Below, one piece after another: positions 1 through 64,000 of a stretch of 64,000 nt of DNA. The first letter of the stretch is position 1, and each line of letters starts with the position of its first letter. The stretch is taken from the NCBI RefSeq assembly GCF_024298845.1, contig NZ_CP101156.1, positions 1 through 64,000 of the forward strand, given 5' to 3'. The notes under the pieces are model-generated. The model was not told the origin of the DNA, ran no database searches, and was given only the letters and a program-made list of their open reading frames with translations. The stretch is from Natronosalvus amylolyticus (GTDB lineage Archaea; Halobacteriota; Halobacteria; Halobacteriales; Natrialbaceae). The position numbers were made by a program, and so were the translations under genes.

Positions 1-62
1 TAATTCCATGGAGAGTGTATCGACCCGAAGCCTCTTATGACCTACAGCCCTACCTGCGAGTA

Positions 63-1280
63 ATGAGCGACACTGTGGAAGACGTCGATGTCCCGTACGA
101 CGAGGACGAGGCGTCTCAACAGGAGAAAATACGAGCACTCGAGGAGCGCCTCGAGGTGCTCGAGTCCCAGAACGAGGAGATGCGGGACAAACTCCTCGAC
201 GCGAACGCCGAGAACAACAAGTACCAGCAGAAACTCGAGCGCCTGACCCACGAGAACAAGAAACTCAAACAGTCGCCGTTGTTCGTCGCCACCGTCCAGG
301 AGATCATGGACGATGGCGTCATCATCAAACAACACGGCAACAATCAGGAAGCGCTGACCGAAGTAACCGACGAGATGCGAACGGAGCTCGAGCCGGACGC
401 TCGAGTCGCGGTCAACAACTCGCTGTCGATCGTGAAATCGCTCTCGAGCGAGACGGATGTGCGAGCGCGTGTGATGGAAGTCACCGAGAGCCCGGACGTC
501 TCGTATGAGGATATCGGAGGTCTCGAGGAGCAGATGCAGGAGGTGCGAGAAACCGTCGAGATGCCACTCAAGAGCCCGGAGATGTTCACCGAGGTCGGCA
601 TCGACCCACCGAGCGGCGTCTTGCTGTACGGCCCGCCGGGGACCGGAAAGACGATGCTCGCGAAGGCCGTTGCGAATCAGACCGACGCCACCTTCATCAA
701 GATGGCTGGCTCCGAGTTGGTTCACAAGTTCATCGGCGAGGGTGCAAAACTGGTCCGCGACCTCTTCGAAGTGGCCCGCGAACACGAGCCAGCGGTGCTC
801 TTTATCGACGAAATCGACGCTATCGCGGCCAAACGTACGGAGTCGAAAACCTCCGGCGACGCCGAAGTCCAGCGGACGATGATGCAGTTGCTTTCGGAGA
901 TGGACGGCTTCGAAGACCGCGGCGAGATTCGTATTATCGCGGCGACGAACCGCTTCGATATGTTGGACCGGGCAATCTTGCGGCCGGGCCGATTCGACCG
1001 GCTCATCGAAGTGCCGAAACCGACCGAAGAGGGACGGGAACTCATCTTCCAGATCCACACCCGCAACATGAACGTCGCCGACGACGTCGACTTCGCGGAA
1101 CTCGCGGAGACAACGCCCGAGGCCTCCGGTGCTGACATCAAAGCCGTCTGTACCGAAGCCGGCATGTTCGCGATTCGCGACGAGCGAACCGAGATCAGAA
1201 TGGAAGACTTCCGCAGCGCCTGGGAGAAGGTTCAGGCCGAATCCGAGGAAGACCCGTCCGTCTCGAAGACGTTCGCCTAA
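63..1280 (+). CDS. pan: Proteasome-activating nucleotidase (PAN)
   Basis: Hexameric AAA+ ATPase that unfolds substrates and feeds them to the archaeal 20S proteasome in the cytoplasm. The 405-residue product has an N-terminal coiled coil (about residues 17-70), an OB-type domain (about 73-140), and one AAA module with Walker A GPPGTGKT (190-197), Walker B LFIDEID (246-252) and a downstream [15 protein letters not shown] sensor and arginine-finger region. The C-terminus ends in TFA, so a Phe stands where the HbYX gate-opening motif normally has Tyr. I chose the ATG at 63 over an in-frame GTG at 15 because haloarchaeal PANs begin with MSDTV-like residues. The stop TAA overlaps the end of a family B repeat element. 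Family identity is essentially certain. Confidence 0.97.
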
Positions 1281-1365
1281 GTGGTTTCCCAAACCTGCAC
1301 GGATGCGTGAAACCGATGGCTGTGTTCCGGTTTCACGCATCAGTCGACGCGTGACGGAGTACTAA
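1277..1365. repeat. Family B inverted-repeat element, copy 1
   Basis: An 89-bp element that begins in the stop codon of pan. Its core is a perfect 14-bp stem (1302-1315 with 1328-1341, GATGCGTGAAACCG and its complement) around a 12-nt loop. The left end reads CTAAGTGGTTTCCCAAACC. The right end, read on the minus strand, is CTTAGTACTCCGTCACGCG and matches the other end of copies 2 and 3. No coding potential is visible. It could act as a terminator hairpin for pan or be a miniature mobile element. Confidence 0.75.
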
Positions 1366-1517
1366 GCGAAATCGTATCTTTTCCGTTTTGCACGACCGAG
1401 AGTCGCCCGTTCGTCAACCGCGTATACAAACAACTGATGCACTGACAACGGATCGGAGCACTCGAGTATGCACCTTCGCGTTCGAGTCTCCGATTCAGAA
1501 ACTGATGACCGTACCGA

Positions 1518-1655
1518 TCACAGCGTGGCGAACGCCAGCCACGGCAGTCCGAACAGGACGATCGTCATAATCGCGAGAATCAACAGGTAGCCAGCCCCCG
1601 TTCCAACGGCCGTGAACCAGGATGGGTGATCGTACGCGGAGAGATCCAGTGCCAT
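1518..1655 (-). CDS. Small membrane protein, 45 aa
   Basis: A 45-residue protein starting MALDLSAYDHPSWFTAV, with one strongly hydrophobic segment (about residues 17-40) followed by a short tail ending LAFATL. The open frame extends upstream to 1829, but codons above the ATG at 1655 look non-coding and that stretch overlaps the start region of guaA. It is divergent from guaA, with about 120 bp between the starts. I recognise it only as a conserved-looking haloarchaeal single-pass membrane peptide; the function is unknown. Confidence 0.6.
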   Translation of the reverse strand: MALDLSAYDHPSWFTAVGTGAGYLLILAIMTIVLFGLPWLAFATL

Positions 1656-1775
1656 ATCAAAAGGTCTGGCGATGGCAGCATAAACGTACCGGGACCGGAA
1701 CGGGCCACTGACTGCCGTATTCGAGACCAGACGGGTTCGGACCGTTTTTATCGCTCGAGTGGCTATCGAAGTCCA

Positions 1776-2336
1776 ATGACGAAAATCGCTGTGGTGGACA
1801 ATCACGGACAGTTCACCCATCTGGAACAACGTGCGTTGCGCGATCTCGGCGTCGACTGTGAGTTAGTCGATAACGACACCCCGCCAGCGGACCTCGAGGC
1901 CGATGGCATCGTGCTCTCGGGTGGCCCGGACATGGACCGAATCGGCCGCAGTGCGGAGTACCTCGAAGACGGGCGTCCCGTCCTTGGTATTTGTCTCGGG
2001 ATGCAGATCATGGCCGACGCGCTCGATGGCAGTGTCGGTGGCGGCGACTACGGTGGCTACGCGGACGTCACCGTCGACATTCTCGAGGAAGACGACCCGT
2101 TGATCGGCTCGCTCGCACCCGAGACGCGCGTCTGGGCGAGTCACGCAGACGAGGTCAAAACCCTGCCAACGGGCTTTACGCTGACCGCCTCGAGTGACGT
2201 CTGTGGCGTCGAAGCGATGAGCGACACCGAGCGAAACCTCTACGGCGTACAGTGGCACCCCGAGGTGGCCCACACGGCAGAAGGCGACGAAGTCTTCGAA
2301 AACTTCCTCGCAATCGTCGAATCTCCCTCGAGGTAA
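1776..2336 (+). CDS. guaA: GMP synthase, glutamine amidotransferase subunit A
   Basis: Class I glutaminase subunit of the two-subunit archaeal GMP synthetase. It releases ammonia from glutamine for amination of XMP by the separate synthetase subunit, which is not in this window. The 186-residue protein carries the triad Cys73 (LGICLGMQ), His161 and Glu163 (VQWHPEV), and the oxyanion strand GIVLSGGPD near residue 45. Length fits the stand-alone GATase subunit. The ATG at 1776 was chosen because upstream codons look non-coding and MTKIAVVDNHGQ is the usual N-terminus. It is transcribed alone. Confidence 0.95.
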   Translation: MTKIAVVDNHGQFTHLEQRALRDLGVDCELVDNDTPPADLEADGIVLSGGPDMDRIGRSAEYLEDGRPVLGICLGMQIMADALDGSVGGGDYGGYADVTVDILEEDDPLIGSLAPETRVWASHADEVKTLPTGFTLTASSDVCGVEAMSDTERNLYGVQWHPEVAHTAEGDEVFENFLAIVESPSR

Positions 2337-2716
2337 CAACCGAGCCAGTTCACTCGCTGATCCGACGCAATTCGAGTGAATACCACTGGCGTCGCTGCAT
2401 CACCTTCGGTTTATATCGTTATACATGGGTCACGACCCCCTCGAGAACGTGGATTTACGGCGCTTTTTGTCGGTCGTTCTGTGAGTAATACTGTTGTACC
2501 CGTCGCGGGCTAAGACCTGTGAGTCGTCTTCACATTGTGGTCGGCGCTGCATCTTCACGTGGTCAGGCTGCATCCAACGACGCTACCCGTAATGGCCGAC
2601 TGTCTCACCTGACAATCGAATCTCATCACGTTGTGTGGGTGCTTTTCTGCAGAAATATAGCGTTTCGGTGGCAAAGGTGCCACCTCGTTATAGTCCGTGA
2701 CATCGACCCGACACCT
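2337..2716. other. Intergenic region before the sugar-binding protein gene
   Basis: A 380-bp stretch with no convincing gene. The open frame running from 2519 into the binding protein gene has non-haloarchaeal codon choice (many Cys, His and Trp codons) until the ATG at 2717. It contains an AT-rich patch near 2411-2425 and the proximal promoter and operator-like palindrome described separately. Confidence 0.6.
2652..2684 (+). promoter_or_regulatory. Promoter and palindromic operator of the ABC transporter binding protein
   Basis: A TATA-like AAATATA lies at 2653-2659. It is followed by a perfect 7-bp inverted repeat GGTGGCA-aagg-TGCCACC at 2667-2684, about 33 bp before the ATG at 2717. A palindrome at the expected transcription start is where a haloarchaeal repressor would sit; a sugar-responsive regulator is inferred, not shown. 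Confidence 0.5.
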
Positions 2717-3985
2717 ATGGGCGAGTCCAATTGGCAGATCGATCGACGTACCGTACTGGAAGGGATCGGTATCGGCGCTGTCGGTCTTGCGGGGGCCACG
2801 AACGTACAGGCCCGTTCGACCGTACAAGAGGGCGAAATAACCATCACCGCCGTCTGGACCGACGACGAAGAGGAGGACTTCCTCGCCGTGGTAGACTACG
2901 CGGAGGGGGAGACTGGCCTCGACATCTCGTATGCGCCACGAGACACCGAGACGCTTCTGACGTCGACCCTCATGGATTACGAGGCAGGTATCGCGACCGC
3001 GGACATCGTCGTGATACCGATGGAGGGTCGGGTTCGGAGAGACGCGGAGGCAGGCCACCTCGAGCCGGTCGGTGACCTCTGGGACGAGGAGGACTACACG
3101 ACCGATCACGCGACGGTGTCGGTGGACGACGACGTGTACGCCGCGCCGTTCGGCGGTGATCTCAAGCCCGGGTTCTGGTACCGTGAGTCGTTCTTCGACG
3201 AACACGATCTCGAGGAACCAGAAGACTACGACCAGTTCCTCGATTTACTCGCAGCGATAGACGGCATCGAGGGAGTCGAAGCGCCGCTGGCTTCAGGGAA
3301 CGGTGATGGCTGGCCCCTCAGTGATATCACGGAGGCGTTCATCCTTCGACAGGAAGACGGCCACGAGTTGCAGGTTGACCTCATCGAAGGCGAGGCCCAG
3401 TTCACCGACGACCGAGTTGCGACGGCGTTCGAAGAACTCCAGGAACTCCATCAGGAGGGCTACTTCAGCGAGGTGCGTGACTTCGGCATCCAGTACGAGT
3501 TCTTCTGGGCGAACGAAACGCCGCTGTACTTCATGGGGTCGTGGACGCCAGCGTTCGGCGCAATCGAAGATCCAGAGGATCTGAACTACTTCATGCTCCC
3601 CGGCGCGGAGGCGATGGTGACGAGCATTAACTGGTTCACTATTCCCGCGTACGTCGACGATGTCGATGCGGCGAAAGACGCTGCCGAGGCGATCATTTCG
3701 GCGGAGGGCCAGGAGGTCTGGACCGAGCGCGGTGGCTTCGTCCCCACTGCTGTCGACGTTCCGGAGGAAGCCTACGAACTCGAAGTCATGCGCGATCTTA
3801 CCCAGGAGGCCGACGAAGTCGAACTCGTTCCCGATCTGGACGACGCGCTCGGCGACCCGTTCCAGGCGGAGTTCTGGTCGCAACTGCTCGGCTTCTGGGC
3901 GGAACCTGATCAAGAGATTGAGCCGATCCTGGAGACGCTCGACGACGCCTTACAGGAGAGCGTTGGGACAGAAGACGGGGTATAG
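2717..3985 (+). CDS. ABC transporter substrate-binding protein, carbohydrate type
   Basis: Extracellular solute-binding protein (family 1, maltose/sugar-type fold) that would deliver a carbohydrate to the permeases encoded at 4369-6309. The 422-residue protein starts with a Tat-type signal (DRRTVLEGIGIGAVGLAGA, residues 9-27). Unlike most haloarchaeal binding proteins, no lipobox Cys follows the hydrophobic stretch. The mature part is very acidic, with typical family features such as a central FFWANETPLYFMGSW segment. The ATG at 2717 is supported by the signal peptide beginning there. Its stop is 2 nt from the next start, so the two are probably one transcript. The substrate cannot be read from sequence. 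Confidence 0.85.
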   Translation: MGESNWQIDRRTVLEGIGIGAVGLAGATNVQARSTVQEGEITITAVWTDDEEEDFLAVVDYAEGETGLDISYAPRDTETLLTSTLMDYEAGIATADIVVIPMEGRVRRDAEAGHLEPVGDLWDEEDYTTDHATVSVDDDVYAAPFGGDLKPGFWYRESFFDEHDLEEPEDYDQFLDLLAAIDGIEGVEAPLASGNGDGWPLSDITEAFILRQEDGHELQVDLIEGEAQFTDDRVATAFEELQELHQEGYFSEVRDFGIQYEFFWANETPLYFMGSWTPAFGAIEDPEDLNYFMLPGAEAMVTSINWFTIPAYVDDVDAAKDAAEAIISAEGQEVWTERGGFVPTAVDVPEEAYELEVMRDLTQEADEVELVPDLDDALGDPFQAEFWSQLLGFWAEPDQEIEPILETLDDALQESVGTEDGV

Positions 3986-3987
3986 GC

Positions 3988-4290
3988 GTGGTTGACGGGG
4001 GTGACGGCGTGACTGGAGGTCGCGGCGTCTTCGAGACGGTCGTCATCGCCGGGCAGGAGCTTCGGCGAAGCAACGTAAACGCCGTTGCCGTCGACGTTTT
4101 GTACCTCTTCACGACGGCGTTTTTCGCCACACTGGCGATACGGGGCTTTTGGCCGGCACTGATAGCCGCATTCCCCCTCGTCGTGTTGCTTTCGTTTGCC
4201 TGGATGTCCTCCCGGCTCTTTTTGTTCACGAACATCGTCGTCATCGCCGTGTCGATTGCGGTGACGCGAGCGGGAATGATGCCGCTGTGA
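3988..4290 (+). CDS. Small membrane protein linked to the binding protein gene
   Basis: A 100-residue protein with a short soluble N-terminus and two to three hydrophobic segments (about residues 32-52, 55-72 and 76-92). The GTG start at 3988 lies 2 nt after the binding protein stop; another GTG at 4009 is possible. I do not recognise a family. Because the binding protein has no lipid anchor site, a membrane tether or accessory transport subunit is one idea, but this is inference from position only. It converges with the permease gene ending at 4369, with a T-rich stretch (about 4294-4302) between them. Confidence 0.6.
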   Translation: MVDGGDGVTGGRGVFETVVIAGQELRRSNVNAVAVDVLYLFTTAFFATLAIRGFWPALIAAFPLVVLLSFAWMSSRLFLFTNIVVIAVSIAVTRAGMMPL

Positions 4291-4368
4291 TCGGCTTTTT
4301 CTCTCCCGGTAAAATACGGATTACTTGACCAGTCTTCGGGAACGAACCCTCGAGCCAACCATCGGACG

Positions 4369-5343
4369 TCAATCTGTCACCGCCGCGACCATCCCTCGTT
4401 TGTAGTATCGCTCGAGGAACAAGAACAGGAGTACCGGGACGGCCATCGTCATGATCGAGCCGGCGGCGATAAGTCCCCACTCCACCTGGACCCGCCCTCG
4501 CATTAACGGAAGTACCTGGGGTGCGAGGTAGAGTTCCGGTGAGCGCATGAACACCAGCGGGAAGAAAAACGCGTTCCACACCCACGTGAACTGGATGACG
4601 GCAACCGAGACGAGTGCCGGCGTCGACAAAGGCAGGATGATCGTCCGGAAGATCTGGTATCGCGAGGCACCGTCGATACGTGCGGCTTCCTCGAGTTCCT
4701 CCGGAATACCGAGCAGGTAATTTCGCAGGAACAGTACGACCCACCCGAGCCCCCATCCGATGTGGATCAGTATCAGCCCCATGTACGTGTCGAACAACCC
4801 GAATTCGCGGAGCGCGTTGAAGTTCCCCATCGCGATGAGTTCCGGTGGCGCGGCCATAACCAGCAGTATCAGGAAAAACAGTGTCGTCTTCAGCGGGAAC
4901 TCGAACCTAGCGAACGGGTACGCCGCCATCACGCCGAGGAGCATCACGACGAGTACGGCGGGGATGGTGACGATGAACGTGTTGAGGAGGGCCTGCCCCA
5001 TCGGTGCAGTGCTGTAATTCCACGCCCGATAGTAGTTCTCGAACGTGATCGTCATTCCCTCTATATGCCACCAGCCACCGATGATCTCCGAGAGCGGTCG
5101 GATCGAGGCCATGAACAGGCCGATGAACGGAACGATCCAGAGGACGGCAATGGTGATCGCGACGACGTACTTGAGGGCTCGACGTTTCGTGGGAATCGAC
5201 TCGCGGAGTCTCGTTCGCCAGCTTCGTTCCGCGGTGGGGGCGATGTCCGGAACGTCGTCGACCGACAGGTACTGATCGTGATCGGTGGCCCGTTCGGAGC
5301 CGGCGTCGATGCCAGTCGGTTCGAGGGGGTCGTCTTCAACCAT
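4369..5343 (-). CDS. ABC sugar transporter permease, MalG type
   Basis: Second inner-membrane permease of the sugar ABC transporter. The 324-residue protein has a roughly 60-residue acidic cytoplasmic N-terminus, six predicted membrane segments, and the EAA loop EELEEAARIDGASRYQIF that docks on the ATPase. Its ATG at 5343 is 6 bp after the stop of the MalF-type gene, so the two are cotranscribed. It is the last gene of the ATPase-permease-permease operon. Confidence 0.92.
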   Translation of the reverse strand: MVEDDPLEPTGIDAGSERATDHDQYLSVDDVPDIAPTAERSWRTRLRESIPTKRRALKYVVAITIAVLWIVPFIGLFMASIRPLSEIIGGWWHIEGMTITFENYYRAWNYSTAPMGQALLNTFIVTIPAVLVVMLLGVMAAYPFARFEFPLKTTLFFLILLVMAAPPELIAMGNFNALREFGLFDTYMGLILIHIGWGLGWVVLFLRNYLLGIPEELEEAARIDGASRYQIFRTIILPLSTPALVSVAVIQFTWVWNAFFFPLVFMRSPELYLAPQVLPLMRGRVQVEWGLIAAGSIMTMAVPVLLFLFLERYYKRGMVAAVTD

Positions 5344-5349
5344 GTCTAA

Positions 5350-6309
5350 TCAGTTCATACGAGCGATGTACAGCGCGAGCGGGGCGACGATAAACAGCTG
5401 AACCAACGCTACCACCATCGCCATCCCGTAGTCTATGGGCGGGCGGAATGCCGCCCGGTATACTTCGATACCCAACACTGAGTACGCGTGGTTCGGTCCA
5501 CCTGCAGCGCCACCGGCAGCGTATACGATGTCGAACATTCGCATCACCCAGATGATGCCCATAATGACAACTACGGCCGTCACGGGCCTGACCAGCGGCC
5601 AGATGATGTCACGGAACCGTCGCCAGGCACCGGCTCCGTCGACCTTGGCGGATTCGAGCAGGGATGGATCGATGGCCGAAAGCGCGGAACTGTAGAGCAA
5701 CATACTGAATCCGGTGTGGACCCAAATTCCGCCCGCAATGAGGGCGTAAATCGCCACCTGGGGCGATTGCGTCCAGTTTCGAACCCACTGCCCTTGACCG
5801 AGGACACGAAGAACTTCGTTGAACACCCCTGCCCGGGGATCGTAAATGAACATGAGAACCAGCCCGATGACGATGGGCGGGACAGTGAATCCCACGAAGA
5901 TCATGGATCGGAGGAACCGTCGTCCTTTTAAATCGGCGAACAGCAACGCCAGTCCGAGGCCGAGGAACGTACTCGCGGGTACGTGAATAACGACCCAGAG
6001 GAGGTTGTGGGTCAGTGCTCCCATGGGATAACGCAACTCCTGCATGTTCGGCCAGTGGATAATGAGCTGATCGGTAAGCGAACGGGTCCAGTTGTCGAGG
6101 CCGACAAAACTATCCAGAGTGAACGTTTCCCAGGAGAAGAAGCTCCCGAACGCCGAGTAGACGATTGGGGCGACCGAGAAGATACCGAAGAGAGTCAGGC
6201 CGGGAACCAGAAACACCGCCAGTGCGACCGCCTTTTCCCGGTCGATATCCAGCAGCCCTTCCTCATCGCTATCCACCGTAATCCCGTCGATGTGATCTTG
6301 TAAGCTCAT
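5350..6309 (-). CDS. ABC sugar transporter permease, MalF type
   Basis: First permease subunit, 319 residues and six predicted membrane segments after an acidic N-terminus. The EAA loop is visible as SLLESAKVDGAGAWRRFRDI. I placed the start at the ATG at 6309, which gives the usual MSLQDHIDG-like N-terminus close to the first membrane segment. The open frame reaches 6450 but that extension overlaps the ATPase gene. It lies 28 bp downstream of the ATPase gene stop. Confidence 0.92.
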   Translation of the reverse strand: MSLQDHIDGITVDSDEEGLLDIDREKAVALAVFLVPGLTLFGIFSVAPIVYSAFGSFFSWETFTLDSFVGLDNWTRSLTDQLIIHWPNMQELRYPMGALTHNLLWVVIHVPASTFLGLGLALLFADLKGRRFLRSMIFVGFTVPPIVIGLVLMFIYDPRAGVFNEVLRVLGQGQWVRNWTQSPQVAIYALIAGGIWVHTGFSMLLYSSALSAIDPSLLESAKVDGAGAWRRFRDIIWPLVRPVTAVVVIMGIIWVMRMFDIVYAAGGAAGGPNHAYSVLGIEVYRAAFRPPIDYGMAMVVALVQLFIVAPLALYIARMN

Positions 6310-6337
6310 GTGCGTGGGCGTCTCGAGGCGGTGTCGA

Positions 6338-7468
<1,131 letters not shown>

Positions 7469-7813
7469 TCACCATATTCGAAGACGTTTATCAATATCAA
7501 CCCCCACATCACTGCCAATCTTATTGAATAGTACACATTCTTTGATGGTTCGTTGCGGAGATCAAACGGAGGTCTCTCGAGTTGGGACTAGCGGACTCTC
7601 GTTCGCTATATTCGGCGTTCCCGATGCGGAGAACTACATACAGTATCCTCGAACGGTTCTTCCCGTCTTCAAGGTAGCGAGCTCGCTGGGTATATCGGAT
7701 CTCGACATCGGGGGCAGCGATAGCCCGATCGGCGATCACATCCACCGTTCGTTGCTTTCGGTCACCTCGAGCCGATTGAAGTCCGTCAAAATCACGCCGG
7801 ACAACGGGTCAGG
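7469..7813. other. Intergenic region between the transporter operon and metG
   Basis: A 345-bp stretch holding the transporter promoter at its left end. Open frames on both strands here have atypical codon choice and no recognisable motif. I see no supported gene. Confidence 0.5.
7486..7500 (-). promoter_or_regulatory. TATA box of the sugar transporter operon
   Basis: On the minus strand the sequence TTGATATTGATAAAC lies 18-32 nt before the ATPase ATG at 7468, the spacing expected for a leaderless haloarchaeal transcript. Confidence 0.5.
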
Positions 7814-9922
7814 TTACCGGATTTTCTCGCCCAGCTCGGCGTCGCCGTGAGTCGTCAGCAGATCGGCTTCCTCGCCGGCTGCAAGCACCATGCCGTTGGA
7901 CTCGACACCAAACAGTTCTGCGGGCTCCATGTTCGCGAGTAGGATACACTTCGTTCCCGGCAGGCTCTCGAGGTCGTGGAGGCGTTTGATGCCGGCGACG
8001 ACCTGTCGGGTTTCGAAGCCGATATCGACCTCGAGGCGAGCCAGGTCGTCGGCCCCCTCGATGCCTTCAGCCACTTCGATCTGGCCGACCCGGATATCGA
8101 GTTCCTGAAACTCTTCGAAGCCGATTCGGTCCTCGAGCAGGGGTTCGAGATCGCTCGTCTCGGTTTCGGTCGATGCGTCTTCGGTCGTGTCGTCAGTGGT
8201 TTCGGTCATGGGTTCGCTGTCACTTTCAGCTTCCGCACGGTCGGCTGCCGCCTCGATTTTCGCCTCGAGTTTGGCCTCGAGCTCCTCGACGCGGTCGTCT
8301 TCGATCTTTTCGAACAGTTCGCCGGGTTCTTCGAACGCCCGGGGCGGTGCCTCGAGGGCGGTCTCGAGGACGGTGTCTGCAACTGAGCCGTCCTCGCCGA
8401 GTTGGTCCCAGAGGGCCTGTGCTTTGCCCGGCGCGACCGGCTGGAGCAAGACGCCGACGGCTTTGGCGATCTGCACACAGTCACGAATAACCTGTGCGGC
8501 GCGTTCCGGCTCGTCGTCGGTGAGTTTCCAGGGCTCGTTACGCTGGATGTACTCGTTGCCGAACTGGGCGAGTCGGGTTGCGCTCAGACCGACGTCCCTG
8601 ATCGAGTAGTCGTTCACCGCGGTTCGCGTCTCCTCGAGAGCGTCCTCGATTCGCGTTCGGACTTCGTCCGAGACTTCGGCGTCGGGCGTGCCCTCGTAGT
8701 TGCGGTAGGCAAACAGCAGCGACCGGTACCAGAAGTTGCCGATCGTGCCGACGAGTTCGCCGTTGACCTTCTCCTGGAAGGCCGTCCAGGTGAAGTCGAC
8801 GTCCTGCTGGAGTCCGCCGGTCGTCGTGAGATAGTACCGAAGGAGGTCGGGGTGGAACCCTTCCTCGAGGTACTCTCTGGCCCAGATGGCACGGTTTCGA
8901 CTGGTCGAGAGCCCCTTGCCGTCGATGGTGATGAAGCCGGTCGCGGCGATTCCTCGTGGAGTGTTGTAGCCTGCTCCCTCGAGCATCGCCGGCCAGAAGA
9001 TGGTGTGGTGCTGGATGATGTCCCGGCCGATCACGTGGACGATTTCGCCGTCATCTCGCCAGACCTCTTCCCAGTCGTACTCCTCGTTCCCGACGCGTTC
9101 GCTGTACTGTTTCGTCGAGGCGATGTACTCGATAGGCGCGTCGACCCAGACGTAGAGGACGATGTCCTCGTCCTCAGCACCGGGATAGTCGATTCCCCAG
9201 TCCATGTCGCGAGTGAGACACCAGTCCTGTAGTCCCTCTTCGATCCACTGACGTGGCTGGTTTCGTGCGTTCGAGGTTCCCTCGAGGCCGTCGAGGAAGT
9301 CGGTGAGGTAGTCCGCGAACTCCGAGACGTGGAAGAACTTGTGGGTTCGCTCGCGGTACTCCGCCGGATTCCCGGTCCGGACGCTGGTCGGATTCTCGAT
9401 TTCACCGGGTTCGAGGTGCCGCTGACAGCCTTCGTCACACTCGTCGCCGCGCGCTTTCTCCCCGCAGTATGGACAGGTACCGACGACGTAACGGTCGGGA
9501 AGGTGGTCGTCTGCCTGTGGGTCGTAGGCGACGAGTACCTCGTCTTCGTAGACGTAGCCCCCATCCTCGAGGGCGCGAACGATGGACTGGGTGAGTTCGA
9601 CGTTCGTCTCCTCGTGGGTGTGTCCGTAGTTGTCGAAGTCGACGCTAAACTTTGGGAACGTTTCGGTGTACTGCTCGTGCCAGCGCAGCGCGAATTCTTC
9701 GGGGTCGACTCCTTCTTTATCCGCGTTGACGGCGACGGGCGTTCCGTGCATGTCCGACCCACAGACGTAGACTGACTGCTGACCCAGTGTCCGGAGTGCT
9801 CGATTGAACGTGTCTGCACCGATGTACCCGCGGAGGTGCCCGATGTGCAGGTCACCGTTCGCGTACGGTAACCCACAGGTCACCACCGCCGGACGGTCCG
9901 TCGGAAAGTTCTCGTGGCTCAT
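7814..9922 (-). CDS. metG: Methionyl-tRNA synthetase
   Basis: Charges tRNA-Met with methionine. The 702-residue enzyme has the HIGH motif (HIGH, residues 26-29), a zinc knuckle beginning CPYCGEKARGDECDEGC (about 146-162), a KMSKS-type loop GKGLSTSRN, and the anticodon-binding helical domain. An acidic linker (about residues 555-595) leads to a C-terminal Arc1p/CsaA-like tRNA-binding OB domain (about 600-702, RVGQIEVAEGIEGAD). This long form with fused OB domain is normal for haloarchaea. Start ATG at 9922. Confidence 0.97.
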   Translation of the reverse strand: MSHENFPTDRPAVVTCGLPYANGDLHIGHLRGYIGADTFNRALRTLGQQSVYVCGSDMHGTPVAVNADKEGVDPEEFALRWHEQYTETFPKFSVDFDNYGHTHEETNVELTQSIVRALEDGGYVYEDEVLVAYDPQADDHLPDRYVVGTCPYCGEKARGDECDEGCQRHLEPGEIENPTSVRTGNPAEYRERTHKFFHVSEFADYLTDFLDGLEGTSNARNQPRQWIEEGLQDWCLTRDMDWGIDYPGAEDEDIVLYVWVDAPIEYIASTKQYSERVGNEEYDWEEVWRDDGEIVHVIGRDIIQHHTIFWPAMLEGAGYNTPRGIAATGFITIDGKGLSTSRNRAIWAREYLEEGFHPDLLRYYLTTTGGLQQDVDFTWTAFQEKVNGELVGTIGNFWYRSLLFAYRNYEGTPDAEVSDEVRTRIEDALEETRTAVNDYSIRDVGLSATRLAQFGNEYIQRNEPWKLTDDEPERAAQVIRDCVQIAKAVGVLLQPVAPGKAQALWDQLGEDGSVADTVLETALEAPPRAFEEPGELFEKIEDDRVEELEAKLEAKIEAAADRAEAESDSEPMTETTDDTTEDASTETETSDLEPLLEDRIGFEEFQELDIRVGQIEVAEGIEGADDLARLEVDIGFETRQVVAGIKRLHDLESLPGTKCILLANMEPAELFGVESNGMVLAAGEEADLLTTHGDAELGEKIR

Positions 9923-10345
9923 ATGTGTACTCTCTCGATGGCAGGCGTAAAACCCGCCGGTTTCGGCCGCTACTCACTCGACGATACTCGCCGTATAGTA
10001 CGGCACAGAAGACAGCTCGGTTTCGCCGTCGTTCAGCCTGACCGCATGACCGGTCTCGAGAACGAGGGTCCACCCGCTATTAGACGCGACTACGGGCGCA
10101 TCGAACGGTCGACTCCACCACCAGATATCGGCATCTCGAGTGGGGATTGTCGGTTGGACGACTTAGGGGTTTCCCAACGATGTACGTCGTTCGCACGGTG
10201 GTGGCTCGAGTTCGTCGATATTATCTATCATCTTCTATATACTATCGCCGTTTTCCGACCGAAACATCGGGGAAGAGATAATACAGCCGACGAGATGGCG
10301 TATATGAAAAGAAAGAGTTGTATTGGTTTCTGATGAAGCGAACTT
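9923..10345. other. Intergenic region between metG and the Na+ symporter gene
   Basis: 423 bp between divergent genes. The open frame across it shows no family features and poor codon choice. A TATA-like TATATGAAAA at 10301-10310, about 36-45 nt before the symporter ATG, is the best promoter candidate. A second AT-rich patch (TATATACTATC) lies near 10237-10246. Confidence 0.5.
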
Positions 10346-11716
10346 ATGAACAATAGCGTCGATACGGTCTCGAGAGACGCGTGGGCGACGCGGGCTGGAT
10401 TCATCCTCGCTGCTGTCGGGAGCGCGGTCGGGTTAGGCAACATCTGGCGGTTTCCGTTTCAGGTCGGCCAGGAAGGCGGCGCTGCCTTCCTGTTGATCTA
10501 CCTGCTTTTCGTCGCCGCAATCGGCTTCCCGGCGATGCTCGTCGAGTTCGTTATCGGTCGGTATACGAACCGCAATCCCGTGGGTGCGCTCGCACAACTG
10601 GGTCGGGGTCTCTGGGGATACGTCGGCTGGGTTTTCATCGCGACCGGATTCATCATCCTCTCGTATTACAGCGTCGTCGCTGGCTGGACGATTCGCTACA
10701 CCATCATCGGGCTCCAGGACGGCTATCTGGCGGATGGCGCGGCAGCTGAATCACAGTTTCTCGACGTTGCCAGTGGTCTGGACGCGATTTTCTTCCACGC
10801 CGTTTTCATGGCGGTAGTCATCGCTATCGTCGCACTCGGAATCAAACGCGGTATCGAACTTGCGGTCAAACTCCTCGTTCCGGCGATTATCGTGATCTCC
10901 CTCGGGATGGCCCTGTACGCGTTCACGCTCGCGGGTGCGAGTGATGCCTACAGCTACTATCTGTCACCCGATTTCGGCGTCATCGCCAGCAACTGGACGA
11001 GCATTCTGCCCGCGGCCGCTGGACAGGCGTTTTTCACGCTCTCACTGGGCATGGGTGCGATGATCACCTACGCCTCCTATCTCGAGGAGGACCGAAACCT
11101 CGCCGAGGACGGGGCGATCATCGTTGGTTTCGACACCGCGATCGCGTTCGTTACCGGATTGATCGTCTTCCCAATCTTGTTTACTGCCGGCGTCGATCCT
11201 GCTGATCCCGGTCCGGGGGCGATTTTCGTCAGTCTTGCAGCTGCATTCGGTGACCTGACACTCGGCTGGTTGATCGGAGCCGTGTTCTTCGCCACCGTCG
11301 CTATCGCCGCGCTCTCGAGTGCCATCTCGCTGCTCGAGGTCGTCGTTTCCTATCTGATCGACGAACACGATATCGACCGCGTGACCGCGACGCTGGCTAT
11401 CGGCGGCGGCCTGTTCGTCCTCGGTCTTCCATCGGCGTGGGACCTCGTCTTGCTCGATCTGTTCGACGGTTTCGCCGACCAGATTCTATTAGTGCTCGGT
11501 GGCCTCTTGCTCGCGCTTTTCGTCGGCTGGAAGATTCCCGACCTGGCCGTCGGCGAACTCAAAAAAGGGATCGGTCCGATCGATTCGTGGGGGACGCTCT
11601 GGGTCTGGCTCATCAGAGTTCCCGTCGTCATCGTCCTCGTCATCTCTCTGGCGCTCGGTATCCTCGGCTACGTCGAGTTCCTGCAGGACGATTTCATCCC
11701 GTGGCTCGAAGGGTGA
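10346..11716 (+). CDS. Sodium-dependent transporter, NSS/SNF family
   Basis: Na+-coupled amino-acid or solute symporter of the LeuT-fold neurotransmitter:sodium symporter family. The 456-residue protein has about 12 hydrophobic segments. The signature TM1 region (ATRAGFILAAVGSAVGLGN, then IWRFPF) carries the unwound-helix Na+ and substrate site. A GAMITYASYL segment fits the TM6 substrate region. The substrate is not predictable. It is monocistronic and divergent from metG. Confidence 0.93.
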   Translation: MNNSVDTVSRDAWATRAGFILAAVGSAVGLGNIWRFPFQVGQEGGAAFLLIYLLFVAAIGFPAMLVEFVIGRYTNRNPVGALAQLGRGLWGYVGWVFIATGFIILSYYSVVAGWTIRYTIIGLQDGYLADGAAAESQFLDVASGLDAIFFHAVFMAVVIAIVALGIKRGIELAVKLLVPAIIVISLGMALYAFTLAGASDAYSYYLSPDFGVIASNWTSILPAAAGQAFFTLSLGMGAMITYASYLEEDRNLAEDGAIIVGFDTAIAFVTGLIVFPILFTAGVDPADPGPGAIFVSLAAAFGDLTLGWLIGAVFFATVAIAALSSAISLLEVVVSYLIDEHDIDRVTATLAIGGGLFVLGLPSAWDLVLLDLFDGFADQILLVLGGLLLALFVGWKIPDLAVGELKKGIGPIDSWGTLWVWLIRVPVVIVLVISLALGILGYVEFLQDDFIPWLEG

Positions 11717-11909
11717 GAGGGGACGAGTTGGGCGGTCTCAGTCGAACCAGTCCTCGGACCCTTCGACACCAATCGTAGTCGACTCAGGGAACACGATCAG
11801 TGCTCTCTCGAGTCACTGCGTACCCTCTCATGCGGTTTGCTGTCGTCTCGTCCCGCTGATTGCCTATACCGGGTCGGCAATCGTCGGTACAAAGGTACAG
11901 CAGACCGTA

Positions 11910-12242
11910 TCAATCGTCGGTCCCACCGCTGTCGGCAAACCATATCGCTGGCAGTAACTCCCGCCGACTGGCAAAGAGAAGCGCCAGTCCGACAATCAAA
12001 GAGCTGATAAAGAGTACGGTACTCACCGACCCGGCCGGAATCGCTAGCGCAACCGCCGCCCCAACCCAGGCCAACCAGGCGAGAGCCTCCCAGGGTTTGC
12101 CGTCGTACAGTCGCCACACGGCGAGTGACAGCAGAAACCCACCAAACCCGGCTCCGAGCGCTGGCGTTTCGACCACAAACGAGAGGCCGATGAGCCCGAG
12201 AAAACCAACCAGTGCCGTCAGATCGAACCGGTCGAAACCCAT
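11910..12242 (-). CDS. Small multi-pass membrane protein, 110 aa
   Basis: Four hydrophobic segments are visible (about residues 9-27, 30-45, 52-70 and 74-92), with an acidic C-terminus ending SGGTDD. It begins MGFDRFDLTALVGFLG at the ATG at 12242. I do not recognise a named family. It is downstream of and co-oriented with the REC-PAS-PAS gene, separated by about 148 bp that contain a family B element. Function unknown. Confidence 0.65.
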   Translation of the reverse strand: MGFDRFDLTALVGFLGLIGLSFVVETPALGAGFGGFLLSLAVWRLYDGKPWEALAWLAWVGAAVALAIPAGSVSTVLFISSLIVGLALLFASRRELLPAIWFADSGGTDD

Positions 12243-12306
12243 ACTCGAGTTTCACACGGGGGGCCAAAACGTGTATCGATTGCCGTGCTCGAAATCCTCG
12301 AGATCA

Positions 12307-12393
12307 CTCGTACCCTCCCGAACGTCGACTGGTAGGGTGAATCGAAAGACAACGAGTGCGGGACTCTACCAGTTCAGGTTTGGGACGTCGCTA
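12307..12393. repeat. Family B inverted-repeat element, copy 2
   Basis: About 87 bp with left end CTCGTACCCTCCCGAACGTC and right end AGGTTTGGGACGTCGCTA, matching copies 1 and 3. An internal CTGGTAG...CTACCAG pair (12329-12335 with 12366-12372) keeps the hairpin, though its sequence differs from the other copies. Its right end supplies the TAG stop codon of the REC-PAS-PAS gene. Confidence 0.7.
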
Positions 12394-13551
12394 TTCCTCG
12401 AGTGTTCCCACGTCCAGGTCGGTGATGTCGATCAAGAGGCCCTCGTGCAGGGAGTCACCGTCCGGTGTAACTATCATCCCGCCGCGCTCCCAGACTCGAC
12501 GGACGGTGCCGTCTTTGTCGATAATTCGATAGATGAGGTCGAAATCCTCGCCTTCGGCCTTGCTGGCGTCCGTTTGCCGGCGTACCCAATCGCGATCATC
12601 CGGGTGAATGAGTCTCTCGGCGATTTCGACGTTTTCGAGCAACTCCTCGGCGGTGTAGCCGGTCAGCGCTTCGCAAGAGCCGCGAATCAACTCGAGCGTC
12701 CACTCGTCATCGTCCCGATGTTGATACACCATTCCTGGTAAATTATCGATCAGTGCCTCGAGTCGCCGTCTGTTTTCGTAGCGTTCGGTGACGTCCTGAA
12801 TCTGCGAAAAGACTCGGCTCAGTTCACCGCCGTCGCCCATCACGAGGTGGTCGTTCCACTCACAGTTGCGTATCGTTCCATCCTTTCGGCGGATTTTGAA
12901 CAACTCGCGACCACTACTGCGACCCTCGAGGAGCGCTGTCATGTTCGATTCGAACCGTGTTCGTTCGTCGGCCGAAACGATAGATTGCCACGAGTCACCT
13001 ACGAGTTCACGCTCGCTGTAACCAACTATGTCGGTTGCGGCCTCGTTCACGCGCCGAATACGAATCTCGCTATCCCACTCGATGACTCCGAGGGGGGAAT
13101 GCTCGAAAAACAGATCGAGTCGCTGTTGGCTTCGTTCGAGAGCGAGTTTTGACCGATGTTGCTCGACGGCGTTTTCGATTCGGTTGGCCAGGACGGTATA
13201 CTGGTCCGTCCCGTGTTCTTTCTGGAGATAATCCGTGACGCCGGCAGAGATGGCCTTGCTCGCGATTTCCTCGCTTCCTTTCCCGGTAAAGAGGATAAAC
13301 GGCAACGAGGGGTAAGAGGCCCGAACGGTCGACAGAAACTCGAGACCGTTCGCTCCGGGCATATCGAAATCGCTGACGACGCAGTCGATTCCATTATCGA
13401 GTAGTTCTTTCCCCTCGAGGACGCCCGTGGCGGTTTCGACGCGTAGCCGGTCGTTCACACGTTCGAGAAAGGTTTTCGAGAGTTCTACCAGTGACGGCTC
13501 GTCGTCGACGTGCAATACCCGAATTTCCCCCCGCACAGCTACCCAATTCAC
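12391..13551 (-). CDS. Response regulator receiver protein with two PAS domains, probably truncated
   Basis: Signal-transduction protein of 386 residues. It has a receiver domain (about residues 10-130; acidic pair D16/D17, phosphoacceptor D61 in VVSDFDMP, Thr and Lys switch residues in FTGKG and YLQKEH), then a PAS domain (about 145-265) and a second PAS/PAC domain (about 268-380, ending LLIDITDL). Haloarchaeal proteins with this layout usually continue into a HisKA/HATPase kinase. Here the frame stops six residues later at a TAG lying in the end of a family B element. No kinase remnant is visible in the 148 bp that follow. It may therefore be a truncated, possibly dominant or inactive, sensor. 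Confidence 0.85.
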   Translation of the reverse strand: MNWVAVRGEIRVLHVDDEPSLVELSKTFLERVNDRLRVETATGVLEGKELLDNGIDCVVSDFDMPGANGLEFLSTVRASYPSLPFILFTGKGSEEIASKAISAGVTDYLQKEHGTDQYTVLANRIENAVEQHRSKLALERSQQRLDLFFEHSPLGVIEWDSEIRIRRVNEAATDIVGYSERELVGDSWQSIVSADERTRFESNMTALLEGRSSGRELFKIRRKDGTIRNCEWNDHLVMGDGGELSRVFSQIQDVTERYENRRRLEALIDNLPGMVYQHRDDDEWTLELIRGSCEALTGYTAEELLENVEIAERLIHPDDRDWVRRQTDASKAEGEDFDLIYRIIDKDGTVRRVWERGGMIVTPDGDSLHEGLLIDITDLDVGTLEE

Positions 13552-13614
13552 GAGGCGGTGACATAGCAGTTATGGAGAGTAAACAACAGAAAATTCGGTC
13601 TTTGCGCTCCTGCG

Positions 13615-14700
13615 TTAATCGTCACTTGCTACTGGCGCAGTCGTCACCGCCCGGCACCCATCGAGGTCCTCGAGGAACGCCGCGAGCATTTCGCGCGTGA
13701 CGTGGGGCATACAGACGACACGCATTTCGTCGTTCCCCGTCCGGGACACGCGCCAGCCGTCGGCCCGGAGCGCGTCGAATGTTTGTGTCGGAACGTCTGC
13801 AGCGACCAGTGGAAGCGTGGGTTCGATGACGTCGTAGCCCAAGTTCTCGAGCTCGCCCGCTAGCCACTCGGCGTTCGCCTGTGATCGTTCGTACTGGGCC
13901 GCGTAGCCATCGGGCCACAGCGCCTCGAAAGCGGCAAGCGCACTCGCGACGCCGGCACCCGAACGCGTTCCCGTCAGCGTCGCCTGTGCGGTTGTCTCGA
14001 GATATGGGGTGTCGACGGCGAGCTCGTCGAGCAGGGTTTCGTCCCGAACGAGTAACCCACCGGCAGGAATTGCGGCCTGTCCCATCTTGTGCGGATCGAT
14101 GGTCATCGTATCGACGGGCGCGTGCTCGAAGTTCCAGGGGATGTCGGTGAACGGCAAGACGTACCCACCCCAGGCAGCGTCGACGTGAAAGAGCGCGTCG
14201 ACTTCGTGAGCGAGGGTCCCGAGTTCGGGGATCGGGTCGACGCGACCGTACTCCGTCGTACCGGCGACCCCGATGACCAGCGCCGTTTCCTCGTCGACGC
14301 TCGCGCGGGCTGCCTCGAGGTCGGCCCGATAGTCGTCGTCCGTGGGGACGATTCGGAGGTCGACCTCGAGAATGTCGGCCGCTTTTCGAAAACTGAAGTG
14401 GCCCGAATCGGGCATGACGACGTTCGGTCGGGCCGTCTCCGCTCGCTCGCGGGCGATACGGACCGCCTGGATGTTCGCTTCGGTGCCGCCGCTGGCAATA
14501 TAGCCTGTCGGGTCGGTCAGCCCTGCAATCTCCCCCAGTGCGTCGACGGCGTCGTCCTCGAGGGCCGATATCGTGGGGTAGGTACCGGGGTCGCCGGGAT
14601 TTGTCGCCAGAAAGTCGACGGCTGCCTCGCGCGCTGCCGGGTGCGGGTCGGTACACATCGACGAAAGCACCCGGTCGAACGATTGCGGCTCGGCTGGCAT
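13615..14700 (-). CDS. mfnA: Tyrosine/aspartate decarboxylase MfnA
   Basis: PLP-dependent group II decarboxylase. In archaea MfnA makes tyramine for methanofuran or beta-alanine for coenzyme A; haloarchaea lack methanofuran, so the aspartate-to-beta-alanine role is the likelier one. The 361-residue protein shows the PLP-lysine motif IDPHKMG (Lys205), the preceding HVDAAWGG strand (Asp174) and the substrate-side SGGTEAN loop (70-75). The ATG at 14700 fits the family N-terminus. A TATA-like element 23-31 nt upstream suggests a leaderless transcript. Confidence 0.93.
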
Positions 14701-14722
14701 ATCACAAACCAGAACGGTAGAC

Positions 14723-14731
14723 ACTTTATTC
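14723..14731 (-). promoter_or_regulatory. TATA box of mfnA
   Basis: The minus-strand GAATAAAGT sits 23-31 nt before the mfnA ATG at 14700, typical of a leaderless haloarchaeal promoter. Confidence 0.5.
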
Positions 14732-14764
14732 GTTGTGTTCTCGAGTCGAGAGTGAAAGGTAGCT

Positions 14765-14846
14765 ATAGTAGCCAGTGAAACGATTGACACACCTACCGCG
14801 ACACCCGCTTGCGATTGGGTGTGCAGTGACGTTCACTGGCTACTAT
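14765..14846. repeat. Family A palindromic element, copy 1 (82 bp)
   Basis: Perfect 15-bp terminal inverted repeats, ATAGTAGCCAGTGAA at 14765-14779 and its complement at 14832-14846. The inner arms (GACACACC / GGTGTGC) also pair, so the whole element folds into one long hairpin. A second 82-bp copy lies at 52847-52928. It is non-coding. Confidence 0.8.
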
Positions 14847-15143
14847 TGCGGAGACTGCTATGCTCTGTTGTACCTGTTTTACTGAATCAGGAAGCCTTGG
14901 GGCTCGACCCCGAGGCGATTCACGGTGGTTGCCCATATTGGACCGTCAATCACAGGACTTCAGTCGTGGGTATCTGTGAGAGTACCGTGGGGTGCATGAC
15001 ACAGTGTGTCAGGAGAGTGCCCGTTCTCGAGCGTCGAAGTTTCCACCCGATCGTACGTACAGGGATGTGTAAATGTCCCAACGTTTGGGAACCATGAACG
15101 GACTTTTCCTCCGGGACGTCCTCCTCCCAACCGGGGTGAAACC
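14847..15143. other. Non-coding region with two perfect palindromes
   Basis: Together with family A copy 1 this forms the 443-bp gap between mfnA and the next gene. It holds TGACACA-g-TGTGTCA (14997-15011) and TCCCAA-cgt-TTGGGA (15076-15090), both plausible protein-binding sites upstream of the membrane protein gene at 15144. No gene is supported. Confidence 0.5.
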
Positions 15144-15380
15144 ATGCTCGACTACTACGACGTGATCCTGGTTGCGATCATCGGCAGTCTCGTTGCTGGC
15201 GTATTGGTGAGTGCGGTCTCGGCGCTCACAATTCACGCTGGGATCTTCGTCGGATCGCTCGTGGCAATCGTGTTCGTGTGTGATGCGATGATCCGTCGCC
15301 CACCGGTTGCTGCCTCGAGCGAACCCCATTTGGTTGCTGCAGACGGTGGTATCGACGACAGCCGTGTGGCTACTGTATGA
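15144..15380 (+). CDS. Small membrane protein, 78 aa
   Basis: Two hydrophobic segments (about residues 6-28 and 32-50) followed by a polar tail. It starts MLDYYDVILVAIIGSLVAGV at the ATG at 15144; the open frame upstream (from 15006) crosses palindromic non-coding DNA. It ends 1 bp from the convergent gene at 15382. I do not recognise a family, but codon use is typical of the genome. Confidence 0.65.
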   Translation: MLDYYDVILVAIIGSLVAGVLVSAVSALTIHAGIFVGSLVAIVFVCDAMIRRPPVAASSEPHLVAADGGIDDSRVATV

Positions 15381-15381
15381 A

Positions 15382-15825
15382 TCAGCTTTCAGTCGTTCTC
15401 CCGGTAATCGAATCGGCCAGGAGTTCGTAGACTTCGATATCGATTGCCTCGATGTCCTGGTCGAACACGTGTAACCGCTCGAAGGTCTCGTTGACGGTCA
15501 GCGCATCGAAACGGTCTCGTTCGGTTCCTGTGAGTTGGCGCAGTGTTCCCTGCACCAGGACGCTCCAGTTCTCGTCATCCGATTCGATTCCATACAGACA
15601 GAGGCAGGCTTCACTCGTCGCCTCGAGGTACTCGCGTTTCGTGCTGTCTCCTTCGAACGCAAATCGGAGGAACACCGAGTCGCCGTCGTAGTGGTAGGCA
15701 ATCGGAACGGCGTATGCGTCCGATTCTTTCGCCAGCGAGAGGACGCCGAGGCCGGTTTGTTCGAGCCGTCGCTCGAGTGTTTCCCGATCCATTCCGAACG
15801 TGTAGACGTACTCGACGTTTTTCAT
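15382..15825 (-). CDS. Pyridoxamine 5'-phosphate oxidase family protein
   Basis: A 147-residue flavin- or F420-binding split-barrel protein. The GVLSLAKESDAYAVPIAYHY start of the barrel and the later WSVLVQGTLRQL strand are typical of the family, which binds FMN, FAD or F420 and reduces or oxidises small molecules. The substrate is unknown. The start at 15825 places the helical MDRETLERRLEQ segment at the N-terminus, as in haloarchaeal relatives. Confidence 0.85.
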   Translation of the reverse strand: MKNVEYVYTFGMDRETLERRLEQTGLGVLSLAKESDAYAVPIAYHYDGDSVFLRFAFEGDSTKREYLEATSEACLCLYGIESDDENWSVLVQGTLRQLTGTERDRFDALTVNETFERLHVFDQDIEAIDIEVYELLADSITGRTTES

Positions 15826-15904
15826 ACGCCTTTCTACAGTGGCCTCGAATATCAAAGAGCGGTAGATCAGCTCACAGGTACGAGCCAATGTCCACCAGCG
15901 GGCC

Positions 15905-16420
15905 GGGACTGGCTCGACAAGCTGGGGGTGCTCCCTCGAACGGATTGCTCTGGCCTGGCGTGGACTCGGGGAGATCGATAACTCGCTCCTTACCCCACTG
16001 TAGGGCTACGCCACCGTGACCGGGGAACTCTCGGCGTACCCAGTCATCGCCTGCGTGCCGTTCGCACTCGTCGTGTTCATAAACCTGCTCGCCACTCAGT
16101 GGCCCGATAGGTTGGCAGACTCGGCCGTCGGAAAGCGAACGCTCGCGGTTCGCCTCCCACCATCTTCGCTCCGGCGCCTCTACGTCCTGAGTTGCCTGGC
16201 GGCGGTTGGTATCTTCATCGTTCTCTGGTATCCGCTCGAGTTGATACCGACGGTCGTCGTCGTTGTGAGCCTTCCCGCGGCTCCAGTACTCGTGTGGGGA
16301 TGGGGGGTCTTCACCGAGCAGGAATCGCCATCTCCGACCGTCACAGCGATGGTACTGTTCCTTTTCGGTCACATATTCGGGTGGCTCGTGGCGGCCGGGG
16401 TTCCGCATTCGGTCCTCTGA
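15905..16420 (+). pseudogene. UbiA-family prenyltransferase remnant with in-frame stop
   Basis: The C-terminal half of a UbiA/MenA-like membrane prenyltransferase. Reading one frame gives ALAWRGLGEIDNSLLTPL, then TAG (16001-16003), then GYATVTGELSAYPV and the conserved FINLLATQWPDRLADSAVGK, followed by two to three more membrane segments to the stop at 16418-16420. Relatives have Tyr (TAC) where the TAG lies, so one base change would explain the stop. The N-terminal half, with the first Asp-rich motif, is missing; homology fades upstream of about 15930. An intact open frame of 134 codons starts at GTG 16016 but would be a fragment. Confidence 0.72.
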
Positions 16421-16480
16421 CCCAAACCGCCGCGACGACGGGACCGGTGGCGTTACCCGTCTCCGGCAACACCACCGTAT

Positions 16481-17242
16481 ATGAACGTTCTTTCGGCGGT
16501 CGGAAAACGAGCCGTGGCAACGGCGAAAGCCCAGGTAGCCGCCCTGAGAACGGACGGGGTCATTACCTATCTTCGCTCGAGGCCACGCGCGGCACTCGGC
16601 TCTCTTGGCATCGCGCTATTGACACTCGACTCGCTTCGAATGAGCCCGACAGAGGTGCAAAACGAGTGGGCCGGCCGCTCGGGACATTACTCGCCCGAAT
16701 TCTACGCCGAGTACGGCCCCGATACGGGCACCGAAGCCATCCTCGAGGCACTCGAGGGATCCGTCGACACCGACGACTCGATCCTGGAACTGGGCTGTGG
16801 CGGCGGCCGACATCTCGCGGCCCTTCACGATCACGGCTACGAGAATTTACACGGAATCGACATCAACGAAGACGCCGGCGAGGTTATCGAACGCAACTAC
16901 CCACACCTCGAGGCCGACGGGACCTTTTATTTCGACGCGATTGAGGACGTGGTCCCGACGTTCGAAACCGACGCGTTCGACGTCGTCTTTTCGGTCGAAA
17001 CGCTCCAGCACATCCATCCGGACAACGCCTGGGTGTTCGAAGACATCGCTCGAGTCACTGACGACCGTCTGCTGACGATGGAGAACGAACCCGACGGTGA
17101 CGAACTGCTCGCGGTGACGAACGTTGACGACTTCCCGCTTTACTTTCGGAACTGGGAACGTATTTTCGGTGATCTGGGCTGGCGGCAAGTTCACTCGAGC
17201 GAGGGCGATATCGACACGTTTCGCGTGTTCGAGAAACAGTAA
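16481..17242 (+). CDS. SAM-dependent methyltransferase, class I
   Basis: A 253-residue Rossmann-fold methyltransferase with motif I ILELGCGGGRH (about residues 105-115), an acidic loop at GIDIN, and the motif after strand 4 FDVVFSVETLQHI. The roughly 50-residue N-terminal extension is basic and hydrophobic, and may associate with the membrane or with substrate. The substrate is unknown. Its last codons (TTCGAGAAACAGTAA) are the first unit of a tandem repeat array that continues downstream. Confidence 0.85.
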   Translation: MNVLSAVGKRAVATAKAQVAALRTDGVITYLRSRPRAALGSLGIALLTLDSLRMSPTEVQNEWAGRSGHYSPEFYAEYGPDTGTEAILEALEGSVDTDDSILELGCGGGRHLAALHDHGYENLHGIDINEDAGEVIERNYPHLEADGTFYFDAIEDVVPTFETDAFDVVFSVETLQHIHPDNAWVFEDIARVTDDRLLTMENEPDGDELLAVTNVDDFPLYFRNWERIFGDLGWRQVHSSEGDIDTFRVFEKQ

Positions 17243-17384
17243 GTACCCGTTGTGGTCTCGAGAAACGGTAAGTCCCGTTGTGGTCTCGAGAAACAGTAAG
17301 TCCCGTTGTGGTCTCGAGAAACAGTAAGTACCTGTTGTGGTCTCGAGAAACGGTAAGTCCCGTTGTGGCCTCGAGAAAAAATAA
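17228..17384. repeat. Tandem repeat of 28-29 bp, 5.5 units
   Basis: Units start at 17228, 17257, 17285, 17313, 17342 and (partial) 17370, each of the form CTCGAGAAACAGTAAG plus TCCCGTTGTGGT. Single-base variants (CAG or CGG, TCCC or TACCC) distinguish the units. The first unit overlaps the final FEKQ-stop codons of the methyltransferase gene, so the array looks like serial duplication of that gene's 3' end. There are no spacers, so it is not a CRISPR. Confidence 0.9.
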
Positions 17385-17453
17385 CCGAACCCGTCCTAAG
17401 CGCTCCAGGCTGGAGAGACTGGCAGCTTCGAGAGCCTGACCGGCGGAGCCGAA

Positions 17454-19766
17454 TTAGCGAACCGACTCGAGCAGCAGTTTCTGTTCGACGCGTTTGACCT
17501 CGTGTTGGACGTCACGGACGGCGTCGATGTTCGCCGAAATCGAACTCACACCTTCGTTGACCAGGAACTGGGCCATCTCGGGTTTCGAGCCAGCCTGGCC
17601 GCAGATGCTCGTCGCGACATCGTGTTCGCGACAGGTTTCGATTACGTCACCGATCAGTCGCAAGACGGCGGGATGGAGTTCGTCGAAGCGATCGGCGACA
17701 TTCTCGTTGTTCCGGTCGACGGCGAGGGTGTACTGCGTGAGGTCGTTCGTTCCGAACGAGGCGAAGTCGATACCTGCCTCTGCCATCTCCTCGACACAGA
17801 GCGCGGAAGCCGGCGTCTCGATCATCACACCCCATTTGCGTTTGTTGGGGTCGATACCCGCCTTCTCGAGTTCGCGTTTCGCCCGATAGACGTCTTCGGC
17901 GTCGTTGACGAGCGGGAACATGATCTCGAGGTTATCGTAGCCCATGTCGAACAGTCGGGCGAACGCCTCGAGTTCGTAGGCGAACACGTCGGGTCGGTCC
18001 AGGCTCCGGCGGATGCCACGGTAGCCAAGCATTGGGTTGTGCTCGAGCGGTTCGTTGGCACCGCCCTCGAGTTCGCGGAACTCGTCGGTCGGGGCATCGA
18101 GCGTGCGAACGCGGACTGGTCGCGGGTAGAACTCGTCGGCGACGGTTCGAACGCCGTCGATGAGCTCGGAGATGTAGGCGTCTTCCCCGTTTTCTTCGAT
18201 GAAGCGCGCCGGCGTCTTCCCCAGCGAGAGGATCATGTGTTCGATGCGGAGCAACCCGACCCCGTCAGCACCGGTTGCGGCGGCACGGTTCGCCGCCTCC
18301 GGAATCGAAACGTTGACTTTGACCTCCGTTGCGGTCATCGGTTTCACTGGGGACTGGGGTCGAACCTCCTCGACCGGCTCGCGTTCGTCGTCGGTTTCGG
18401 TCTTCCCCTCGAGAACCGTTCCCTTGTCGCCGTCGAGCGTTATCAGCTGTCCGTCCTCGAGGGCGGTCGAGGCGTTCTGGGTGCCGACGACGGCTGGGAC
18501 ACCTAGTTCGCGGGAGACGATGGCGGCGTGGCTGGTCATTCCGCCCTCGTCGGTGACGATTCCGGCGGCTCGTTTCATCGCCGGGACCATGTCTGGCGTC
18601 GTCATCTCGGTCACGATGATGTCGCCGGTGCCGACCTTGTCGAGTTCGTCGAGCTTTCGGATAATTCTGGCTGCGCCGCTGGCGAGACCGGGGCTCGAGC
18701 CGAGTCCGGAGACGAGCACCGACCCCTGTTTCGTTTCACTGGCTGTAGCTGCGCCGCTGCCGTCGGTAACGCTCGCTTCACTGGCGGTCATCTCGTCGAG
18801 GGAGCTGGCTTCCGGGTCGAACCCCTTATCGATTGTCGTAATCGGCCGAGACTGGAGCATGTAGACCTCGTCGCCGACCATCGCCCACTCGACGTCCTGT
18901 GGCCCGCCGTAGTGGTCTTCCACTTGCTCGCCCAGGTCGACCAGTCGGCCGAGGGCTTCCGACGAGAGGACGCGCTCGGTTCGTTTGTCCTCGGAAACCG
19001 GTCGCTCGACGGTTTCGCCGGTTTCTTCGTCCCGGCAGTGCATCACCTTCTTGTCTGCAATGGTGGTCTCGACGGACCGGTCGCTTCGCGAGACCACGTA
19101 GTTGTCCGGTGAAACGGCACCGGAGACGACGGCTTCCCCGAGTCCCCAGGCCGCTTCGATGATCATCGTCGGATCGCCCGTAGACGGGTGACTGGTGAAC
19201 ATCACGCCCGAGCGCTCGGCGTCGACCATCTGCTGGACGACGACGGCGATGTTGACGATTGAGTGATCGAATCCCTGTTCCTGGCGGTAGTAAATCGCCC
19301 GCTGGGTGAAAAGCGAGGCCCAGCATTCGCGAACGCGGTCGAGCAGGTCCGCTTCGGTGACGTTGAGGAACGTCTCCTGTTGGCCCGCAAACGAGGCGTC
19401 AGGCAAGTCCTCGGCCGTTGCGGAGGACCGAACGGCAACGAACGCCTCGCCGGTCCCGATCGAGCGATACGCCTCGAGAATCTCTTCACGAAGTTCCTCC
19501 GGGAAGGTTGTCTCGAGGATGAGTTGCTGGGCACCGTCGGCCGCCGCGGCCAGCGCACTCGAGTCCTCGACGTCGATTTCGACGAGTTCGAACAGCTCCT
19601 CGTCGATGCCGGCGTTCTCGATGAACCGTCTGTAGGTCCCGGCCGTGACCACGTATCCGGGCGGAACCGGAAGTCCAGCACCCGTCAGTTCCCCCAGGGA
19701 GGCTCCTTTGCCGCCGACGGTCTCGAGGTCGTCGGCGCTAATCTCGTCCAGCCAGAGTACTGCCAT
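17454..19766 (-). CDS. ppsA: Phosphoenolpyruvate synthase (PEP synthase 1)
   Basis: Converts pyruvate + ATP + H2O to PEP + AMP + Pi, the first gluconeogenic step from pyruvate. The 770-residue protein has the N-terminal ATP-grasp domain (VGGKGASLGELTGAGLPVPPG near the start), the swivelling phosphohistidine domain with GGMTSHAAIVSRELG (His near residue 415), and the C-terminal PEP-binding TIM barrel with TSICGQAGS (Cys near 720). The ATG at 19766 was chosen over a GTG at 19784. A shorter-spaced paralogue lies at 41644-43917. Confidence 0.95.
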   Translation of the reverse strand: MAVLWLDEISADDLETVGGKGASLGELTGAGLPVPPGYVVTAGTYRRFIENAGIDEELFELVEIDVEDSSALAAAADGAQQLILETTFPEELREEILEAYRSIGTGEAFVAVRSSATAEDLPDASFAGQQETFLNVTEADLLDRVRECWASLFTQRAIYYRQEQGFDHSIVNIAVVVQQMVDAERSGVMFTSHPSTGDPTMIIEAAWGLGEAVVSGAVSPDNYVVSRSDRSVETTIADKKVMHCRDEETGETVERPVSEDKRTERVLSSEALGRLVDLGEQVEDHYGGPQDVEWAMVGDEVYMLQSRPITTIDKGFDPEASSLDEMTASEASVTDGSGAATASETKQGSVLVSGLGSSPGLASGAARIIRKLDELDKVGTGDIIVTEMTTPDMVPAMKRAAGIVTDEGGMTSHAAIVSRELGVPAVVGTQNASTALEDGQLITLDGDKGTVLEGKTETDDEREPVEEVRPQSPVKPMTATEVKVNVSIPEAANRAAATGADGVGLLRIEHMILSLGKTPARFIEENGEDAYISELIDGVRTVADEFYPRPVRVRTLDAPTDEFRELEGGANEPLEHNPMLGYRGIRRSLDRPDVFAYELEAFARLFDMGYDNLEIMFPLVNDAEDVYRAKRELEKAGIDPNKRKWGVMIETPASALCVEEMAEAGIDFASFGTNDLTQYTLAVDRNNENVADRFDELHPAVLRLIGDVIETCREHDVATSICGQAGSKPEMAQFLVNEGVSSISANIDAVRDVQHEVKRVEQKLLLESVR

Positions 19767-19944
19767 CTGTATCTGCGTGGACACCGGTGTGAATAAAGAA
19801 GGTTGCGAACGATGCTTACAATTACCAACTCGGGGACGAATGAATTTTACCGGGCTACTGTCAGTATTGCCACCGATTTCTCGTCGGTGATCGCCTCGAG
19901 TGATCGCCCGTAGTGACTATACGCCTCGAGTGAGAGTTCCGACT

Positions 19945-20586
19945 ATGGACGTACCGAACGCCATCAAGTGGTCACTGGTGTATCGGGCCGTCGCGACGGG
20001 TTCGCTCCTCGCCGGGGTGGCGCTGGTCGCGTTTGGCTTCGTTTCGGGATTCTGGGGCAGCCTCAACCTGCTCATTAGCGACCCGTTGAACCCCAGTTCG
20101 GCGATCGACGCCGCGAACCCGATGATTACCGTCGCCTTGAGCATCGTCGGTGTCGCTGTCTGGCAGTTCGGCAAGACGGTCGCTCTCTTTTATACGCTTC
20201 CGCGCGCCGCAGGGCGACAGGCGGCCAAACAGTTCGACCGACAGGCACTCAAAAGCGACATCCTGCAGGGACTCGACGGCCGCCTTTCGGACCTCGAGGA
20301 AGACGTCGCCGAAACTCGGCGTGCCGTTCAGGAGATCAAACGAGAGCAACACGCAGCGAGTTTCGACGAACGCGAGGCCCTCGAGGGCGAGGTGCCACCA
20401 GCCCTGGAATCCGCGTCGTCGACCGGCGGCGCGGCCGGCCGCCGGCCACTCGACGATATCGATCGCTCGAGCGACGAGCATTCGGCCTCGAGCGGGGGCC
20501 AGACAACGAGGGGGTCATCGCAGCAACAAAGCGGCCACGCAGACGCCGAAACTGGGCGGGACGAAAACGACCCGGTGTCCCGGTAG
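19945..20586 (+). CDS. Membrane protein with C-terminal coiled coil
   Basis: A 213-residue protein with two N-terminal membrane segments (about residues 13-32 and 53-77). A short amphipathic region is followed by a coiled-coil stretch (about 95-130, DILQGLDGRLSDLEEDVAE) and a disordered Gln/Ser/Gly-rich acidic tail. I do not recognise a family with certainty. It is divergent from ppsA across about 178 bp. Confidence 0.65.
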   Translation: MDVPNAIKWSLVYRAVATGSLLAGVALVAFGFVSGFWGSLNLLISDPLNPSSAIDAANPMITVALSIVGVAVWQFGKTVALFYTLPRAAGRQAAKQFDRQALKSDILQGLDGRLSDLEEDVAETRRAVQEIKREQHAASFDEREALEGEVPPALESASSTGGAAGRRPLDDIDRSSDEHSASSGGQTTRGSSQQQSGHADAETGRDENDPVSR

Positions 20587-20628
20587 CGATTCTACGACCC
20601 GGTGTCTCGATAGCGATTCTACGAACCG

Positions 20629-21537
20629 CTATGAGGCCTCGAGAATATCGTCCTCGTCACCTTCGGGAACGACGATAGTTCCCTCGAGTGCCGTCACCGC
20701 TCGACCGCCGACGCGAATGCCGTTGCCGTCGTGGACGCGCACGCGAACCAGGCCGGGTCGGTCTACGTAGTGGCCTTGTTCGAGGCGAAGTTCCTCGGGA
20801 GTAGGATCGAAGGCTCCGTAGCGGTCGAGGTACCCACTGACTGCCCCGCTCGCGGTGCCAGTAACGGGGTCTTCGGGAACGCCTGCAGCGGGGGCGAACA
20901 TCCGTCCGTGCAGCGTCGAGTCGGCCTCGAGGCTGTCGAAGCTAAACAGATAGATGCCGGCCGCGTCCACCCGTTCGCTGAGGGCCTCGATGGCGGCCAT
21001 ATCCGGCTTTGCGGAGCCGACGTCGGCGAGGTACGTGATCGGAACGACGAGGAAGGGCAGACCGGTCGAGGCGACTGCCAGCGGGAGGTCTGCCGACGCG
21101 CCCTCGAGGGCGGCCCGGTCGACGCCAAGTGCGTCGGCGACGTCGCCGTACCCGACGTCGACCTCTCTGATCGTGGGTGACTCCTGGGTCATCCAGACCG
21201 TGCCGTCGGACTCGACCTCGATCTCGAGGACGCCGACGTTGGTCTCGAGTTTCGACGTGCCCACCTCGAGTTCTCCCTCCTCGTACAGGGTGGCGAACGA
21301 CGCGATGGTCGCGTGTCCACAGAGGTCCACCTCCTGGGTGGGCGTGAAGTATCGAATCCGTCTCTCGGCTTGCGGACTCCCCGTGAGAAACGCCGTTTCG
21401 CTGACGGCCATCTCTCGAGCGATGGCCTGCATCTGTCCCTCGGATAACCCGTTCGCGTCTGGGAGGACACCGGCCGGATTGCCAGTCAACGGCTCGTCGG
21501 TAAACGCGTCGACCTGCAGTATGCGTCTCGTCTCCAT
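20629..21537 (-). CDS. PhzF family isomerase-like protein
   Basis: A 302-residue protein of the PhzF/DapF-fold family, related to the phenazine isomerase. It has the N-terminal QVDAFTDEPLTGNPAGV, a catalytic-type Glu in ETAFL, the central CGHATIASF motif, and the second-half DPVTGTASGAVSGYL motif, in the same order as the family. The reaction in haloarchaea is not established. Start ATG at 21537, giving METRRILQVDAF. Confidence 0.92.
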   Translation of the reverse strand: METRRILQVDAFTDEPLTGNPAGVLPDANGLSEGQMQAIAREMAVSETAFLTGSPQAERRIRYFTPTQEVDLCGHATIASFATLYEEGELEVGTSKLETNVGVLEIEVESDGTVWMTQESPTIREVDVGYGDVADALGVDRAALEGASADLPLAVASTGLPFLVVPITYLADVGSAKPDMAAIEALSERVDAAGIYLFSFDSLEADSTLHGRMFAPAAGVPEDPVTGTASGAVSGYLDRYGAFDPTPEELRLEQGHYVDRPGLVRVRVHDGNGIRVGGRAVTALEGTIVVPEGDEDDILEAS

Positions 21538-21675
21538 ACCCGCGGCGATGGACGGCGGGGCAATCAATCCACCGACGCCGAGATGGCCGACGAAGGCCCA
21601 TCGCTCGAGCCGTCACTTTCGTCGCCAGCGCGACAACGTTATTATGCCTGGGGGTAGTATGATGGATGATAACGT

Positions 21676-22158
21676 ATGTACGATTGTATCCTCGTCCCGA
21701 CGGATGGTTCCTCGGAGGGCGAGCGTGCTGTCGAATACGCGTTCGATCTGGCCAGAGCGCACGGTGCAACGGTGCGGGCCATTTACGTGGTGAACGCAGC
21801 CAACTACGGGGGGTTGCCGATGGAAACAGCGTGGGATGGCATCAGCGACGCTCTCAGGGAGGAAGGTCAGTCGGCCGTGGATCGGGTCGTCGAACTGGCT
21901 CCAGACGACGTGACTGTCGAAACGCAGGTGCTCGAGGGCTCGCCCAGCCGCGTCATCGTCGCACAGGCCCAGCCGGAGAAGTGCGACCTGGTCGTGATGG
22001 GAACCCACGGCCGGGGTGGTATCGACCGACTACTGCTGGGGAGCGTGGCTGAGCGCGTCGTTCGCCGGTCCCCCGTGCCCGTGTTGACCGTCCGCGTCGA
22101 CGAACTCGAGGAACGGGAGGCGGAGGCCGCCCAAAATGCGGAGGCCGCCGTCGAATAA
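21676..22158 (+). CDS. Universal stress protein, UspA family
   Basis: A 160-residue single-domain Usp. It has the N-terminal ILVPTDGSSEGERA and the ATP-binding signature GTHGRGGIDRLLLGS (G-2x-G-9x-G-S), followed by VPVLTV. A short Glu/Ala-rich tail follows the domain. It stands alone between phzF and birA, outside the Usp cluster of the right part. Confidence 0.93.
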   Translation: MYDCILVPTDGSSEGERAVEYAFDLARAHGATVRAIYVVNAANYGGLPMETAWDGISDALREEGQSAVDRVVELAPDDVTVETQVLEGSPSRVIVAQAQPEKCDLVVMGTHGRGGIDRLLLGSVAERVVRRSPVPVLTVRVDELEEREAEAAQNAEAAVE

Positions 22159-22338
22159 CTCGAGTTTGCAGTGGGGTGGTTCCGTATTGCCGAAGGCACC
22201 GAGTCCGTACTACTATGGGTTTGATACCACTCGATATGGCAAACCAATCAAATTACTACAAAATCACTACTTTTACTCTCATATTGGTGTGTAGTGACTG
22301 CCTGTCACAAACCGCTCTCTTGGCCTGTGAAAACGGCG

Positions 22339-23280
22339 TCACACCGGTCGCAGATGTTCACAATCGCCTGCAGTGATCGTCACCGTCTCGCCGCCTTCGA
22401 GTTCGACGCGTAATGCGCCCGTATCGGTGACGTCTCGAGCGACGCCGACGAGCGTTTCGCCATCGCGTTCGACCCGGACGCGCTGTCCGAGCGTGAGCGC
22501 GAGGTCCCGCCAGGCCGGGATGACGCGCTCGAGGTCGTTTCGATAGGTGTCGAATACTTCGAGGACGCGCTGGACGAACCGTCGCCTGTCGACCTCGCCG
22601 ACTTCTTCGGCGATACTCGTGGCCCTTTCAGGGAGTTCGGCGGCGTCGATGTTTGCGTTGACGCCGATACCGACGACCAGCCACTCGATGCGGTCTGTTT
22701 CGCCTTCCATCTCCGTGAGGATGCCCGCGAGCTTTCGGTACGAACCGTCGTCGCCGACCGAAACGACGACGTCGTTCGGCCACTTGATTCCGGCGTCGAC
22801 ACCGACCTCTCGAGCGGCAGTTGCGGTCGCGACCGCCGCCGCGAGCGTGTACTGGGATGCTCGTGCGAGCGGAATCGTCGGTCGACAGATGGCACTGAGC
22901 CAGACGCCGCCAGATGGCGCGCGCCAGGCTCGCTCGAGGCGACCCCGGCTGCCGGTTTGTTCGTCTGCGAGGACGACCACGTCGGTTGCACCGCCCCCGG
23001 CCAGTTCGCGGGCGCGGTCGTTCGTACTCCCGATGGAATCGTGGTACTCGATCTCGAACGGGGCCTCGAGTTCGTACTCGACGGTGGGGCCGGAATACCG
23101 ATCGACCTGCTCGAGGACGTATCCGGAGCCGTCGCTCGCGATGACGAACCCTCCCTCGCGTAAGCCCTCAACGTGTTTCCAGACCGCAGCACGGGAGATA
23201 TCGAGGGATTCAGCTATCTCAGGTCCCGAAACCGGCCCGTCGGCCAGTGCCTCGAGGACGGCGCGTCGTGTCTCGTTCAT
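22339..23280 (-). CDS. birA: Biotin--[acetyl-CoA-carboxylase] ligase / biotin repressor BirA
   Basis: Attaches biotin to carboxylase carrier proteins and probably represses transcription. The 313-residue protein has an N-terminal winged HTH (residues 1-60, SGPEIAESLDISRAAVWKHV), the catalytic domain with TGSRGRLERAW and KWPNDV, and a C-terminal SH3-like domain (about 265-313, GQRVRVERDGE). The ATG at 23280 gives the usual MNETRRAVLEAL start; the longer open frame to 23391 is not needed. Confidence 0.95.
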   Translation of the reverse strand: MNETRRAVLEALADGPVSGPEIAESLDISRAAVWKHVEGLREGGFVIASDGSGYVLEQVDRYSGPTVEYELEAPFEIEYHDSIGSTNDRARELAGGGATDVVVLADEQTGSRGRLERAWRAPSGGVWLSAICRPTIPLARASQYTLAAAVATATAAREVGVDAGIKWPNDVVVSVGDDGSYRKLAGILTEMEGETDRIEWLVVGIGVNANIDAAELPERATSIAEEVGEVDRRRFVQRVLEVFDTYRNDLERVIPAWRDLALTLGQRVRVERDGETLVGVARDVTDTGALRVELEGGETVTITAGDCEHLRPV

Positions 23281-23332
23281 ACCGACAGAGGGGACCTGGA
23301 GGCACTTGAATCGGGCTAGTCGACTCGGGGCC

Positions 23333-23911
23333 CTATGATTTCGTTTCAGTTTCGAGATACGTTTCGCGCATGGTCTCTTCGAACAGTCCATCCGGATTCA
23401 GGACGATCGTAACCAGGACGAACGGTTCGCTGACGTCGAGTACCCAGACCGAAAACGGTGGTGAGGCGGTCTCGGCCGCTCGGGCGACCAGTGGCTCGAG
23501 CGGTTTCTCGCCGTCGCGAAACTCGGCGAAGAGGTCGCGCTGGCCGGCCTGTTCGGCGAAGGTGTAGAGGACGCCGTTTGGTCGTCCGTCAGTATCTCGA
23601 GTGACGCTCGCGTTCATGGCGTCGCCGGCCCGTCGGGCCTCGTCGAAACAGGTCTGTGCAGCCTGGAACGTCGGCGCGTCGGTTCGGAGAAAGTGAAATC
23701 GGGTCGGTTCGACGGTATCGAACGCCTGCAGTCGGGGAACCTCGTCGACCCACTCGATGGTTCCCTCGAGTCGGTTTCCCACCTCGAGTGTGCCTTCGAC
23801 GTCTTCGCTAGCGACGTACGTTGGATCGGCCGCGTTTACCTCGAGCAACAACCACTCGTCGGAACTTCGGCCGGGATAGACGCGGAACGTCCCCTCAGTC
23901 GTTGGATGCAT
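23333..23911 (-). CDS. Conserved haloarchaeal protein, function unknown
   Basis: A 192-residue soluble protein beginning MHPTTEGTFRVYPGRS. The first 65 residues look like a small beta barrel (EGTLEVGNRLEGTIEW); the rest is mixed alpha/beta with FSVWVLDVSEPFVLVTIVLN near the end. I know of similar haloarchaeal DUF proteins but cannot assign a function. It is co-oriented with birA, 53 bp upstream of it. Confidence 0.7.
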   Translation of the reverse strand: MHPTTEGTFRVYPGRSSDEWLLLEVNAADPTYVASEDVEGTLEVGNRLEGTIEWVDEVPRLQAFDTVEPTRFHFLRTDAPTFQAAQTCFDEARRAGDAMNASVTRDTDGRPNGVLYTFAEQAGQRDLFAEFRDGEKPLEPLVARAAETASPPFSVWVLDVSEPFVLVTIVLNPDGLFEETMRETYLETETKS

Positions 23912-23935
23912 ATCGGACCATTGGTGTACGCCCGG

Positions 23936-24355
23936 TTAATGACCACGAAGCTGTTCGCGGGAAATCTTTCGCGGGTTGCGAGCGTCGTACGCGTCATACC
24001 CTGCCAGGATCGTGGTTGCGACGCCGATTGCAAGCGTTCCCCAGCCGAATAGGCCGACCCCGTCGGCGAGCAGTGATCGGACAACCAGCCAGAACCCGAG
24101 TGCGACGAGTATCGAGGCGACCGTGGTACTCGCTGGAACGTGATTTCGAACGCGATAGGCGTTGTACCCTGCGCCACCCGTCACGAGGAGGCCGATCACC
24201 ACGTTGACCGTGACACTCGATTGAGCACCCTCGATGGTGGGCCAGGCGGCGAGCCCCAGCGAACCGACTACGAGGATGGCCCCGAGGACGACGAGACCGG
24301 TGGTAGTGGTGCGCGTGCGCTCGACTCGAGTACCTGATGCGACTCGATATCCCAC
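23936..24355 (-). CDS. Membrane protein, 139 aa
   Basis: Four hydrophobic segments follow a short basic N-terminus (VERTRTTTTGLVVLGAIL onwards), ending in a basic tail RKISREQLRGH. The open frame extends to 24559 and would then overlap the divergent helicase start. Codons upstream of the GTG at 24355 look non-coding, so I prefer this start, with moderate certainty. No family recognised. Confidence 0.55.
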   Translation of the reverse strand: MGYRVASGTRVERTRTTTTGLVVLGAILVVGSLGLAAWPTIEGAQSSVTVNVVIGLLVTGGAGYNAYRVRNHVPASTTVASILVALGFWLVVRSLLADGVGLFGWGTLAIGVATTILAGYDAYDARNPRKISREQLRGH

Positions 24356-24536
24356 GAACGGTGTGAGGTAACCCTCGGCAAAAGGCGAGCGTACTGTTGC
24401 GGTCGATTTCACGGCTCGAGCGACAGTAATCCGCCGTTTCTCGGCGAAGCGTTGGAAACCAATCGAACCGTGCGGACCGGAACGGACTCGAGGCAGGACC
24501 AGTAGCGTTTTTGTCCGGCCGTCCCCTGGCATAGCC

Positions 24537-27194
24537 GTGAACGTACGCGGCACCGTCACGGACGACGTGACGGCTCGAACGGTGTCGACGGGTCACGGCG
24601 AGAGCCAACTCGCCGAAGTACCACTCCGTCAGGGCGACGAGAGCGTCGTGCGCGTTACCTGCTGGGGAAAGTGGACCGAATCCACGTCACTGCTCGAGCC
24701 GGGCATGGAACTGCTGGTTACCGACGTCGAAGAAGAGGAGTTCAACGGTGAGTTGGGATACTCGACGACAGGTGCATCCTACGTGGTCGTCGAACCGAGT
24801 TTTCTGGTCAACGTGACGGCGATCAGAAACTGGGTTGAGTGTCCTCGCCTGTACTATCTGAACAAACTCTCGGGCGTCCCACTCAACTATCCGGTTGTCA
24901 AAGGGACCATCGTCCACGAAGTGTTCGGGGACCTGCTCCGGGGGCGCGACCTCGAGGCCGCAATCGACGAGCGAGTCGGCGACCGCGGCCTGGAACTGGG
25001 CCTGCTCGGAGAGGAGCCGTCTTCGGTCGAAGAAGACGTCCGGAAAAACGCCGCCGCCATCGAAGGATGGCTCGAACAGGGCCGGCTCACTGAGGACGAC
25101 GAGTGGCGCTCAGAACAGCTGTTGATCAGCGAAACGTTCGGTATTCGCGGTCGCGCAGACGCGATTCGCCGGGGCGCACCGGTCGAACTCAAAACGGGGA
25201 AGAACCTCCGCAAGGAGCCACGATTCAAGGACAAGGTACAGGCGGCCTGTTATGCACTGTTGCTCGAAGAACACGGCGAACGTGTCGATACGGGCACCTT
25301 GCTCTATACGAAAAACTCCGCGCTCGAGCGCAACGAGGAAACGGGTGACCTGACGCCGGCCAAGGATTTCTCGATGGGGGCTGGCCTGCTCAAATACGTG
25401 GTCCGCCTCCGAAACGAAATCGCGGCCATGGAGATGTCGGGTTCGATTCCGACGGGCAAGGAAGCCGACGCCAAGTGCGAGTACTGTTTCGAGCGAGACA
25501 CCTGTATGGTCGTCTCGGGGCGACTGAACCAGGAGTCAAAAGCCGGCCAGATCGGTGAGCCGTTGCCCGACGAAGAACTCGAGCACTTCGACCGCCTGTA
25601 TCGGGCCATCGAAGACGAACGACGGGCGGTCCACCGCGAGTACGCCAAGCTCTGGGAACAGGACGCCGAGGAGCGAGCCGACGACGACCGCGCACTGATC
25701 GACCTCGAGTTCATCGACAAGCGCGCGCTCGAGGGCGGTCGCTGGGAACTCCGCGCGCGCCAGCGCCGACCCGGTACCTCGAAACTCCGGGAAGGTGACC
25801 TGGTACTGGCGAGCGACGGGCACCCGGTTCGTGGCGAGGCCGAACTGGCCCGTATCGAGCGACTCGAGGACGAAATCGTGCTCACAGCGGACGAACCCGT
25901 CGAGGTCACCCGCCTCGACGTCTACCCGTCGGAACTGACGACTGACCGCCTGCTCACGGCGCTGCACGACGCGCTGTTGAAAGGCGATGGTCGCCGCAAA
26001 GACATCCTCTTCGGGCGGGCTACACCCGAGTTCGAGCCGCTCGAGGAGACGTTCATCGACAACAACGCGGCCCAGAACGAGGCCGTCACGAAAGCCGTGG
26101 GTGCCAGGGACTGTGCGCTAATTCACGGGCCGCCGGGGGCCGGAAAGACCTACACCATCGCACAGTCCATCGGCGCGATGGTCGACCGCGGCGAGCGAGT
26201 CCTGCTCTCGGCGTTTACCAACCGGGCCGTCGACAACGCCCTCGAGGCGGTCATCGAACACGGCGTCGACCCGGACACTATCGTTCGCGTGGGTAGCGAA
26301 AGCGGGGTCAGAGAGGACATGCAGGAGTATCGTCTCGAGTGGGCTGGGGACCCGGAAACCCGTCTCGCCGAACTCCAGGGGGCACAGGTCGTCGCGGCCA
26401 CGACGGCCTCGTGTGGCTCGCGAGTGATGAGCGAACAGTCGTTCGACGTGGCACTGGTCGACGAGGCCGCCCAGCTCACGGAGCCGGGAACGTACGCGGC
26501 CACCGAACTCGCCGATCGGTTCGTCCTGGTCGGCGACCACGAGCAGTTGCCGCCGGTCGTTCGGGCTGACACCGACCTCTCGACCTCGCTGTTCGAGCGG
26601 CTGGTCGAGTTACACCCCGACGCCGGGGTCATGCTCGACCGCCAGTACCGGATGAACCAGCGGATTCAGGCGTTTTCCTCCCGCGAGTTTTACGACGGCC
26701 AGCTTCGCCCCGCCACTGGCGAGGTCGCAGGCCGGACGTTGGACGACCTCGAGGGCGTGTCTCGAAGTGCTCTCCCAGACGAACTGGTCGATTCCGTTTC
26801 GTTCGTCCACGTCGAAGGCGACGACGAACGGTACACCGACGACGACGAAGCCGACCGAATCGCCGACCTCATCGCCGCCTACGAGCGTGCCGGCCTCGAG
26901 CGCGACCAGATCGGCGTTATCGCGCCGTTTCGCGCCCAGGTGTCGACGATTTCGAACCGCCTACCGAGCGACGTGACCGTCGACACCGTCGACCGGTTCC
27001 AGGGCTCCAGCAAGGAGGTCATCATCATCTCCTTTACCGCAACCGGGACCCTCGAGGGCCCGATATTCGAGGATTATCGTCGGATTAACGTCGCACTGAC
27101 TCGCCCGAAACGAGGGCTGGTACTGGTCGGGGACCGAAACGCCCTCGAATCGGATCCCACGTATTCTCGGATGCTCGAGTGGGCCGATCGGTAA
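24537..27194 (+). CDS. Dna2-like helicase with Cas4-type nuclease domain
   Basis: An 885-residue nuclease-helicase, probably for DNA end or flap processing in repair and replication. An N-terminal OB-like stretch is followed by a PD-(D/E)XK nuclease of the Cas4/RecB type (about 95-325). Its four Fe-S cysteines are split as one in NWVECPRLYY and three in CEYCFERDTC, with nuclease residues in GRADAI and PVELKTG. A superfamily 1 helicase follows: Walker A GPPGAGKT (about 531-538), Walker B ALVDEAAQ, GDHEQLPPV, DRQYRMN, TVDRFQGSSKE and NVALTRPKRGL. The start is GTG at 24537. No CRISPR genes are nearby, so it is not a Cas4. Confidence 0.92.
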   Translation: MNVRGTVTDDVTARTVSTGHGESQLAEVPLRQGDESVVRVTCWGKWTESTSLLEPGMELLVTDVEEEEFNGELGYSTTGASYVVVEPSFLVNVTAIRNWVECPRLYYLNKLSGVPLNYPVVKGTIVHEVFGDLLRGRDLEAAIDERVGDRGLELGLLGEEPSSVEEDVRKNAAAIEGWLEQGRLTEDDEWRSEQLLISETFGIRGRADAIRRGAPVELKTGKNLRKEPRFKDKVQAACYALLLEEHGERVDTGTLLYTKNSALERNEETGDLTPAKDFSMGAGLLKYVVRLRNEIAAMEMSGSIPTGKEADAKCEYCFERDTCMVVSGRLNQESKAGQIGEPLPDEELEHFDRLYRAIEDERRAVHREYAKLWEQDAEERADDDRALIDLEFIDKRALEGGRWELRARQRRPGTSKLREGDLVLASDGHPVRGEAELARIERLEDEIVLTADEPVEVTRLDVYPSELTTDRLLTALHDALLKGDGRRKDILFGRATPEFEPLEETFIDNNAAQNEAVTKAVGARDCALIHGPPGAGKTYTIAQSIGAMVDRGERVLLSAFTNRAVDNALEAVIEHGVDPDTIVRVGSESGVREDMQEYRLEWAGDPETRLAELQGAQVVAATTASCGSRVMSEQSFDVALVDEAAQLTEPGTYAATELADRFVLVGDHEQLPPVVRADTDLSTSLFERLVELHPDAGVMLDRQYRMNQRIQAFSSREFYDGQLRPATGEVAGRTLDDLEGVSRSALPDELVDSVSFVHVEGDDERYTDDDEADRIADLIAAYERAGLERDQIGVIAPFRAQVSTISNRLPSDVTVDTVDRFQGSSKEVIIISFTATGTLEGPIFEDYRRINVALTRPKRGLVLVGDRNALESDPTYSRMLEWADR

Positions 27195-27226
27195 CGTTTT
27201 TATTACACTCCTGAGTGGTGAACCCC

Positions 27227-28123
27227 ATGCGGCTCGAGGGGCCAAGTGCGACGATTCGAGAAGCGGTCTCGGAGGAGCACGTCGACGCCGTCGTCGCGGT
27301 TACCGAACTCGGTAGTCCGACAGTACTGTTGTTTCTCCTGGCGACGCTGTACTGGCTCGTCGACCGACGCCGAACCTTGCTCGTGGTCAGCTACGCACTC
27401 GCTGGTCTGACGGTATTGATCACCGTCAAAGCCGTTCTCGGGATGCCACGACCGCCGGAGTCGCTCTTTCTGATCGAACTCGATGGCGACGAGTACGGAT
27501 TTCCGAGCGGCCACACCTTTGCCGCCGTCGTGGTGTATGGCGGCTTGCTCAGGGCGTTCGACCGAACGCGGTCTCTGCCAGCGGTCGTCGGGGTCTCGGG
27601 AATTATCACCCTCGTGGCGCTCTCTCGAGTCGTCCTCGGTCTCCACTATCTCGGGGACGTCGTCGCTGGCGCATTGTTCGGCGTTCTCGCACTCGTGATT
27701 TTCGGACGACTGGTTCGGGGTGAACCCCGTCGAGGCTTCGCTATCGCAGTTATCTGTTCGGTTCCCGCACTTCTGGTCACCGGTGTCACGTCCTACACGC
27801 TCCTCGGTATTGGCGGTGGGGCCGGGGGAATGTTTGCGGCCAGGTACGTCGACCGTCTACCCGCGCTTCGAAACCGGATCGAGGGGGCCGTCCTCTTCGT
27901 CGTCGGCTGTACGTTCGTGCTTATCACGGAGGTTGCAATCGATGCGATACCGGCGGCTGGTGGTGGAGTTCTCGAGGCTGGCGGCGGATTCCTCGAGTTT
28001 GCCACTCTCACCCTGATGGGTACACTCTATGGGCTTCAGGTTGCTGGGATTATTCTCGTCCCGGCAGCCATTGGCCGACTCGAGTGGCCGTTCGCGTCGC
28101 CGACGAACTGGAACGGGGCGTGA
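27227..28123 (+). CDS. PAP2 superfamily membrane phosphatase
   Basis: Membrane lipid phosphatase-like protein, 298 residues, with about eight hydrophobic segments. The three acid-phosphatase motifs are present: KAVLGMPRPPE, then FPSGHTFAAVV, then SRVVLGLHYLGDVVAG, in family order. These act on pyrophosphate or phosphate esters of lipids near the membrane surface. The ATG at 27227 is preferred over a GTG at 27215. It starts 32 bp after the helicase gene. Confidence 0.9.
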   Translation: MRLEGPSATIREAVSEEHVDAVVAVTELGSPTVLLFLLATLYWLVDRRRTLLVVSYALAGLTVLITVKAVLGMPRPPESLFLIELDGDEYGFPSGHTFAAVVVYGGLLRAFDRTRSLPAVVGVSGIITLVALSRVVLGLHYLGDVVAGALFGVLALVIFGRLVRGEPRRGFAIAVICSVPALLVTGVTSYTLLGIGGGAGGMFAARYVDRLPALRNRIEGAVLFVVGCTFVLITEVAIDAIPAAGGGVLEAGGGFLEFATLTLMGTLYGLQVAGIILVPAAIGRLEWPFASPTNWNGA

Positions 28124-28178
28124 CCGGGCGCGTTCCGGGTCCGATCCTCCTATAAGTAGCAGCTTGCGCTCGAGGGCC

Positions 28179-28784
28179 CTATTCCTCGACGGTGATGGTT
28201 ATCTCGTCAGTTTCTCCGAACACTCGGTGTGCGCCGTCAGCGAGTTGGAGACACAGTTCGCGTTCGCCTGGCTCCATCTCGATCTCTCCTTCGGAACTGC
28301 CATCGCCCCAGTGGTAGATGCCGTCTTCCTCGGCTTCTTCACTCGGGCCGGGTGCGACTTCGCCGTCGTCGAAACACTCGCGGTCGACGAGCACGTGCAG
28401 GTGGGCCTCGCCGGCAGCCGGTTCCGCCACTTCGACGAGTTCGACGCCCTCGACTTCCGCTTCGATCTGGACCGGTGATTCGACCGTATCACCGTCCTGT
28501 GGAGTGACGAACATCGCGGCCGCATCATCGGGTTGGTCGTCGATGTCGTATTCTTCGTCGTCATCGTCTTCCGTGTCATCTGTGTCGTCCGTGTCATCCT
28601 CCATCTCGTCCTCGTCGACGTCATCCGTGTCATCCTCCATCTCGTCGTCATCGAGATCGTCGTCGACATCGTCAGCTACTTCGTCATCGCCGGGTCCTTC
28701 ATCTGCACAGCCTGCGATTGCAACCGCACTCATACTCCCTGTTGCCGCAAGCAACCATCGTCGACTGTATCGCTTGGATTCCAT
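28179..28784 (-). CDS. Tat-exported lipoprotein with DUF4399-like domain and acidic linker
   Basis: A 201-residue surface lipoprotein. It has a twin-Arg signal SRRWLLAATGSMSAVAIAG followed by the lipobox Cys (near residue 26), then about 55 residues that are almost all Asp and Glu with a 12-residue repeat (DEMEDDTDDVDE-like). A beta-rich domain (about residues 88-201) contains GEAHLHVLVD and GIYHWGDG, and ends HRVFGETDEITITVEE, as in DUF4399-type proteins. The function is unknown. Start ATG at 28784. Confidence 0.85.
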   Translation of the reverse strand: MESKRYSRRWLLAATGSMSAVAIAGCADEGPGDDEVADDVDDDLDDDEMEDDTDDVDEDEMEDDTDDTDDTEDDDDEEYDIDDQPDDAAAMFVTPQDGDTVESPVQIEAEVEGVELVEVAEPAAGEAHLHVLVDRECFDDGEVAPGPSEEAEEDGIYHWGDGSSEGEIEMEPGERELCLQLADGAHRVFGETDEITITVEE

Positions 28785-29069
28785 ACGTGGCCCAGGTAGG
28801 GGAGACGTTTCAGTAGGCACACGCTATTGTATCAATAACGCTGATTTCCATTATCGAGAATCAGTCTCCGAACGCCACGATCGGCACTGTGGTGGCCTGC
28901 AATAGTCTTGTAGCGGCCCCTGGCTCGTGGTGTACGACCGTGGACTACACCCAGCTATGGCTCTCGAGGGTAACGACCACACCAGGTCAGTCGCCATGTA
29001 AAAAACAGGTTACCGACACGCTCGAAGAAAGGGTACTCGAGAACGATACGAAAACGGAACGAGTCGCCG

Positions 29070-30002
29070 TTATTTGTGGCGGTCGAGCAGGTCGTAGCTG
29101 CGCTCCCACTCGGCGTCGTCGTCGAAGTAGCGTTCGGCGAGTGGCTCTTCGGGCATCTCACCGAGTTCTTTCTTCTGGTCCTGGTAGGACGGTCGCTCGT
29201 CGACGAAGTAGCGGCCGGTGAGGACGGTGCCCTCATACAGTTCGTTTTCGGTCTCGAACATCATCTCCTGGGCTTCCTGTCGGTCCGTGACGTCGAAATC
29301 GTAATCGTCGGATTCCTGCACGTCGACGTACGGGACATACTGTCGAGCGTCCTTGTTCCAGGTCGGACACTGGGTCAGGAAGTCGATGTGGGCGAACCCG
29401 TCGTGTTCGATGGCCTCTTTGATGATCTCTTTGGCCTGGTTCGGGTTGACCGCCGCCGTGCGGGCGATGTAGGTCGCCCCCGAGGTCAGCGCCAGCGAGA
29501 GTGGCCGGATCGGCGACTTCGCGTTACCGTGCGGCGTCGTCTTCGAGGTGTGACCTTTCGGGCTCGTCGGCGAGGTCTGGCCTTTCGTCAGGCCGAAGAC
29601 CTCGTTGTTGAACACGATGTAGGTCATGTCGTGGTTCTCTCGAGCGGTGTGCATGAAGTGGTTGCCACCGATGCCGTAGCCGTCACCGTCACCGCCTGCG
29701 GCGATGACCTCGAGGCCGTCGTTGGCGAGCTTCGCGGCTCGAGCGACGGGCAGCGAGCGGCCGTGGATCGTGTGGAACCCGTAGGTGTCGAGATAGCTGT
29801 TCAGCTTACCCGAGCAGCCGATACCGGTAACGGTCAGGACTTCCTCGGGGGTGAGACCGACTTCCGGAAGTGCCTGTTTCAGCGCCTTGAGGACGCCGAA
29901 GTCACCACAGCCTGGACACCAGGTCGCCTGCGGCTCGATTCCAGGGGTAAACTCGTTCCGGTCGATCTCGCGGTCTTCTCCGATTGCGTTGAATGCACTC
30001 AT
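29070..30002 (-). CDS. porB: 2-oxoacid (pyruvate):ferredoxin oxidoreductase, beta subunit
   Basis: Thiamine-diphosphate subunit of the ferredoxin-dependent oxidoreductase that turns a 2-oxoacid plus CoA into acyl-CoA, CO2 and reduced ferredoxin. The 310-residue protein has the ATWCPGCGDFG start, GIGCSGK, the TPP/Mg motif GDGDGYGIGGNH, and FGLTKGQTSPTS. The length, and an N-terminus like that of halobacterial PorB (I recall KorB as about 288 residues), favour pyruvate over 2-oxoglutarate. It follows the alpha-subunit gene by 3 bp. Confidence 0.88.
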   Translation of the reverse strand: MSAFNAIGEDREIDRNEFTPGIEPQATWCPGCGDFGVLKALKQALPEVGLTPEEVLTVTGIGCSGKLNSYLDTYGFHTIHGRSLPVARAAKLANDGLEVIAAGGDGDGYGIGGNHFMHTARENHDMTYIVFNNEVFGLTKGQTSPTSPKGHTSKTTPHGNAKSPIRPLSLALTSGATYIARTAAVNPNQAKEIIKEAIEHDGFAHIDFLTQCPTWNKDARQYVPYVDVQESDDYDFDVTDRQEAQEMMFETENELYEGTVLTGRYFVDERPSYQDQKKELGEMPEEPLAERYFDDDAEWERSYDLLDRHK

Positions 30003-30005
30003 AGT

Positions 30006-31907
30006 CTAGTCACCTGCGGCTGGTTCGATGCGAACCTGTGCGCTCGGCTCCGCGTCCCCGCCGTCGACGTTGACCTCGTAGCCCTCGACGATCTCGGCGG
30101 GTTCGAACGGATTACCGTTGTACTTGAGCAGGCTGGTCAGTTTGTCGCCGTAGCGGCCGAGTTCTTTCTGGATGAGGCCGCGGAACTGTGCCGTGGCGTT
30201 CATTTCGACGACCATCGCCTGGTCGACGCTCTCGATGAACTCGGTGATCTCGTTCTCGGGGAACGGCATCATGTCAGACACCCCGACGGCCTTGACGGCG
30301 TGACCCTGGTCGTTCAGACGAGCAACGGCCTCCTCGACGGCACCCTGGGAGGAGCCCCAGGTAATGATGCCGAAGTCGGCCGTCTCGTCGCCGAAGTAGG
30401 TCTGGTTGGACTCGTGTTCGGTCTCGAGTTCCTCGCGGATGGCCTCGAGTTTCGCCATTCGGCGGTCCATCTGGGCGACGCGGTTGTCCGCGTCTTCGGA
30501 GATGTGACCTTCTGGCGTGTGCTCGTTGCCGGTCGCCAGGTAGCGCCCGCCCTTCTGACCGGGCAGGGAGCGTGGACTGACGCCGTCGTCGACGTCGTGC
30601 TGGAAGCGGTGGAACTTCCCGGAAGTGTCGTGGGGCATCTCGGCGATCTCGTCTTCGGTAGCAACCGAACCGAGAGACGGCTCGGGGTCGCGGTCGAAGA
30701 AGCTAACGGGAACGTTCGTGTTCTCGCCACTGAGCTTCTGGTCGTAGATGATGATCGTCGGGATCTGGTACTCGTAGGCGATGTGGAACGCCAGTCGCGT
30801 CTGCTCGTAGGCTTCGGCGATCGTCCCCGGTGCGAAGACGACGCGTGCGGAGTCACCCTGACTCGTGTAGAGGGTGAACTCGAGGTCGCCCTGTTCGGGT
30901 TTGGTCGGCATCCCCGTGGACGGACCGGCGCGCATCGACTCGAGGAGGACGATTGGCGTCTCGGTCATTTCGGCGAGACCGAGCGGCTCGCTCATCAGTG
31001 CGAAGCCACCGCCGGAGGATCCGGACATTGCTTTCACACCGGCGTGGCTCGCCCCGACGGCGAGTGCGGCAGCCGCGATTTCGTCTTCGACCTGCTCGGA
31101 AATCCCGCCCATGTCGGGCAGGTGCTGGGACATGATAGTGAACACGTCGGTCCACGGCGTCATCGGGTAGCCGGCGATGAACCGACAGCCGGCGTCGATG
31201 GAGCCGTAGGCGATGGCGTTCGACCCCGAGAGCAGCGCCTGCTCTTCGTGGTGTTCGCCTTCCGGAATGCGCAGGTCGTGTTCGAACTCGTAATCCTCCT
31301 GGACCATCTCGTAGGCGTCGTGCAGGATGGTCAGGTTTGGCTCAAGGATCTTCTCGGGCATTGCGTCTTCCATCAGGTCCTCGATGTGCTCGAGGTCCAT
31401 CTCGAGCAGTGCGGCGGTGACGCCAACCCCGGCGGTGTTGCGCATGACCTCACGACCGTGCTCTTTGGCCAGTGAGCGCAGGTCGATGGGGAAGACGTGC
31501 CAGTCGTTTTCTTCGGCACGTTCCTCGAGGTTCAGTTCCTCGACGTCCTCTTCGGAGACGAGTCCGGAGTCGTAGACGATGATTCCGCCTTCGCGGAGGT
31601 CGTCTAAGTTTTCTGCGAGAGGTTTGATCTCTTCGTTGCCGTAGTAGGCTTCTTCCTGTGGGTTCCGGGCGAACGAGTCCCCCAGTGAAAGCAGGAAGTT
31701 ATAGCCATCCCCTCGAGACTGTACATCGTGCCCTGCGGCTCGAATCTCGACGTATGTGTGGCCACCGCGGATACGTGACGGATAATGTCGGTGGGTGAAC
31801 ACGTCGAGCCCCGATCGCATAAGGGCCTTCGCGAAGTTCTGACTCGTCGAGTCGATCCCGTCTCCGGAACCGCCTGCGATTCGCCAGATAAGTTCATGAT
31901 CGCTCAT
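30006..31907 (-). CDS. porA: 2-oxoacid (pyruvate):ferredoxin oxidoreductase, alpha subunit
   Basis: A 633-residue fused gamma-alpha subunit. The gamma domain is N-terminal (about residues 1-190, WRIAGGSGDGIDSTSQNFAK). The alpha pyrimidine-binding and transketolase C-terminal domains follow (GSNAIAYGSIDAGCRFIAGYPMTP; GSSGGGFALMSEPLGLAEM; GSSQGAVEEAV). This is the two-subunit halobacterial form, in which ferredoxin is the electron acceptor. It is first gene of the porAB operon; the AT-rich region upstream would hold the promoter. Confidence 0.88.
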   Translation of the reverse strand: MSDHELIWRIAGGSGDGIDSTSQNFAKALMRSGLDVFTHRHYPSRIRGGHTYVEIRAAGHDVQSRGDGYNFLLSLGDSFARNPQEEAYYGNEEIKPLAENLDDLREGGIIVYDSGLVSEEDVEELNLEERAEENDWHVFPIDLRSLAKEHGREVMRNTAGVGVTAALLEMDLEHIEDLMEDAMPEKILEPNLTILHDAYEMVQEDYEFEHDLRIPEGEHHEEQALLSGSNAIAYGSIDAGCRFIAGYPMTPWTDVFTIMSQHLPDMGGISEQVEDEIAAAALAVGASHAGVKAMSGSSGGGFALMSEPLGLAEMTETPIVLLESMRAGPSTGMPTKPEQGDLEFTLYTSQGDSARVVFAPGTIAEAYEQTRLAFHIAYEYQIPTIIIYDQKLSGENTNVPVSFFDRDPEPSLGSVATEDEIAEMPHDTSGKFHRFQHDVDDGVSPRSLPGQKGGRYLATGNEHTPEGHISEDADNRVAQMDRRMAKLEAIREELETEHESNQTYFGDETADFGIITWGSSQGAVEEAVARLNDQGHAVKAVGVSDMMPFPENEITEFIESVDQAMVVEMNATAQFRGLIQKELGRYGDKLTSLLKYNGNPFEPAEIVEGYEVNVDGGDAEPSAQVRIEPAAGD

Positions 31908-32261
31908 GGTGGATAAGCGGCCTCGTTGGCCAGCAGTATGCGAAATTTTGCCCTACCGAACCTAAAGCCTTTGCTATCGATTACCAAGGATTTTTCATGA
32001 AGAATGCCTGAATCTGCAAATTTACACAAATAATCCATTAATGATCTGTAAATAAGTTTTTAGTTTAAACAGTGTGTACAGTCATCGTGACCATCGGCTC
32101 CTCACGGCTCGAGCGGCGGTGAGACGACCGTCGAAAGCTCAGTGTTCACCGAAGCTGGTGGAAAAGACGAATTCGGGTCGACGAACCGTGCCGCGTCGCG
32201 AAGTATCCGGCCTCGAGTCAATTTACAAAGCGAAACCCCACTCCCGTGCTACCGACGCTGG
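31908..32261. other. AT-rich intergenic region upstream of porAB
   Basis: 354 bp with no supported gene. About 31945-32080 is strikingly AT-rich for this genome (for example around CAAATTTACACAAATAATCC and AAATAAGTTTTTAGTTTAAA). The porA promoter should lie in its left part, while the right part is normal GC-rich non-coding DNA downstream of aroC. Confidence 0.55.
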
Positions 32262-33416
32262 CTACTCGTTACGCGGATTGCTCGGGTGATAGTCGGTATC
32301 GTATTTTCCAGGTTGTCCGTCCACGCGGTCGGGGTTGAGGCGACCGGACAGCAGCATGAAGTCGACGAGCGTCAGCGCGAGCATCGACTCGACGACGGGC
32401 ACCCCACGCGGTGGCAAAACGGGGTCGTGTCGACCGATAACCTGTGCGTCGTCGACGACGTCTCCGGTTTCCCAGTCGACGGTCTGCTGTGCTTTCGGAA
32501 TCGACGTGGGGGCGTGGAGCGTGACTTCGCCGTAGATGGGTTCGCCGCTCGAGATGCCGCCTTGGATACCGCCGTGGTCGTTCTCGACTGGCGTCGGCGT
32601 GCCATCGTCATCGAATTCCCAGTCGTCGTTTCGCTCCTTGCCGGAGTACGCGCGGGCCTCGCGACCGAGGCCAAACTCGAACGCCGTGGTTGCCGGGATG
32701 GCCATCATGGCCTGGCCCAGTCGGGCTGACAGCGAATCGAATCGAGGCGCGCCCAGGCCAACCGGGACGCCACGTACCTCGAAGTAGATGCTGCCGCCGA
32801 TAGAGTCTCCTTCCTCCTGGTATTCCTCGATTCGCGCTTGCATCCGCTCGGCCGTTCCGGGATGGGCACAGCGCACGTCGTTTTCCTCGCTGTGCTCGAG
32901 TAGATCCTCGAAGCTCACTTCGGGGGCTTCGATGTCGTCGATCTGGTTGACGTGGGCCTTGAGTTCGATACCTTCACGCGCGAGCAATTTTTTCGCGACT
33001 GCGCCGGCTGCGACCCAGTTGACGGTCTCTCGAGCCGACGAGCGGCCGCCACCGCCCCAGTTTCGCGTCCCGAACTTCGCCGAGTACGTGAAATCGCCGT
33101 GGGAGGGACGCGGTGCCGTGATGAACGGCTCGTACTTGCCCGAGCGAGCGTCCTTGTTCTCGATGACGAGGCCGATGGGGGTCCCGGTCGTGTACCCGTC
33201 TTGAATTCCGGATTTGATCGAGACGGCGTCGGGTTCGCCACGGCTGGTCGTAATCATCGACTGGCCCGGTTTTCGTCGGTCGAGGTCCTCCTGAATATCG
33301 TCTTCTGTGAGCTCGAGGCCGGCGGGACAGCCGGAAATGGTACAGCCCATCGCCTCCCCGTGGCTCTCACCGTACGTGGTCACCTGAAAGAGACGACCGA
33401 AGCGGTTGCCGTTCAT
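32262..33416 (-). CDS. aroC: Chorismate synthase
   Basis: Last enzyme of the common aromatic pathway, converting EPSP to chorismate with reduced FMN. The 384-residue protein has the N-terminal TYGESHG, GSHG-type PRPSHGDFTY, GGGGRSSARETVNWVA and the C-terminal GGIQGGISSGEP, all characteristic. Start ATG at 33416. Near aroA and the trp operon, it forms part of an aromatic amino-acid region. Confidence 0.96.
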   Translation of the reverse strand: MNGNRFGRLFQVTTYGESHGEAMGCTISGCPAGLELTEDDIQEDLDRRKPGQSMITTSRGEPDAVSIKSGIQDGYTTGTPIGLVIENKDARSGKYEPFITAPRPSHGDFTYSAKFGTRNWGGGGRSSARETVNWVAAGAVAKKLLAREGIELKAHVNQIDDIEAPEVSFEDLLEHSEENDVRCAHPGTAERMQARIEEYQEEGDSIGGSIYFEVRGVPVGLGAPRFDSLSARLGQAMMAIPATTAFEFGLGREARAYSGKERNDDWEFDDDGTPTPVENDHGGIQGGISSGEPIYGEVTLHAPTSIPKAQQTVDWETGDVVDDAQVIGRHDPVLPPRGVPVVESMLALTLVDFMLLSGRLNPDRVDGQPGKYDTDYHPSNPRNE

Positions 33417-33750
33417 TGCTCACCTCTCGGTGATGGGTACACTTATGCCTCCCTGATTGTGCAAGAACAGTCGTTTGGGTGCTCGAGTGCGAGCGAAAAC
33501 GGTGCGGAACGAGTGAGACACCGATACCAGATCTCTTGCGATTCCACGTCTGTGGCGGTGAGAGAACAACTTGGTCGGTGTCAGTCGGGGGCAGCCAGCC
33601 GCGACTTCCAAATGGATATTGGATTCGTAGCAACTACAATTAAAATACCATGGTGCAGTGATCTTCACATACCTATTGCCCACAGACTCCCACTAATGAT
33701 CATCGTAAATTGATAGAAAACATCATACGTCATCTGTGCGTGTATCCAAT
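33417..33750. other. Intergenic region between aroC and the CBS-domain gene
   Basis: 334 bp between divergent genes. The minus-strand GGCATAAGTGT near 33440-33452 is a candidate aroC promoter, and AT-rich DNA at 33690-33725 is the likely promoter of the CBS gene. No gene is supported. Confidence 0.45.
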
Positions 33751-34125
33751 ATGAGTTCTAGCAATAGAGTCACCGTCGAAGACGTGATGTCCACGCCACT
33801 CGAGACGATTTCGAAAGACGCGACAGTGATGGAGGCCGCCCAGCGGATGCGCGAGAAGGATATCAATGCGCTGGTCGTACTAACCACCCCGAGAGCGATC
33901 ATCAGCAGTACGGACGTGCTCGATGCCGTCGCTGACGGGCGTGATATTACCTCGTTGTCGGTGACAGACGTGATGACCGAAGACGTCGAAACGGCTACGC
34001 CGGATCTCTATATGGAGGAAGTCGCGGCGATGATGACGACGTACGGAATCAAACACCTGCCGGTGGTCGACGGCGACTACGTCGGCATGATTTCGTCGAC
34101 GGACGTCACCGCGCACCTCTCTTGA
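33751..34125 (+). CDS. Two-CBS-domain protein
   Basis: A 124-residue protein made of one CBS pair (about residues 10-60 and 72-122). The first half has the VMSTPLETISKDATVMEAA start and the second the VMTEDVETATPDLYMEEVA start; the ends ISSTDVLDAV and ISSTDVTAHL are near-identical. CBS pairs sense adenine nucleotides or SAM. The ATG at 33751 gives MSSSNRVTVEDVMSTP. The regulated partner is unknown. Confidence 0.88.
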   Translation: MSSSNRVTVEDVMSTPLETISKDATVMEAAQRMREKDINALVVLTTPRAIISSTDVLDAVADGRDITSLSVTDVMTEDVETATPDLYMEEVAAMMTTYGIKHLPVVDGDYVGMISSTDVTAHLS

Positions 34126-34143
34126 AAGAAACGTAGAAGCTGA

Positions 34144-35445
34144 CTAGTTTTCCGATTCGTTCCGCTCGAGGGCAACACCCAGGCCCTCGAGCACGTCGAA
34201 AAAGCCGGGGAACGAGACGTCGACGTGTTCGGCTCCGTGAATCGTCGTCGAACCGTCGGCGAGCAGCGCGGCCACGGCCAGGGACATGACGATGCGGTGA
34301 TCACCACGGCCCTCGACAGTCGCGCCCTCGAGCGTCGAATCGCTCCCGTGGACGGTCAGTGAGTCGCGTTCTTCCGTCGTCTTCACGCCCATCTTGCCAA
34401 GTTCTTCGGCCATCGCACTCACGCGGTCGGTTTCTTTGAACCGGACGTGTTCGGCGTTCGTAATGTGTGTATCGCCCTCGGCGGCGGCACCGAGCACGGC
34501 AATCGTTGGCAACAGGTCGGGAGTGTCCTCGACGGATACTTCGATGCCCTCGAGGTCGCCCCGGGCGACGGTGACTGTACCTGCCGAGCGGTCCCAATCG
34601 ACGGCTGCGCCCATCGCCTCGAGAATGTCGAGGATTGCGGTGTCACCCTGTGCACTCGGCTGCGCACCCCGAACGGTTACGCTTTCGTCGCCGGCAAGCG
34701 CACCAAGGGAGGCCAGATACGAGATCGAGGAGAAGTCGCCGGGGACGTGGTAGGTGCCGGATTCGGGGGCGTACGACTGGCCGCCGTCGACGACGAAGCC
34801 GTCGTCTGTCGCTCGAGCGTCGACGCCGAAATCCGCCAGCACTTCGATGGTGACGTCGACGTACGGTGCAGATTTGAGTTCGGCCTCGAGGTCGATACAC
34901 AACCCGTCGTCGGTCACCGCACCCGCCATCAACAGCGCCGAAATATACTGGGAGGAGACGTCCCCTGGAATCGAGACGCGCTCGCCGGTGATTGGGCCCG
35001 TGACGACGAGGGGTGCCTGGCCGTTCCCACGAGTGCTGAACGCTTCGCCTCCGAGTTCAGCAATGGCCTCGAGCAGCGGTCCCTGCGGTCGCGAGCGCAA
35101 CGAGCTATCGCCGGTGAGGACGCTCGTCCTGTCGGCGAGGGCCGCGGTGGCGGTCACCAACCGCATCGTCGTCCCGCTGTTGTCACAGTCGATAACGTCC
35201 GCCGGGACTGCTGGTACACCGTCGAAGCCGGTCACCTCGAGTGTGCTTCCGGCGGTCTGTTCGACATCGCCGCCGAACAGTTCTACTGCGCGTGCGGTGG
35301 CGCGGGTGTCGGCCGACCAGAGCGCATCGTGGACGGTGGCCGTCTCGGCATACCCCGATGCGAGAATGGCCCGGTGCGTGTAGCTTTTCGAGGGCGGCGC
35401 TCGAGCGGTGCCCGAAACGCGCGACGGGGAGATGGTTACGTGCAT
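34144..35445 (-). CDS. aroA: 3-phosphoshikimate 1-carboxyvinyltransferase (EPSP synthase)
   Basis: Transfers enolpyruvyl from PEP to shikimate 3-phosphate. The 433-residue protein has the [11 protein letters not shown] start, [32 protein letters not shown] and the C-terminal [16 protein letters not shown]. The open frame runs to 35910, but the ATG at 35445 gives the standard N-terminus [12 protein letters not shown], and the extension would cover trpC. It is divergent from trpC with 112 bp between the starts. Confidence 0.95.
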
Positions 35446-35525
35446 GGTCGGTTCCTGGGTGGGCGAACGTAATACCGTACCGGTGTGCGGAACATTTGCA
35501 CCGAACCGGGTACGTCCCGCAAGCC

Positions 35526-35553
35526 TTATGTATAAATCAGTACATTGATGTAC
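35526..35553 (+). promoter_or_regulatory. trp promoter with palindromic operator
   Basis: TATA box TTATGTATAAAT (35526-35537) is followed at once by the perfect palindrome GTACAT-tg-ATGTAC (35540-35553). This ends 4 nt before the trpC ATG at 35558. It is a leaderless promoter whose start site is covered by the palindrome, a natural repressor site. TGTAC-type half-sites recall the TGTACA boxes bound by TrpY in methanogens; the haloarchaeal regulator is not known to me. Confidence 0.6.
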
Positions 35554-35557
35554 GATA

Positions 35558-36343
35558 ATGGAAACTGCTGACGAGGTTGCGCCGGCCGTTCGGTCGATCC
35601 TCGAGGCGGCCGAGAACCGCGAAGGTGGTACGGACGGCCCGATTTCCGTCTCTCCGCGATCGTTTTCGGCGGCGCTCGAGGACGCCGAGAACGCTGGCCG
35701 CGTGCCGATGATCGCCGAGGTCAAGCCGACGAGTCCGACGAGTGACGGGCATCGCGAGGATGACCCTGTAGCGCTGGCCAGCGCGATGGTCGCCGGTGGC
35801 GCAGCGGCGATTTCCGTGCTCACCGAGCCGACGCACTTCGGCGGCTCGCCCGAGGCGCTTTCACGGGTTCGAGAGGCGGTGGACGTCCCGGTACTGCGCA
35901 AGGATTTCATCGTCCGAGAATCCCAACTCGACGTCGTCGAAGCCGACCTGATTTTGCTGATCGTCCGGTTCGTCGACGACCTCGAGGGTCTGCTCGCGGC
36001 CGCTCGCGACCGGGGCTTTCAGGTACTGGTCGAGGTCCACGACCGGGCCGAACTCGAGACGGCGCTCGAGGCCGGCGCATCGATCGTCGGCGTGAACAAT
36101 CGCGACCTGGCGAAACTCGTGGTCGACCTCGAAACCTTCGAGGGGGTCGCGCCCCACGTTCCGGACGACGTGACCCTGATCGCCGAAAGCGGGATTTCGA
36201 CGCCTGACGACGTTCGGCGGATGCGAGCGGCCGGCGCTGACGCCTTGCTCGTTGGAAGCGCTATCATGGATCACTCAGGCGAGACCGATGGCGACGTCAG
36301 CGAGAACACGCGACGACTGACGACTACGGAGGAACGGACATGA
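35558..36343 (+). CDS. trpC: Indole-3-glycerol-phosphate synthase
   Basis: Closes the indole ring in tryptophan synthesis. The 261-residue TIM barrel has [14 protein letters not shown] (catalytic Lys), [37 protein letters not shown] and [13 protein letters not shown]. It is first gene of trpCBA, and its stop overlaps the trpB ATG (ATGA), which indicates coupled translation. Confidence 0.96.
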
Positions 36344-37683
36344 CACCGACAGACACCGACACGCGATCGACGGAGCGAAACCGAGACGAACGGACGGCCG
36401 AAGACGGGAACTTCGGTCGCTTCGGCGGCCAGTACGTCCCCGAAGCGCTGATGCCCGCCCTCGAGGAACTCGAGGACGCCTACCGGCGATACGTCCTCGA
36501 GAACGAGGACGGATTTATGGACGACTTTCGTCGCCGGTTGCGAGATTTCGGGGGCAGACCGACGCCCTTGCAGCGGGCCGACCGACTCAGCGAGCGCTAC
36601 GACCGTGAGATTTACCTCAAGCGCGAGGACCTGGTCCACGGTGGTGCGCACAAACTCAACAACGCACTGGGACAGGTGTTGCTCGCGAAGTACATGGGTA
36701 AAGAGCGCATCATCGCCGAAACCGGTGCGGGCCAGCACGGGACGGCGACGGCGATGGCCGCAGCCCACCTCGACATGCCCTGTGAGATTTACATGGGCCG
36801 AACGGACGTCAACCGCCAGCGGCCCAACGTGTTCCGCATGCGGATCAACGGAGCCGAGGTGAACCCTGTCGACGCCGGCCGTGGAACCCTCAAAGAAGCC
36901 ATCTCCGAGACGATGCGAGACTGGTCCCAGACCGTCGAGCACACCCACTACGTGATCGGGTCCGTCGTCGGTCCGCACCCGTTCCCGGCGATGGTCCGAG
37001 ACTTCCAGGCCGTCATCTCCGAAGAAGCGCGCGAACAGGTCCTCGAGCGAACCGGGGGCCTGCCCGACTCGGTCGTCGCGTGTGCGGGCGGTGGTTCGAA
37101 CACCATGGGCGCGTTCACCGAGTTCGTCTCCGACGAGTCGGTTTCGCTCGTCGCGGTCGAAGCCGGGGGCTCCTCGCTCGAGGTCGACGAAGCGGCCGGC
37201 GTCGCACCGAACTCCGCCACGCTGTCGACGGGCGAGGAAGGCGTCCTTCACGGCGCACGAACGACGCTCTTGCAGGATTCCCACGGACAGATCATGGAAT
37301 CACACAGCGTCTCGGCCGGACTGGATTACGCGGGGGTCGGCCCCGAACTTGCACACCTCGTCGACATCGGCCGGGTTACTCCCGTGAACGTCGACGACCG
37401 TGTCGCCCTCGAGGCGTTCCACCGACTCTCGACGGAGGAGGGTATTATTCCAGCGCTCGAGACGGCCCACGCGTTCGCGTATCTTCACGAGGTCGCGTCA
37501 GGCGAGGCGAACCACGATGGCGGGACGAACGAGGCGGACGCCGAGGATCAACTCGGGGAGACTGTCATCGTCAACGTCTCCGGACGCGGCGACAAGGACC
37601 TCGAGACGGTTATCGAACAGACTGCGGAGATGGGACTCGAAGCCGCACCCGACATGTCCGTGTTCGATGGGGGGCTTCGATGA
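36340..37683 (+). CDS. trpB: Tryptophan synthase beta chain
   Basis: PLP enzyme joining indole and serine. The 447-residue protein is of the TrpB1 type: [19 protein letters not shown] start, the PLP lysine in [13 protein letters not shown] (Lys105), [16 protein letters not shown], and the phosphate-binding GGGSNTMG. A 25-residue acidic N-terminal leader and a short acidic insert near residue 390 are halophilic additions. It overlaps trpC and trpA by 4 bp each. Confidence 0.97.
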
Positions 37684-38519
37684 GCGACGGAATCGAGGCC
37701 GCGTTCGCCGAGGGACCGGCGTTCATCCCGTATCTCGCCGCGGGCGACCCGAACTACGAGGCCTCACTCGAGTACGTCGAGGCGCTCGACCGCGGCGGCG
37801 CGGATATTATCGAACTCGGCTTACCGTTCTCGGAACCTATCGCCGAGGGGCCGACGATTCAGGAGGCCGTTATCCGCGCCCTCGAGAGCGGCATGACGCC
37901 CGAACGCTTCTTCGAGTTCGTCGAAGAACTGGACGTCGACGCCCCCCTGGTCTGTATGACCTACTACAATCTCATCTATCAGTATGGGGATAGCGAGGGA
38001 CCACGGCCGTTCGTCGAGCGAGCCAACGAAGTCGGTCTCGAGGGGTTCGTCGTTCCCGACTTACCCGCCGAAGAGGCCGACCCGCTTCGCGACGCCTGTG
38101 ACGAGTTCGACCTCGACTTGATCTTCATCGTCGCGCCGACGACCCGGGGCGACCGCCTCGAGCGAATGCTCGAACACGTTTCGGGCTACGTCTACGTGCA
38201 GGCCCGACTCGGCACAACTGGCGCGCGAGACGACGTCTCCGACCAGACCGACACCAGCCTCGGGCGGCTGGCCGACTGTGACGTCCCCAAGGCCGTGGGC
38301 TTCGGCATCAAGACCGGCGAGCACGCCGAGCGCATCGTCGCTGCAGGGGCCGACGGGATCATCGTCGGCAGCGCGCTCGTCGACATCGTCGCCGCTGGCG
38401 AGGAAAACGAGGAGGCGACTGCCGACACGGCCGCCACACTCGAGGCGAAGGCACGCGAACTCAAATCGGGGGCGCTCGCGGGTTCGTCCGAAACTGTACC
38501 GGAACCAGAACAGCCATAA
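37680..38519 (+). CDS. trpA: Tryptophan synthase alpha chain
   Basis: Cleaves indole-3-glycerol phosphate to indole, which is channelled to TrpB. The 279-residue TIM barrel has [13 protein letters not shown], catalytic Glu45 in IELG, and [12 protein letters not shown]. The second catalytic acid, Asp60 in E. coli, aligns with Glu56 here (IAEGPTIQ), a conservative change I believe is general in haloarchaea. The start overlaps the trpB stop (ATGA). Confidence 0.96.
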
Positions 38520-38545
38520 CCACAAGTTTGCTACACACTCACAAT

Positions 38546-39343
38546 ATGACTTCACCTGGACTCGACACACGACTCGACCGAATCGGGACAGACGGACGGT
38601 ACGTCATCGTTCCGATGGACCACGGCATTACACTCGGGGCCGTCACCGGCCTCAAAGACATCGAATCGACCATCGACGCTGTCACTCGCGGCGGCGCGGA
38701 CGCCGTCCTGACCCAGAAAGGAATCGCCCCTCGCGTCCATCAGAACAAGAACGGGGCTGGGTACATCGTTCACGTTAACGCCTCGACCGTCATCGGTCCC
38801 GATGCCAACGACAAGCGCATGACTGCCACCGTGGAAGAAGCCATCCGTGCCGGAGCGGACGCCGTCTCTTTGCACATCAATGTCGGCTCGAAGTACGAAC
38901 CCAAACAACTCGAGGACCTTTCACAGCTTACCGCCGATGCCGGTCGGTTTGGCATTCCCGTCCTCGCGATGGCCTATGCTCGCGGCCCTGAGGTCGAAGG
39001 CGACGACCCCGAAGCCCTCGGACACGCCGTCCGCCTCGCCGAAGAAGTCGGCGCTGACATCGTTAAAACCGGCTACAGCGGCGATGCCGACAGCTTCGAA
39101 CACGTCACCGAATCGACTCGCCTGCCGGTCGTCATCGCGGGCGGTTCCCGTGGAACGGACCGAGAAACGCTCGAGATGGTCCGCGGCGCGATGGACGGCG
39201 GCGGCGCTGGCGTTTCGATGGGTCGGTCGATCTTCCAGCACGAAGAGCCAGAAGCTATCGCCCGCGCCGTCGCTGGCGTCGTCCACGAGGATCTGTCGGC
39301 GGACGAGGCCCTCGAGGTCAGCGGCCTGGCCCTCGAAATCTGA
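38546..39343 (+). CDS. 2-amino-3,7-dideoxy-D-threo-hept-6-ulosonate synthase
   Basis: Class I aldolase-like enzyme of the alternative archaeal route into the shikimate pathway, using aspartate semialdehyde instead of E4P and DAHP. The 265-residue barrel has VPMDHGITLGAV, HINVGSKYEP, AMAYARGPEV, the Schiff-base Lys in DIVKTGYSGD, and VIAGGSRGTDRE. It lies 26 bp after trpA, probably on the same transcript, so an early and a late step of Trp synthesis are joined here. A plain fructose-bisphosphate aldolase is the alternative name, less likely given the context. Confidence 0.9.
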   Translation: MTSPGLDTRLDRIGTDGRYVIVPMDHGITLGAVTGLKDIESTIDAVTRGGADAVLTQKGIAPRVHQNKNGAGYIVHVNASTVIGPDANDKRMTATVEEAIRAGADAVSLHINVGSKYEPKQLEDLSQLTADAGRFGIPVLAMAYARGPEVEGDDPEALGHAVRLAEEVGADIVKTGYSGDADSFEHVTESTRLPVVIAGGSRGTDRETLEMVRGAMDGGGAGVSMGRSIFQHEEPEAIARAVAGVVHEDLSADEALEVSGLALEI

Positions 39344-39425
39344 AGTACATTGCCCCGTTTTTCACGCGCTCGCTCTTTCAGCCAGAAGCGGGACACTAAG
39401 GTAGGTCGGGCGCAAACGAGGTGCT

Positions 39426-39920
39426 ATGAGTCTGGGACAGCGGGTCTCGAGCGATCACCAACTCGCGCGATTGCTGCAGATCGGAATCGTGCTGGAGGAG
39501 GTCGTCGAGTCACGTGCCGCCCACCACATCGAATCGCTTCCGGAGGCGGAACGACAACAGGTCGACGCCGAAGTTCGTGCCCTTCTCGAGGAAGCGACTA
39601 CCGAATCGGCTGAGCACCGCGAGCGACTCGAGGCGCTTGTCGACGAACTCGAGGCAGAGACGGTCTCCTACGAGGAGATCAACGCACTGGTCGACGCCCG
39701 ATACGGCCCGCCCGAAGACACCGACGGCGTCCTCTACGACCAACTCTGTAACGAAGAGACAGCCTACAAGTTTTACGACGACCTGATCGCTGCCATCGAG
39801 GCCTCAGAGACCAATTTCAGCATCGACCGCGAACGCGTTCTCGAGACGCTGTATGAGATACGCGAAGAGGAAAAAGAGGGTGTCGAAGACGTCACGAAAA
39901 TCATGGAGCGTCGAGCATGA
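39426..39920 (+). CDS. Ferritin-like four-helix protein
   Basis: A 164-residue all-helical protein with EEVVESRAAHHIESL and ETAYKFYDDLIAAIEAS segments resembling ferritin-like or rubrerythrin-like bundles. Clear paired ExxH iron ligands are limited, so metal binding is uncertain. It ends 88 bp before a DtxR-type metal-responsive regulator, which supports a link to iron or manganese handling. Start ATG at 39426. Confidence 0.65.
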   Translation: MSLGQRVSSDHQLARLLQIGIVLEEVVESRAAHHIESLPEAERQQVDAEVRALLEEATTESAEHRERLEALVDELEAETVSYEEINALVDARYGPPEDTDGVLYDQLCNEETAYKFYDDLIAAIEASETNFSIDRERVLETLYEIREEEKEGVEDVTKIMERRA

Positions 39921-40008
39921 GGAGGGCGCCAACGAATATGGCGGCCGAGGAGACGAATCGGGCGACCAACCCACGAGACGACGACCAACGCACCGGAGGA
40001 ACACGAAG

Positions 40009-40437
40009 ATGAATACGGCAGACCAGTATCTGAAAGCGATCTATCTCGCACAACGCCTCGAGGACGGACCGGCATCGACGGGTACGCTCGCCGATCTCCT
40101 GGAAGTCAGCCCCGCCAGCGTCAACGAGATGATCGGCAAACTCGAACAACGCGACCTCGTCGAGCACGAAAAGTACAAAGGCGCACGCCTCACCGACGAC
40201 GGCCTGGAACGAGCGCACAACGCCCTCCAGACTTACTGTATCATCGAGCGCTTCCTCGCGAACGTCCTCGAGGTAGAAGCCTACCGTGAAGAGGCACGAG
40301 CACTCGAGAGCGTCATCGACGACGTCGTCGCCGACCGACTGGACACGATTATCGACCGGCGCGAGGAGTGTCCGGACTGTTTTAATCCCGAAACTGACTG
40401 TTGTGAGTACCTCGAGGCCTGTTCGCCGGCCGAGTGA
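40009..40437 (+). CDS. DtxR/SirR family metal-dependent transcriptional regulator
   Basis: A 142-residue regulator with an N-terminal winged helix (residues 1-62, DQYLKAIYLAQRL and VSPASVNEMIGKLEQRDLV) and a dimerisation/metal domain (about 65-142). It probably represses metal uptake or controls storage genes when Fe or Mn is bound. The C-terminus is unusually Cys-rich (ECPDCFNPETDCCEYLEAC), which may hold a further metal site. A good ribosome site (GGAGGAAC) lies before the ATG at 40009. It is the likely partner of the ferritin-like gene upstream. Confidence 0.88.
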   Translation: MNTADQYLKAIYLAQRLEDGPASTGTLADLLEVSPASVNEMIGKLEQRDLVEHEKYKGARLTDDGLERAHNALQTYCIIERFLANVLEVEAYREEARALESVIDDVVADRLDTIIDRREECPDCFNPETDCCEYLEACSPAE

Positions 40438-40591
40438 ACTGCCAGGGATCGTTTTCGTCACGTACCTCACCACCCGCAGGGGGCCGGCGATGGGCGGTAC
40501 ACGGTTCCAATTTTCTATCGCGTCGCCGGAGGCTCTGGGAGACGGGACGTCGAGACACACGTTTATCTGCAAAGAAGCGGCCAGACTCCGT

Positions 40592-41333
40592 GTGCAGTGT
40601 CCGACCTGTGGCAAGCACCTCGCTACCGAAGGGGGAGTGCGCCAACACCACACCAAAGTCCACGGCGATCCGCTCCCAAACCGGACGTGCACGGGGTGTG
40701 GCCTCGAGTTTTACGATCCCAAGTCTCAACGAAGGTTCTGTGACGGGTGTAATCCGAACGCCGGCGAGCACAACGGTAACTGGTCCGGACGCGAAAGCCG
40801 AAACGACCTGTAAGACGTGCGGTGGGAAGTTCGAATGCTATCCATCCGACAAATCCGGGATGTACTGTTCGGATTGTGTTTCAAACGCGGATGGGCTGTT
40901 GCCAGAAAATCCTTCCTCACCAGGCAAGCGTATCACCGTTGACTGTAACGGATGTGGAAGCGAACTGTCGGTGTATCCGTCTCGAGTCGAACGAAACGAG
41001 CGTGGCGTCTTTTGTGATATGGCGTGTTACGGACGGTGGCTCTCGAGGACGATCGTTGGCGAGAACCATCACCAGTGGGCCGGTGGACCGATTACGTACG
41101 GTCGAAAGTGGTGGACTATTCGACGACAGGCGCTCGAGCGAGACGACTATCGTTGTCAACGGTGTGGGCGGAGCCGTGATGACATTGGACGAAAACCGGA
41201 CGTCCATCATTTAGTGCCGGTTCGGTCCTTCGATGACACCGAGGACGCCCATACATTGGCCAACGTCATCGCATTGTGTCGTCGGTGCCATCGATTGGCA
41301 GAGGAGGATCAGATTTCAATGGGTCTCGATTAA
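40592..41333 (+). pseudogene. Frameshifted zinc-ribbon HNH endonuclease
   Basis: The first frame (GTG at 40592) encodes a C2H2-like finger QCPTCGKHLATEGGVRQHH and a CTGCGLEF/RRFCDGC ribbon, and dies at 40811. The next frame carries on with TTCKTCGGKFECYPSDKSG, another C-x2-C ribbon, and a full HNH domain (CQRCGRSRDDIGRKPDVHH ... ALCRRCH) to the stop at 41331-41333. Removing one base near 40793 (CGC-G-AAA) would join the frames as NWSGRKAETTCKTCGG. It is either a decayed endonuclease or a sequencing error. It lies directly upstream of tRNA-Gln. Confidence 0.8.
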
Positions 41334-41415
41334 AAGAGTAACACTATTACTTTCCCATCCGCTACGTTGGCATGCCCATCGAGCGAGGGAGGAAACTGGC
41401 CGATGGCTCGAATGC

Positions 41416-41518
41416 AGTCCCGTGGTGTAGTGGCCAATCATAATGGCCTTTGGACGTGTACAGTACTTGCTGACACGGAAGACAGCCATTGACGGCGGTT
41501 CGAATCCGCCCGGGACTA
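41416..41518 (+). tRNA. tRNA-Gln (UUG) with 30-nt intron
   Basis: The acceptor AGTCCCG pairs with CGGGACT (41511-41517), followed by the discriminator A at 41518. The T arm is GGCGG-TTCGAAT-CCGCC. The anticodon stem ATGGC/GCCAT encloses the loop CTTTGGA with anticodon TTG. An intron of 30 nt (41454-41483) lies at the canonical 37/38 position. Its inner helix CGTGT/ACACG (41455-41459 with 41473-41477) fits a bulge-helix-bulge splice site. The spliced length is 73 nt and CCA is not encoded. A similar intron occurs in Haloferax tRNA-Gln(UUG). Confidence 0.93.
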
Positions 41519-41643
41519 CTAACTCGGAGTTTTGAATCCCGACAGCGTAGCGCGTGACCTGTACGAAAAAGCGTGCTCCTGAATTACCGCAACGGTGGTG
41601 TTGCTACGCAGCGTTGTACCGCGGCCCCCCAACAGGGAACGGT

Positions 41644-43917
41644 TTACTGCTCCAGTTCGGCCACCGTCAGGATCGTTTCGACCGCGACGTCCGGCGAGAC
41701 GGAGATCGAGTCGATATCCTCTCCGATGAGGAACTCCGTGTACTCCGGGATCGTCGAGGGCGCGTCACCGCAGATGCCGACCGGTCGGTCGTGCCGGTGG
41801 GCTTCTTCGATTACGGCGGTGATCGAGCGTTTGATCGCCTCGTCGGTCTCGTCGAACAACGGAGCGAGCACCTCCGAGTTCCGATCGACGCCCAGAGTCA
41901 GCTGCGTGAGGTCGTTCGAGCCGATCGAGAATCCGTCGAACAGTTCGGCGAACCGGTCCGCGAGGACCACGTTCGCGGGAAGTTCCGCCATCACCCAGAC
42001 GTCCATCTCGTCCACTGAAAGCCCGAACTCCTCCAGCAACTCGAGGACGCGTTCTCCTTCCGATACTGTCCGACAGAACGGGACCATTACGGTGACGTTA
42101 TCGAGTCCGACGTCTTCGCGGACGCGCCTGAGTGCTTCGCACTCGAGGCGAAACGCTTCGCGGAACGTCTCGTCGTAGTACCGGGAGGCCCCGCGCCAAC
42201 CGAGCATCGGGTTGTTCTCCTCGGGTTCGTACTTCCAGCCGCCCTCGAGGTTGCGGTACTCGTCGGTTTTGAAGTCGCTGAGTCGGAAGATGACGTCGTT
42301 CGGGTGGAACGCCGCACCGATCTTCGCGATTCCCGTTCGAAGTGCGTCGATGAACTGTTCTTCATCGCCGCGGTCGAGCAACTCGAGTGGGTGGTAGCCG
42401 ACGTGGGAGGTGACGATGAACTCTTCGCGGGCCAGCCCGACGCCGTCGACCGGCAGGTTCGCGAGTGCGAACGCTCGATCGGGGTCACCGAGGATGAGTT
42501 TGACCTCCGTGTCGGTCTCGGGGAGTTCGTCCACCGTTTCCTCGGTGACGTCGAACTCGAGATCGCCGTCGTACACTCGACCGGTGTCAGTCGAGCAATC
42601 GATCGTCACGGCGTCGCCATCAGCAAGGACTTCCGTTGCCGTCCCGGCGCGGACGATCGCTGGAATTCCGAGTTCGCGAGAGACGATCGCGGCGTGGGAG
42701 GTCTTCCCGCCCCTGTCGGTGACGATGGCGCTCGCGCGTTTCATGACCGGCATCCAGTCGGGATCGGTCATCTCAGTGGCGAGGACGTCTCCCTCCTCGA
42801 CCTGGTCCATCTCTCGGTGATCGGAGAGAACGCGGACGGTGCCGCTCGCGATCGCGTTCCCGATCGCGACGCCCTCGAGCAGTTGTTCGTCCGTTTCCTC
42901 GAGAGTGTACGTACGAAGGACGTTCTCGTCGGCTGCTCCGTGGACCGTCTCGGGTCTGGTCTGGACGACGAACAGTTCGTCGAGGTCCCCGTCGACGAGC
43001 CACTCGATATCCTGTGGCGTTTCGAAGTGGTCCTCGATCCGTGTCGCGTACCGTGTCAGTTCCCGAATTCGATCGTCCGAGAGCGCAAACTGCTCTCGCT
43101 GGTCCGCCGGAACTGACTCGAGTTTGGTGCCGCCGTTGCGGCGAACCATGCGCTGGGTCTTCCCGCCGAGTTCCTTCTCGACGATCCCCGTCGTCGGCTT
43201 GAACACGGTGTACCGGTCAGGGTCGACGACGCCCTGCACGATCGGTTCCCCGAAGCCGTAGGCTGCCTCGATCGTGACGACCCCGTCGAATCCCGTGTCC
43301 GGGTCGAGCGTAAACAACACGCCCGAGGAGGCCAGGTCTGCACGGCCCATTTTCTGGACGGCACAGGCCAGTTTGACGTCGAAGTGATCGAAGTCGTTGT
43401 TCTCGCGGTAGACGATAGCGCGATCGGTAAACAGCGACGCGAAGCAGTGTTTGATCGACTCGAGCAGCTCTCTTTCCCCGGCGACGTTCAGGAACGTCTC
43501 CTGCTGGCCGGCGAACGACGCCTCGGGGAGGTCCTCCGCGGTTGCGGAACTTCTGACGGCAACCTCCGGATCGTCTATCCCGAGTTCGTCGCCCAGGTCG
43601 GCGTATCGCTCGAGGCACGCCGACTCGAGTGCAGGCGGCATTGACGCCTCCGATATCGTGCGCCTGATACGCTCTCCACGCCGCTGGAGATCTGCAACGT
43701 CGTCGATGTCAAGTCCCTCGAGTTGCGACTCGATCTCGGCCTGGATACCGGTCTCTTCGACGTAATAGTCGTAGGCCGACGCGGTCGTCGTGAATCCTGG
43801 TAGCACGGGGACGTCGATGTCAGCGAGTTCCCCGAGATTTGCGCTTTTTCCACCGACGACGTCCGTATCGTCACCACTCAATTCCTCCAGCCATCGAACA
43901 AACGGCTCTCGTGACAT
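41644..43917 (-). CDS. PEP synthase paralogue (PEP synthase 2)
   Basis: A 757-residue pyruvate, water dikinase-type enzyme with all three domains: ATP-grasp (VVGGKSANLGELADIDVPVLPG), phosphohistidine (GGKTSHAAIVSRELG, His near residue 409) and PEP/pyruvate barrel (VGICGDAPST, Cys near 714). It differs clearly from the enzyme at 17454. It is divergent from an ADP-dependent sugar kinase across 95 bp, so the pair may be co-regulated. In Thermococcus the enzyme runs in the glycolytic direction, making ATP from AMP and PEP; that role here is inference. Confidence 0.9.
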   Translation of the reverse strand: MSREPFVRWLEELSGDDTDVVGGKSANLGELADIDVPVLPGFTTTASAYDYYVEETGIQAEIESQLEGLDIDDVADLQRRGERIRRTISEASMPPALESACLERYADLGDELGIDDPEVAVRSSATAEDLPEASFAGQQETFLNVAGERELLESIKHCFASLFTDRAIVYRENNDFDHFDVKLACAVQKMGRADLASSGVLFTLDPDTGFDGVVTIEAAYGFGEPIVQGVVDPDRYTVFKPTTGIVEKELGGKTQRMVRRNGGTKLESVPADQREQFALSDDRIRELTRYATRIEDHFETPQDIEWLVDGDLDELFVVQTRPETVHGAADENVLRTYTLEETDEQLLEGVAIGNAIASGTVRVLSDHREMDQVEEGDVLATEMTDPDWMPVMKRASAIVTDRGGKTSHAAIVSRELGIPAIVRAGTATEVLADGDAVTIDCSTDTGRVYDGDLEFDVTEETVDELPETDTEVKLILGDPDRAFALANLPVDGVGLAREEFIVTSHVGYHPLELLDRGDEEQFIDALRTGIAKIGAAFHPNDVIFRLSDFKTDEYRNLEGGWKYEPEENNPMLGWRGASRYYDETFREAFRLECEALRRVREDVGLDNVTVMVPFCRTVSEGERVLELLEEFGLSVDEMDVWVMAELPANVVLADRFAELFDGFSIGSNDLTQLTLGVDRNSEVLAPLFDETDEAIKRSITAVIEEAHRHDRPVGICGDAPSTIPEYTEFLIGEDIDSISVSPDVAVETILTVAELEQ

Positions 43918-43933
43918 TGGTCTGTCAATCGGA

Positions 43934-43957
43934 CCACGTGGACGATAATAAGTTGGC
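43934..43957. promoter_or_regulatory. Shared divergent promoter of PEP synthase 2 and the ADP-dependent kinase
   Basis: A single AT-rich box GATAATAAGTT (about 43942-43952) lies about 25-35 nt from the PEP synthase ATG at 43917 and about 61-71 nt from the kinase ATG. The palindrome CCACGTGG (43934-43941) lies between the box and the PEP synthase start. A regulator at this site could control both genes. Confidence 0.4.
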
Positions 43958-44012
43958 AGGGGGTGCCCGACGGCACAGGATTAACCCGCTCCGTCTGGGA
44001 GGGTGTCGTGTC

Positions 44013-45395
44013 ATGCAGGACGAGCACGCCCAACTGGAGGCTGACATCGCGGCGGTCGAGGATTTGCCGGTGTTTATCGCCTACAACGCGAACGTCGATG
44101 CGATCGTTCGAGTCGATCAAGAGCTGGAATCGTTCCTCGAGCGGCCGAAGGAGCCTGGTTCGGAAGTGCCGCCGAGTCCGCTCGAATCGAAACGAGAACT
44201 CGCGGCGGCGATCGCACACACGATGGCGGCCGGCCGAGGCGACGAGATCGCGATGACCGACGAGTTCGCGCGCACGCTCGAGTCGGCGTTGCCCCCCGAC
44301 AGCCAGCAGATGGGTGGCCAGGCTGGAATCATGACCAACCTGCTCACCTCCCTGCGCGCAGCACCGATCACGTACACGTATCTGGTATCGGAGCGACAAC
44401 TGTCGATGTTCGACCGCCCGGAGGAAGTCCAGTATCCGACGACTGAAGGTGACCAGGTGCGTTACGTTCCCCTGTCCAAGGCCGTCAACACCGACCGCAC
44501 GAAAATAAACTGGGTGTTCGAGTTTAGGGAGGGCGACGAACTGTTCGGCGTTCGTGCCGTCGGAGATACCCGGTTTATCGCCGCCTCGAGGCCCCCGGAG
44601 TTCGACCTGACGGCCGGGCAACTCGACGATGCGATCGATCAGGTTGGCGAGGTTGTTGCGGGTGCTCTTCTAGCGGGATATCACAATCTCACACCTGAAC
44701 ACGTCGAGGAGGGGTACGAGGAAGTTCATCGTCACGCACGCGAGGTAATCCGCCGACTCCGATCGGGAGGTGACGTCGCCGTGCACGTCGAGTACGCCGT
44801 CACCCACGACGATGACCTCAGGGAGAGCATGTACGAGTGGATCCTCCCGGAGGCGAACGTCATCGGCACGGATACTCACGAACTGACCATGCTTCACGAA
44901 GACGCGGGGCTCGATGCCGTGGACGAGGCTCCGTCGGAAGCGACGCCGTTCGAACCGGACGAGATACTCGATCACTACCGGATGCTCACCGCGTTACGCG
45001 AGGAACTCGGCGTCGATTGCATTCAGTTACACGCCATGGAGTACCATCTCGCTGTGATGGAGTCGTACCACTCGCCTGAGGCCCTTCGTCGGGGCCTCGA
45101 GTTCGCCGCCGTCAACGCCGCGACGAAGGCGGCACTGGGGGATATCAGATCGCCCGATGCTCTCGAGACAGGGCTGGAGTACGAACGGTCAGAGATGGGG
45201 CGTGAGGCGATCGAACTGCTGGCGGATCACATAGATGAGACGGCCGAGGACGGCGTCATCGCCACCCCGACCGTCGCTGCCTGTCCGAACCGCGTCGTCG
45301 ACGATCCTGTGGGAACTGTCGGCATCGGCGACATCGTCTCGTCGTCGAGTTTCGTGCTCGAACTCGCGCTCTCTACCGAACGGGAACGAAGCTAG
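44013..45395 (+). CDS. ADP-dependent phosphofructokinase/glucokinase family protein
   Basis: A 460-residue ribokinase-fold kinase of the archaeal ADP-dependent family, which phosphorylates glucose or fructose 6-phosphate with ADP and releases AMP. The sugar-binding NANVDA lies at residues 25-30, with the substrate-side GGQAGIM near 100 and the nucleotide-site GIGDIVSS with catalytic Asp440. Glucose versus fructose 6-phosphate specificity cannot be read. The ATG at 44013 is chosen because the upstream frame overlaps PEP synthase 2. Confidence 0.9.
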   Translation: MQDEHAQLEADIAAVEDLPVFIAYNANVDAIVRVDQELESFLERPKEPGSEVPPSPLESKRELAAAIAHTMAAGRGDEIAMTDEFARTLESALPPDSQQMGGQAGIMTNLLTSLRAAPITYTYLVSERQLSMFDRPEEVQYPTTEGDQVRYVPLSKAVNTDRTKINWVFEFREGDELFGVRAVGDTRFIAASRPPEFDLTAGQLDDAIDQVGEVVAGALLAGYHNLTPEHVEEGYEEVHRHAREVIRRLRSGGDVAVHVEYAVTHDDDLRESMYEWILPEANVIGTDTHELTMLHEDAGLDAVDEAPSEATPFEPDEILDHYRMLTALREELGVDCIQLHAMEYHLAVMESYHSPEALRRGLEFAAVNAATKAALGDIRSPDALETGLEYERSEMGREAIELLADHIDETAEDGVIATPTVAACPNRVVDDPVGTVGIGDIVSSSSFVLELALSTERERS

Positions 45396-45486
45396 TCGCG
45401 GGTCGGGCGGACGCTCACCGGTCTCGAGTCGACGCGAACGCCGCCCCTGCAGTACGGTTTTGTACCACGGCTCCGTCGACTCCGTC

Positions 45487-45924
45487 ATGGACCGACACGT
45501 GCTGGTTCCCCTCGATGGATCGAAACCGAGCTGGGCGGCCCTCGACCACGCGGCGGCGAAGGCGGACGGAGACCGAATCACCGTCCTCCACGTCGTCGAC
45601 CCGGCGGAGGGCGTTTACACTGGAGCGGCTGGCGGCTACTACGACGCCGAGGCGTTCGATCGGGCCAGGGAACGCGGCGAGACCCTCTGTGAGCAGGCTC
45701 GCGAACGGCTCCGGGAGGACGGCGCGCTCGAGCGGATCGAACTCGATACCGCCGTAAAGACCGGCAAAGCGGCCCGAACTATCGTGGCGTACGCAACCGA
45801 TCACGATATCGACCACGTTGTCATCGGTAGCCACGGACGTGGAGGCGTTTCACGCATTCTGCTCGGGAGCGTCGCCGAAACGGTCGTCCGTCGGTCACCC
45901 TGTCCGGTCACGGTTGTCCGGTGA
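45487..45924 (+). CDS. Universal stress protein, UspA family
   Basis: A 145-residue single Usp domain: HVLVPLDGSKPSWAALDHA start and ATP motif GSHGRGGVSRILLGS. It follows the ADP-dependent kinase by 91 bp. A family C repeat element begins 3 bp after its stop codon. Confidence 0.93.
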   Translation: MDRHVLVPLDGSKPSWAALDHAAAKADGDRITVLHVVDPAEGVYTGAAGGYYDAEAFDRARERGETLCEQARERLREDGALERIELDTAVKTGKAARTIVAYATDHDIDHVVIGSHGRGGVSRILLGSVAETVVRRSPCPVTVVR

Positions 45925-45927
45925 TTG

Positions 45928-46025
45928 ATAGAAATTATCGTAGGCAGCCGGCGGTTCCGAAGGACGGCTGTCGGCGCTGTGCCTCGATTCTTCCTCGGTA
46001 CCGATGAGCCGACGATAAACACTAT
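45928..46025 (+). repeat. Family C inverted-repeat element, copy 1
   Basis: 98 bp. Left end ATAGAAATTATCGTAGGCAG, right end (read on the minus strand) ATAGTGTTTATCGTCGGC. It is the most diverged of three copies and has the opposite orientation to copies 2 and 3. It directly follows the stop codon of a usp gene. Confidence 0.75.
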
Positions 46026-46291
46026 GAGCACCAGCGTATGGGCACGCTTCCCGCCGACGGTTGCCAACCGACTAGCAATCCCGGCCGGACTGACCGGCGT
46101 CCAGTGAACGCTGTATGCAGATCGTTGCCACTGATTTCCGTTCATACGGCTCCTGTAACTTTTACCAGTGATTTCCATACCGGTTCGGCGATCACCGGGA
46201 AGCGGTGACCGTAAACCGTACCCGTGGGCGACGCTGTCCGACACTGGCGACGACAACAAATTCTATTACGGGTCGCGGCCGAGCACCCGGT
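46026..46291. other. Non-coding gap upstream of the TIM-barrel gene
   Basis: Together with family C copy 1 this makes a 367-bp gap. I see no gene, and no clear promoter beyond weak AT-rich patches near 46255-46268. Confidence 0.45.
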
Positions 46292-47050
46292 ATGGACGCC
46301 GATGTCGGACTCACGGTTGGTGACTCGCTCGACCGGTTGGCGGCGACCGTCGACGGCTTCGACTTTGCCGAACTCTCGATCGGCGACGGAACGTCTGCTG
46401 TAGATCTGGACGAGAATCGTCTCGGATCGATACTGTCGACCAGCGATACCGACCTCTGTGTACACCTCCCGTACAAGCAGGTCGTAGCGACGCCCAGTCC
46501 TGAGATCAACGAGGGTATCGTCGACTACATGACTCGACTGCTCGATTGGGCGGGTGGCCTCGGTGCCGACAAAGCAGTCCTCCACGGCACGCTCCGGGAT
46601 CCCCACGACACTGATCTGCGCCCCGTCTTCGCCGACCAGCTCTCGGCGATTGCCACGGCCAGCGACAACGCGGGCGTCGAACTCGTCGTCGAAAACGTCG
46701 GGCACCAGGCGCGTGGCCTCCCACTGTCGGTCCTCGGCGACCTCGCTCGCCAGACGGAAACCGCAGTCTGTTTCGACGTCGGGCACGCTTACATGGAGGA
46801 TGGTAACGATGGCGTCGACCGTTTTCTCTCCGGCTGGGGCGATCTCGTCTCGCATCTGCACGTCCACGACGTTCGCTCGAGGGGCGATACCCACCTGCCG
46901 ATCGGTGCCGGCGAGATCGATTACGGTGTCGTCGCGGACCACCTCGGAGGATTCAGCGGAACCGTGGCCGTCGAGGTGTTCACCGACGATCTCGAGCTGT
47001 TAGGCGACTCTGCTCGGCGGGCGCGGAACCACCTCGAAGCGGACTCGTGA
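46292..47050 (+). CDS. Sugar phosphate isomerase/epimerase-like TIM barrel protein
   Basis: A 252-residue AP-endonuclease-2-type barrel. Metal-site residues fit VVENVGH (Glu), CFDVGHAY (Asp, His), [18 protein letters not shown] (His, Asp, His) and VAVEVF (Glu). Such proteins isomerise or epimerise sugars, though endonuclease IV is a relative. The ATG at 46292 gives [12 protein letters not shown]. Its place in a sugar-kinase/Usp region favours a carbohydrate role. Confidence 0.82.
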
Positions 47051-47081
47051 ACCGGTGGAAGATCGGTCGGGGACGCCGCTG

Positions 47082-47674
47082 CTACCTCTTCTGAGCAACT
47101 GCGACTTCTACCGGCAGCCCCCAGGCGCTGACGACCCGTTCGGCGTCGATCTCGAATCCCGCGTCGAGGAGTGTGTCGCGGATAGAGTGGCCGGCAGTCG
47201 ACGTACGTCGGATACAACTCGTGAATCGATTCGTACAATCGGGTCATCACGCCCGCTTCTCGGCGGGACAGTGAGACGACACAGAGGCGCCCCTCAGGGA
47301 AAAGCACGCGTCGCCACTCGTTGAGGACGGCCGGAATCTCCGGTGTGTCGAACAGGTCGAGGACGAAACTCGCGAAGCACGCATCGAAGGTCCCGTCCGG
47401 GAACGGCGCGATCGACGCGTCACTCTCGACGACGATGCCAGCGTCCAGATCGGCGGTCGCGAGATTCGTCGACACATCCCTCTCGAGAGATCGATGCCGA
47501 CGGCGAGGCCGTCCGTCCCGACCGCTCGGCTGAGTGCAACGAGTGCGGTTCCGGTGCCGCAACCGATATCGACGACTCGTCGCCGACGCCCGTCTCGGAT
47601 CCCCAATCACCTCCGGCCGCCGACCGGTGGTCCGCACCATTGTCGGCCGCAGAGGAGTCACTCGACTCGCTCAC
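47082..47674 (-). pseudogene. SAM-dependent methyltransferase pseudogene (multiple frameshifts)
   Basis: Pieces of one class I methyltransferase are spread over three frames. They are a GTG start (47674) overlapping the DUF2267 stop, motif [21 protein letters not shown] in a second frame (about 47505-47575), then [20 protein letters not shown] to [20 protein letters not shown] in a third (about 47190-47440). The C-terminus [20 protein letters not shown] ending at the TAG at 47082 needs a further frame change. At least two, probably three, indels are needed to restore it. It was probably cotranscribed with the DUF2267 gene. Confidence 0.78.
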
Positions 47675-48066
47675 TGGTGAACCGCGTCAACCTGCGCGAA
47701 GAGCTTCTCGTAGTCCTCGGGGAGGCCGTCGCGGACCTTCGTGACGTTTCCGGGCGGGACGACATCTGCGACGACGGCTAGGACCTGCTGGGCGTGGTAG
47801 TTCGCGTCTGAACGGTCGACACTTTCGCCCTCCCGTTCGCTGACTCGGTCGAGAAACTCCTGGTAATCGAACCGCTGGCCGTGCTCGGCCTCGGTCAGGT
47901 ACCGATCGATCTCCATCGAAAGCGGGCTGGCGAGATCAGTCGCTTCACCTTCGTGGAGTCGCTCGCCGAGCGTCGTCAGAACCGCCCTGGTCGCCCGAAC
48001 CGCGGGCCCCATTTCCGCGAACTCGAGTCTGTGCTGTACCTGTCCGACGAACTCCTTGTATTTCAT
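47671..48066 (-). CDS. DUF2267 domain protein
   Basis: A 131-residue acidic helical protein starting MKYKEFVGQVQHRLEF, with RATRAVLTTLGERLHEGEATD and LPEDYEKLFAQV, matching the two helical repeats of the DUF2267 family. Members often neighbour Usp, CBS and stress genes; the molecular function is unknown. Its stop overlaps the GTG start of the decayed methyltransferase. Confidence 0.85.
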   Translation of the reverse strand: MKYKEFVGQVQHRLEFAEMGPAVRATRAVLTTLGERLHEGEATDLASPLSMEIDRYLTEAEHGQRFDYQEFLDRVSEREGESVDRSDANYHAQQVLAVVADVVPPGNVTKVRDGLPEDYEKLFAQVDAVHQ

Positions 48067-48196
48067 TGGAATCTCCAGGCGGACGATCGATACGATCCGC
48101 CACTAGGCCCTTCTCCACGCAGCAAAAAGTAGGACGGGGATGGCTCCCATCGGCCGGGACTGCGCGGGCCCCCTTTCCGCCACTCTCCTATACTCA

Positions 48197-48222
48197 CTAG
48201 TACCCTCCCAAACGTCGACCAC
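48197..48222. repeat. Family B element fragment
   Basis: ACTAGTACCCTCCCAAACG followed by TCGAC matches one end of the B elements. It is joined directly to a truncated usp sequence, so it marks an old insertion or deletion breakpoint. Confidence 0.65.
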
Positions 48223-48383
48223 GTGTCGTCTGCATACTGGAGGATCGTTCGTGCCGGCTCACCGGGGACGAGTTCGGTTTCGGTTGTGACTTCGTCGGTT
48301 AGTTCTTCCAGTGTCGATTCGATGGCCCGTTCGCTTTCCTCGCGTTCGTTCTTGCCCTCGTCTTCGACCTGTGTACCCTGCAC
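48220..48383 (-). pseudogene. Universal stress protein fragment
   Basis: Encodes the middle of a Usp domain: a helical ESTLEELTDEVTTETELV then PGEPARTILQYADD, typical of the strand and helix before the G-2x-G motif. The N-terminal DGS part and the C-terminal ATP motif are both missing. The frame runs on into family B fragment sequence and a non-homologous tail to 48063. Confidence 0.65.
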
Positions 48384-48487
48384 ACGCTTACCACCGACTG
48401 TATCCCCTTCAGCAGCCAGCTACAAACCGTCACAGCGGACCGGAACTGAACGTAATAACGCTCCAGAACGTACAACCAACCGTCGAG

Positions 48488-49363
48488 ATGAGCAAGAACA
48501 CCGCGGATGCAGACGACACGCTACTGGTCCCGATCGCGAATCCCGAGACGGCAGATCGACAGCTCGATACCGCGATCGACATCGCGGCCGATCGGTCATG
48601 CCGAATTCTCGTCATCTTCGTCCTCGAAGTTCCGCCACAACTGTCGCTCGTCGACGGCCGGCGGTACCTGCTCGAGGACGAACAGGAGGAACTCCTCGCC
48701 GACGCCGTAGAGCGTGTGGAATCTCGCGGAATCCCCGCCGACCAGCGGATTCGAATGGCTCGTGGCGTCGCAACAGGGATCGTCGGGGCCATCGACAAGC
48801 ACGATGTCGACACGATTCTGCTAGGATGGCGTGGTCGGCCGCCACGTCAGGACGTTATCCTCGGAAGTCACGTCGACAAGATTCTCAGTGACGCCTCCTG
48901 CGACGTGCTCGTTCAGCGAATCAAGACGCCACGACCCGAGAACGTCGACTCGGTCTTGGTCCCGGTAGCCGGCGGCCCACACGACGCGTTCGCCGCGGAG
49001 ACGGCCGCCTCGATCGCGCGGAATAACGACGCTTCGGTCACCCTGCTCCACGTGCTCGAATCGGCGGAGCCGGAACTGTCGCGGGGCGAGGCGGCGGCGC
49101 TGCTCGACGAAAGGGCCGACAGCTTCGAGGAAGTCCGATCCGTCGATCGCGCCGTGATCGAGGACGACGACGTGGGGGGCACAATCACCGACTGGACGAC
49201 CGAACACGAGGTCACGGTGCTGGGTGTCTCGCGCGGCGGGCTGCTCCGGCGAGCACTACTCGGGACGATCTCGGAAAGCGTCGGTAGACACGCCGCCGGG
49301 ACGGTAATCCTGGCGAAGCGCCACGATCCTGTACCGTCGCGTCTGCGGCGACTGTTCCCCTGA
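48488..49363 (+). CDS. Tandem universal stress protein (two Usp domains)
   Basis: 291 residues, two Usp domains. Domain 1 (about 10-150) has TLLVPIANPETADRQLD and GWRGRPPRQDVILGS, a complete G-2x-G-9x-G motif. Domain 2 (about 155-285) has SVLVPVAGGPHDAFAAE and GVSRGGLLRRALLGT, where Arg replaces the second Gly, so nucleotide binding there may be lost. This form resembles the Usp pairs fused to or encoded beside transporters. Start ATG at 48488. Confidence 0.88.
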   Translation: MSKNTADADDTLLVPIANPETADRQLDTAIDIAADRSCRILVIFVLEVPPQLSLVDGRRYLLEDEQEELLADAVERVESRGIPADQRIRMARGVATGIVGAIDKHDVDTILLGWRGRPPRQDVILGSHVDKILSDASCDVLVQRIKTPRPENVDSVLVPVAGGPHDAFAAETAASIARNNDASVTLLHVLESAEPELSRGEAAALLDERADSFEEVRSVDRAVIEDDDVGGTITDWTTEHEVTVLGVSRGGLLRRALLGTISESVGRHAAGTVILAKRHDPVPSRLRRLFP

Positions 49364-49441
49364 CGAGGTCGACCATCCCGAACCACGAGAGTACGCACCC
49401 GCTCACGGCGGTTTTTGAACCTCCTCGCCGTAGTGATTTCA

Positions 49442-50839
49442 ATGCTCCTGGAACCCGCAGGCCCCATCGAGTACACTGTGTCGGTCGTCGGGGCGGTCCC
49501 GGTCGGGTGGACCGCAACCGTGGCCACTGTCTGGCCGTCGATCCCCGTGCCGGAACTACCGCTGTGGTTACTCACGGCCGGTGGCGTGCTGGCGATTGCG
49601 CTCCTGATGGCGATCTCAGGGTTCTTTTCATCGTCAGAGATCGCAATGTTCGCGCTGCCAAAACACCGTCTGGACGCCCTCGTCGAGAGCGAGGCGACGA
49701 ACGCGACCGTTGTCGAGGAACTCCGTGGCGATCCACACCGACTCCTCGTCACTATCTTGGTGGGGAACAACGTCGCGAACGTCGCCATGTCGAGCGTCGC
49801 GACCGCCCTTCTCGGGTTCTACGTTTCAGGGATACAGGCAGTCCTGCTGACGACGATTGGAATCACGTCGCTCGTCTTACTATTCAGCGAGAGCGCGCCA
49901 AAGTCTTACGCCATCGAGAACACGGAGTCGTGGGCGCTCCGGGTCGCCCGTCCGATACGCTTCTCGGAGTATCTGCTGTATCCATTCGTCGTCGTCTTCG
50001 ACAAACTGACCCGGGCAGTCAACGGCCTCGTCGGTGCCGAGACGGCGATCGAATCCGCCTATATCACGCGGAGCGAACTGCAGGAACTCATCGTAGCGGG
50101 CGAGCGCGCCGGCGCGATCGAAACCGACGAGCGCGATCGATTGCGCCGAACGTTCCGGTTCGACGAGACCCCGGCAAGCGAGATCATGGTACCGCGGCCA
50201 GACATTGTGGCTGTCCCAGCGTCGGCGTCGCTCGAGGACGCGCTCCAGATCAGCGTCTACAGCGAATTTACCCACCTCCCGGTGTACGAGGGAAGTCTCG
50301 ACACCGTGATCGGAACCGTTCACGTCTGCGACCTGCTCCGGGAGCGCGATTACGGCGAGCGCGGATCTGACGAGGTCGACCTGTGGGACGTCATGCGGCC
50401 GACGGTACACGTCCCCGAGAGCATGCCAGCTGACGACGTGATCGCGGAACTGCAGCGTGCCCAGGTCCACCTCGGCGTCGTCATCGACGAGTACGGCACG
50501 ACCGAAGGGATCGTCACCACGGAGGACCCGACCGAGGTGATCGTCGGGGAGATTCTCCAGCCCCGCGAGTCGGTCCCGATTCGGATCGTCGACGACCGAG
50601 CCGCGATCGTCCGCGGCGACGTGGCCGTGACGGCAGCCAACGAGGCGATGGAAATCGACCTCCCGACGCCACCGAGATCCGACACCGTGGCCGGCCTCGT
50701 ACTCCATCGGGTGGGTCGACTCCCCGAGGAAGGCGAGCGCATCGCCGTCGGCGACGTCGCTATCGTCGTCGAATCCGTCGCCGACACGCGGATCGAGGAG
50801 GTCCGGATCGTCCGGCCGCAGACGAAGACGTCCTCCTGA
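49442..50839 (+). CDS. CorC/HlyC-type CNNM membrane protein (DUF21-CBS-CorC)
   Basis: A 465-residue ion-transport-related protein. The DUF21 domain comes first (about residues 35-210; three to four membrane segments, with SGFFSSSEIAMFALPKHRL and the NNVANVAMSS loop), then a CBS pair (about 230-365; IMVPRPDIVAVP and VMRPTVHVPESMP), then a CorC/HlyC domain (about 375-460). Relatives affect Mg2+ or Co2+ transport. The ATG at 49442 is preferred over a TTG at 49415. Confidence 0.9.
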   Translation: MLLEPAGPIEYTVSVVGAVPVGWTATVATVWPSIPVPELPLWLLTAGGVLAIALLMAISGFFSSSEIAMFALPKHRLDALVESEATNATVVEELRGDPHRLLVTILVGNNVANVAMSSVATALLGFYVSGIQAVLLTTIGITSLVLLFSESAPKSYAIENTESWALRVARPIRFSEYLLYPFVVVFDKLTRAVNGLVGAETAIESAYITRSELQELIVAGERAGAIETDERDRLRRTFRFDETPASEIMVPRPDIVAVPASASLEDALQISVYSEFTHLPVYEGSLDTVIGTVHVCDLLRERDYGERGSDEVDLWDVMRPTVHVPESMPADDVIAELQRAQVHLGVVIDEYGTTEGIVTTEDPTEVIVGEILQPRESVPIRIVDDRAAIVRGDVAVTAANEAMEIDLPTPPRSDTVAGLVLHRVGRLPEEGERIAVGDVAIVVESVADTRIEEVRIVRPQTKTSS

Positions 50840-50935
50840 TCGCCACCTTCGACACCGTCAGGGGTACAAGGGTCGAACGCGACGGCGAGGTGCGGCCCAC
50901 GATGAAACGCTCGAGGGGAAAGGTGACCTGCCCCG

Positions 50936-51410
50936 GTGCGAAGAGCGTACAGCGGCCACGTCCTCGGTCTGCCGAGCGAGGGGCTCCCCGGGACCGAGCA
51001 ATCGGTCACGATCGTCGAGGACGTGGTCGGACGTCCGACCTCCCGGACCTCGACGGGATCAGGAGGTCGCTCGGACGGAACGCCGGAAACTCCCCGTGGA
51101 GCACCGCCGACCCGATTACCCCGAGCCGGAAAGAAACGCTGAGCGAGGACGCCGACGCCGCCAGCTTCCTCGTGTACAAAGTCGATACGGTGTACAACTG
51201 GGAGAGTGTCCTTCTCTCGGGCACGATCGACGCCATCCCCGATCGGAGTGGGGCGACCTCGAGGCCTCTCAGAACCGTGCCTTGCGACCGAGCCTGTTCG
51301 AGGAGGCCTCCCTCTCCGGGTCGGTCAAGATCTACGAGTTTCGGATCGACGACCGAACCGGGATCAAACACCAGGGGCTCCCGCCCGCGCTTCAATCGGG
51401 CGGTGCATAG
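50936..51410 (+). pseudogene. Pyridoxamine 5'-phosphate oxidase family pseudogene
   Basis: Three frames hold parts of one split-barrel flavin-binding protein: YSGHVLGLPSEGLPG (frame at 50936), then LSEDADAASFLVYKVDTVYN continuing ESVLLSGTIDAIPD (about 51138-51242), then EWGDLEASQNRALRPSLF to FRIDDRTGIKHQGLPPALQ and TAG at 51408-51410. A one-base deletion near 51242-51250 explains the last frame change. The barrel middle is lost. The gene ends just before the TnpB element. Confidence 0.75.
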
Positions 51411-51427
51411 CACCGAACGATGTCAAC

Positions 51428-51600
51428 AACCCCGACCGCAAGGGTCGGGGCTTGTCAGTGAACTCCCGCTCTGCCGCTAGACAGCGGAGGCGTTGAAATC
51501 GCCGTTCGCATTCACCGTTCCTGACTTCAGGGCCAGTTGACTGGTAGCCCGTCCAGACCCAGACTTGAGCCAGTTCTGGACAAGACGCCACGCCACGTTC
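51428..51600 (-). ncRNA. Candidate omega RNA (guide RNA scaffold) of TnpB
   Basis: In the superfamily the guide RNA covers the 3' end of tnpB and the right-end hairpins, with the guide just outside the element. The region overlapping the last codons of tnpB and the two hairpins (51474-51487 and 51430-51450) fits. The guide would read leftwards from about 51428. This is inferred from position and structure only. Confidence 0.45.
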
Positions 51601-52697
51601 CGCGCAGCGTTGTAATCCGCGTGCAGTTCCTTCCCACACTTCAGACACTCGAACTCATCACCATCACGATTATCCTCGTGAGTAAACCCACACTCACCGT
51701 GACTGCACCGCTGAGACGTGTACTGTGGAGCGACGGTATCGACCTCGATACCGTGTGCTTCGGCCTTGTACTCGACTTGCCGTTTGATTTCCCTGAACGC
51801 CCACTGCTGGAACTTAGACGCGTTCGAGATGCGAGTCCAAATCCACGTCAACCGCTCGAACGCGATATGCGTACAGTCGTTCTCAAGGGCTTCTCGGACG
51901 ATACCGTTCGACACGGCGTGCAAGCGGTGGCAGCTCCACTCGGCAAACCTATCACCGATTGACTGGATAGTGAGGTGCGCCGAGCGCGTCCCCGTCTGTT
52001 GCAAGTGTCCACGACGACGTTCGTACTCGTCGCGCTTGTGATTCAATTCTTCCGCGTTGCCGAGGAACGCTCCAGTGCTGGTGACGGCGAGGTAGCCGTC
52101 CACGTTGAGGTCTACGCCGAGAACCACCCCGTTCTCGGTCTGCTCATCAGTAATAGATTCAACGTCTTTCTCAACGGCAACGTGGAGGTAGTACTCACCG
52201 TTACGCTTGTGGAGCGTAGCTTCTCGTTTCTCCCATACATCCTCGTTCCAGTACTCTTCAAACGGCGTTCCTTCATTGTCGTGTGGAAGGACGTACTCGG
52301 CGGTCACGCGCTCACCAGTGGTGGCGAGCGTCACGTGGTCGTCGTTGTACGTGATGGTGCGTCCGTTGTACACGATAACGCTTCCTCGGAACTCTGGCTT
52401 GCTCGTCTGTTTGTCGTCATCGAGCAAGTCCTTACAATTGCCGAGAGCGGTCGCAGCGAGGTTTCTCGCTGATTGAACGAGGCTGGATTGGAGGGTGGTT
52501 TGTTCGCGGACTTCGGTGTACGTGGCGTCGTGGAGTTTGTTTTTGGCTTTGACGAGGTGGTCAGGGTCGTCGCTCCACCCGTAGTCTGCGACGTGTTGGG
52601 CGGCTTGACGGAACTCTTCGAAGGTCTGGTCAACAGCCGAGTGTCCTGACTCGGGGATGTTGAGTTTGACTCGGATATTCCTGACTACCTCTGCCAT
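51477..52697 (-). CDS. tnpB: RNA-guided endonuclease TnpB
   Basis: A 406-residue RuvC-like nuclease. The catalytic acids are present at Asp196 (LGVDLNVDG), Glu281 (IAFERLTW) and Asp361 (ADYNAARN), at nearly the same positions as in the ISDra2 TnpB. The zinc ribbon has Cys331, Cys336, Cys351 and Cys354. The N-terminal HTH/WED part begins MAEVVRNIRVKLNIPESGHS. It looks full-length and probably active. No TnpA transposase is encoded, so movement would need one in trans. Confidence 0.93.
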   Translation of the reverse strand: MAEVVRNIRVKLNIPESGHSAVDQTFEEFRQAAQHVADYGWSDDPDHLVKAKNKLHDATYTEVREQTTLQSSLVQSARNLAATALGNCKDLLDDDKQTSKPEFRGSVIVYNGRTITYNDDHVTLATTGERVTAEYVLPHDNEGTPFEEYWNEDVWEKREATLHKRNGEYYLHVAVEKDVESITDEQTENGVVLGVDLNVDGYLAVTSTGAFLGNAEELNHKRDEYERRRGHLQQTGTRSAHLTIQSIGDRFAEWSCHRLHAVSNGIVREALENDCTHIAFERLTWIWTRISNASKFQQWAFREIKRQVEYKAEAHGIEVDTVAPQYTSQRCSHGECGFTHEDNRDGDEFECLKCGKELHADYNAARNVAWRLVQNWLKSGSGRATSQLALKSGTVNANGDFNASAV

Positions 52698-52846
52698 ACT
52701 TCATTAAACGACTAATACTATTTAATATTAATGATGGCAACGTAGGGCGTTAGTCGTGCTGTGAAGCGTGGTTGTATTCCCAAGTGTCGGCTTCCTCCCC
52801 GAGGTCAAGCCTCGGGGTATCCGCCTCGACCGCCGATGAACGTCGT

Positions 52847-52928
52847 ATAGTAGCCTTTGGAACGATTTACACACCTATCACGACGGCGTTTTGCGATAGG
52901 GTGTGCAATGATTTTCAATGGCTACTAT
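52847..52928. repeat. Family A palindromic element, copy 2 (82 bp)
   Basis: Same 82-bp length as copy 1. Terminal ATAGTAGCC (52847-52855) pairs with GGCTACTAT (52920-52928). The inner arms CACACCTATC / GATAGGGTGTG pair with sequence changes on both sides relative to copy 1, so the fold is kept while the sequence drifts. Confidence 0.78.
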
Positions 52929-53007
52929 AACTCGCGTCTGTGGCAGAGAACCGTTTCGGCGACGCTCCCGCGACTGGAATCGGTTCACGGGCCGTAGTCA
53001 GACAAGT

Positions 53008-53014
53008 TTTATAT
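53008..53014 (+). promoter_or_regulatory. TATA box of the usp gene at 53040
   Basis: TTTATAT lies 26-32 nt before the ATG, the expected place for a leaderless transcript. Confidence 0.55.
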
Positions 53015-53039
53015 CCGGCTGTCGCTCGTCCTACGACGT

Positions 53040-53477
53040 ATGAGTGAACGCGTCCTGGTCCCCTACGACGGAAGCGATCACGCCGAAGCCGCACTTCGAT
53101 TTGCGTTCGAGACGCACCCCGACGCGACAATCGTGGTCTTTCACGTCGTCGAACCGTTCGCCGAACACACCGACGCCGGCGTCGAGAACGTCCGCCGGTG
53201 GCAGGATACCGCCCGCGAGTACGCGGAAACGGCCTTCGAAGAGGCGGCGGCCGTCGCCGCCGAGTACGATCGATCCGTCGAGACTGACTGGGAGTACGGC
53301 CGCCCGCAACACGTGATCGTGCGGTACGTCACCGATCACGACGTCGATCAGGTCGTGATGGGCAGTCGCGGCCGTAACGGACTCGATCGACTCCTCCTCG
53401 GTAGCATCGCGGAGACCGTCGTTCGACGAGTGCCGGTCCCCGTCACCGTCGTCGGGGACGAGGAATTGGACGAGTAG
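53040..53477 (+). CDS. Universal stress protein, UspA family
   Basis: A 145-residue single Usp domain: RVLVPYDGSDHAEAALRFA start and ATP motif GSRGRNGLDRLLLGS, then VPVTVVGDEELDE. A leaderless-type TATA box precedes it. Part of the dense Usp cluster. Confidence 0.93.
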   Translation: MSERVLVPYDGSDHAEAALRFAFETHPDATIVVFHVVEPFAEHTDAGVENVRRWQDTAREYAETAFEEAAAVAAEYDRSVETDWEYGRPQHVIVRYVTDHDVDQVVMGSRGRNGLDRLLLGSIAETVVRRVPVPVTVVGDEELDE

Positions 53478-53803
53478 CCGACCCGAACGAGATGGTCATC
53501 CCGGTCGCGGAGATCGCGCCCGATCGACTCGAATCGTACGCCGTGAGTCCCGACGCGGCCCGCGACGCGCTCGAGGGCGCCGATAGCACACTCCGGATTG
53601 CCAGGAGCGCCGATCTCCCGTTCTGAGAGTGCCTCCGCGAGTGGCTCTCAGGTCATTCCCCTGCCGGTGAATCGATAAACTGTCCCCATTGTTTTCTGGG
53701 CAACGAACGTGACGGGATACGTGATACGCATGGTGGTGCCGTCGGGCTCGATGGTCCGAATCACCCCCACCGAATAAAGAGCGTCGGCGGTGTCGGAGCG
53801 AAC
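53478..53803. other. Gap with possible small ORFs or gene debris
   Basis: A 44-codon frame from the ATG at 53492 to TGA at 53626 has good codon choice (MVIPVAEIAPDRLESYAVS onwards) but no recognised family. A minus-strand frame ending at 53648 contains TADALYSVGVIRTIEPDG and may be a fragment of another gene. Neither is strong enough to call as a gene. Confidence 0.35.
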
Positions 53804-54445
53804 ATGGCACACCACTCGGAGTCGCTCGTGTCCATTCCGGTCGACGACGTCGAACTCGAGGGCATGCTCGAACTCCCGGCCGAGGCACCCGGTGTGGTCG
53901 TCTTCGCCCACGGGAGCGGATCCAGTCGGAAGAGCCCGCGCAATAACTTCGTCGCGGAAACCATTCGGGATCGGGGCCTCGGGACCCTTCTGTTCGACTT
54001 GCTCACCGAGGAGGAGGATCAGTACCGTGAGAACAGATTCGACATCCCGCTGTTAACCGATCGACTCGCCGCGGTCACCGAGTGGCTGTGGGCGCGCGAG
54101 GACGTCCCCGACGTGAACACCGGGTACTTCGGCTCCAGCACCGGCGCCGCGTCGGCGCTCCGGGCCGCGTCGCACCTGAAGGACGACGTCGACGCCGTCG
54201 TCTCACGCGGCGGCCGCGTGGACATGGCCACTGAAGTGCTCGACGAGGTCCGGGCGCCTACCCTGTTCGTCGTCGGTGGGAACGACACCCAGGTACTCGA
54301 GCTCAATCGCGAAGCCCTCGACCAACTCACCTGCGAGCGGGACCTGCACGTCGTCGAGGGGGCCGGACACCTCTTCGAGGGCGAGGGTGAACTCGAGGAA
54401 GTCGCCGACGTGGCGGCCGACTGGTTCGCTCAGAACCTGACGTAG
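53804..54445 (+). CDS. Alpha/beta hydrolase, dienelactone hydrolase-like
   Basis: A 213-residue hydrolase with a full triad: Ser112 in GSSTG, Asp161 in VGGNDTQ, His189 in GAGHLF, plus the oxyanion-side FAHGSGSSRKS. This type is often fused to a phosphoribosyltransferase in bacteria; here it stands alone. The substrate is unknown. It is flanked by usp genes. Confidence 0.88.
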   Translation: MAHHSESLVSIPVDDVELEGMLELPAEAPGVVVFAHGSGSSRKSPRNNFVAETIRDRGLGTLLFDLLTEEEDQYRENRFDIPLLTDRLAAVTEWLWAREDVPDVNTGYFGSSTGAASALRAASHLKDDVDAVVSRGGRVDMATEVLDEVRAPTLFVVGGNDTQVLELNREALDQLTCERDLHVVEGAGHLFEGEGELEEVADVAADWFAQNLT

Positions 54446-54530
54446 GGGCGACGTTGCCTTCACAGCGCTCCCGATCCCGGTCGGGGCGATCGACGGGAAC
54501 CACAGCTGTCCCGCCGGCGAGCGCCAGTGG

Positions 54531-55352
54531 TTAGCTGACGACGGTGACCGGTACCGGCGCTCGAAGGACGAGGGACTCGGCCACGCTGCCAAGGAGGAGT
54601 CGCGGCCATCCGGAGCGGCCGGACCGACCGACGACGAGGTGATTGAACCCCCCGTCGACGGCGTATTCGGCGATCGTTCGGGCCGGATCGCCGCGTTCGG
54701 ATTCGGTTTGGATCGTCGAACCGAGGGTATCCGCGCGCTGTCGCACGGTTTCGAGGGTAGAATCGGCGTCAGCAGTCGTCCCGAAAACCTCGGACGGATC
54801 GATGACGTACAATGCGGTGATCGTAGCAGTCGAAAATTCTTGGAGGGCGAACTCGAGGGCTTCGTAGGCGCGTTCGGACCCGTCGACTGCCACGAGCACC
54901 TGCTCTGGCTGCGTGGGGTCGTCATCATCGACGCTCCGCACTACCGTGACGGTCGTCGGTGAACGACGGGTGACGGTTTTCGCGACGCTCCCGACGAACA
55001 CGGTGTCGAGACTCGAGCGACCTTTGCTTCCGACTGAAATCTGATCGACATCGTTCTCGCCGACAAATTTGAGGATTTCCTCGGCCGGTCTTCCGCGTCT
55101 CGTTGCCGTCTCTTCGAGCGTTATCCCCCGACGCTCGGCCATCTCCCGTGCCGTGTCGTGTATTTCGACGGCTTCGTCTTTGGCGTTCGACAACCAGCCT
55201 TCGTCGTAGCCCGGCCCCTCGTATCGCTTTTTTGTCGGGTTGATGACGTGCAGCGTGATGTGGGTCGCGTCCGGAAAGGTCACGAAACTGTACGCCAGTG
55301 CGGTGAATGCCTCGTCCGAACCGTCGATCGGGTCGAGGACGTGATCTACCAT
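54531..55352 (-). CDS. Tandem universal stress protein (two Usp domains)
   Basis: 273 residues, two Usp domains, both with complete ATP motifs (GSKGRSSLDTVFVGS near residue 125 and GRSGRSGWPRLLLGS near 260). The N-terminus MVDHVLDPIDGSDEAFTAL and the linker PEQVLVAVDGSERAYEALE begin the two domains. The ATG at 55352 is preferred; a GTG at 55364 would add four residues. Confidence 0.92.
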   Translation of the reverse strand: MVDHVLDPIDGSDEAFTALAYSFVTFPDATHITLHVINPTKKRYEGPGYDEGWLSNAKDEAVEIHDTAREMAERRGITLEETATRRGRPAEEILKFVGENDVDQISVGSKGRSSLDTVFVGSVAKTVTRRSPTTVTVVRSVDDDDPTQPEQVLVAVDGSERAYEALEFALQEFSTATITALYVIDPSEVFGTTADADSTLETVRQRADTLGSTIQTESERGDPARTIAEYAVDGGFNHLVVGRSGRSGWPRLLLGSVAESLVLRAPVPVTVVS

Positions 55353-55607
55353 TGGGTTCGACACCTCGTGGGCCCTACCATACCAAACGCTATAGTGCTA
55401 TCCGGCTGATTGCGCGCCGTCGTGGCCCAGCCGTGAACGGAGCAATCGCGTCGGTCTCCTCCCGCGCGCGCGTCGACACCTGTTCGGGTCGATATGGTCG
55501 GCCCCTTACTGTAGCCGAAGGATCCGAACCGACGGGGGCACAAGTGAGAAGAAGACGCCGGTTCATGGCTGGCAACGTTTAACATGGGGACCGATGTGGG
55601 GAACCCC

Positions 55608-56078
55608 ATGGCTGACTACTCCAACGACGAACGCAATGATCTGACGGCCCCGTCAGACGATTCACTCGGGCCTTCTCGAGACACACTGCTCACCGAGCGA
55701 CGCCGATTGTTAGTCGCGCTCGGCGGTTCCGGGGCCGTCGTGCTCGCGGGGTGTCTCGGAATGAACGATGACGAAGACGAAGTCGTCGACACCTACGAGA
55801 TCGTGTTCCTCGACCAGGACCAGACCGTATCGGTCGATTCGGACCAGGATATTCTGGCGGCTGCACTGGACGCTGGCGTCGATATCCCCTACTCTTGTGA
55901 GGTGGGGCGGTGTGGGCAGTGTACCGCGAAGTACGATGGTGACGCCGGTACAGTGGTTACTCACGATGGGAACGAGTATCTCGAGGAAAACGAAATCGAG
56001 GCCGGGTGGGTGCTGACGTGTGTTGCCTATCCCGACGACGATTTCGAACTCGAGGTCGCCCATCCCGACGACGGATAA
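55608..56078 (+). CDS. Exported 2Fe-2S ferredoxin lipoprotein
   Basis: A 156-residue protein. A polar N-terminus is followed by a Tat-like signal RRRLLVALGGSGAVVLAGC that ends in a lipobox Cys, then an acidic linker and a plant-type [2Fe-2S] ferredoxin domain. Its cysteines are CEVGRCGQC plus the fourth in LTCVAYP. It is predicted to be anchored outside the membrane, unlike the usual cytoplasmic haloarchaeal ferredoxin. An ATG at 55584 is an alternative start. It lies 74 bp before the E1-like gene. Confidence 0.87.
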   Translation: MADYSNDERNDLTAPSDDSLGPSRDTLLTERRRLLVALGGSGAVVLAGCLGMNDDEDEVVDTYEIVFLDQDQTVSVDSDQDILAAALDAGVDIPYSCEVGRCGQCTAKYDGDAGTVVTHDGNEYLEENEIEAGWVLTCVAYPDDDFELEVAHPDDG

Positions 56079-56152
56079 ACAGCGATCTAGTCCGGTCATC
56101 TCTCTGGGCTGTGCTGGTGAAGCTTAATCCGTTTGCGTGGTGGACCCATCGT

Positions 56153-56962
56153 ATGGATGATTCGCTCTCCCCTCGCCAACGGGAACGATACTCTCGACAG
56201 CTACTGATCGATTCCGTTGGGGAACCGGAACAACGAACGCTGCTGTCGAGTCGTGTCCTCGTCGCGGGGGCTGGCGGGCTCGGATCAGCAGTGATCCAGT
56301 CGCTGGCTGCGGCCGGCGTCGGCACTATCGGTATCGTTGACGATGGCGAAGTCAAACGCTCGAACCTCCAGCGACAGGTCATTCACACCGTCGACGATAT
56401 CGGGAAGCCGAAAGTCGAGAGCGCCGCTCGATACGTCGAGGCGCTCAACCCGGAGGTCACGGTAGAAACGCATCTTGAGCGCCTGCAACTCGAGGGGGCA
56501 GCGGCGCTGGTCGAACCTTACGACGTGGTCATCGACGCGCTGGATAACTTCCGAGCACGGTTTGTCGGGAACGATGTCGCACGACTCGCCGGTATTCCGT
56601 TCGTTCACGGGGCTGTGTACGGCTTCGAAGGGCAGATGATGGCGTTCCGGCCGGGTGGCCCCTGCTATCGGTGCTTGCTACCGGAACTGCCCGACCCCGG
56701 GGCAATCCCTTCCGGCGAGCCGATGGGTATCTTTCCACCGGTTCCGCTCACGATCGGGTGCCTCCAGGCGATGGAGGCGCTCAAACACGTTCTGGACCTC
56801 GACGAGGTTCTCGATGATGAACTGTTGCGATACGACGCGACCGACGTTACGTTCACTCGAACGCCCCTCGAAGTAGACCCGGATTGTCCGGTTTGTGGCT
56901 CCGATTCGGTGGACTCGGCTACTGCCCTCGAGTACGACGAGCGATGTCGAATAGTGGTCTAG
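56153..56962 (+). CDS. E1-like / MoeB-ThiF family adenylyltransferase
   Basis: A 269-residue protein that adenylates the C-terminus of a ubiquitin-like or sulfur-carrier protein (SAMP, MoaD or ThiS type); similar to haloarchaeal UbaA. It has the Rossmann ATP-site VLVAGAGGLGSAV, RSNLQRQVIH, the DALDNFRAR segment, and two zinc pairs CYRC and CPVC. A Cys in PLTIGCLQAMEALK may be the reactive one. The stop TAG lies in a family B end fragment. Confidence 0.88.
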   Translation: MDDSLSPRQRERYSRQLLIDSVGEPEQRTLLSSRVLVAGAGGLGSAVIQSLAAAGVGTIGIVDDGEVKRSNLQRQVIHTVDDIGKPKVESAARYVEALNPEVTVETHLERLQLEGAAALVEPYDVVIDALDNFRARFVGNDVARLAGIPFVHGAVYGFEGQMMAFRPGGPCYRCLLPELPDPGAIPSGEPMGIFPPVPLTIGCLQAMEALKHVLDLDEVLDDELLRYDATDVTFTRTPLEVDPDCPVCGSDSVDSATALEYDERCRIVV

Positions 56963-56978
56963 TGGCTTCCTCAACCTG
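56957..56978. repeat. Family B element end fragment
   Basis: GTCTAGTGGCTTCCTCAACC resembles the CTGTAGTGGCTTCCCAAACC end of B copy 3. It contains the stop TAG of the E1-like gene and runs straight into family C copy 2. Confidence 0.55.
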
Positions 56979-57078
56979 AGAGGGAGTATCGTCGGCGTTC
57001 ATCGGTACCGACGAAGAACCCTGCCACAGCGTCGACAGCCGTACTTCGAAACCGCCGGCTGGCTACGATAATCCCTAT
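56979..57078 (-). repeat. Family C inverted-repeat element, copy 2
   Basis: 100 bp with terminal inverted repeats GGGAGTATCGTCGGCG and GGGATTATCGTAGCC (minus strand). About 94-95% identical by eye to copy 3 at 59155, and in the same orientation. Confidence 0.8.
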
Positions 57079-57177
57079 GAACTGGTGGGGAAGATCATTT
57101 GTCGTCGGTCGATTTATCCCACCAGTCGACGTTTGGAAGCGGACTAATCCCGCCTGCAATACCTCGTCAGGAGTCGG

Positions 57178-57627
57178 TTATCGCACGACACTTACGGGAA
57201 CCGTCGCCCGTTCGACGAGGGACTTCGCGACGCTGCCGAGCATCATGCCAGCCCGCCCGGATCGGCCGCGATGACCGACGAAAATCGTGTCGAACCCCTC
57301 CTCTTCGGCGTACGCCGTGATTGCCACGACCGGGTTCCCGTACAGGAGTTCGGTCTCAACAATCTGCCCACATTCTGCAGCGAGATCTGCGGCGTCCTCG
57401 AGGTGTTGTTGCCCCCGCGCTTCGGCGTCTTCGACACTCTCGATGACAAGACGCGGCTCGCTCTCCCAGAGTGAGAGGGCCGGCTCGTCCCCACCCTCGT
57501 CGTATGCGGTGGGATCGACGGCGTGAACCACGGTGATCGACCCATCCATCGCGTCTGCGATATCGGCGGCGTATTCCAGGGCGTTTTTCGACGCTTCGGA
57601 TCCGTCGGCAGCCACAAGGGACTTCAT
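57178..57627 (-). CDS. Universal stress protein, UspA family
   Basis: A 149-residue Usp domain: KSLVAADGSEASKNALEYA start and ATP motif GHRGRSGRAGMMLGS, then TVPVSVV. The promoter upstream has a TATA-like box inside an inverted repeat (57641-57666). Confidence 0.93.
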   Translation of the reverse strand: MKSLVAADGSEASKNALEYAADIADAMDGSITVVHAVDPTAYDEGGDEPALSLWESEPRLVIESVEDAEARGQQHLEDAADLAAECGQIVETELLYGNPVVAITAYAEEEGFDTIFVGHRGRSGRAGMMLGSVAKSLVERATVPVSVVR

Positions 57628-57640
57628 GGGTCTATTTTCA

Positions 57641-57666
57641 CCCTCGAATTATTTGAATCACGAGGG
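57641..57666 (-). promoter_or_regulatory. TATA region flanked by an inverted repeat, usp promoter
   Basis: CCCTCG (57641-57646) and CGAGGG (57661-57666) flank the AT-rich AATTATTTGAATCA, which holds the TATA-like box 20-33 nt before the usp ATG at 57627. A protein bound to the two arms would block or aid TBP binding. Confidence 0.4.
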
Positions 57667-57738
57667 GCTCACACAGATCGACTCTGGACCTGGTTGATAC
57701 ACGCAGTGTAATTCGGTGATATTGTCTCGTCTCCGGAG

Positions 57739-58527
57739 TCACCACTCCATCCCCCCGTTGATGCCGATCACCTGTCCGGTCATGTAGTCGGCGTGGTCGC
57801 TCGCGAGGAACCGAACCATCCCGACGATGTCCTCGGTATCGGCGAACCGATCCAGCGGAATCTTCTCTCGAATCTGCCCGCGGACGCGATCTGGGACCTT
57901 CTCGAGCATATCGGTCTCCGTAAAACCCGGTGCGACACAGTTTGCCGTCGACCCCTCTCGAGCGAGTTCCAGCGCGATGGTTCGCGTGAACGCGATGAGG
58001 CCGCCTTTCGACGTCGCGTAGTTCGCCTGGCCGTAGTTACCCTGCTGACCGACGACGCTCGAAATGTTGATGAGTCGGCCACTACCAGCGTTCTTGATGT
58101 CGTCGTAGAACGCCTTCGTACAGTTGAACGTCCCGTTGAGGTTCACTTCCATGACTCGATTCCAGTCCTCGTAGGTCATGTTCTCGAACGTACGGTCGAT
58201 CGTGATTCCGGCGTTGTTGACGAGGACGTCGATCGGACCGAACGCCTCGTGGACTTCTTCAGCCATGGCCGCGACCGCATCGGGGTCCGAAACGTCGGCT
58301 CCCACAGCTATTGCCTGCTCCTCGTTCGCTTCGATGTGGTCGCGCACCTCACGCGCTTTCTCGGCCGAACTGGCATAGTTCACGACGACGTTCCCACCAC
58401 ATCGAGCGAACTCGAGGGCGATTTCCCGTCCGATTCCGCGCGACGATCCCGTGACGAGGCAGGTCTGGCCGGCAAGCGGCTTCCGCTCGAGCGGCTCGAG
58501 TCGTTCCTGGGTGAGTGATTCGGACAT
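57739..58527 (-). CDS. Acetoacetyl-CoA / 3-oxoacyl reductase, PhaB/FabG type SDR
   Basis: A 262-residue short-chain dehydrogenase: NADP(H)-binding TGSSRGIG, NNAG motif, catalytic Ser in INISSV and YxxxK in YATSKGG, and C-terminal GQVIGINGGMEW. The 17-residue N-terminal extension is as in haloarchaeal PhaB/FabG1. It likely reduces acetoacetyl-CoA to 3-hydroxybutyryl-CoA for PHB/PHBV storage polymer, but no PHA synthase is in the window, so a general reductase role remains possible. Confidence 0.88.
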   Translation of the reverse strand: MSESLTQERLEPLERKPLAGQTCLVTGSSRGIGREIALEFARCGGNVVVNYASSAEKAREVRDHIEANEEQAIAVGADVSDPDAVAAMAEEVHEAFGPIDVLVNNAGITIDRTFENMTYEDWNRVMEVNLNGTFNCTKAFYDDIKNAGSGRLINISSVVGQQGNYGQANYATSKGGLIAFTRTIALELAREGSTANCVAPGFTETDMLEKVPDRVRGQIREKIPLDRFADTEDIVGMVRFLASDHADYMTGQVIGINGGMEW

Positions 58528-58609
58528 ACGAGGGATACGCCACCGGCCACCGTGTTAATGATGCACCCCGTTTATGCTGGGATGAGAGAATTGAACGGGA
58601 TTTAAGCAT

Positions 58610-58697
58610 CTAGTCCCCTCCCAAACGTCGACCGGTGAGTGAAATCGAACAGCGCTGCGTGATTTCACTCACAACTGCAGGTTTGGGAAGCCACTAC
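58610..58697. repeat. Family B inverted-repeat element, copy 3
   Basis: 88 bp. Ends CTAGTCCCCTCCCAAACG and, on the minus strand, TGTAGTGGCTTCCCAAACC. The inner stem GTGAGTGAAATC/GATTTCACTCAC is 12 bp perfect (58636-58647 with 58660-58671). It lies between divergent phaB and usp genes, upstream of the usp promoter, so this copy does not abut a stop codon. Confidence 0.75.
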
Positions 58698-58744
58698 AGT
58701 ATCCCGGTAAGGTATTTGAGGCCGTCCGTGGTGCTATCAGATCC

Positions 58745-59155
58745 ATGTACGATACGATTCTCGTCGCCACCGACGGGAGCGATGCTGCCGACCGAGCAGC
58801 CGATCACGCAGGGACTCTGGCATCGACGTTTGGCGCAGACTTACACGCGATTCACGTCGTCGATACGGCGCGGTACGGAAAATCGGTTCTGTCGGGTTCG
58901 GACGACGTGCTCGAGGCGCTCGAAAAACAGGGTAGAGACGTCCTCGAAACGGTGAGCGAGCGTACTGATGTCGCCGTAACGACGAAACTATCGAGCGGAC
59001 AACCGGATACGGAAATCGATGCCTACGCCGAGGAAATCGACAGCGATTTGATCGTGATCGGGAACCGCGGTCTGGGGGCCGGAGCGGCCGGACAGATCGG
59101 GAGCGTTGCCGAACGGATTGTCAGAACGACGGATCGGCCGGTCATCACGTGCTGA
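58745..59155 (+). CDS. Universal stress protein, UspA family
   Basis: A 136-residue Usp domain: TILVATDGSDAADRAADHA and ATP motif GNRGLGAGAAGQIGS. It ends at DRPVITC followed by TGA. The stop overlaps the first base of family C copy 3. It is closely similar in layout to the next usp gene at 59514. Confidence 0.93.
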   Translation: MYDTILVATDGSDAADRAADHAGTLASTFGADLHAIHVVDTARYGKSVLSGSDDVLEALEKQGRDVLETVSERTDVAVTTKLSSGQPDTEIDAYAEEIDSDLIVIGNRGLGAGAAGQIGSVAERIVRTTDRPVITC

Positions 59156-59254
59156 TAGGGAGTATCGTCGGCGTTCCTCGGTACCGACGAAGAACCCTGC
59201 CACAGCGTCGACAGCCGTCGTTCAAAACCGCCGGCTGGCTACGATAATCCCTAT
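59155..59254 (-). repeat. Family C inverted-repeat element, copy 3
   Basis: 100 bp beginning in the stop codon of the preceding usp gene. Ends are ATAGGGAGTATCGTCGGCG and (minus strand) ATAGGGATTATCGTAGCC. Nearly identical to copy 2. Confidence 0.8.
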
Positions 59255-59513
59255 GCGTAGCCCGTTACGCCTGAACGTGTGGGCCAAATCGATAGCGGTT
59301 GTCAGATTCGGGTCGCTCACCGACGCTTGACGGGGTACTGAGTTCCGTTGGCGTACCCGTCTCACGTCCTCTCCAACGTGTTCTCGATGGGACGGAGAAG
59401 CGGGTTCACGACCAAGCGGTTTCGCCGTGCTTAGTGGACCGCAGCGCGTAGGAGATTCCATCCGTTGCGGTACAAGTTATTTAATGGGCTTCGGTGTGTA
59501 TCATGGTGGTTCG
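59255..59513. other. Non-coding gap before the usp gene at 59514
   Basis: With family C copy 3 this makes a 358-bp gap. A TATA-like TTATTTAATG at 59477-59486 is the candidate usp promoter. No gene seen. Confidence 0.5.
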
Positions 59514-59933
59514 ATGTACGACACGATTCTCGTGCCGACGGATGGAAGTGACGCCGCAAACCGCGCTGTCGATCACGCGCTGGTCCTGGCAGATCGGTAC
59601 GATGCGCGTATTCATGCGATGTACTGCGTGGAGACGAATCGCTACGGTGAACCGGCACTGAGTAGCACCGAACTCGTCTGCAACCAACTCGAGGAGCACG
59701 GACAGGAACTACTCGAGGCGCTCGGTGACCGTGCTGCAGACGCTGGCATCGAGTACACGTACGAGATCTATCACGGCCGTCCCTGGGAGGTCGTCCTCGA
59801 GGAATCCGAATCGCTCGATGCCGATCTCGTCGTTATTGGCTACCAGGGACAGAGTCACACGCGGACGAAAAAGATCGGCAGCGTCGCCGAGCGGATCGTG
59901 AGGTCGGCCGACCGGCCGGTACTGACCGCCTGA
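59514..59933 (+). CDS. Universal stress protein, UspA family
   Basis: A 139-residue Usp domain: TILVPTDGSDAANRAVDHA and the motif GYQGQSHTRTKKIGS, which keeps the G-2x-G-9x-G-S spacing although the loop sequence is unusual (basic and polar instead of GGIDRLLL). Start ATG at 59514; the longer frame to 59427 runs through the promoter. Confidence 0.92.
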   Translation: MYDTILVPTDGSDAANRAVDHALVLADRYDARIHAMYCVETNRYGEPALSSTELVCNQLEEHGQELLEALGDRAADAGIEYTYEIYHGRPWEVVLEESESLDADLVVIGYQGQSHTRTKKIGSVAERIVRSADRPVLTA

Positions 59934-60111
59934 GTTGATTCGTCGTATTCGTGGGACTGTCGAGAAACTCGGTGGAACCGCCTCTCCTCGAGTCTCTCGG
60001 ACCGTCCCGGAATCACTATGGTGTCTCCACCCGTCGGCTGTCGACGATGGGCCGCATGGACGAATAGTGGGACTGGGACGAGACTGACAGCGATATACGA
60101 ACCGATACGCC

Positions 60112-62904
60112 GTGTCACGTACCGAATACGCCGAACGGATTGCAAGCGAGTCCGACGCCGACTGGCACGCCCAGCCACTCGAACACCTCTACGAGGCGCT
60201 CGATTCATCACCTGCAGGTGTTTCAGACGAGGAAGCCAGTACTCGCCTCGAGCGATCGGGGCCGAACGAAGTGAAAGCGGAGTCGGGGATTTCGCCGTTG
60301 CAAATTCTCATCGACCAGTACAAACCGGCGCTGATCTGGGTATTGCTCGTTGCTGCCACAGTGATGGCCTTCGTCGGCCACTGGATCGATGCCGGCGTCA
60401 TCGCCGGCGTTGTCGTTTTCATCACGATCTTTGGATTTCTGCAGGATTACCGGGCCGAACAAAGCATTCAGGCGCTCGAGGATATGTCGACGCGGTATGC
60501 GGTGGTTCGACGTGGGGGCGAAAAAAAGGAAATCGACGCTCGAAAGGTCGTTCCAGGGGACGTCGTGTTCGTCGAGTCCGGCGACATCGTCCCGGCTGAC
60601 GCACGGCTCATCGAGGAGTCGAATCTCAGCGTCGACGAGGCCGCACTGACTGGCGAGAGTGCCGGCGTCTCGAAATCGGTTGGCGAAGTCGACACCGACA
60701 TCGCGCTCGCGGAACGCGAAAATATGCTGTACAAAGACACGGTCGTCCAGCGTGGGTCGGGGATCGCTCTCGTTGTCGAAACTGGCCCCCAATCGGAGAT
60801 CGGACAGATTGCGACCGCGCTCGAGGAGGCCGAGGATCGGGACACGCCGTTTCAGGCAGAAATGGATCGTCTCGGAAAGCTGATTGCGGGAGGGGTCGTC
60901 GCCATCGTTTCGATCATCGCGATAACTGAACTGGTGGTTGGTGATACACCGCCGTTACAGGTGTTCCTGACGGCAGTCGGTATCGCGGTGTCGGCGGTTC
61001 CCGAGGGATTACCCGCGGTCGTGACCCTCTCTCTCGCCCTCGGAGCACGTCGGATGGCCGAGCAAAACGCGCTCGTCCGCCGACTTCCGATCGTCGAGGC
61101 GCTTGGTTCGGTCGATGTTATCTGTACGGATAAGACCGGGACGCTCACCGAAGAGGAGATGACGGTCACACGGATCGCTGCCAACCGCGAAACCTACGAG
61201 GTGACCGGCAGCGGCTACGATACTGATGGGGACTTTCTCCAGGATGGTGACTCCGTCGAGACCGACCGAGTTGCCGAGGTTTTGCGGTGTGGACTGCTTT
61301 GTAACAACGTCGACATCGGCACCCGAGAGCGTGACGGTTCTGACGAACACGGTGACACCGAACGAACGTATCTGGGTGATCCGACGGAAATTGCCCTGTT
61401 CGTCGCCGCTCAGAAAGCCGGATTCGAACACGATGAACTCGACGCTGAGTATCCCCGAATTGGCGAAGTCGACTTTACCTCCGCTCGAAAGCGGATGACG
61501 ACGGTTCACGAGACGCCCGACGGAGAACCGATCGCCTACATGAAGGGAGCCCCGGAGACCGTGCTCGAGCGCTGTGACAGGGAACTCGTCGACGGCAAAG
61601 CCGTCGAACTATCCGATGATCGACGCGACGAAATTCAGGCCAAGCAGGAGTCATTTGCCGAAGATGCACTGCGAGTAATGGGATTTGCCTACCGACCCGA
61701 TATTCCCGAGGACCTGGCCGACTCCCCTGACGAATCACTCGAGGATTCGATGGTCTTTCTCGGATTGCAGGGGATGCTCGACCCGCCGCGTCCGGAAGTT
61801 CCCGGCGCCATTGCTGGCTGTCTCGATGCAGGTATCAACGTGGTGATGATCACCGGTGATAACGCCGTCACCGCTCGGGCTATCGGGGAGGAAGTCGGCT
61901 TGCGCTCGAGCACCGTCATCACCGGCCCTGAACTCGAGGAGATGTCCGATGACGCGTTGAGTGATGCTGTCGAGGACGTCGATATCTTCGCTCGGACAGC
62001 GCCGGATCACAAGACGCGTATTCTCCAGATGCTGCAAGCCAAAGGTCACACGGTGGCGATGACGGGCGACGGCGTCAACGACGCCCCGGCGGTCAAGAAC
62101 GCGGACGTGGGTGTGGCGATGGGGATTCGAGGGACCGACGTAACCGAGCAGGCGTCCGACATCGTCCTACTCGATGATAACTTTGCGACGATTCGAGACG
62201 CGGTCAAAGGTGGTCGGCGAATCTTCGATAACGTCCGTAAGTTCGTCAACTACCTCCTGTCGGGCAACGGCGGGGAGGTTACCATGATATTCACTGGCAC
62301 GCTGGCCGGTCTCGGACTGGTCATCACGCCGATTCAGGTGCTCTGGATCAACGTCGTCACTGATGGGATTCCAGCGCTGTCGATGGGCGTCGACCCACCT
62401 GCAGAAGACATCATGGAACGCGAACCACGTCCCCCGGACGAAGGCGTCATCACGACACGAATCGTCACCTCGGTGATCGGCATTGCCGCGTTCATGACGA
62501 TCTGTCTGCTACCGATATTTACGCTCAACTACTACGGTGACGTCATTCCAGGGTACGACGTGACTGGGTCACTGCTCGGTTGGCGCCCCGGATACGAACC
62601 GAGTCGCGAACTTGCCCAGACGATGGTCTTTACCGGGTTCGTCGTCTTCGAAATCGTTCGTATTCAGGCGATTCGATTCCGATACGGACTCGGCCTCCTC
62701 TCTAACCTTTGGCTGGTCGGTGCGGTAGCACTCGCTGGCGTCCTCCAACTACTCGTGCTTTATACACCGACGGGACAACTGCTGTTCGACGTCGAACCGC
62801 TGTCGCTCGTTCACTGGCTCCAGATCGGCGTTGCTGCAACCGTCTTTGCCTCGCTGATGGCCCTGTTCGTGGTCGTTCAGGATCGGTATTTCGACCGCTA
62901 CTGA
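60112..62904 (+). CDS. P2A-type cation-transporting ATPase
   Basis: A 930-residue P-type ATPase related to SERCA/PMR1 Ca2+ pumps and to bacterial CtpF. It has actuator LTGES (179-183), M4 PEGLP (297-301), phosphorylated Asp340 in CTDKTGTLT, hinge [13 protein letters not shown], and about ten membrane segments. The M5 SGNGGE and M6 NVVTDGIPA residues match both SERCA calcium-site helices, which favours Ca2+ (or Mn2+) export. The start is GTG at 60112; no stronger start is seen upstream. Confidence 0.92.
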
Positions 62905-63064
62905 TGGATTGTGTTGCCACCCAGCGACACCGGCGGCGTTTTCGTCGCCTGAGGAGCGACGCTTGGTGGTACCATCCTGATCGGGTGGCTGCTCGAGGAA
63001 AACGTCTACCATCGGTTTCGACGGCGGGTGCGAATTTTATACTCCTCCACGAGGTCGTGAGTCT

Positions 63065-64000
63065 ATGGAAGCAGTCGTCCTTGCCGGCGGGTATGCCACG
63101 CGTCTGTGGCCGATCACCAGACATCGACCGAAGATGTTTCTCCCGCTGGGAGAGACCACGGTTATCGATCGCATCTACGCTGAGTTGGAGTCGATCGATC
63201 GGATCGGCGAGGTGTACGTCAGTACGAACGAACGGTTCGGCGATGTCTTTGCCACACACCTCGCCGAGAGCGAATACGAGAAGCCACAACTGTCGATCGA
63301 GCAAACGGAGAGCGAAGACGAGAAATTGGGCGTCGTTGGCGGGCTTGGACAACTGATCGAGCGGGAAAATATCGACGATGATTTACTGGTTATCGCCGGC
63401 GACAACATCTTCGATTTCGAGCTACGATCCTTTCTCGAGTCCTTCGATGCGAACGCCGCACCGACGATAGCTGCATACGACGTCGAGTCGACAGACCGGG
63501 CCACCGCTTACGGGGTGGTCGATCTCGACGGCGATCGCGTCGCCGGTTTCCAGGAAAAGCCAGAAGACCCCCCGGGAACCCTCGTCTCGATCGGTTGCTA
63601 CGCGTTTCCTCGAGAGGTGCTGTCGCTGATTTCGACCTATCTCGATGCGGGAAACGATCCGGATGAACCGGGGTGGTTCATCGAGTGGCTCCAGTCTCGG
63701 AAACCGACATACGCGTACTCGTTCGACGGCTCCTGGTTCGATATCGGCACCCTGGAAAGTTATCTCGACGCCGTCGCCTGGTCCCTCGATGGCGAATCAC
63801 GGGTTGCCGATGGCGCGTCCGTGGTGGAGTCCACGATTGGCCCGAACGTACACGTAATGGACAACGCGACCGTCGTCGACTCCGTTGTCGAGCGGGCGGT
63901 CATCTTTCCAGAAGTGACCCTCGAGGCGGTCACCGTTTACGGTTCGATCGTCGACGAAGGGGCCACTGTCGGCGGCATCTCTCTGGAAGATGCAATGGTT
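63065..64000 (+). CDS. Sugar-phosphate nucleotidyltransferase (partial, runs off the window)
   Basis: 312 codons with no stop before the window edge. The N-terminal nucleotidyltransferase fold has VVLAGGYATRLWPITRHRPK (the G-x-G-T/R-x-K signature), AGDNIFDF, GFQEKPEDPP, and W-F-D-I-G-T near residue 223. It then moves into a left-handed beta-helix region (VVESTIGPNVHVMDNATVVD). It probably makes an NDP-sugar from a hexose 1-phosphate. Start ATG at 63065. Confidence 0.88.
   Translation, partial: MEAVVLAGGYATRLWPITRHRPKMFLPLGETTVIDRIYAELESIDRIGEVYVSTNERFGDVFATHLAESEYEKPQLSIEQTESEDEKLGVVGGLGQLIERENIDDDLLVIAGDNIFDFELRSFLESFDANAAPTIAAYDVESTDRATAYGVVDLDGDRVAGFQEKPEDPPGTLVSIGCYAFPREVLSLISTYLDAGNDPDEPGWFIEWLQSRKPTYAYSFDGSWFDIGTLESYLDAVAWSLDGESRVADGASVVESTIGPNVHVMDNATVVDSVVERAVIFPEVTLEAVTVYGSIVDEGATVGGISLEDAMV

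Follow-up and report, generated by a model that had tools for sequence, protein, structure and literature searches.

An ABC importer is usually considered complete once it has a binding protein, permeases, and an ATPase. In the class that we take to be CUT1 (the MalEFGK, UgpBAEC, or GlcSTUV kind), these are a substrate-binding protein (SBP) of the SBP_bac_1 family, two permeases with the BPD_transp_1 domain, and a MalK-type ATPase with TOBE_2 and OB_MalK domains. Another kind of SBP-dependent importer, the TRAP transporter, includes a small membrane subunit (DctQ) with four helices. On the export side, Storf et al. (2010, PMC2945643) give a lipobox for 46-65% of haloarchaeal Tat substrates, so about half are without one. 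They also describe mutants of Tat lipoproteins in which the lipobox Cys was changed to Ser: the earlier mutants were released, and two others remained associated with the cell as precursors that had not been processed.

In Natronosalvus amylolyticus we found what appears to be an importer of the CUT1 type accompanied by one additional, obligate membrane protein, and this partner is what sets it apart. The window (the whole stretch of 64,000 nucleotides that was analysed) comprises bases 1-64000 of a contig, from a genome of 4.2 Mb. On its forward strand, the SBP gene (2717..3985) encodes a carbohydrate-type binding protein of 422 amino acids, and just 2 nt after its stop codon is the GTG start of a gene (3988..4290) for a small membrane protein of 100 amino acids, which we call SMP. 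On the reverse strand are a MalG/UgpE-type permease (4369..5343), a MalF/UgpA-type permease (5350..6309; the mechanically called reading frame extends to 6450), and a MalK/UgpC-type ATPase (6338..7468), all identified from Pfam, NCBIfam, and comparison of loci. Upstream of the malK-malF-malG unit (7469..7548, reverse strand), comparison with relatives shows a conserved TATA-like block near -30. As in CUT1 importers, both permeases match BPD_transp_1, and the ATPase matches ABC_tran, TOBE_2, and OB_MalK, all above the Pfam cut-offs. The best NCBIfam relatives of these genes are of the UgpA/UgpC and GlcU types; no equivalog reached its cut-off. Unlike in CUT1 importers, a private three-helix membrane protein follows directly after the SBP, and the SBP gene and the malKFG unit point toward each other. 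The preliminary description had treated SBP and SMP as a two-gene unit. The pair is real, but it is half of an importer: because the malG/malF/malK-type genes at 4369-7468, which that description did not mention, converge on it, the pair makes up one side of a complete ABC importer for carbohydrates.

The SBP matches SBP_bac_1 (E = 8.6e-20; score 72.4 bits, cut-off 26) and also SBP_bac_8, and its nearest named relative, from Natronosalvus hydrolyticus, is 95% identical. Its structural model has a mean pLDDT of 77 and is poor at residues 1-37, 194-199, and 253-276. Both the profile and the model lead to chito-oligosaccharide binding proteins and to AcbH: by profile and by fold, the closest solved relatives are NagB2 (7eho/7ehu, which binds chito-oligosaccharides; profile E = 1.5e-16) and AcbH (3oo6; about 5e-12). 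At only about 20% identity, these are too far away to infer the ligand. From sequence and model, the substrate class would be a sugar or an oligosaccharide. By eye, we saw no hint of the substrate and recognised no glycoside hydrolase among 14 neighbouring proteins from six loci (L077, L084, L094, L098, L101, and L104), which we take to be GrpE-, DnaK-, EF-1alpha-, sensor-, or UspA-like or which are unnamed.

The N-terminus of the SBP (MGESNWQIDRRTVLEGIGIGAVGLAGATNVQARS...) carries twin Arg at residues 10-11 within a Tat signal region (2717..2815, forward strand), with a possible signal peptidase I site at which cleavage would follow VQA in the sequence VQARS. There is no Cys in the entire protein, which bears out an earlier reading of this gene as having a Tat signal without a lipobox Cys. 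The protein resembles the haloarchaeal Tat lipoproteins of PMC2945643 in its twin Arg, which are invariant across an alignment of 34 sequences, and an AGC lipobox is present in 25 of 51 members of its family. It differs from them in that it, along with 25 other members, lacks the lipobox Cys.

The lack of an anchor had been called unusual for haloarchaea. This holds for the binding proteins of this genome, where the other SBP_bac_1 or SBP_bac_8 places all have twin Arg and a lipobox Cys (10 of 10). For Tat substrates in general it fails, given the frequency reported in PMC2945643. We also searched three further genomes, selected for the absence of a lipobox from the SBP that is partnered with SMP. 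With SBP_bac_1 only (E <= 1e-6), these contain 29 SBP places, including the 3 that are partnered with SMP, and 25 of the 26 others keep the lipobox (a count that includes L217 and L221 after correction of the reading frame). The loss of the anchor is specific and not genome-wide: across the four genomes together, 35 of 36 other SBPs have kept it. The remaining one (L212, G119:C1:281841-282725) is a Tat binding protein with SGY instead of SGC at the lipobox position, and another SBP gene (L205) is located a few kb away. So, loss of the anchor is not confined to SBPs that are partnered with SMP.

SMP was described earlier as a small membrane protein of unrecognised family, and it had no match in Pfam or NCBIfam at E <= 1. 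Across 34 members of the family, there are scattered weak matches only, each to one or two members (best E = 0.0013 in Pfam and 0.00026 in NCBIfam), and the most widespread of the weak matches, to TM0026_fam, is shared by 6 of the 34 members (lowest E = 0.053). Among solved structures, we found no relative by sequence (E <= 10) or by fold (E <= 0.001). An AlphaFold2 model built with 34 sequences predicts three helices (residues 13-50, 54-74, and 76-94; mean pLDDT 79, pTM 0.60). The N-terminus is modeled with low confidence, varies in length, and is often acidic. Because it is hydrophilic and twin Arg precede helix 1, the N-terminus is probably inside. If so, then the model would place just one short loop and a short C-terminal tail on the outside, and it shows no sizeable extracytoplasmic domain that might hold the SBP. 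Eight positions are invariant across 51 sequences (E24, D36, T42, G53, P63, F70, F78, and T93). SMP is like DctQ in being a small membrane protein that accompanies an SBP-dependent importer, but it has three predicted helices rather than four. Pfam holds a model for DctQ, and it was not among the 14 Pfam families that the 34 SMP members matched at E <= 1. In the literature on accessory membrane proteins of haloarchaea or of ABC transporters, none of the matches listed was a partner like SMP.

We searched for the pair in other haloarchaea, as the preliminary description had suggested, and found that it is conserved. Among 125 genomes of Natrialbaceae, 34 contain the SBP (E <= 1e-10). SMP is found in 37 at E <= 0.01, and the 34 that reach E <= 1e-19 are the same 34 genomes. 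(We left out the weak SMP matches in G117, G094, and G013 and at a second place in G003, with E from 6.5e-6 to 0.01, as probably non-orthologous; of these, the place in G003, or L006, was inspected individually.) In a draw of 392 genomes from the order, searched with alignments as queries, SMP (E <= 1e-3) and the SBP (E <= 1e-40) were each found in 48 genomes, and the two sets are identical. Three of the family genomes (G015, G097, and G120) are absent from this draw. Together, these searches gave 51 distinct loci, with 34 in Natrialbaceae and 17 outside the family, and SMP is directly after the SBP in all 51. That SMP is a private partner of this SBP, as had been claimed, is thus strongly supported.

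The gap between the two genes is -8 to +3 nt in 46 of the 51 loci. Outlying values of -79 and +91 are artefacts of the choice of start codon (+91 is at L079, where the start of SMP is probably mis-called). We corrected the SBP starts of L087 and L089 by hand, and the start of L099 is probably wrong. Outside the family, the called SBP starts of L135, L136, L140, L144, and L145 are probably too far downstream, so that the twin Arg are missing from the called proteins.

A draw of 392 genomes from the phylum gave 13 SMP matches, of which 12 are in genomes of the order that were already known. The other one, in G697, lies outside the order, and we consider it doubtful: it has E = 2.1e-4 and covers positions 31-82 of the model within a frame of 611 amino acids. 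There was no match to the SBP in a plasmid collection at E <= 1e-20, and in viral contigs a relative of SMP was not confirmed.

The permease and ATPase genes usually accompany the pair. In 33 of the 34 family loci, malG-malF-malK converge on it at a distance of no more than about 1.7 kb, and one or two other genes intervene between the pair and the mal unit in some of these loci. The remaining locus (L082) stops at the edge of its contig. (In L104, unlike in the other family loci, the MalK match is in two pieces about 1 kb apart, at query positions 42-375 and 1-42.) The genes that flank the cassette in the window (a PAN-type ATPase, a GATase-like gene, and MetG) recur in the same arrangement only in L072, so it is the cassette itself that is conserved as a unit, rather than large-scale synteny. 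Outside the family, 10 of the 17 loci have the permease unit close by and convergent. In L196-L198 it is convergent and about 8 kb off. Four cases are not convergent, at a distance of about 12 kb in G378 and of about 28-31 kb in G222, G341, and G400, where malF alone was located. In all 7 of the loci with displaced permeases (about 8-31 kb), SMP remains with the SBP. The non-convergent cases (L136/L192, L137, L138, and L144, in genomes G378, G400, G222, and G341) belong to one genus outside the family.

The AGC lipobox is present in the SBPs of just 8 of the 34 family loci and of all 17 loci outside the family. Each of these 25 SBPs is adjoined by SMP. The 26 SBPs without the anchor all keep the twin Arg, and 21 of them have [AV]xAQ in the signal region. 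By eye, they also lack the linker, rich in Gly, Asp, or Ser, that follows the Cys in many of the anchored members. We built a tree of all 51 SBPs from the region after the signal and rooted it on the 17 proteins from outside the family, all of which are anchored. This tree requires at least 3 changes in the state of the lipobox (bootstrap range 2-4); the starred branches force only 1. Three losses would satisfy it, as would two losses plus one gain. Within the family, the first branch is the anchored L097 (support 90/66), which helps to place anchored proteins at the base of the family. The ancestral SBP was probably a Tat lipoprotein.

The explanation that we prefer, at about even confidence, is that the locus encodes a CUT1-type haloarchaeal carbohydrate importer with SMP as a lineage-specific accessory protein; SMP would work together with an SBP that was ancestrally anchored and that lost its anchor in Natrialbaceae. 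In this five-gene convergent cassette, the SBP would be exported by Tat and would capture a sugar or oligosaccharide. It would hand the substrate to the MalF/MalG-type permease, with transport powered by the MalK-type ATPase. SMP would be an accessory three-helix protein of the membrane, probably a subunit that docks or stabilises, and not a late substitute for the anchor. In Natrialbaceae, both the lipobox and the linker appear to have been lost, and most of the anchor-less members carry what may be a signal-peptidase-I-like site, so the SBP of the window is probably cleaved and held under the S-layer, perhaps with the aid of SMP. The linkage of SBP and SMP would fit a role in expression as well.

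The preliminary description instead proposed that the SMP gene exists to tether an anchor-less SBP to the membrane. The strict and private linkage of the two genes and the lack of Cys in the SBP of the window are consistent with this, but the same SMP accompanies every one of the lipobox-bearing SBPs, including all of those outside the family, and so it predates the loss of the anchor. Furthermore, its model offers no extracytoplasmic domain to bind the SBP. Because SMP adjoins SBPs with the anchor as well as those without it, solving the anchoring problem was not why it was acquired; we reject an origin as a replacement tether, and tethering is a very improbable reason for the gene's existence. 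A bolder form of our preferred explanation is that SMP has always held the SBP near the permease, so that the Natrialbaceae could do without the anchor and lost it, perhaps repeatedly. (This form is not exclusive of our explanation, which is why the probabilities that we attach to the various readings overlap.) The retention of the lipobox by nearly all of the other SBPs, in the genome of the window and in three more, and the number of state changes in the tree argue for it. However, the changes in the tree might be one gain and two losses, with a single change forced by the starred branches, and the three control genomes were selected for having an anchor-less SBP beside SMP and also contain L212, which lacks the lipobox without this partner. 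Nor do the residues of SMP decide the matter: R52 is present in 26 of 26 partners of anchor-less SBPs and in 5 of 25 partners of anchored ones, but this is confounded by descent, with just 1 to 3 independent pairs, and the comparison had no power and carries no significance. We regard this bolder form as a tentative possibility. We are slightly more sceptical of its fullest statement, which is that SMP is an old, obligate protein dock holding the SBP at the permease, and that its presence let Natrialbaceae drop the lipid anchor while nearly all other SBPs kept theirs. Among the literature matches listed, there was no precedent for a protein dock for the SBP of a carbohydrate ABC importer.

Alternatively, SMP might be a subunit on the permease side or a regulatory subunit, acting for instance in the assembly of MalF/MalG or in control by the energy state, and be unrelated to the location of the SBP. 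SMP does belong to a conserved cassette with malGFK, its model is small and helical and lacks an extracytoplasmic domain, and malF is still present in the 4 searched genomes where it is distant. But wherever the permease genes are separated from the pair, SMP goes with the SBP and not with them, and we consider that this alternative, too, has a limited chance of being correct. Under our preferred explanation, the co-inheritance of SMP with the SBP, whether the SBP is anchored or not and whether the permeases are near or distant, suggests that SMP is an unrecognised component of the importer. The family also amounts to a natural experiment, as some related species have the lipid anchor and others do not while all have the same SMP, and it allows one to ask how archaea, in the absence of an outer membrane, retain binding proteins at the cell surface.

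Upstream of the SBP, a pattern search identified a probable TATA box (TTAT, 2688..2691, forward strand) 29 nt before the ATG, and the transcript is probably leaderless. This layout matches the haloarchaeal TATA box TTWT and leaderless transcription as described in PMC4983044. Of the 34 family loci, 33 have a TATA-like pattern at -28 to -31 relative to the ATG, and the exception is L099, with its doubtful start. (The pattern was loose, namely TTAA, TTAT, GATATC, or TTTGG, and was sought only between -40 and -18.)

The perfect palindrome with 7-bp arms that had been reported at this promoter (GGTGGCA-AAGG-TGCCACC, 2667..2684, on neither strand in particular) spans -50 to -33 relative to the start codon and lies directly before the TATA-like box. 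It had been interpreted as an operator that gives the SBP-SMP pair dedicated control. In favor of this, its arms are perfect and are unchanged in the 95%-identical relative (L072). However, the window and L072 are the only 2 of the 34 family loci with the exact sequence: within 120 bp upstream, the best match has 5 mismatches in L073, which is from a third species of the genus that has the pair, and 5-8 mismatches in the other 31. Across the genome there is a single perfect copy, and 18 places (including that copy) match with at most 2 mismatches, as compared to 49 for the reversed control. Inverted repeats of this kind (arms of at least 7 and a gap of at most 12) also arose in 100 of 2000 dinucleotide shuffles (5%) of the 100-bp upstream stretch, and one is present in 73 of the 639 bins of 100 bp into which the window divides. 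Although the palindrome is real, it does not clearly exceed what chance would give, and a role as a dedicated operator is unlikely. Different inverted repeats are present within the same upstream 100 bp in L075, L086, and L089.

Many relatives (for example L075, L080, L085, and L094) share a stretch resembling GATCGGTCATAC downstream of the TATA-like box and ahead of the ATG. This stretch could be a better candidate for an operator than the palindrome, as a leaderless gene should have little constraint there. A second perfect palindrome, TTTCTGCAGAAA, is at 2644-2655. It overlaps a TATA-like AAATATAG stretch that is too far upstream to be the TATA box, and L072 has CTGTAG where the window has CTGCAG.
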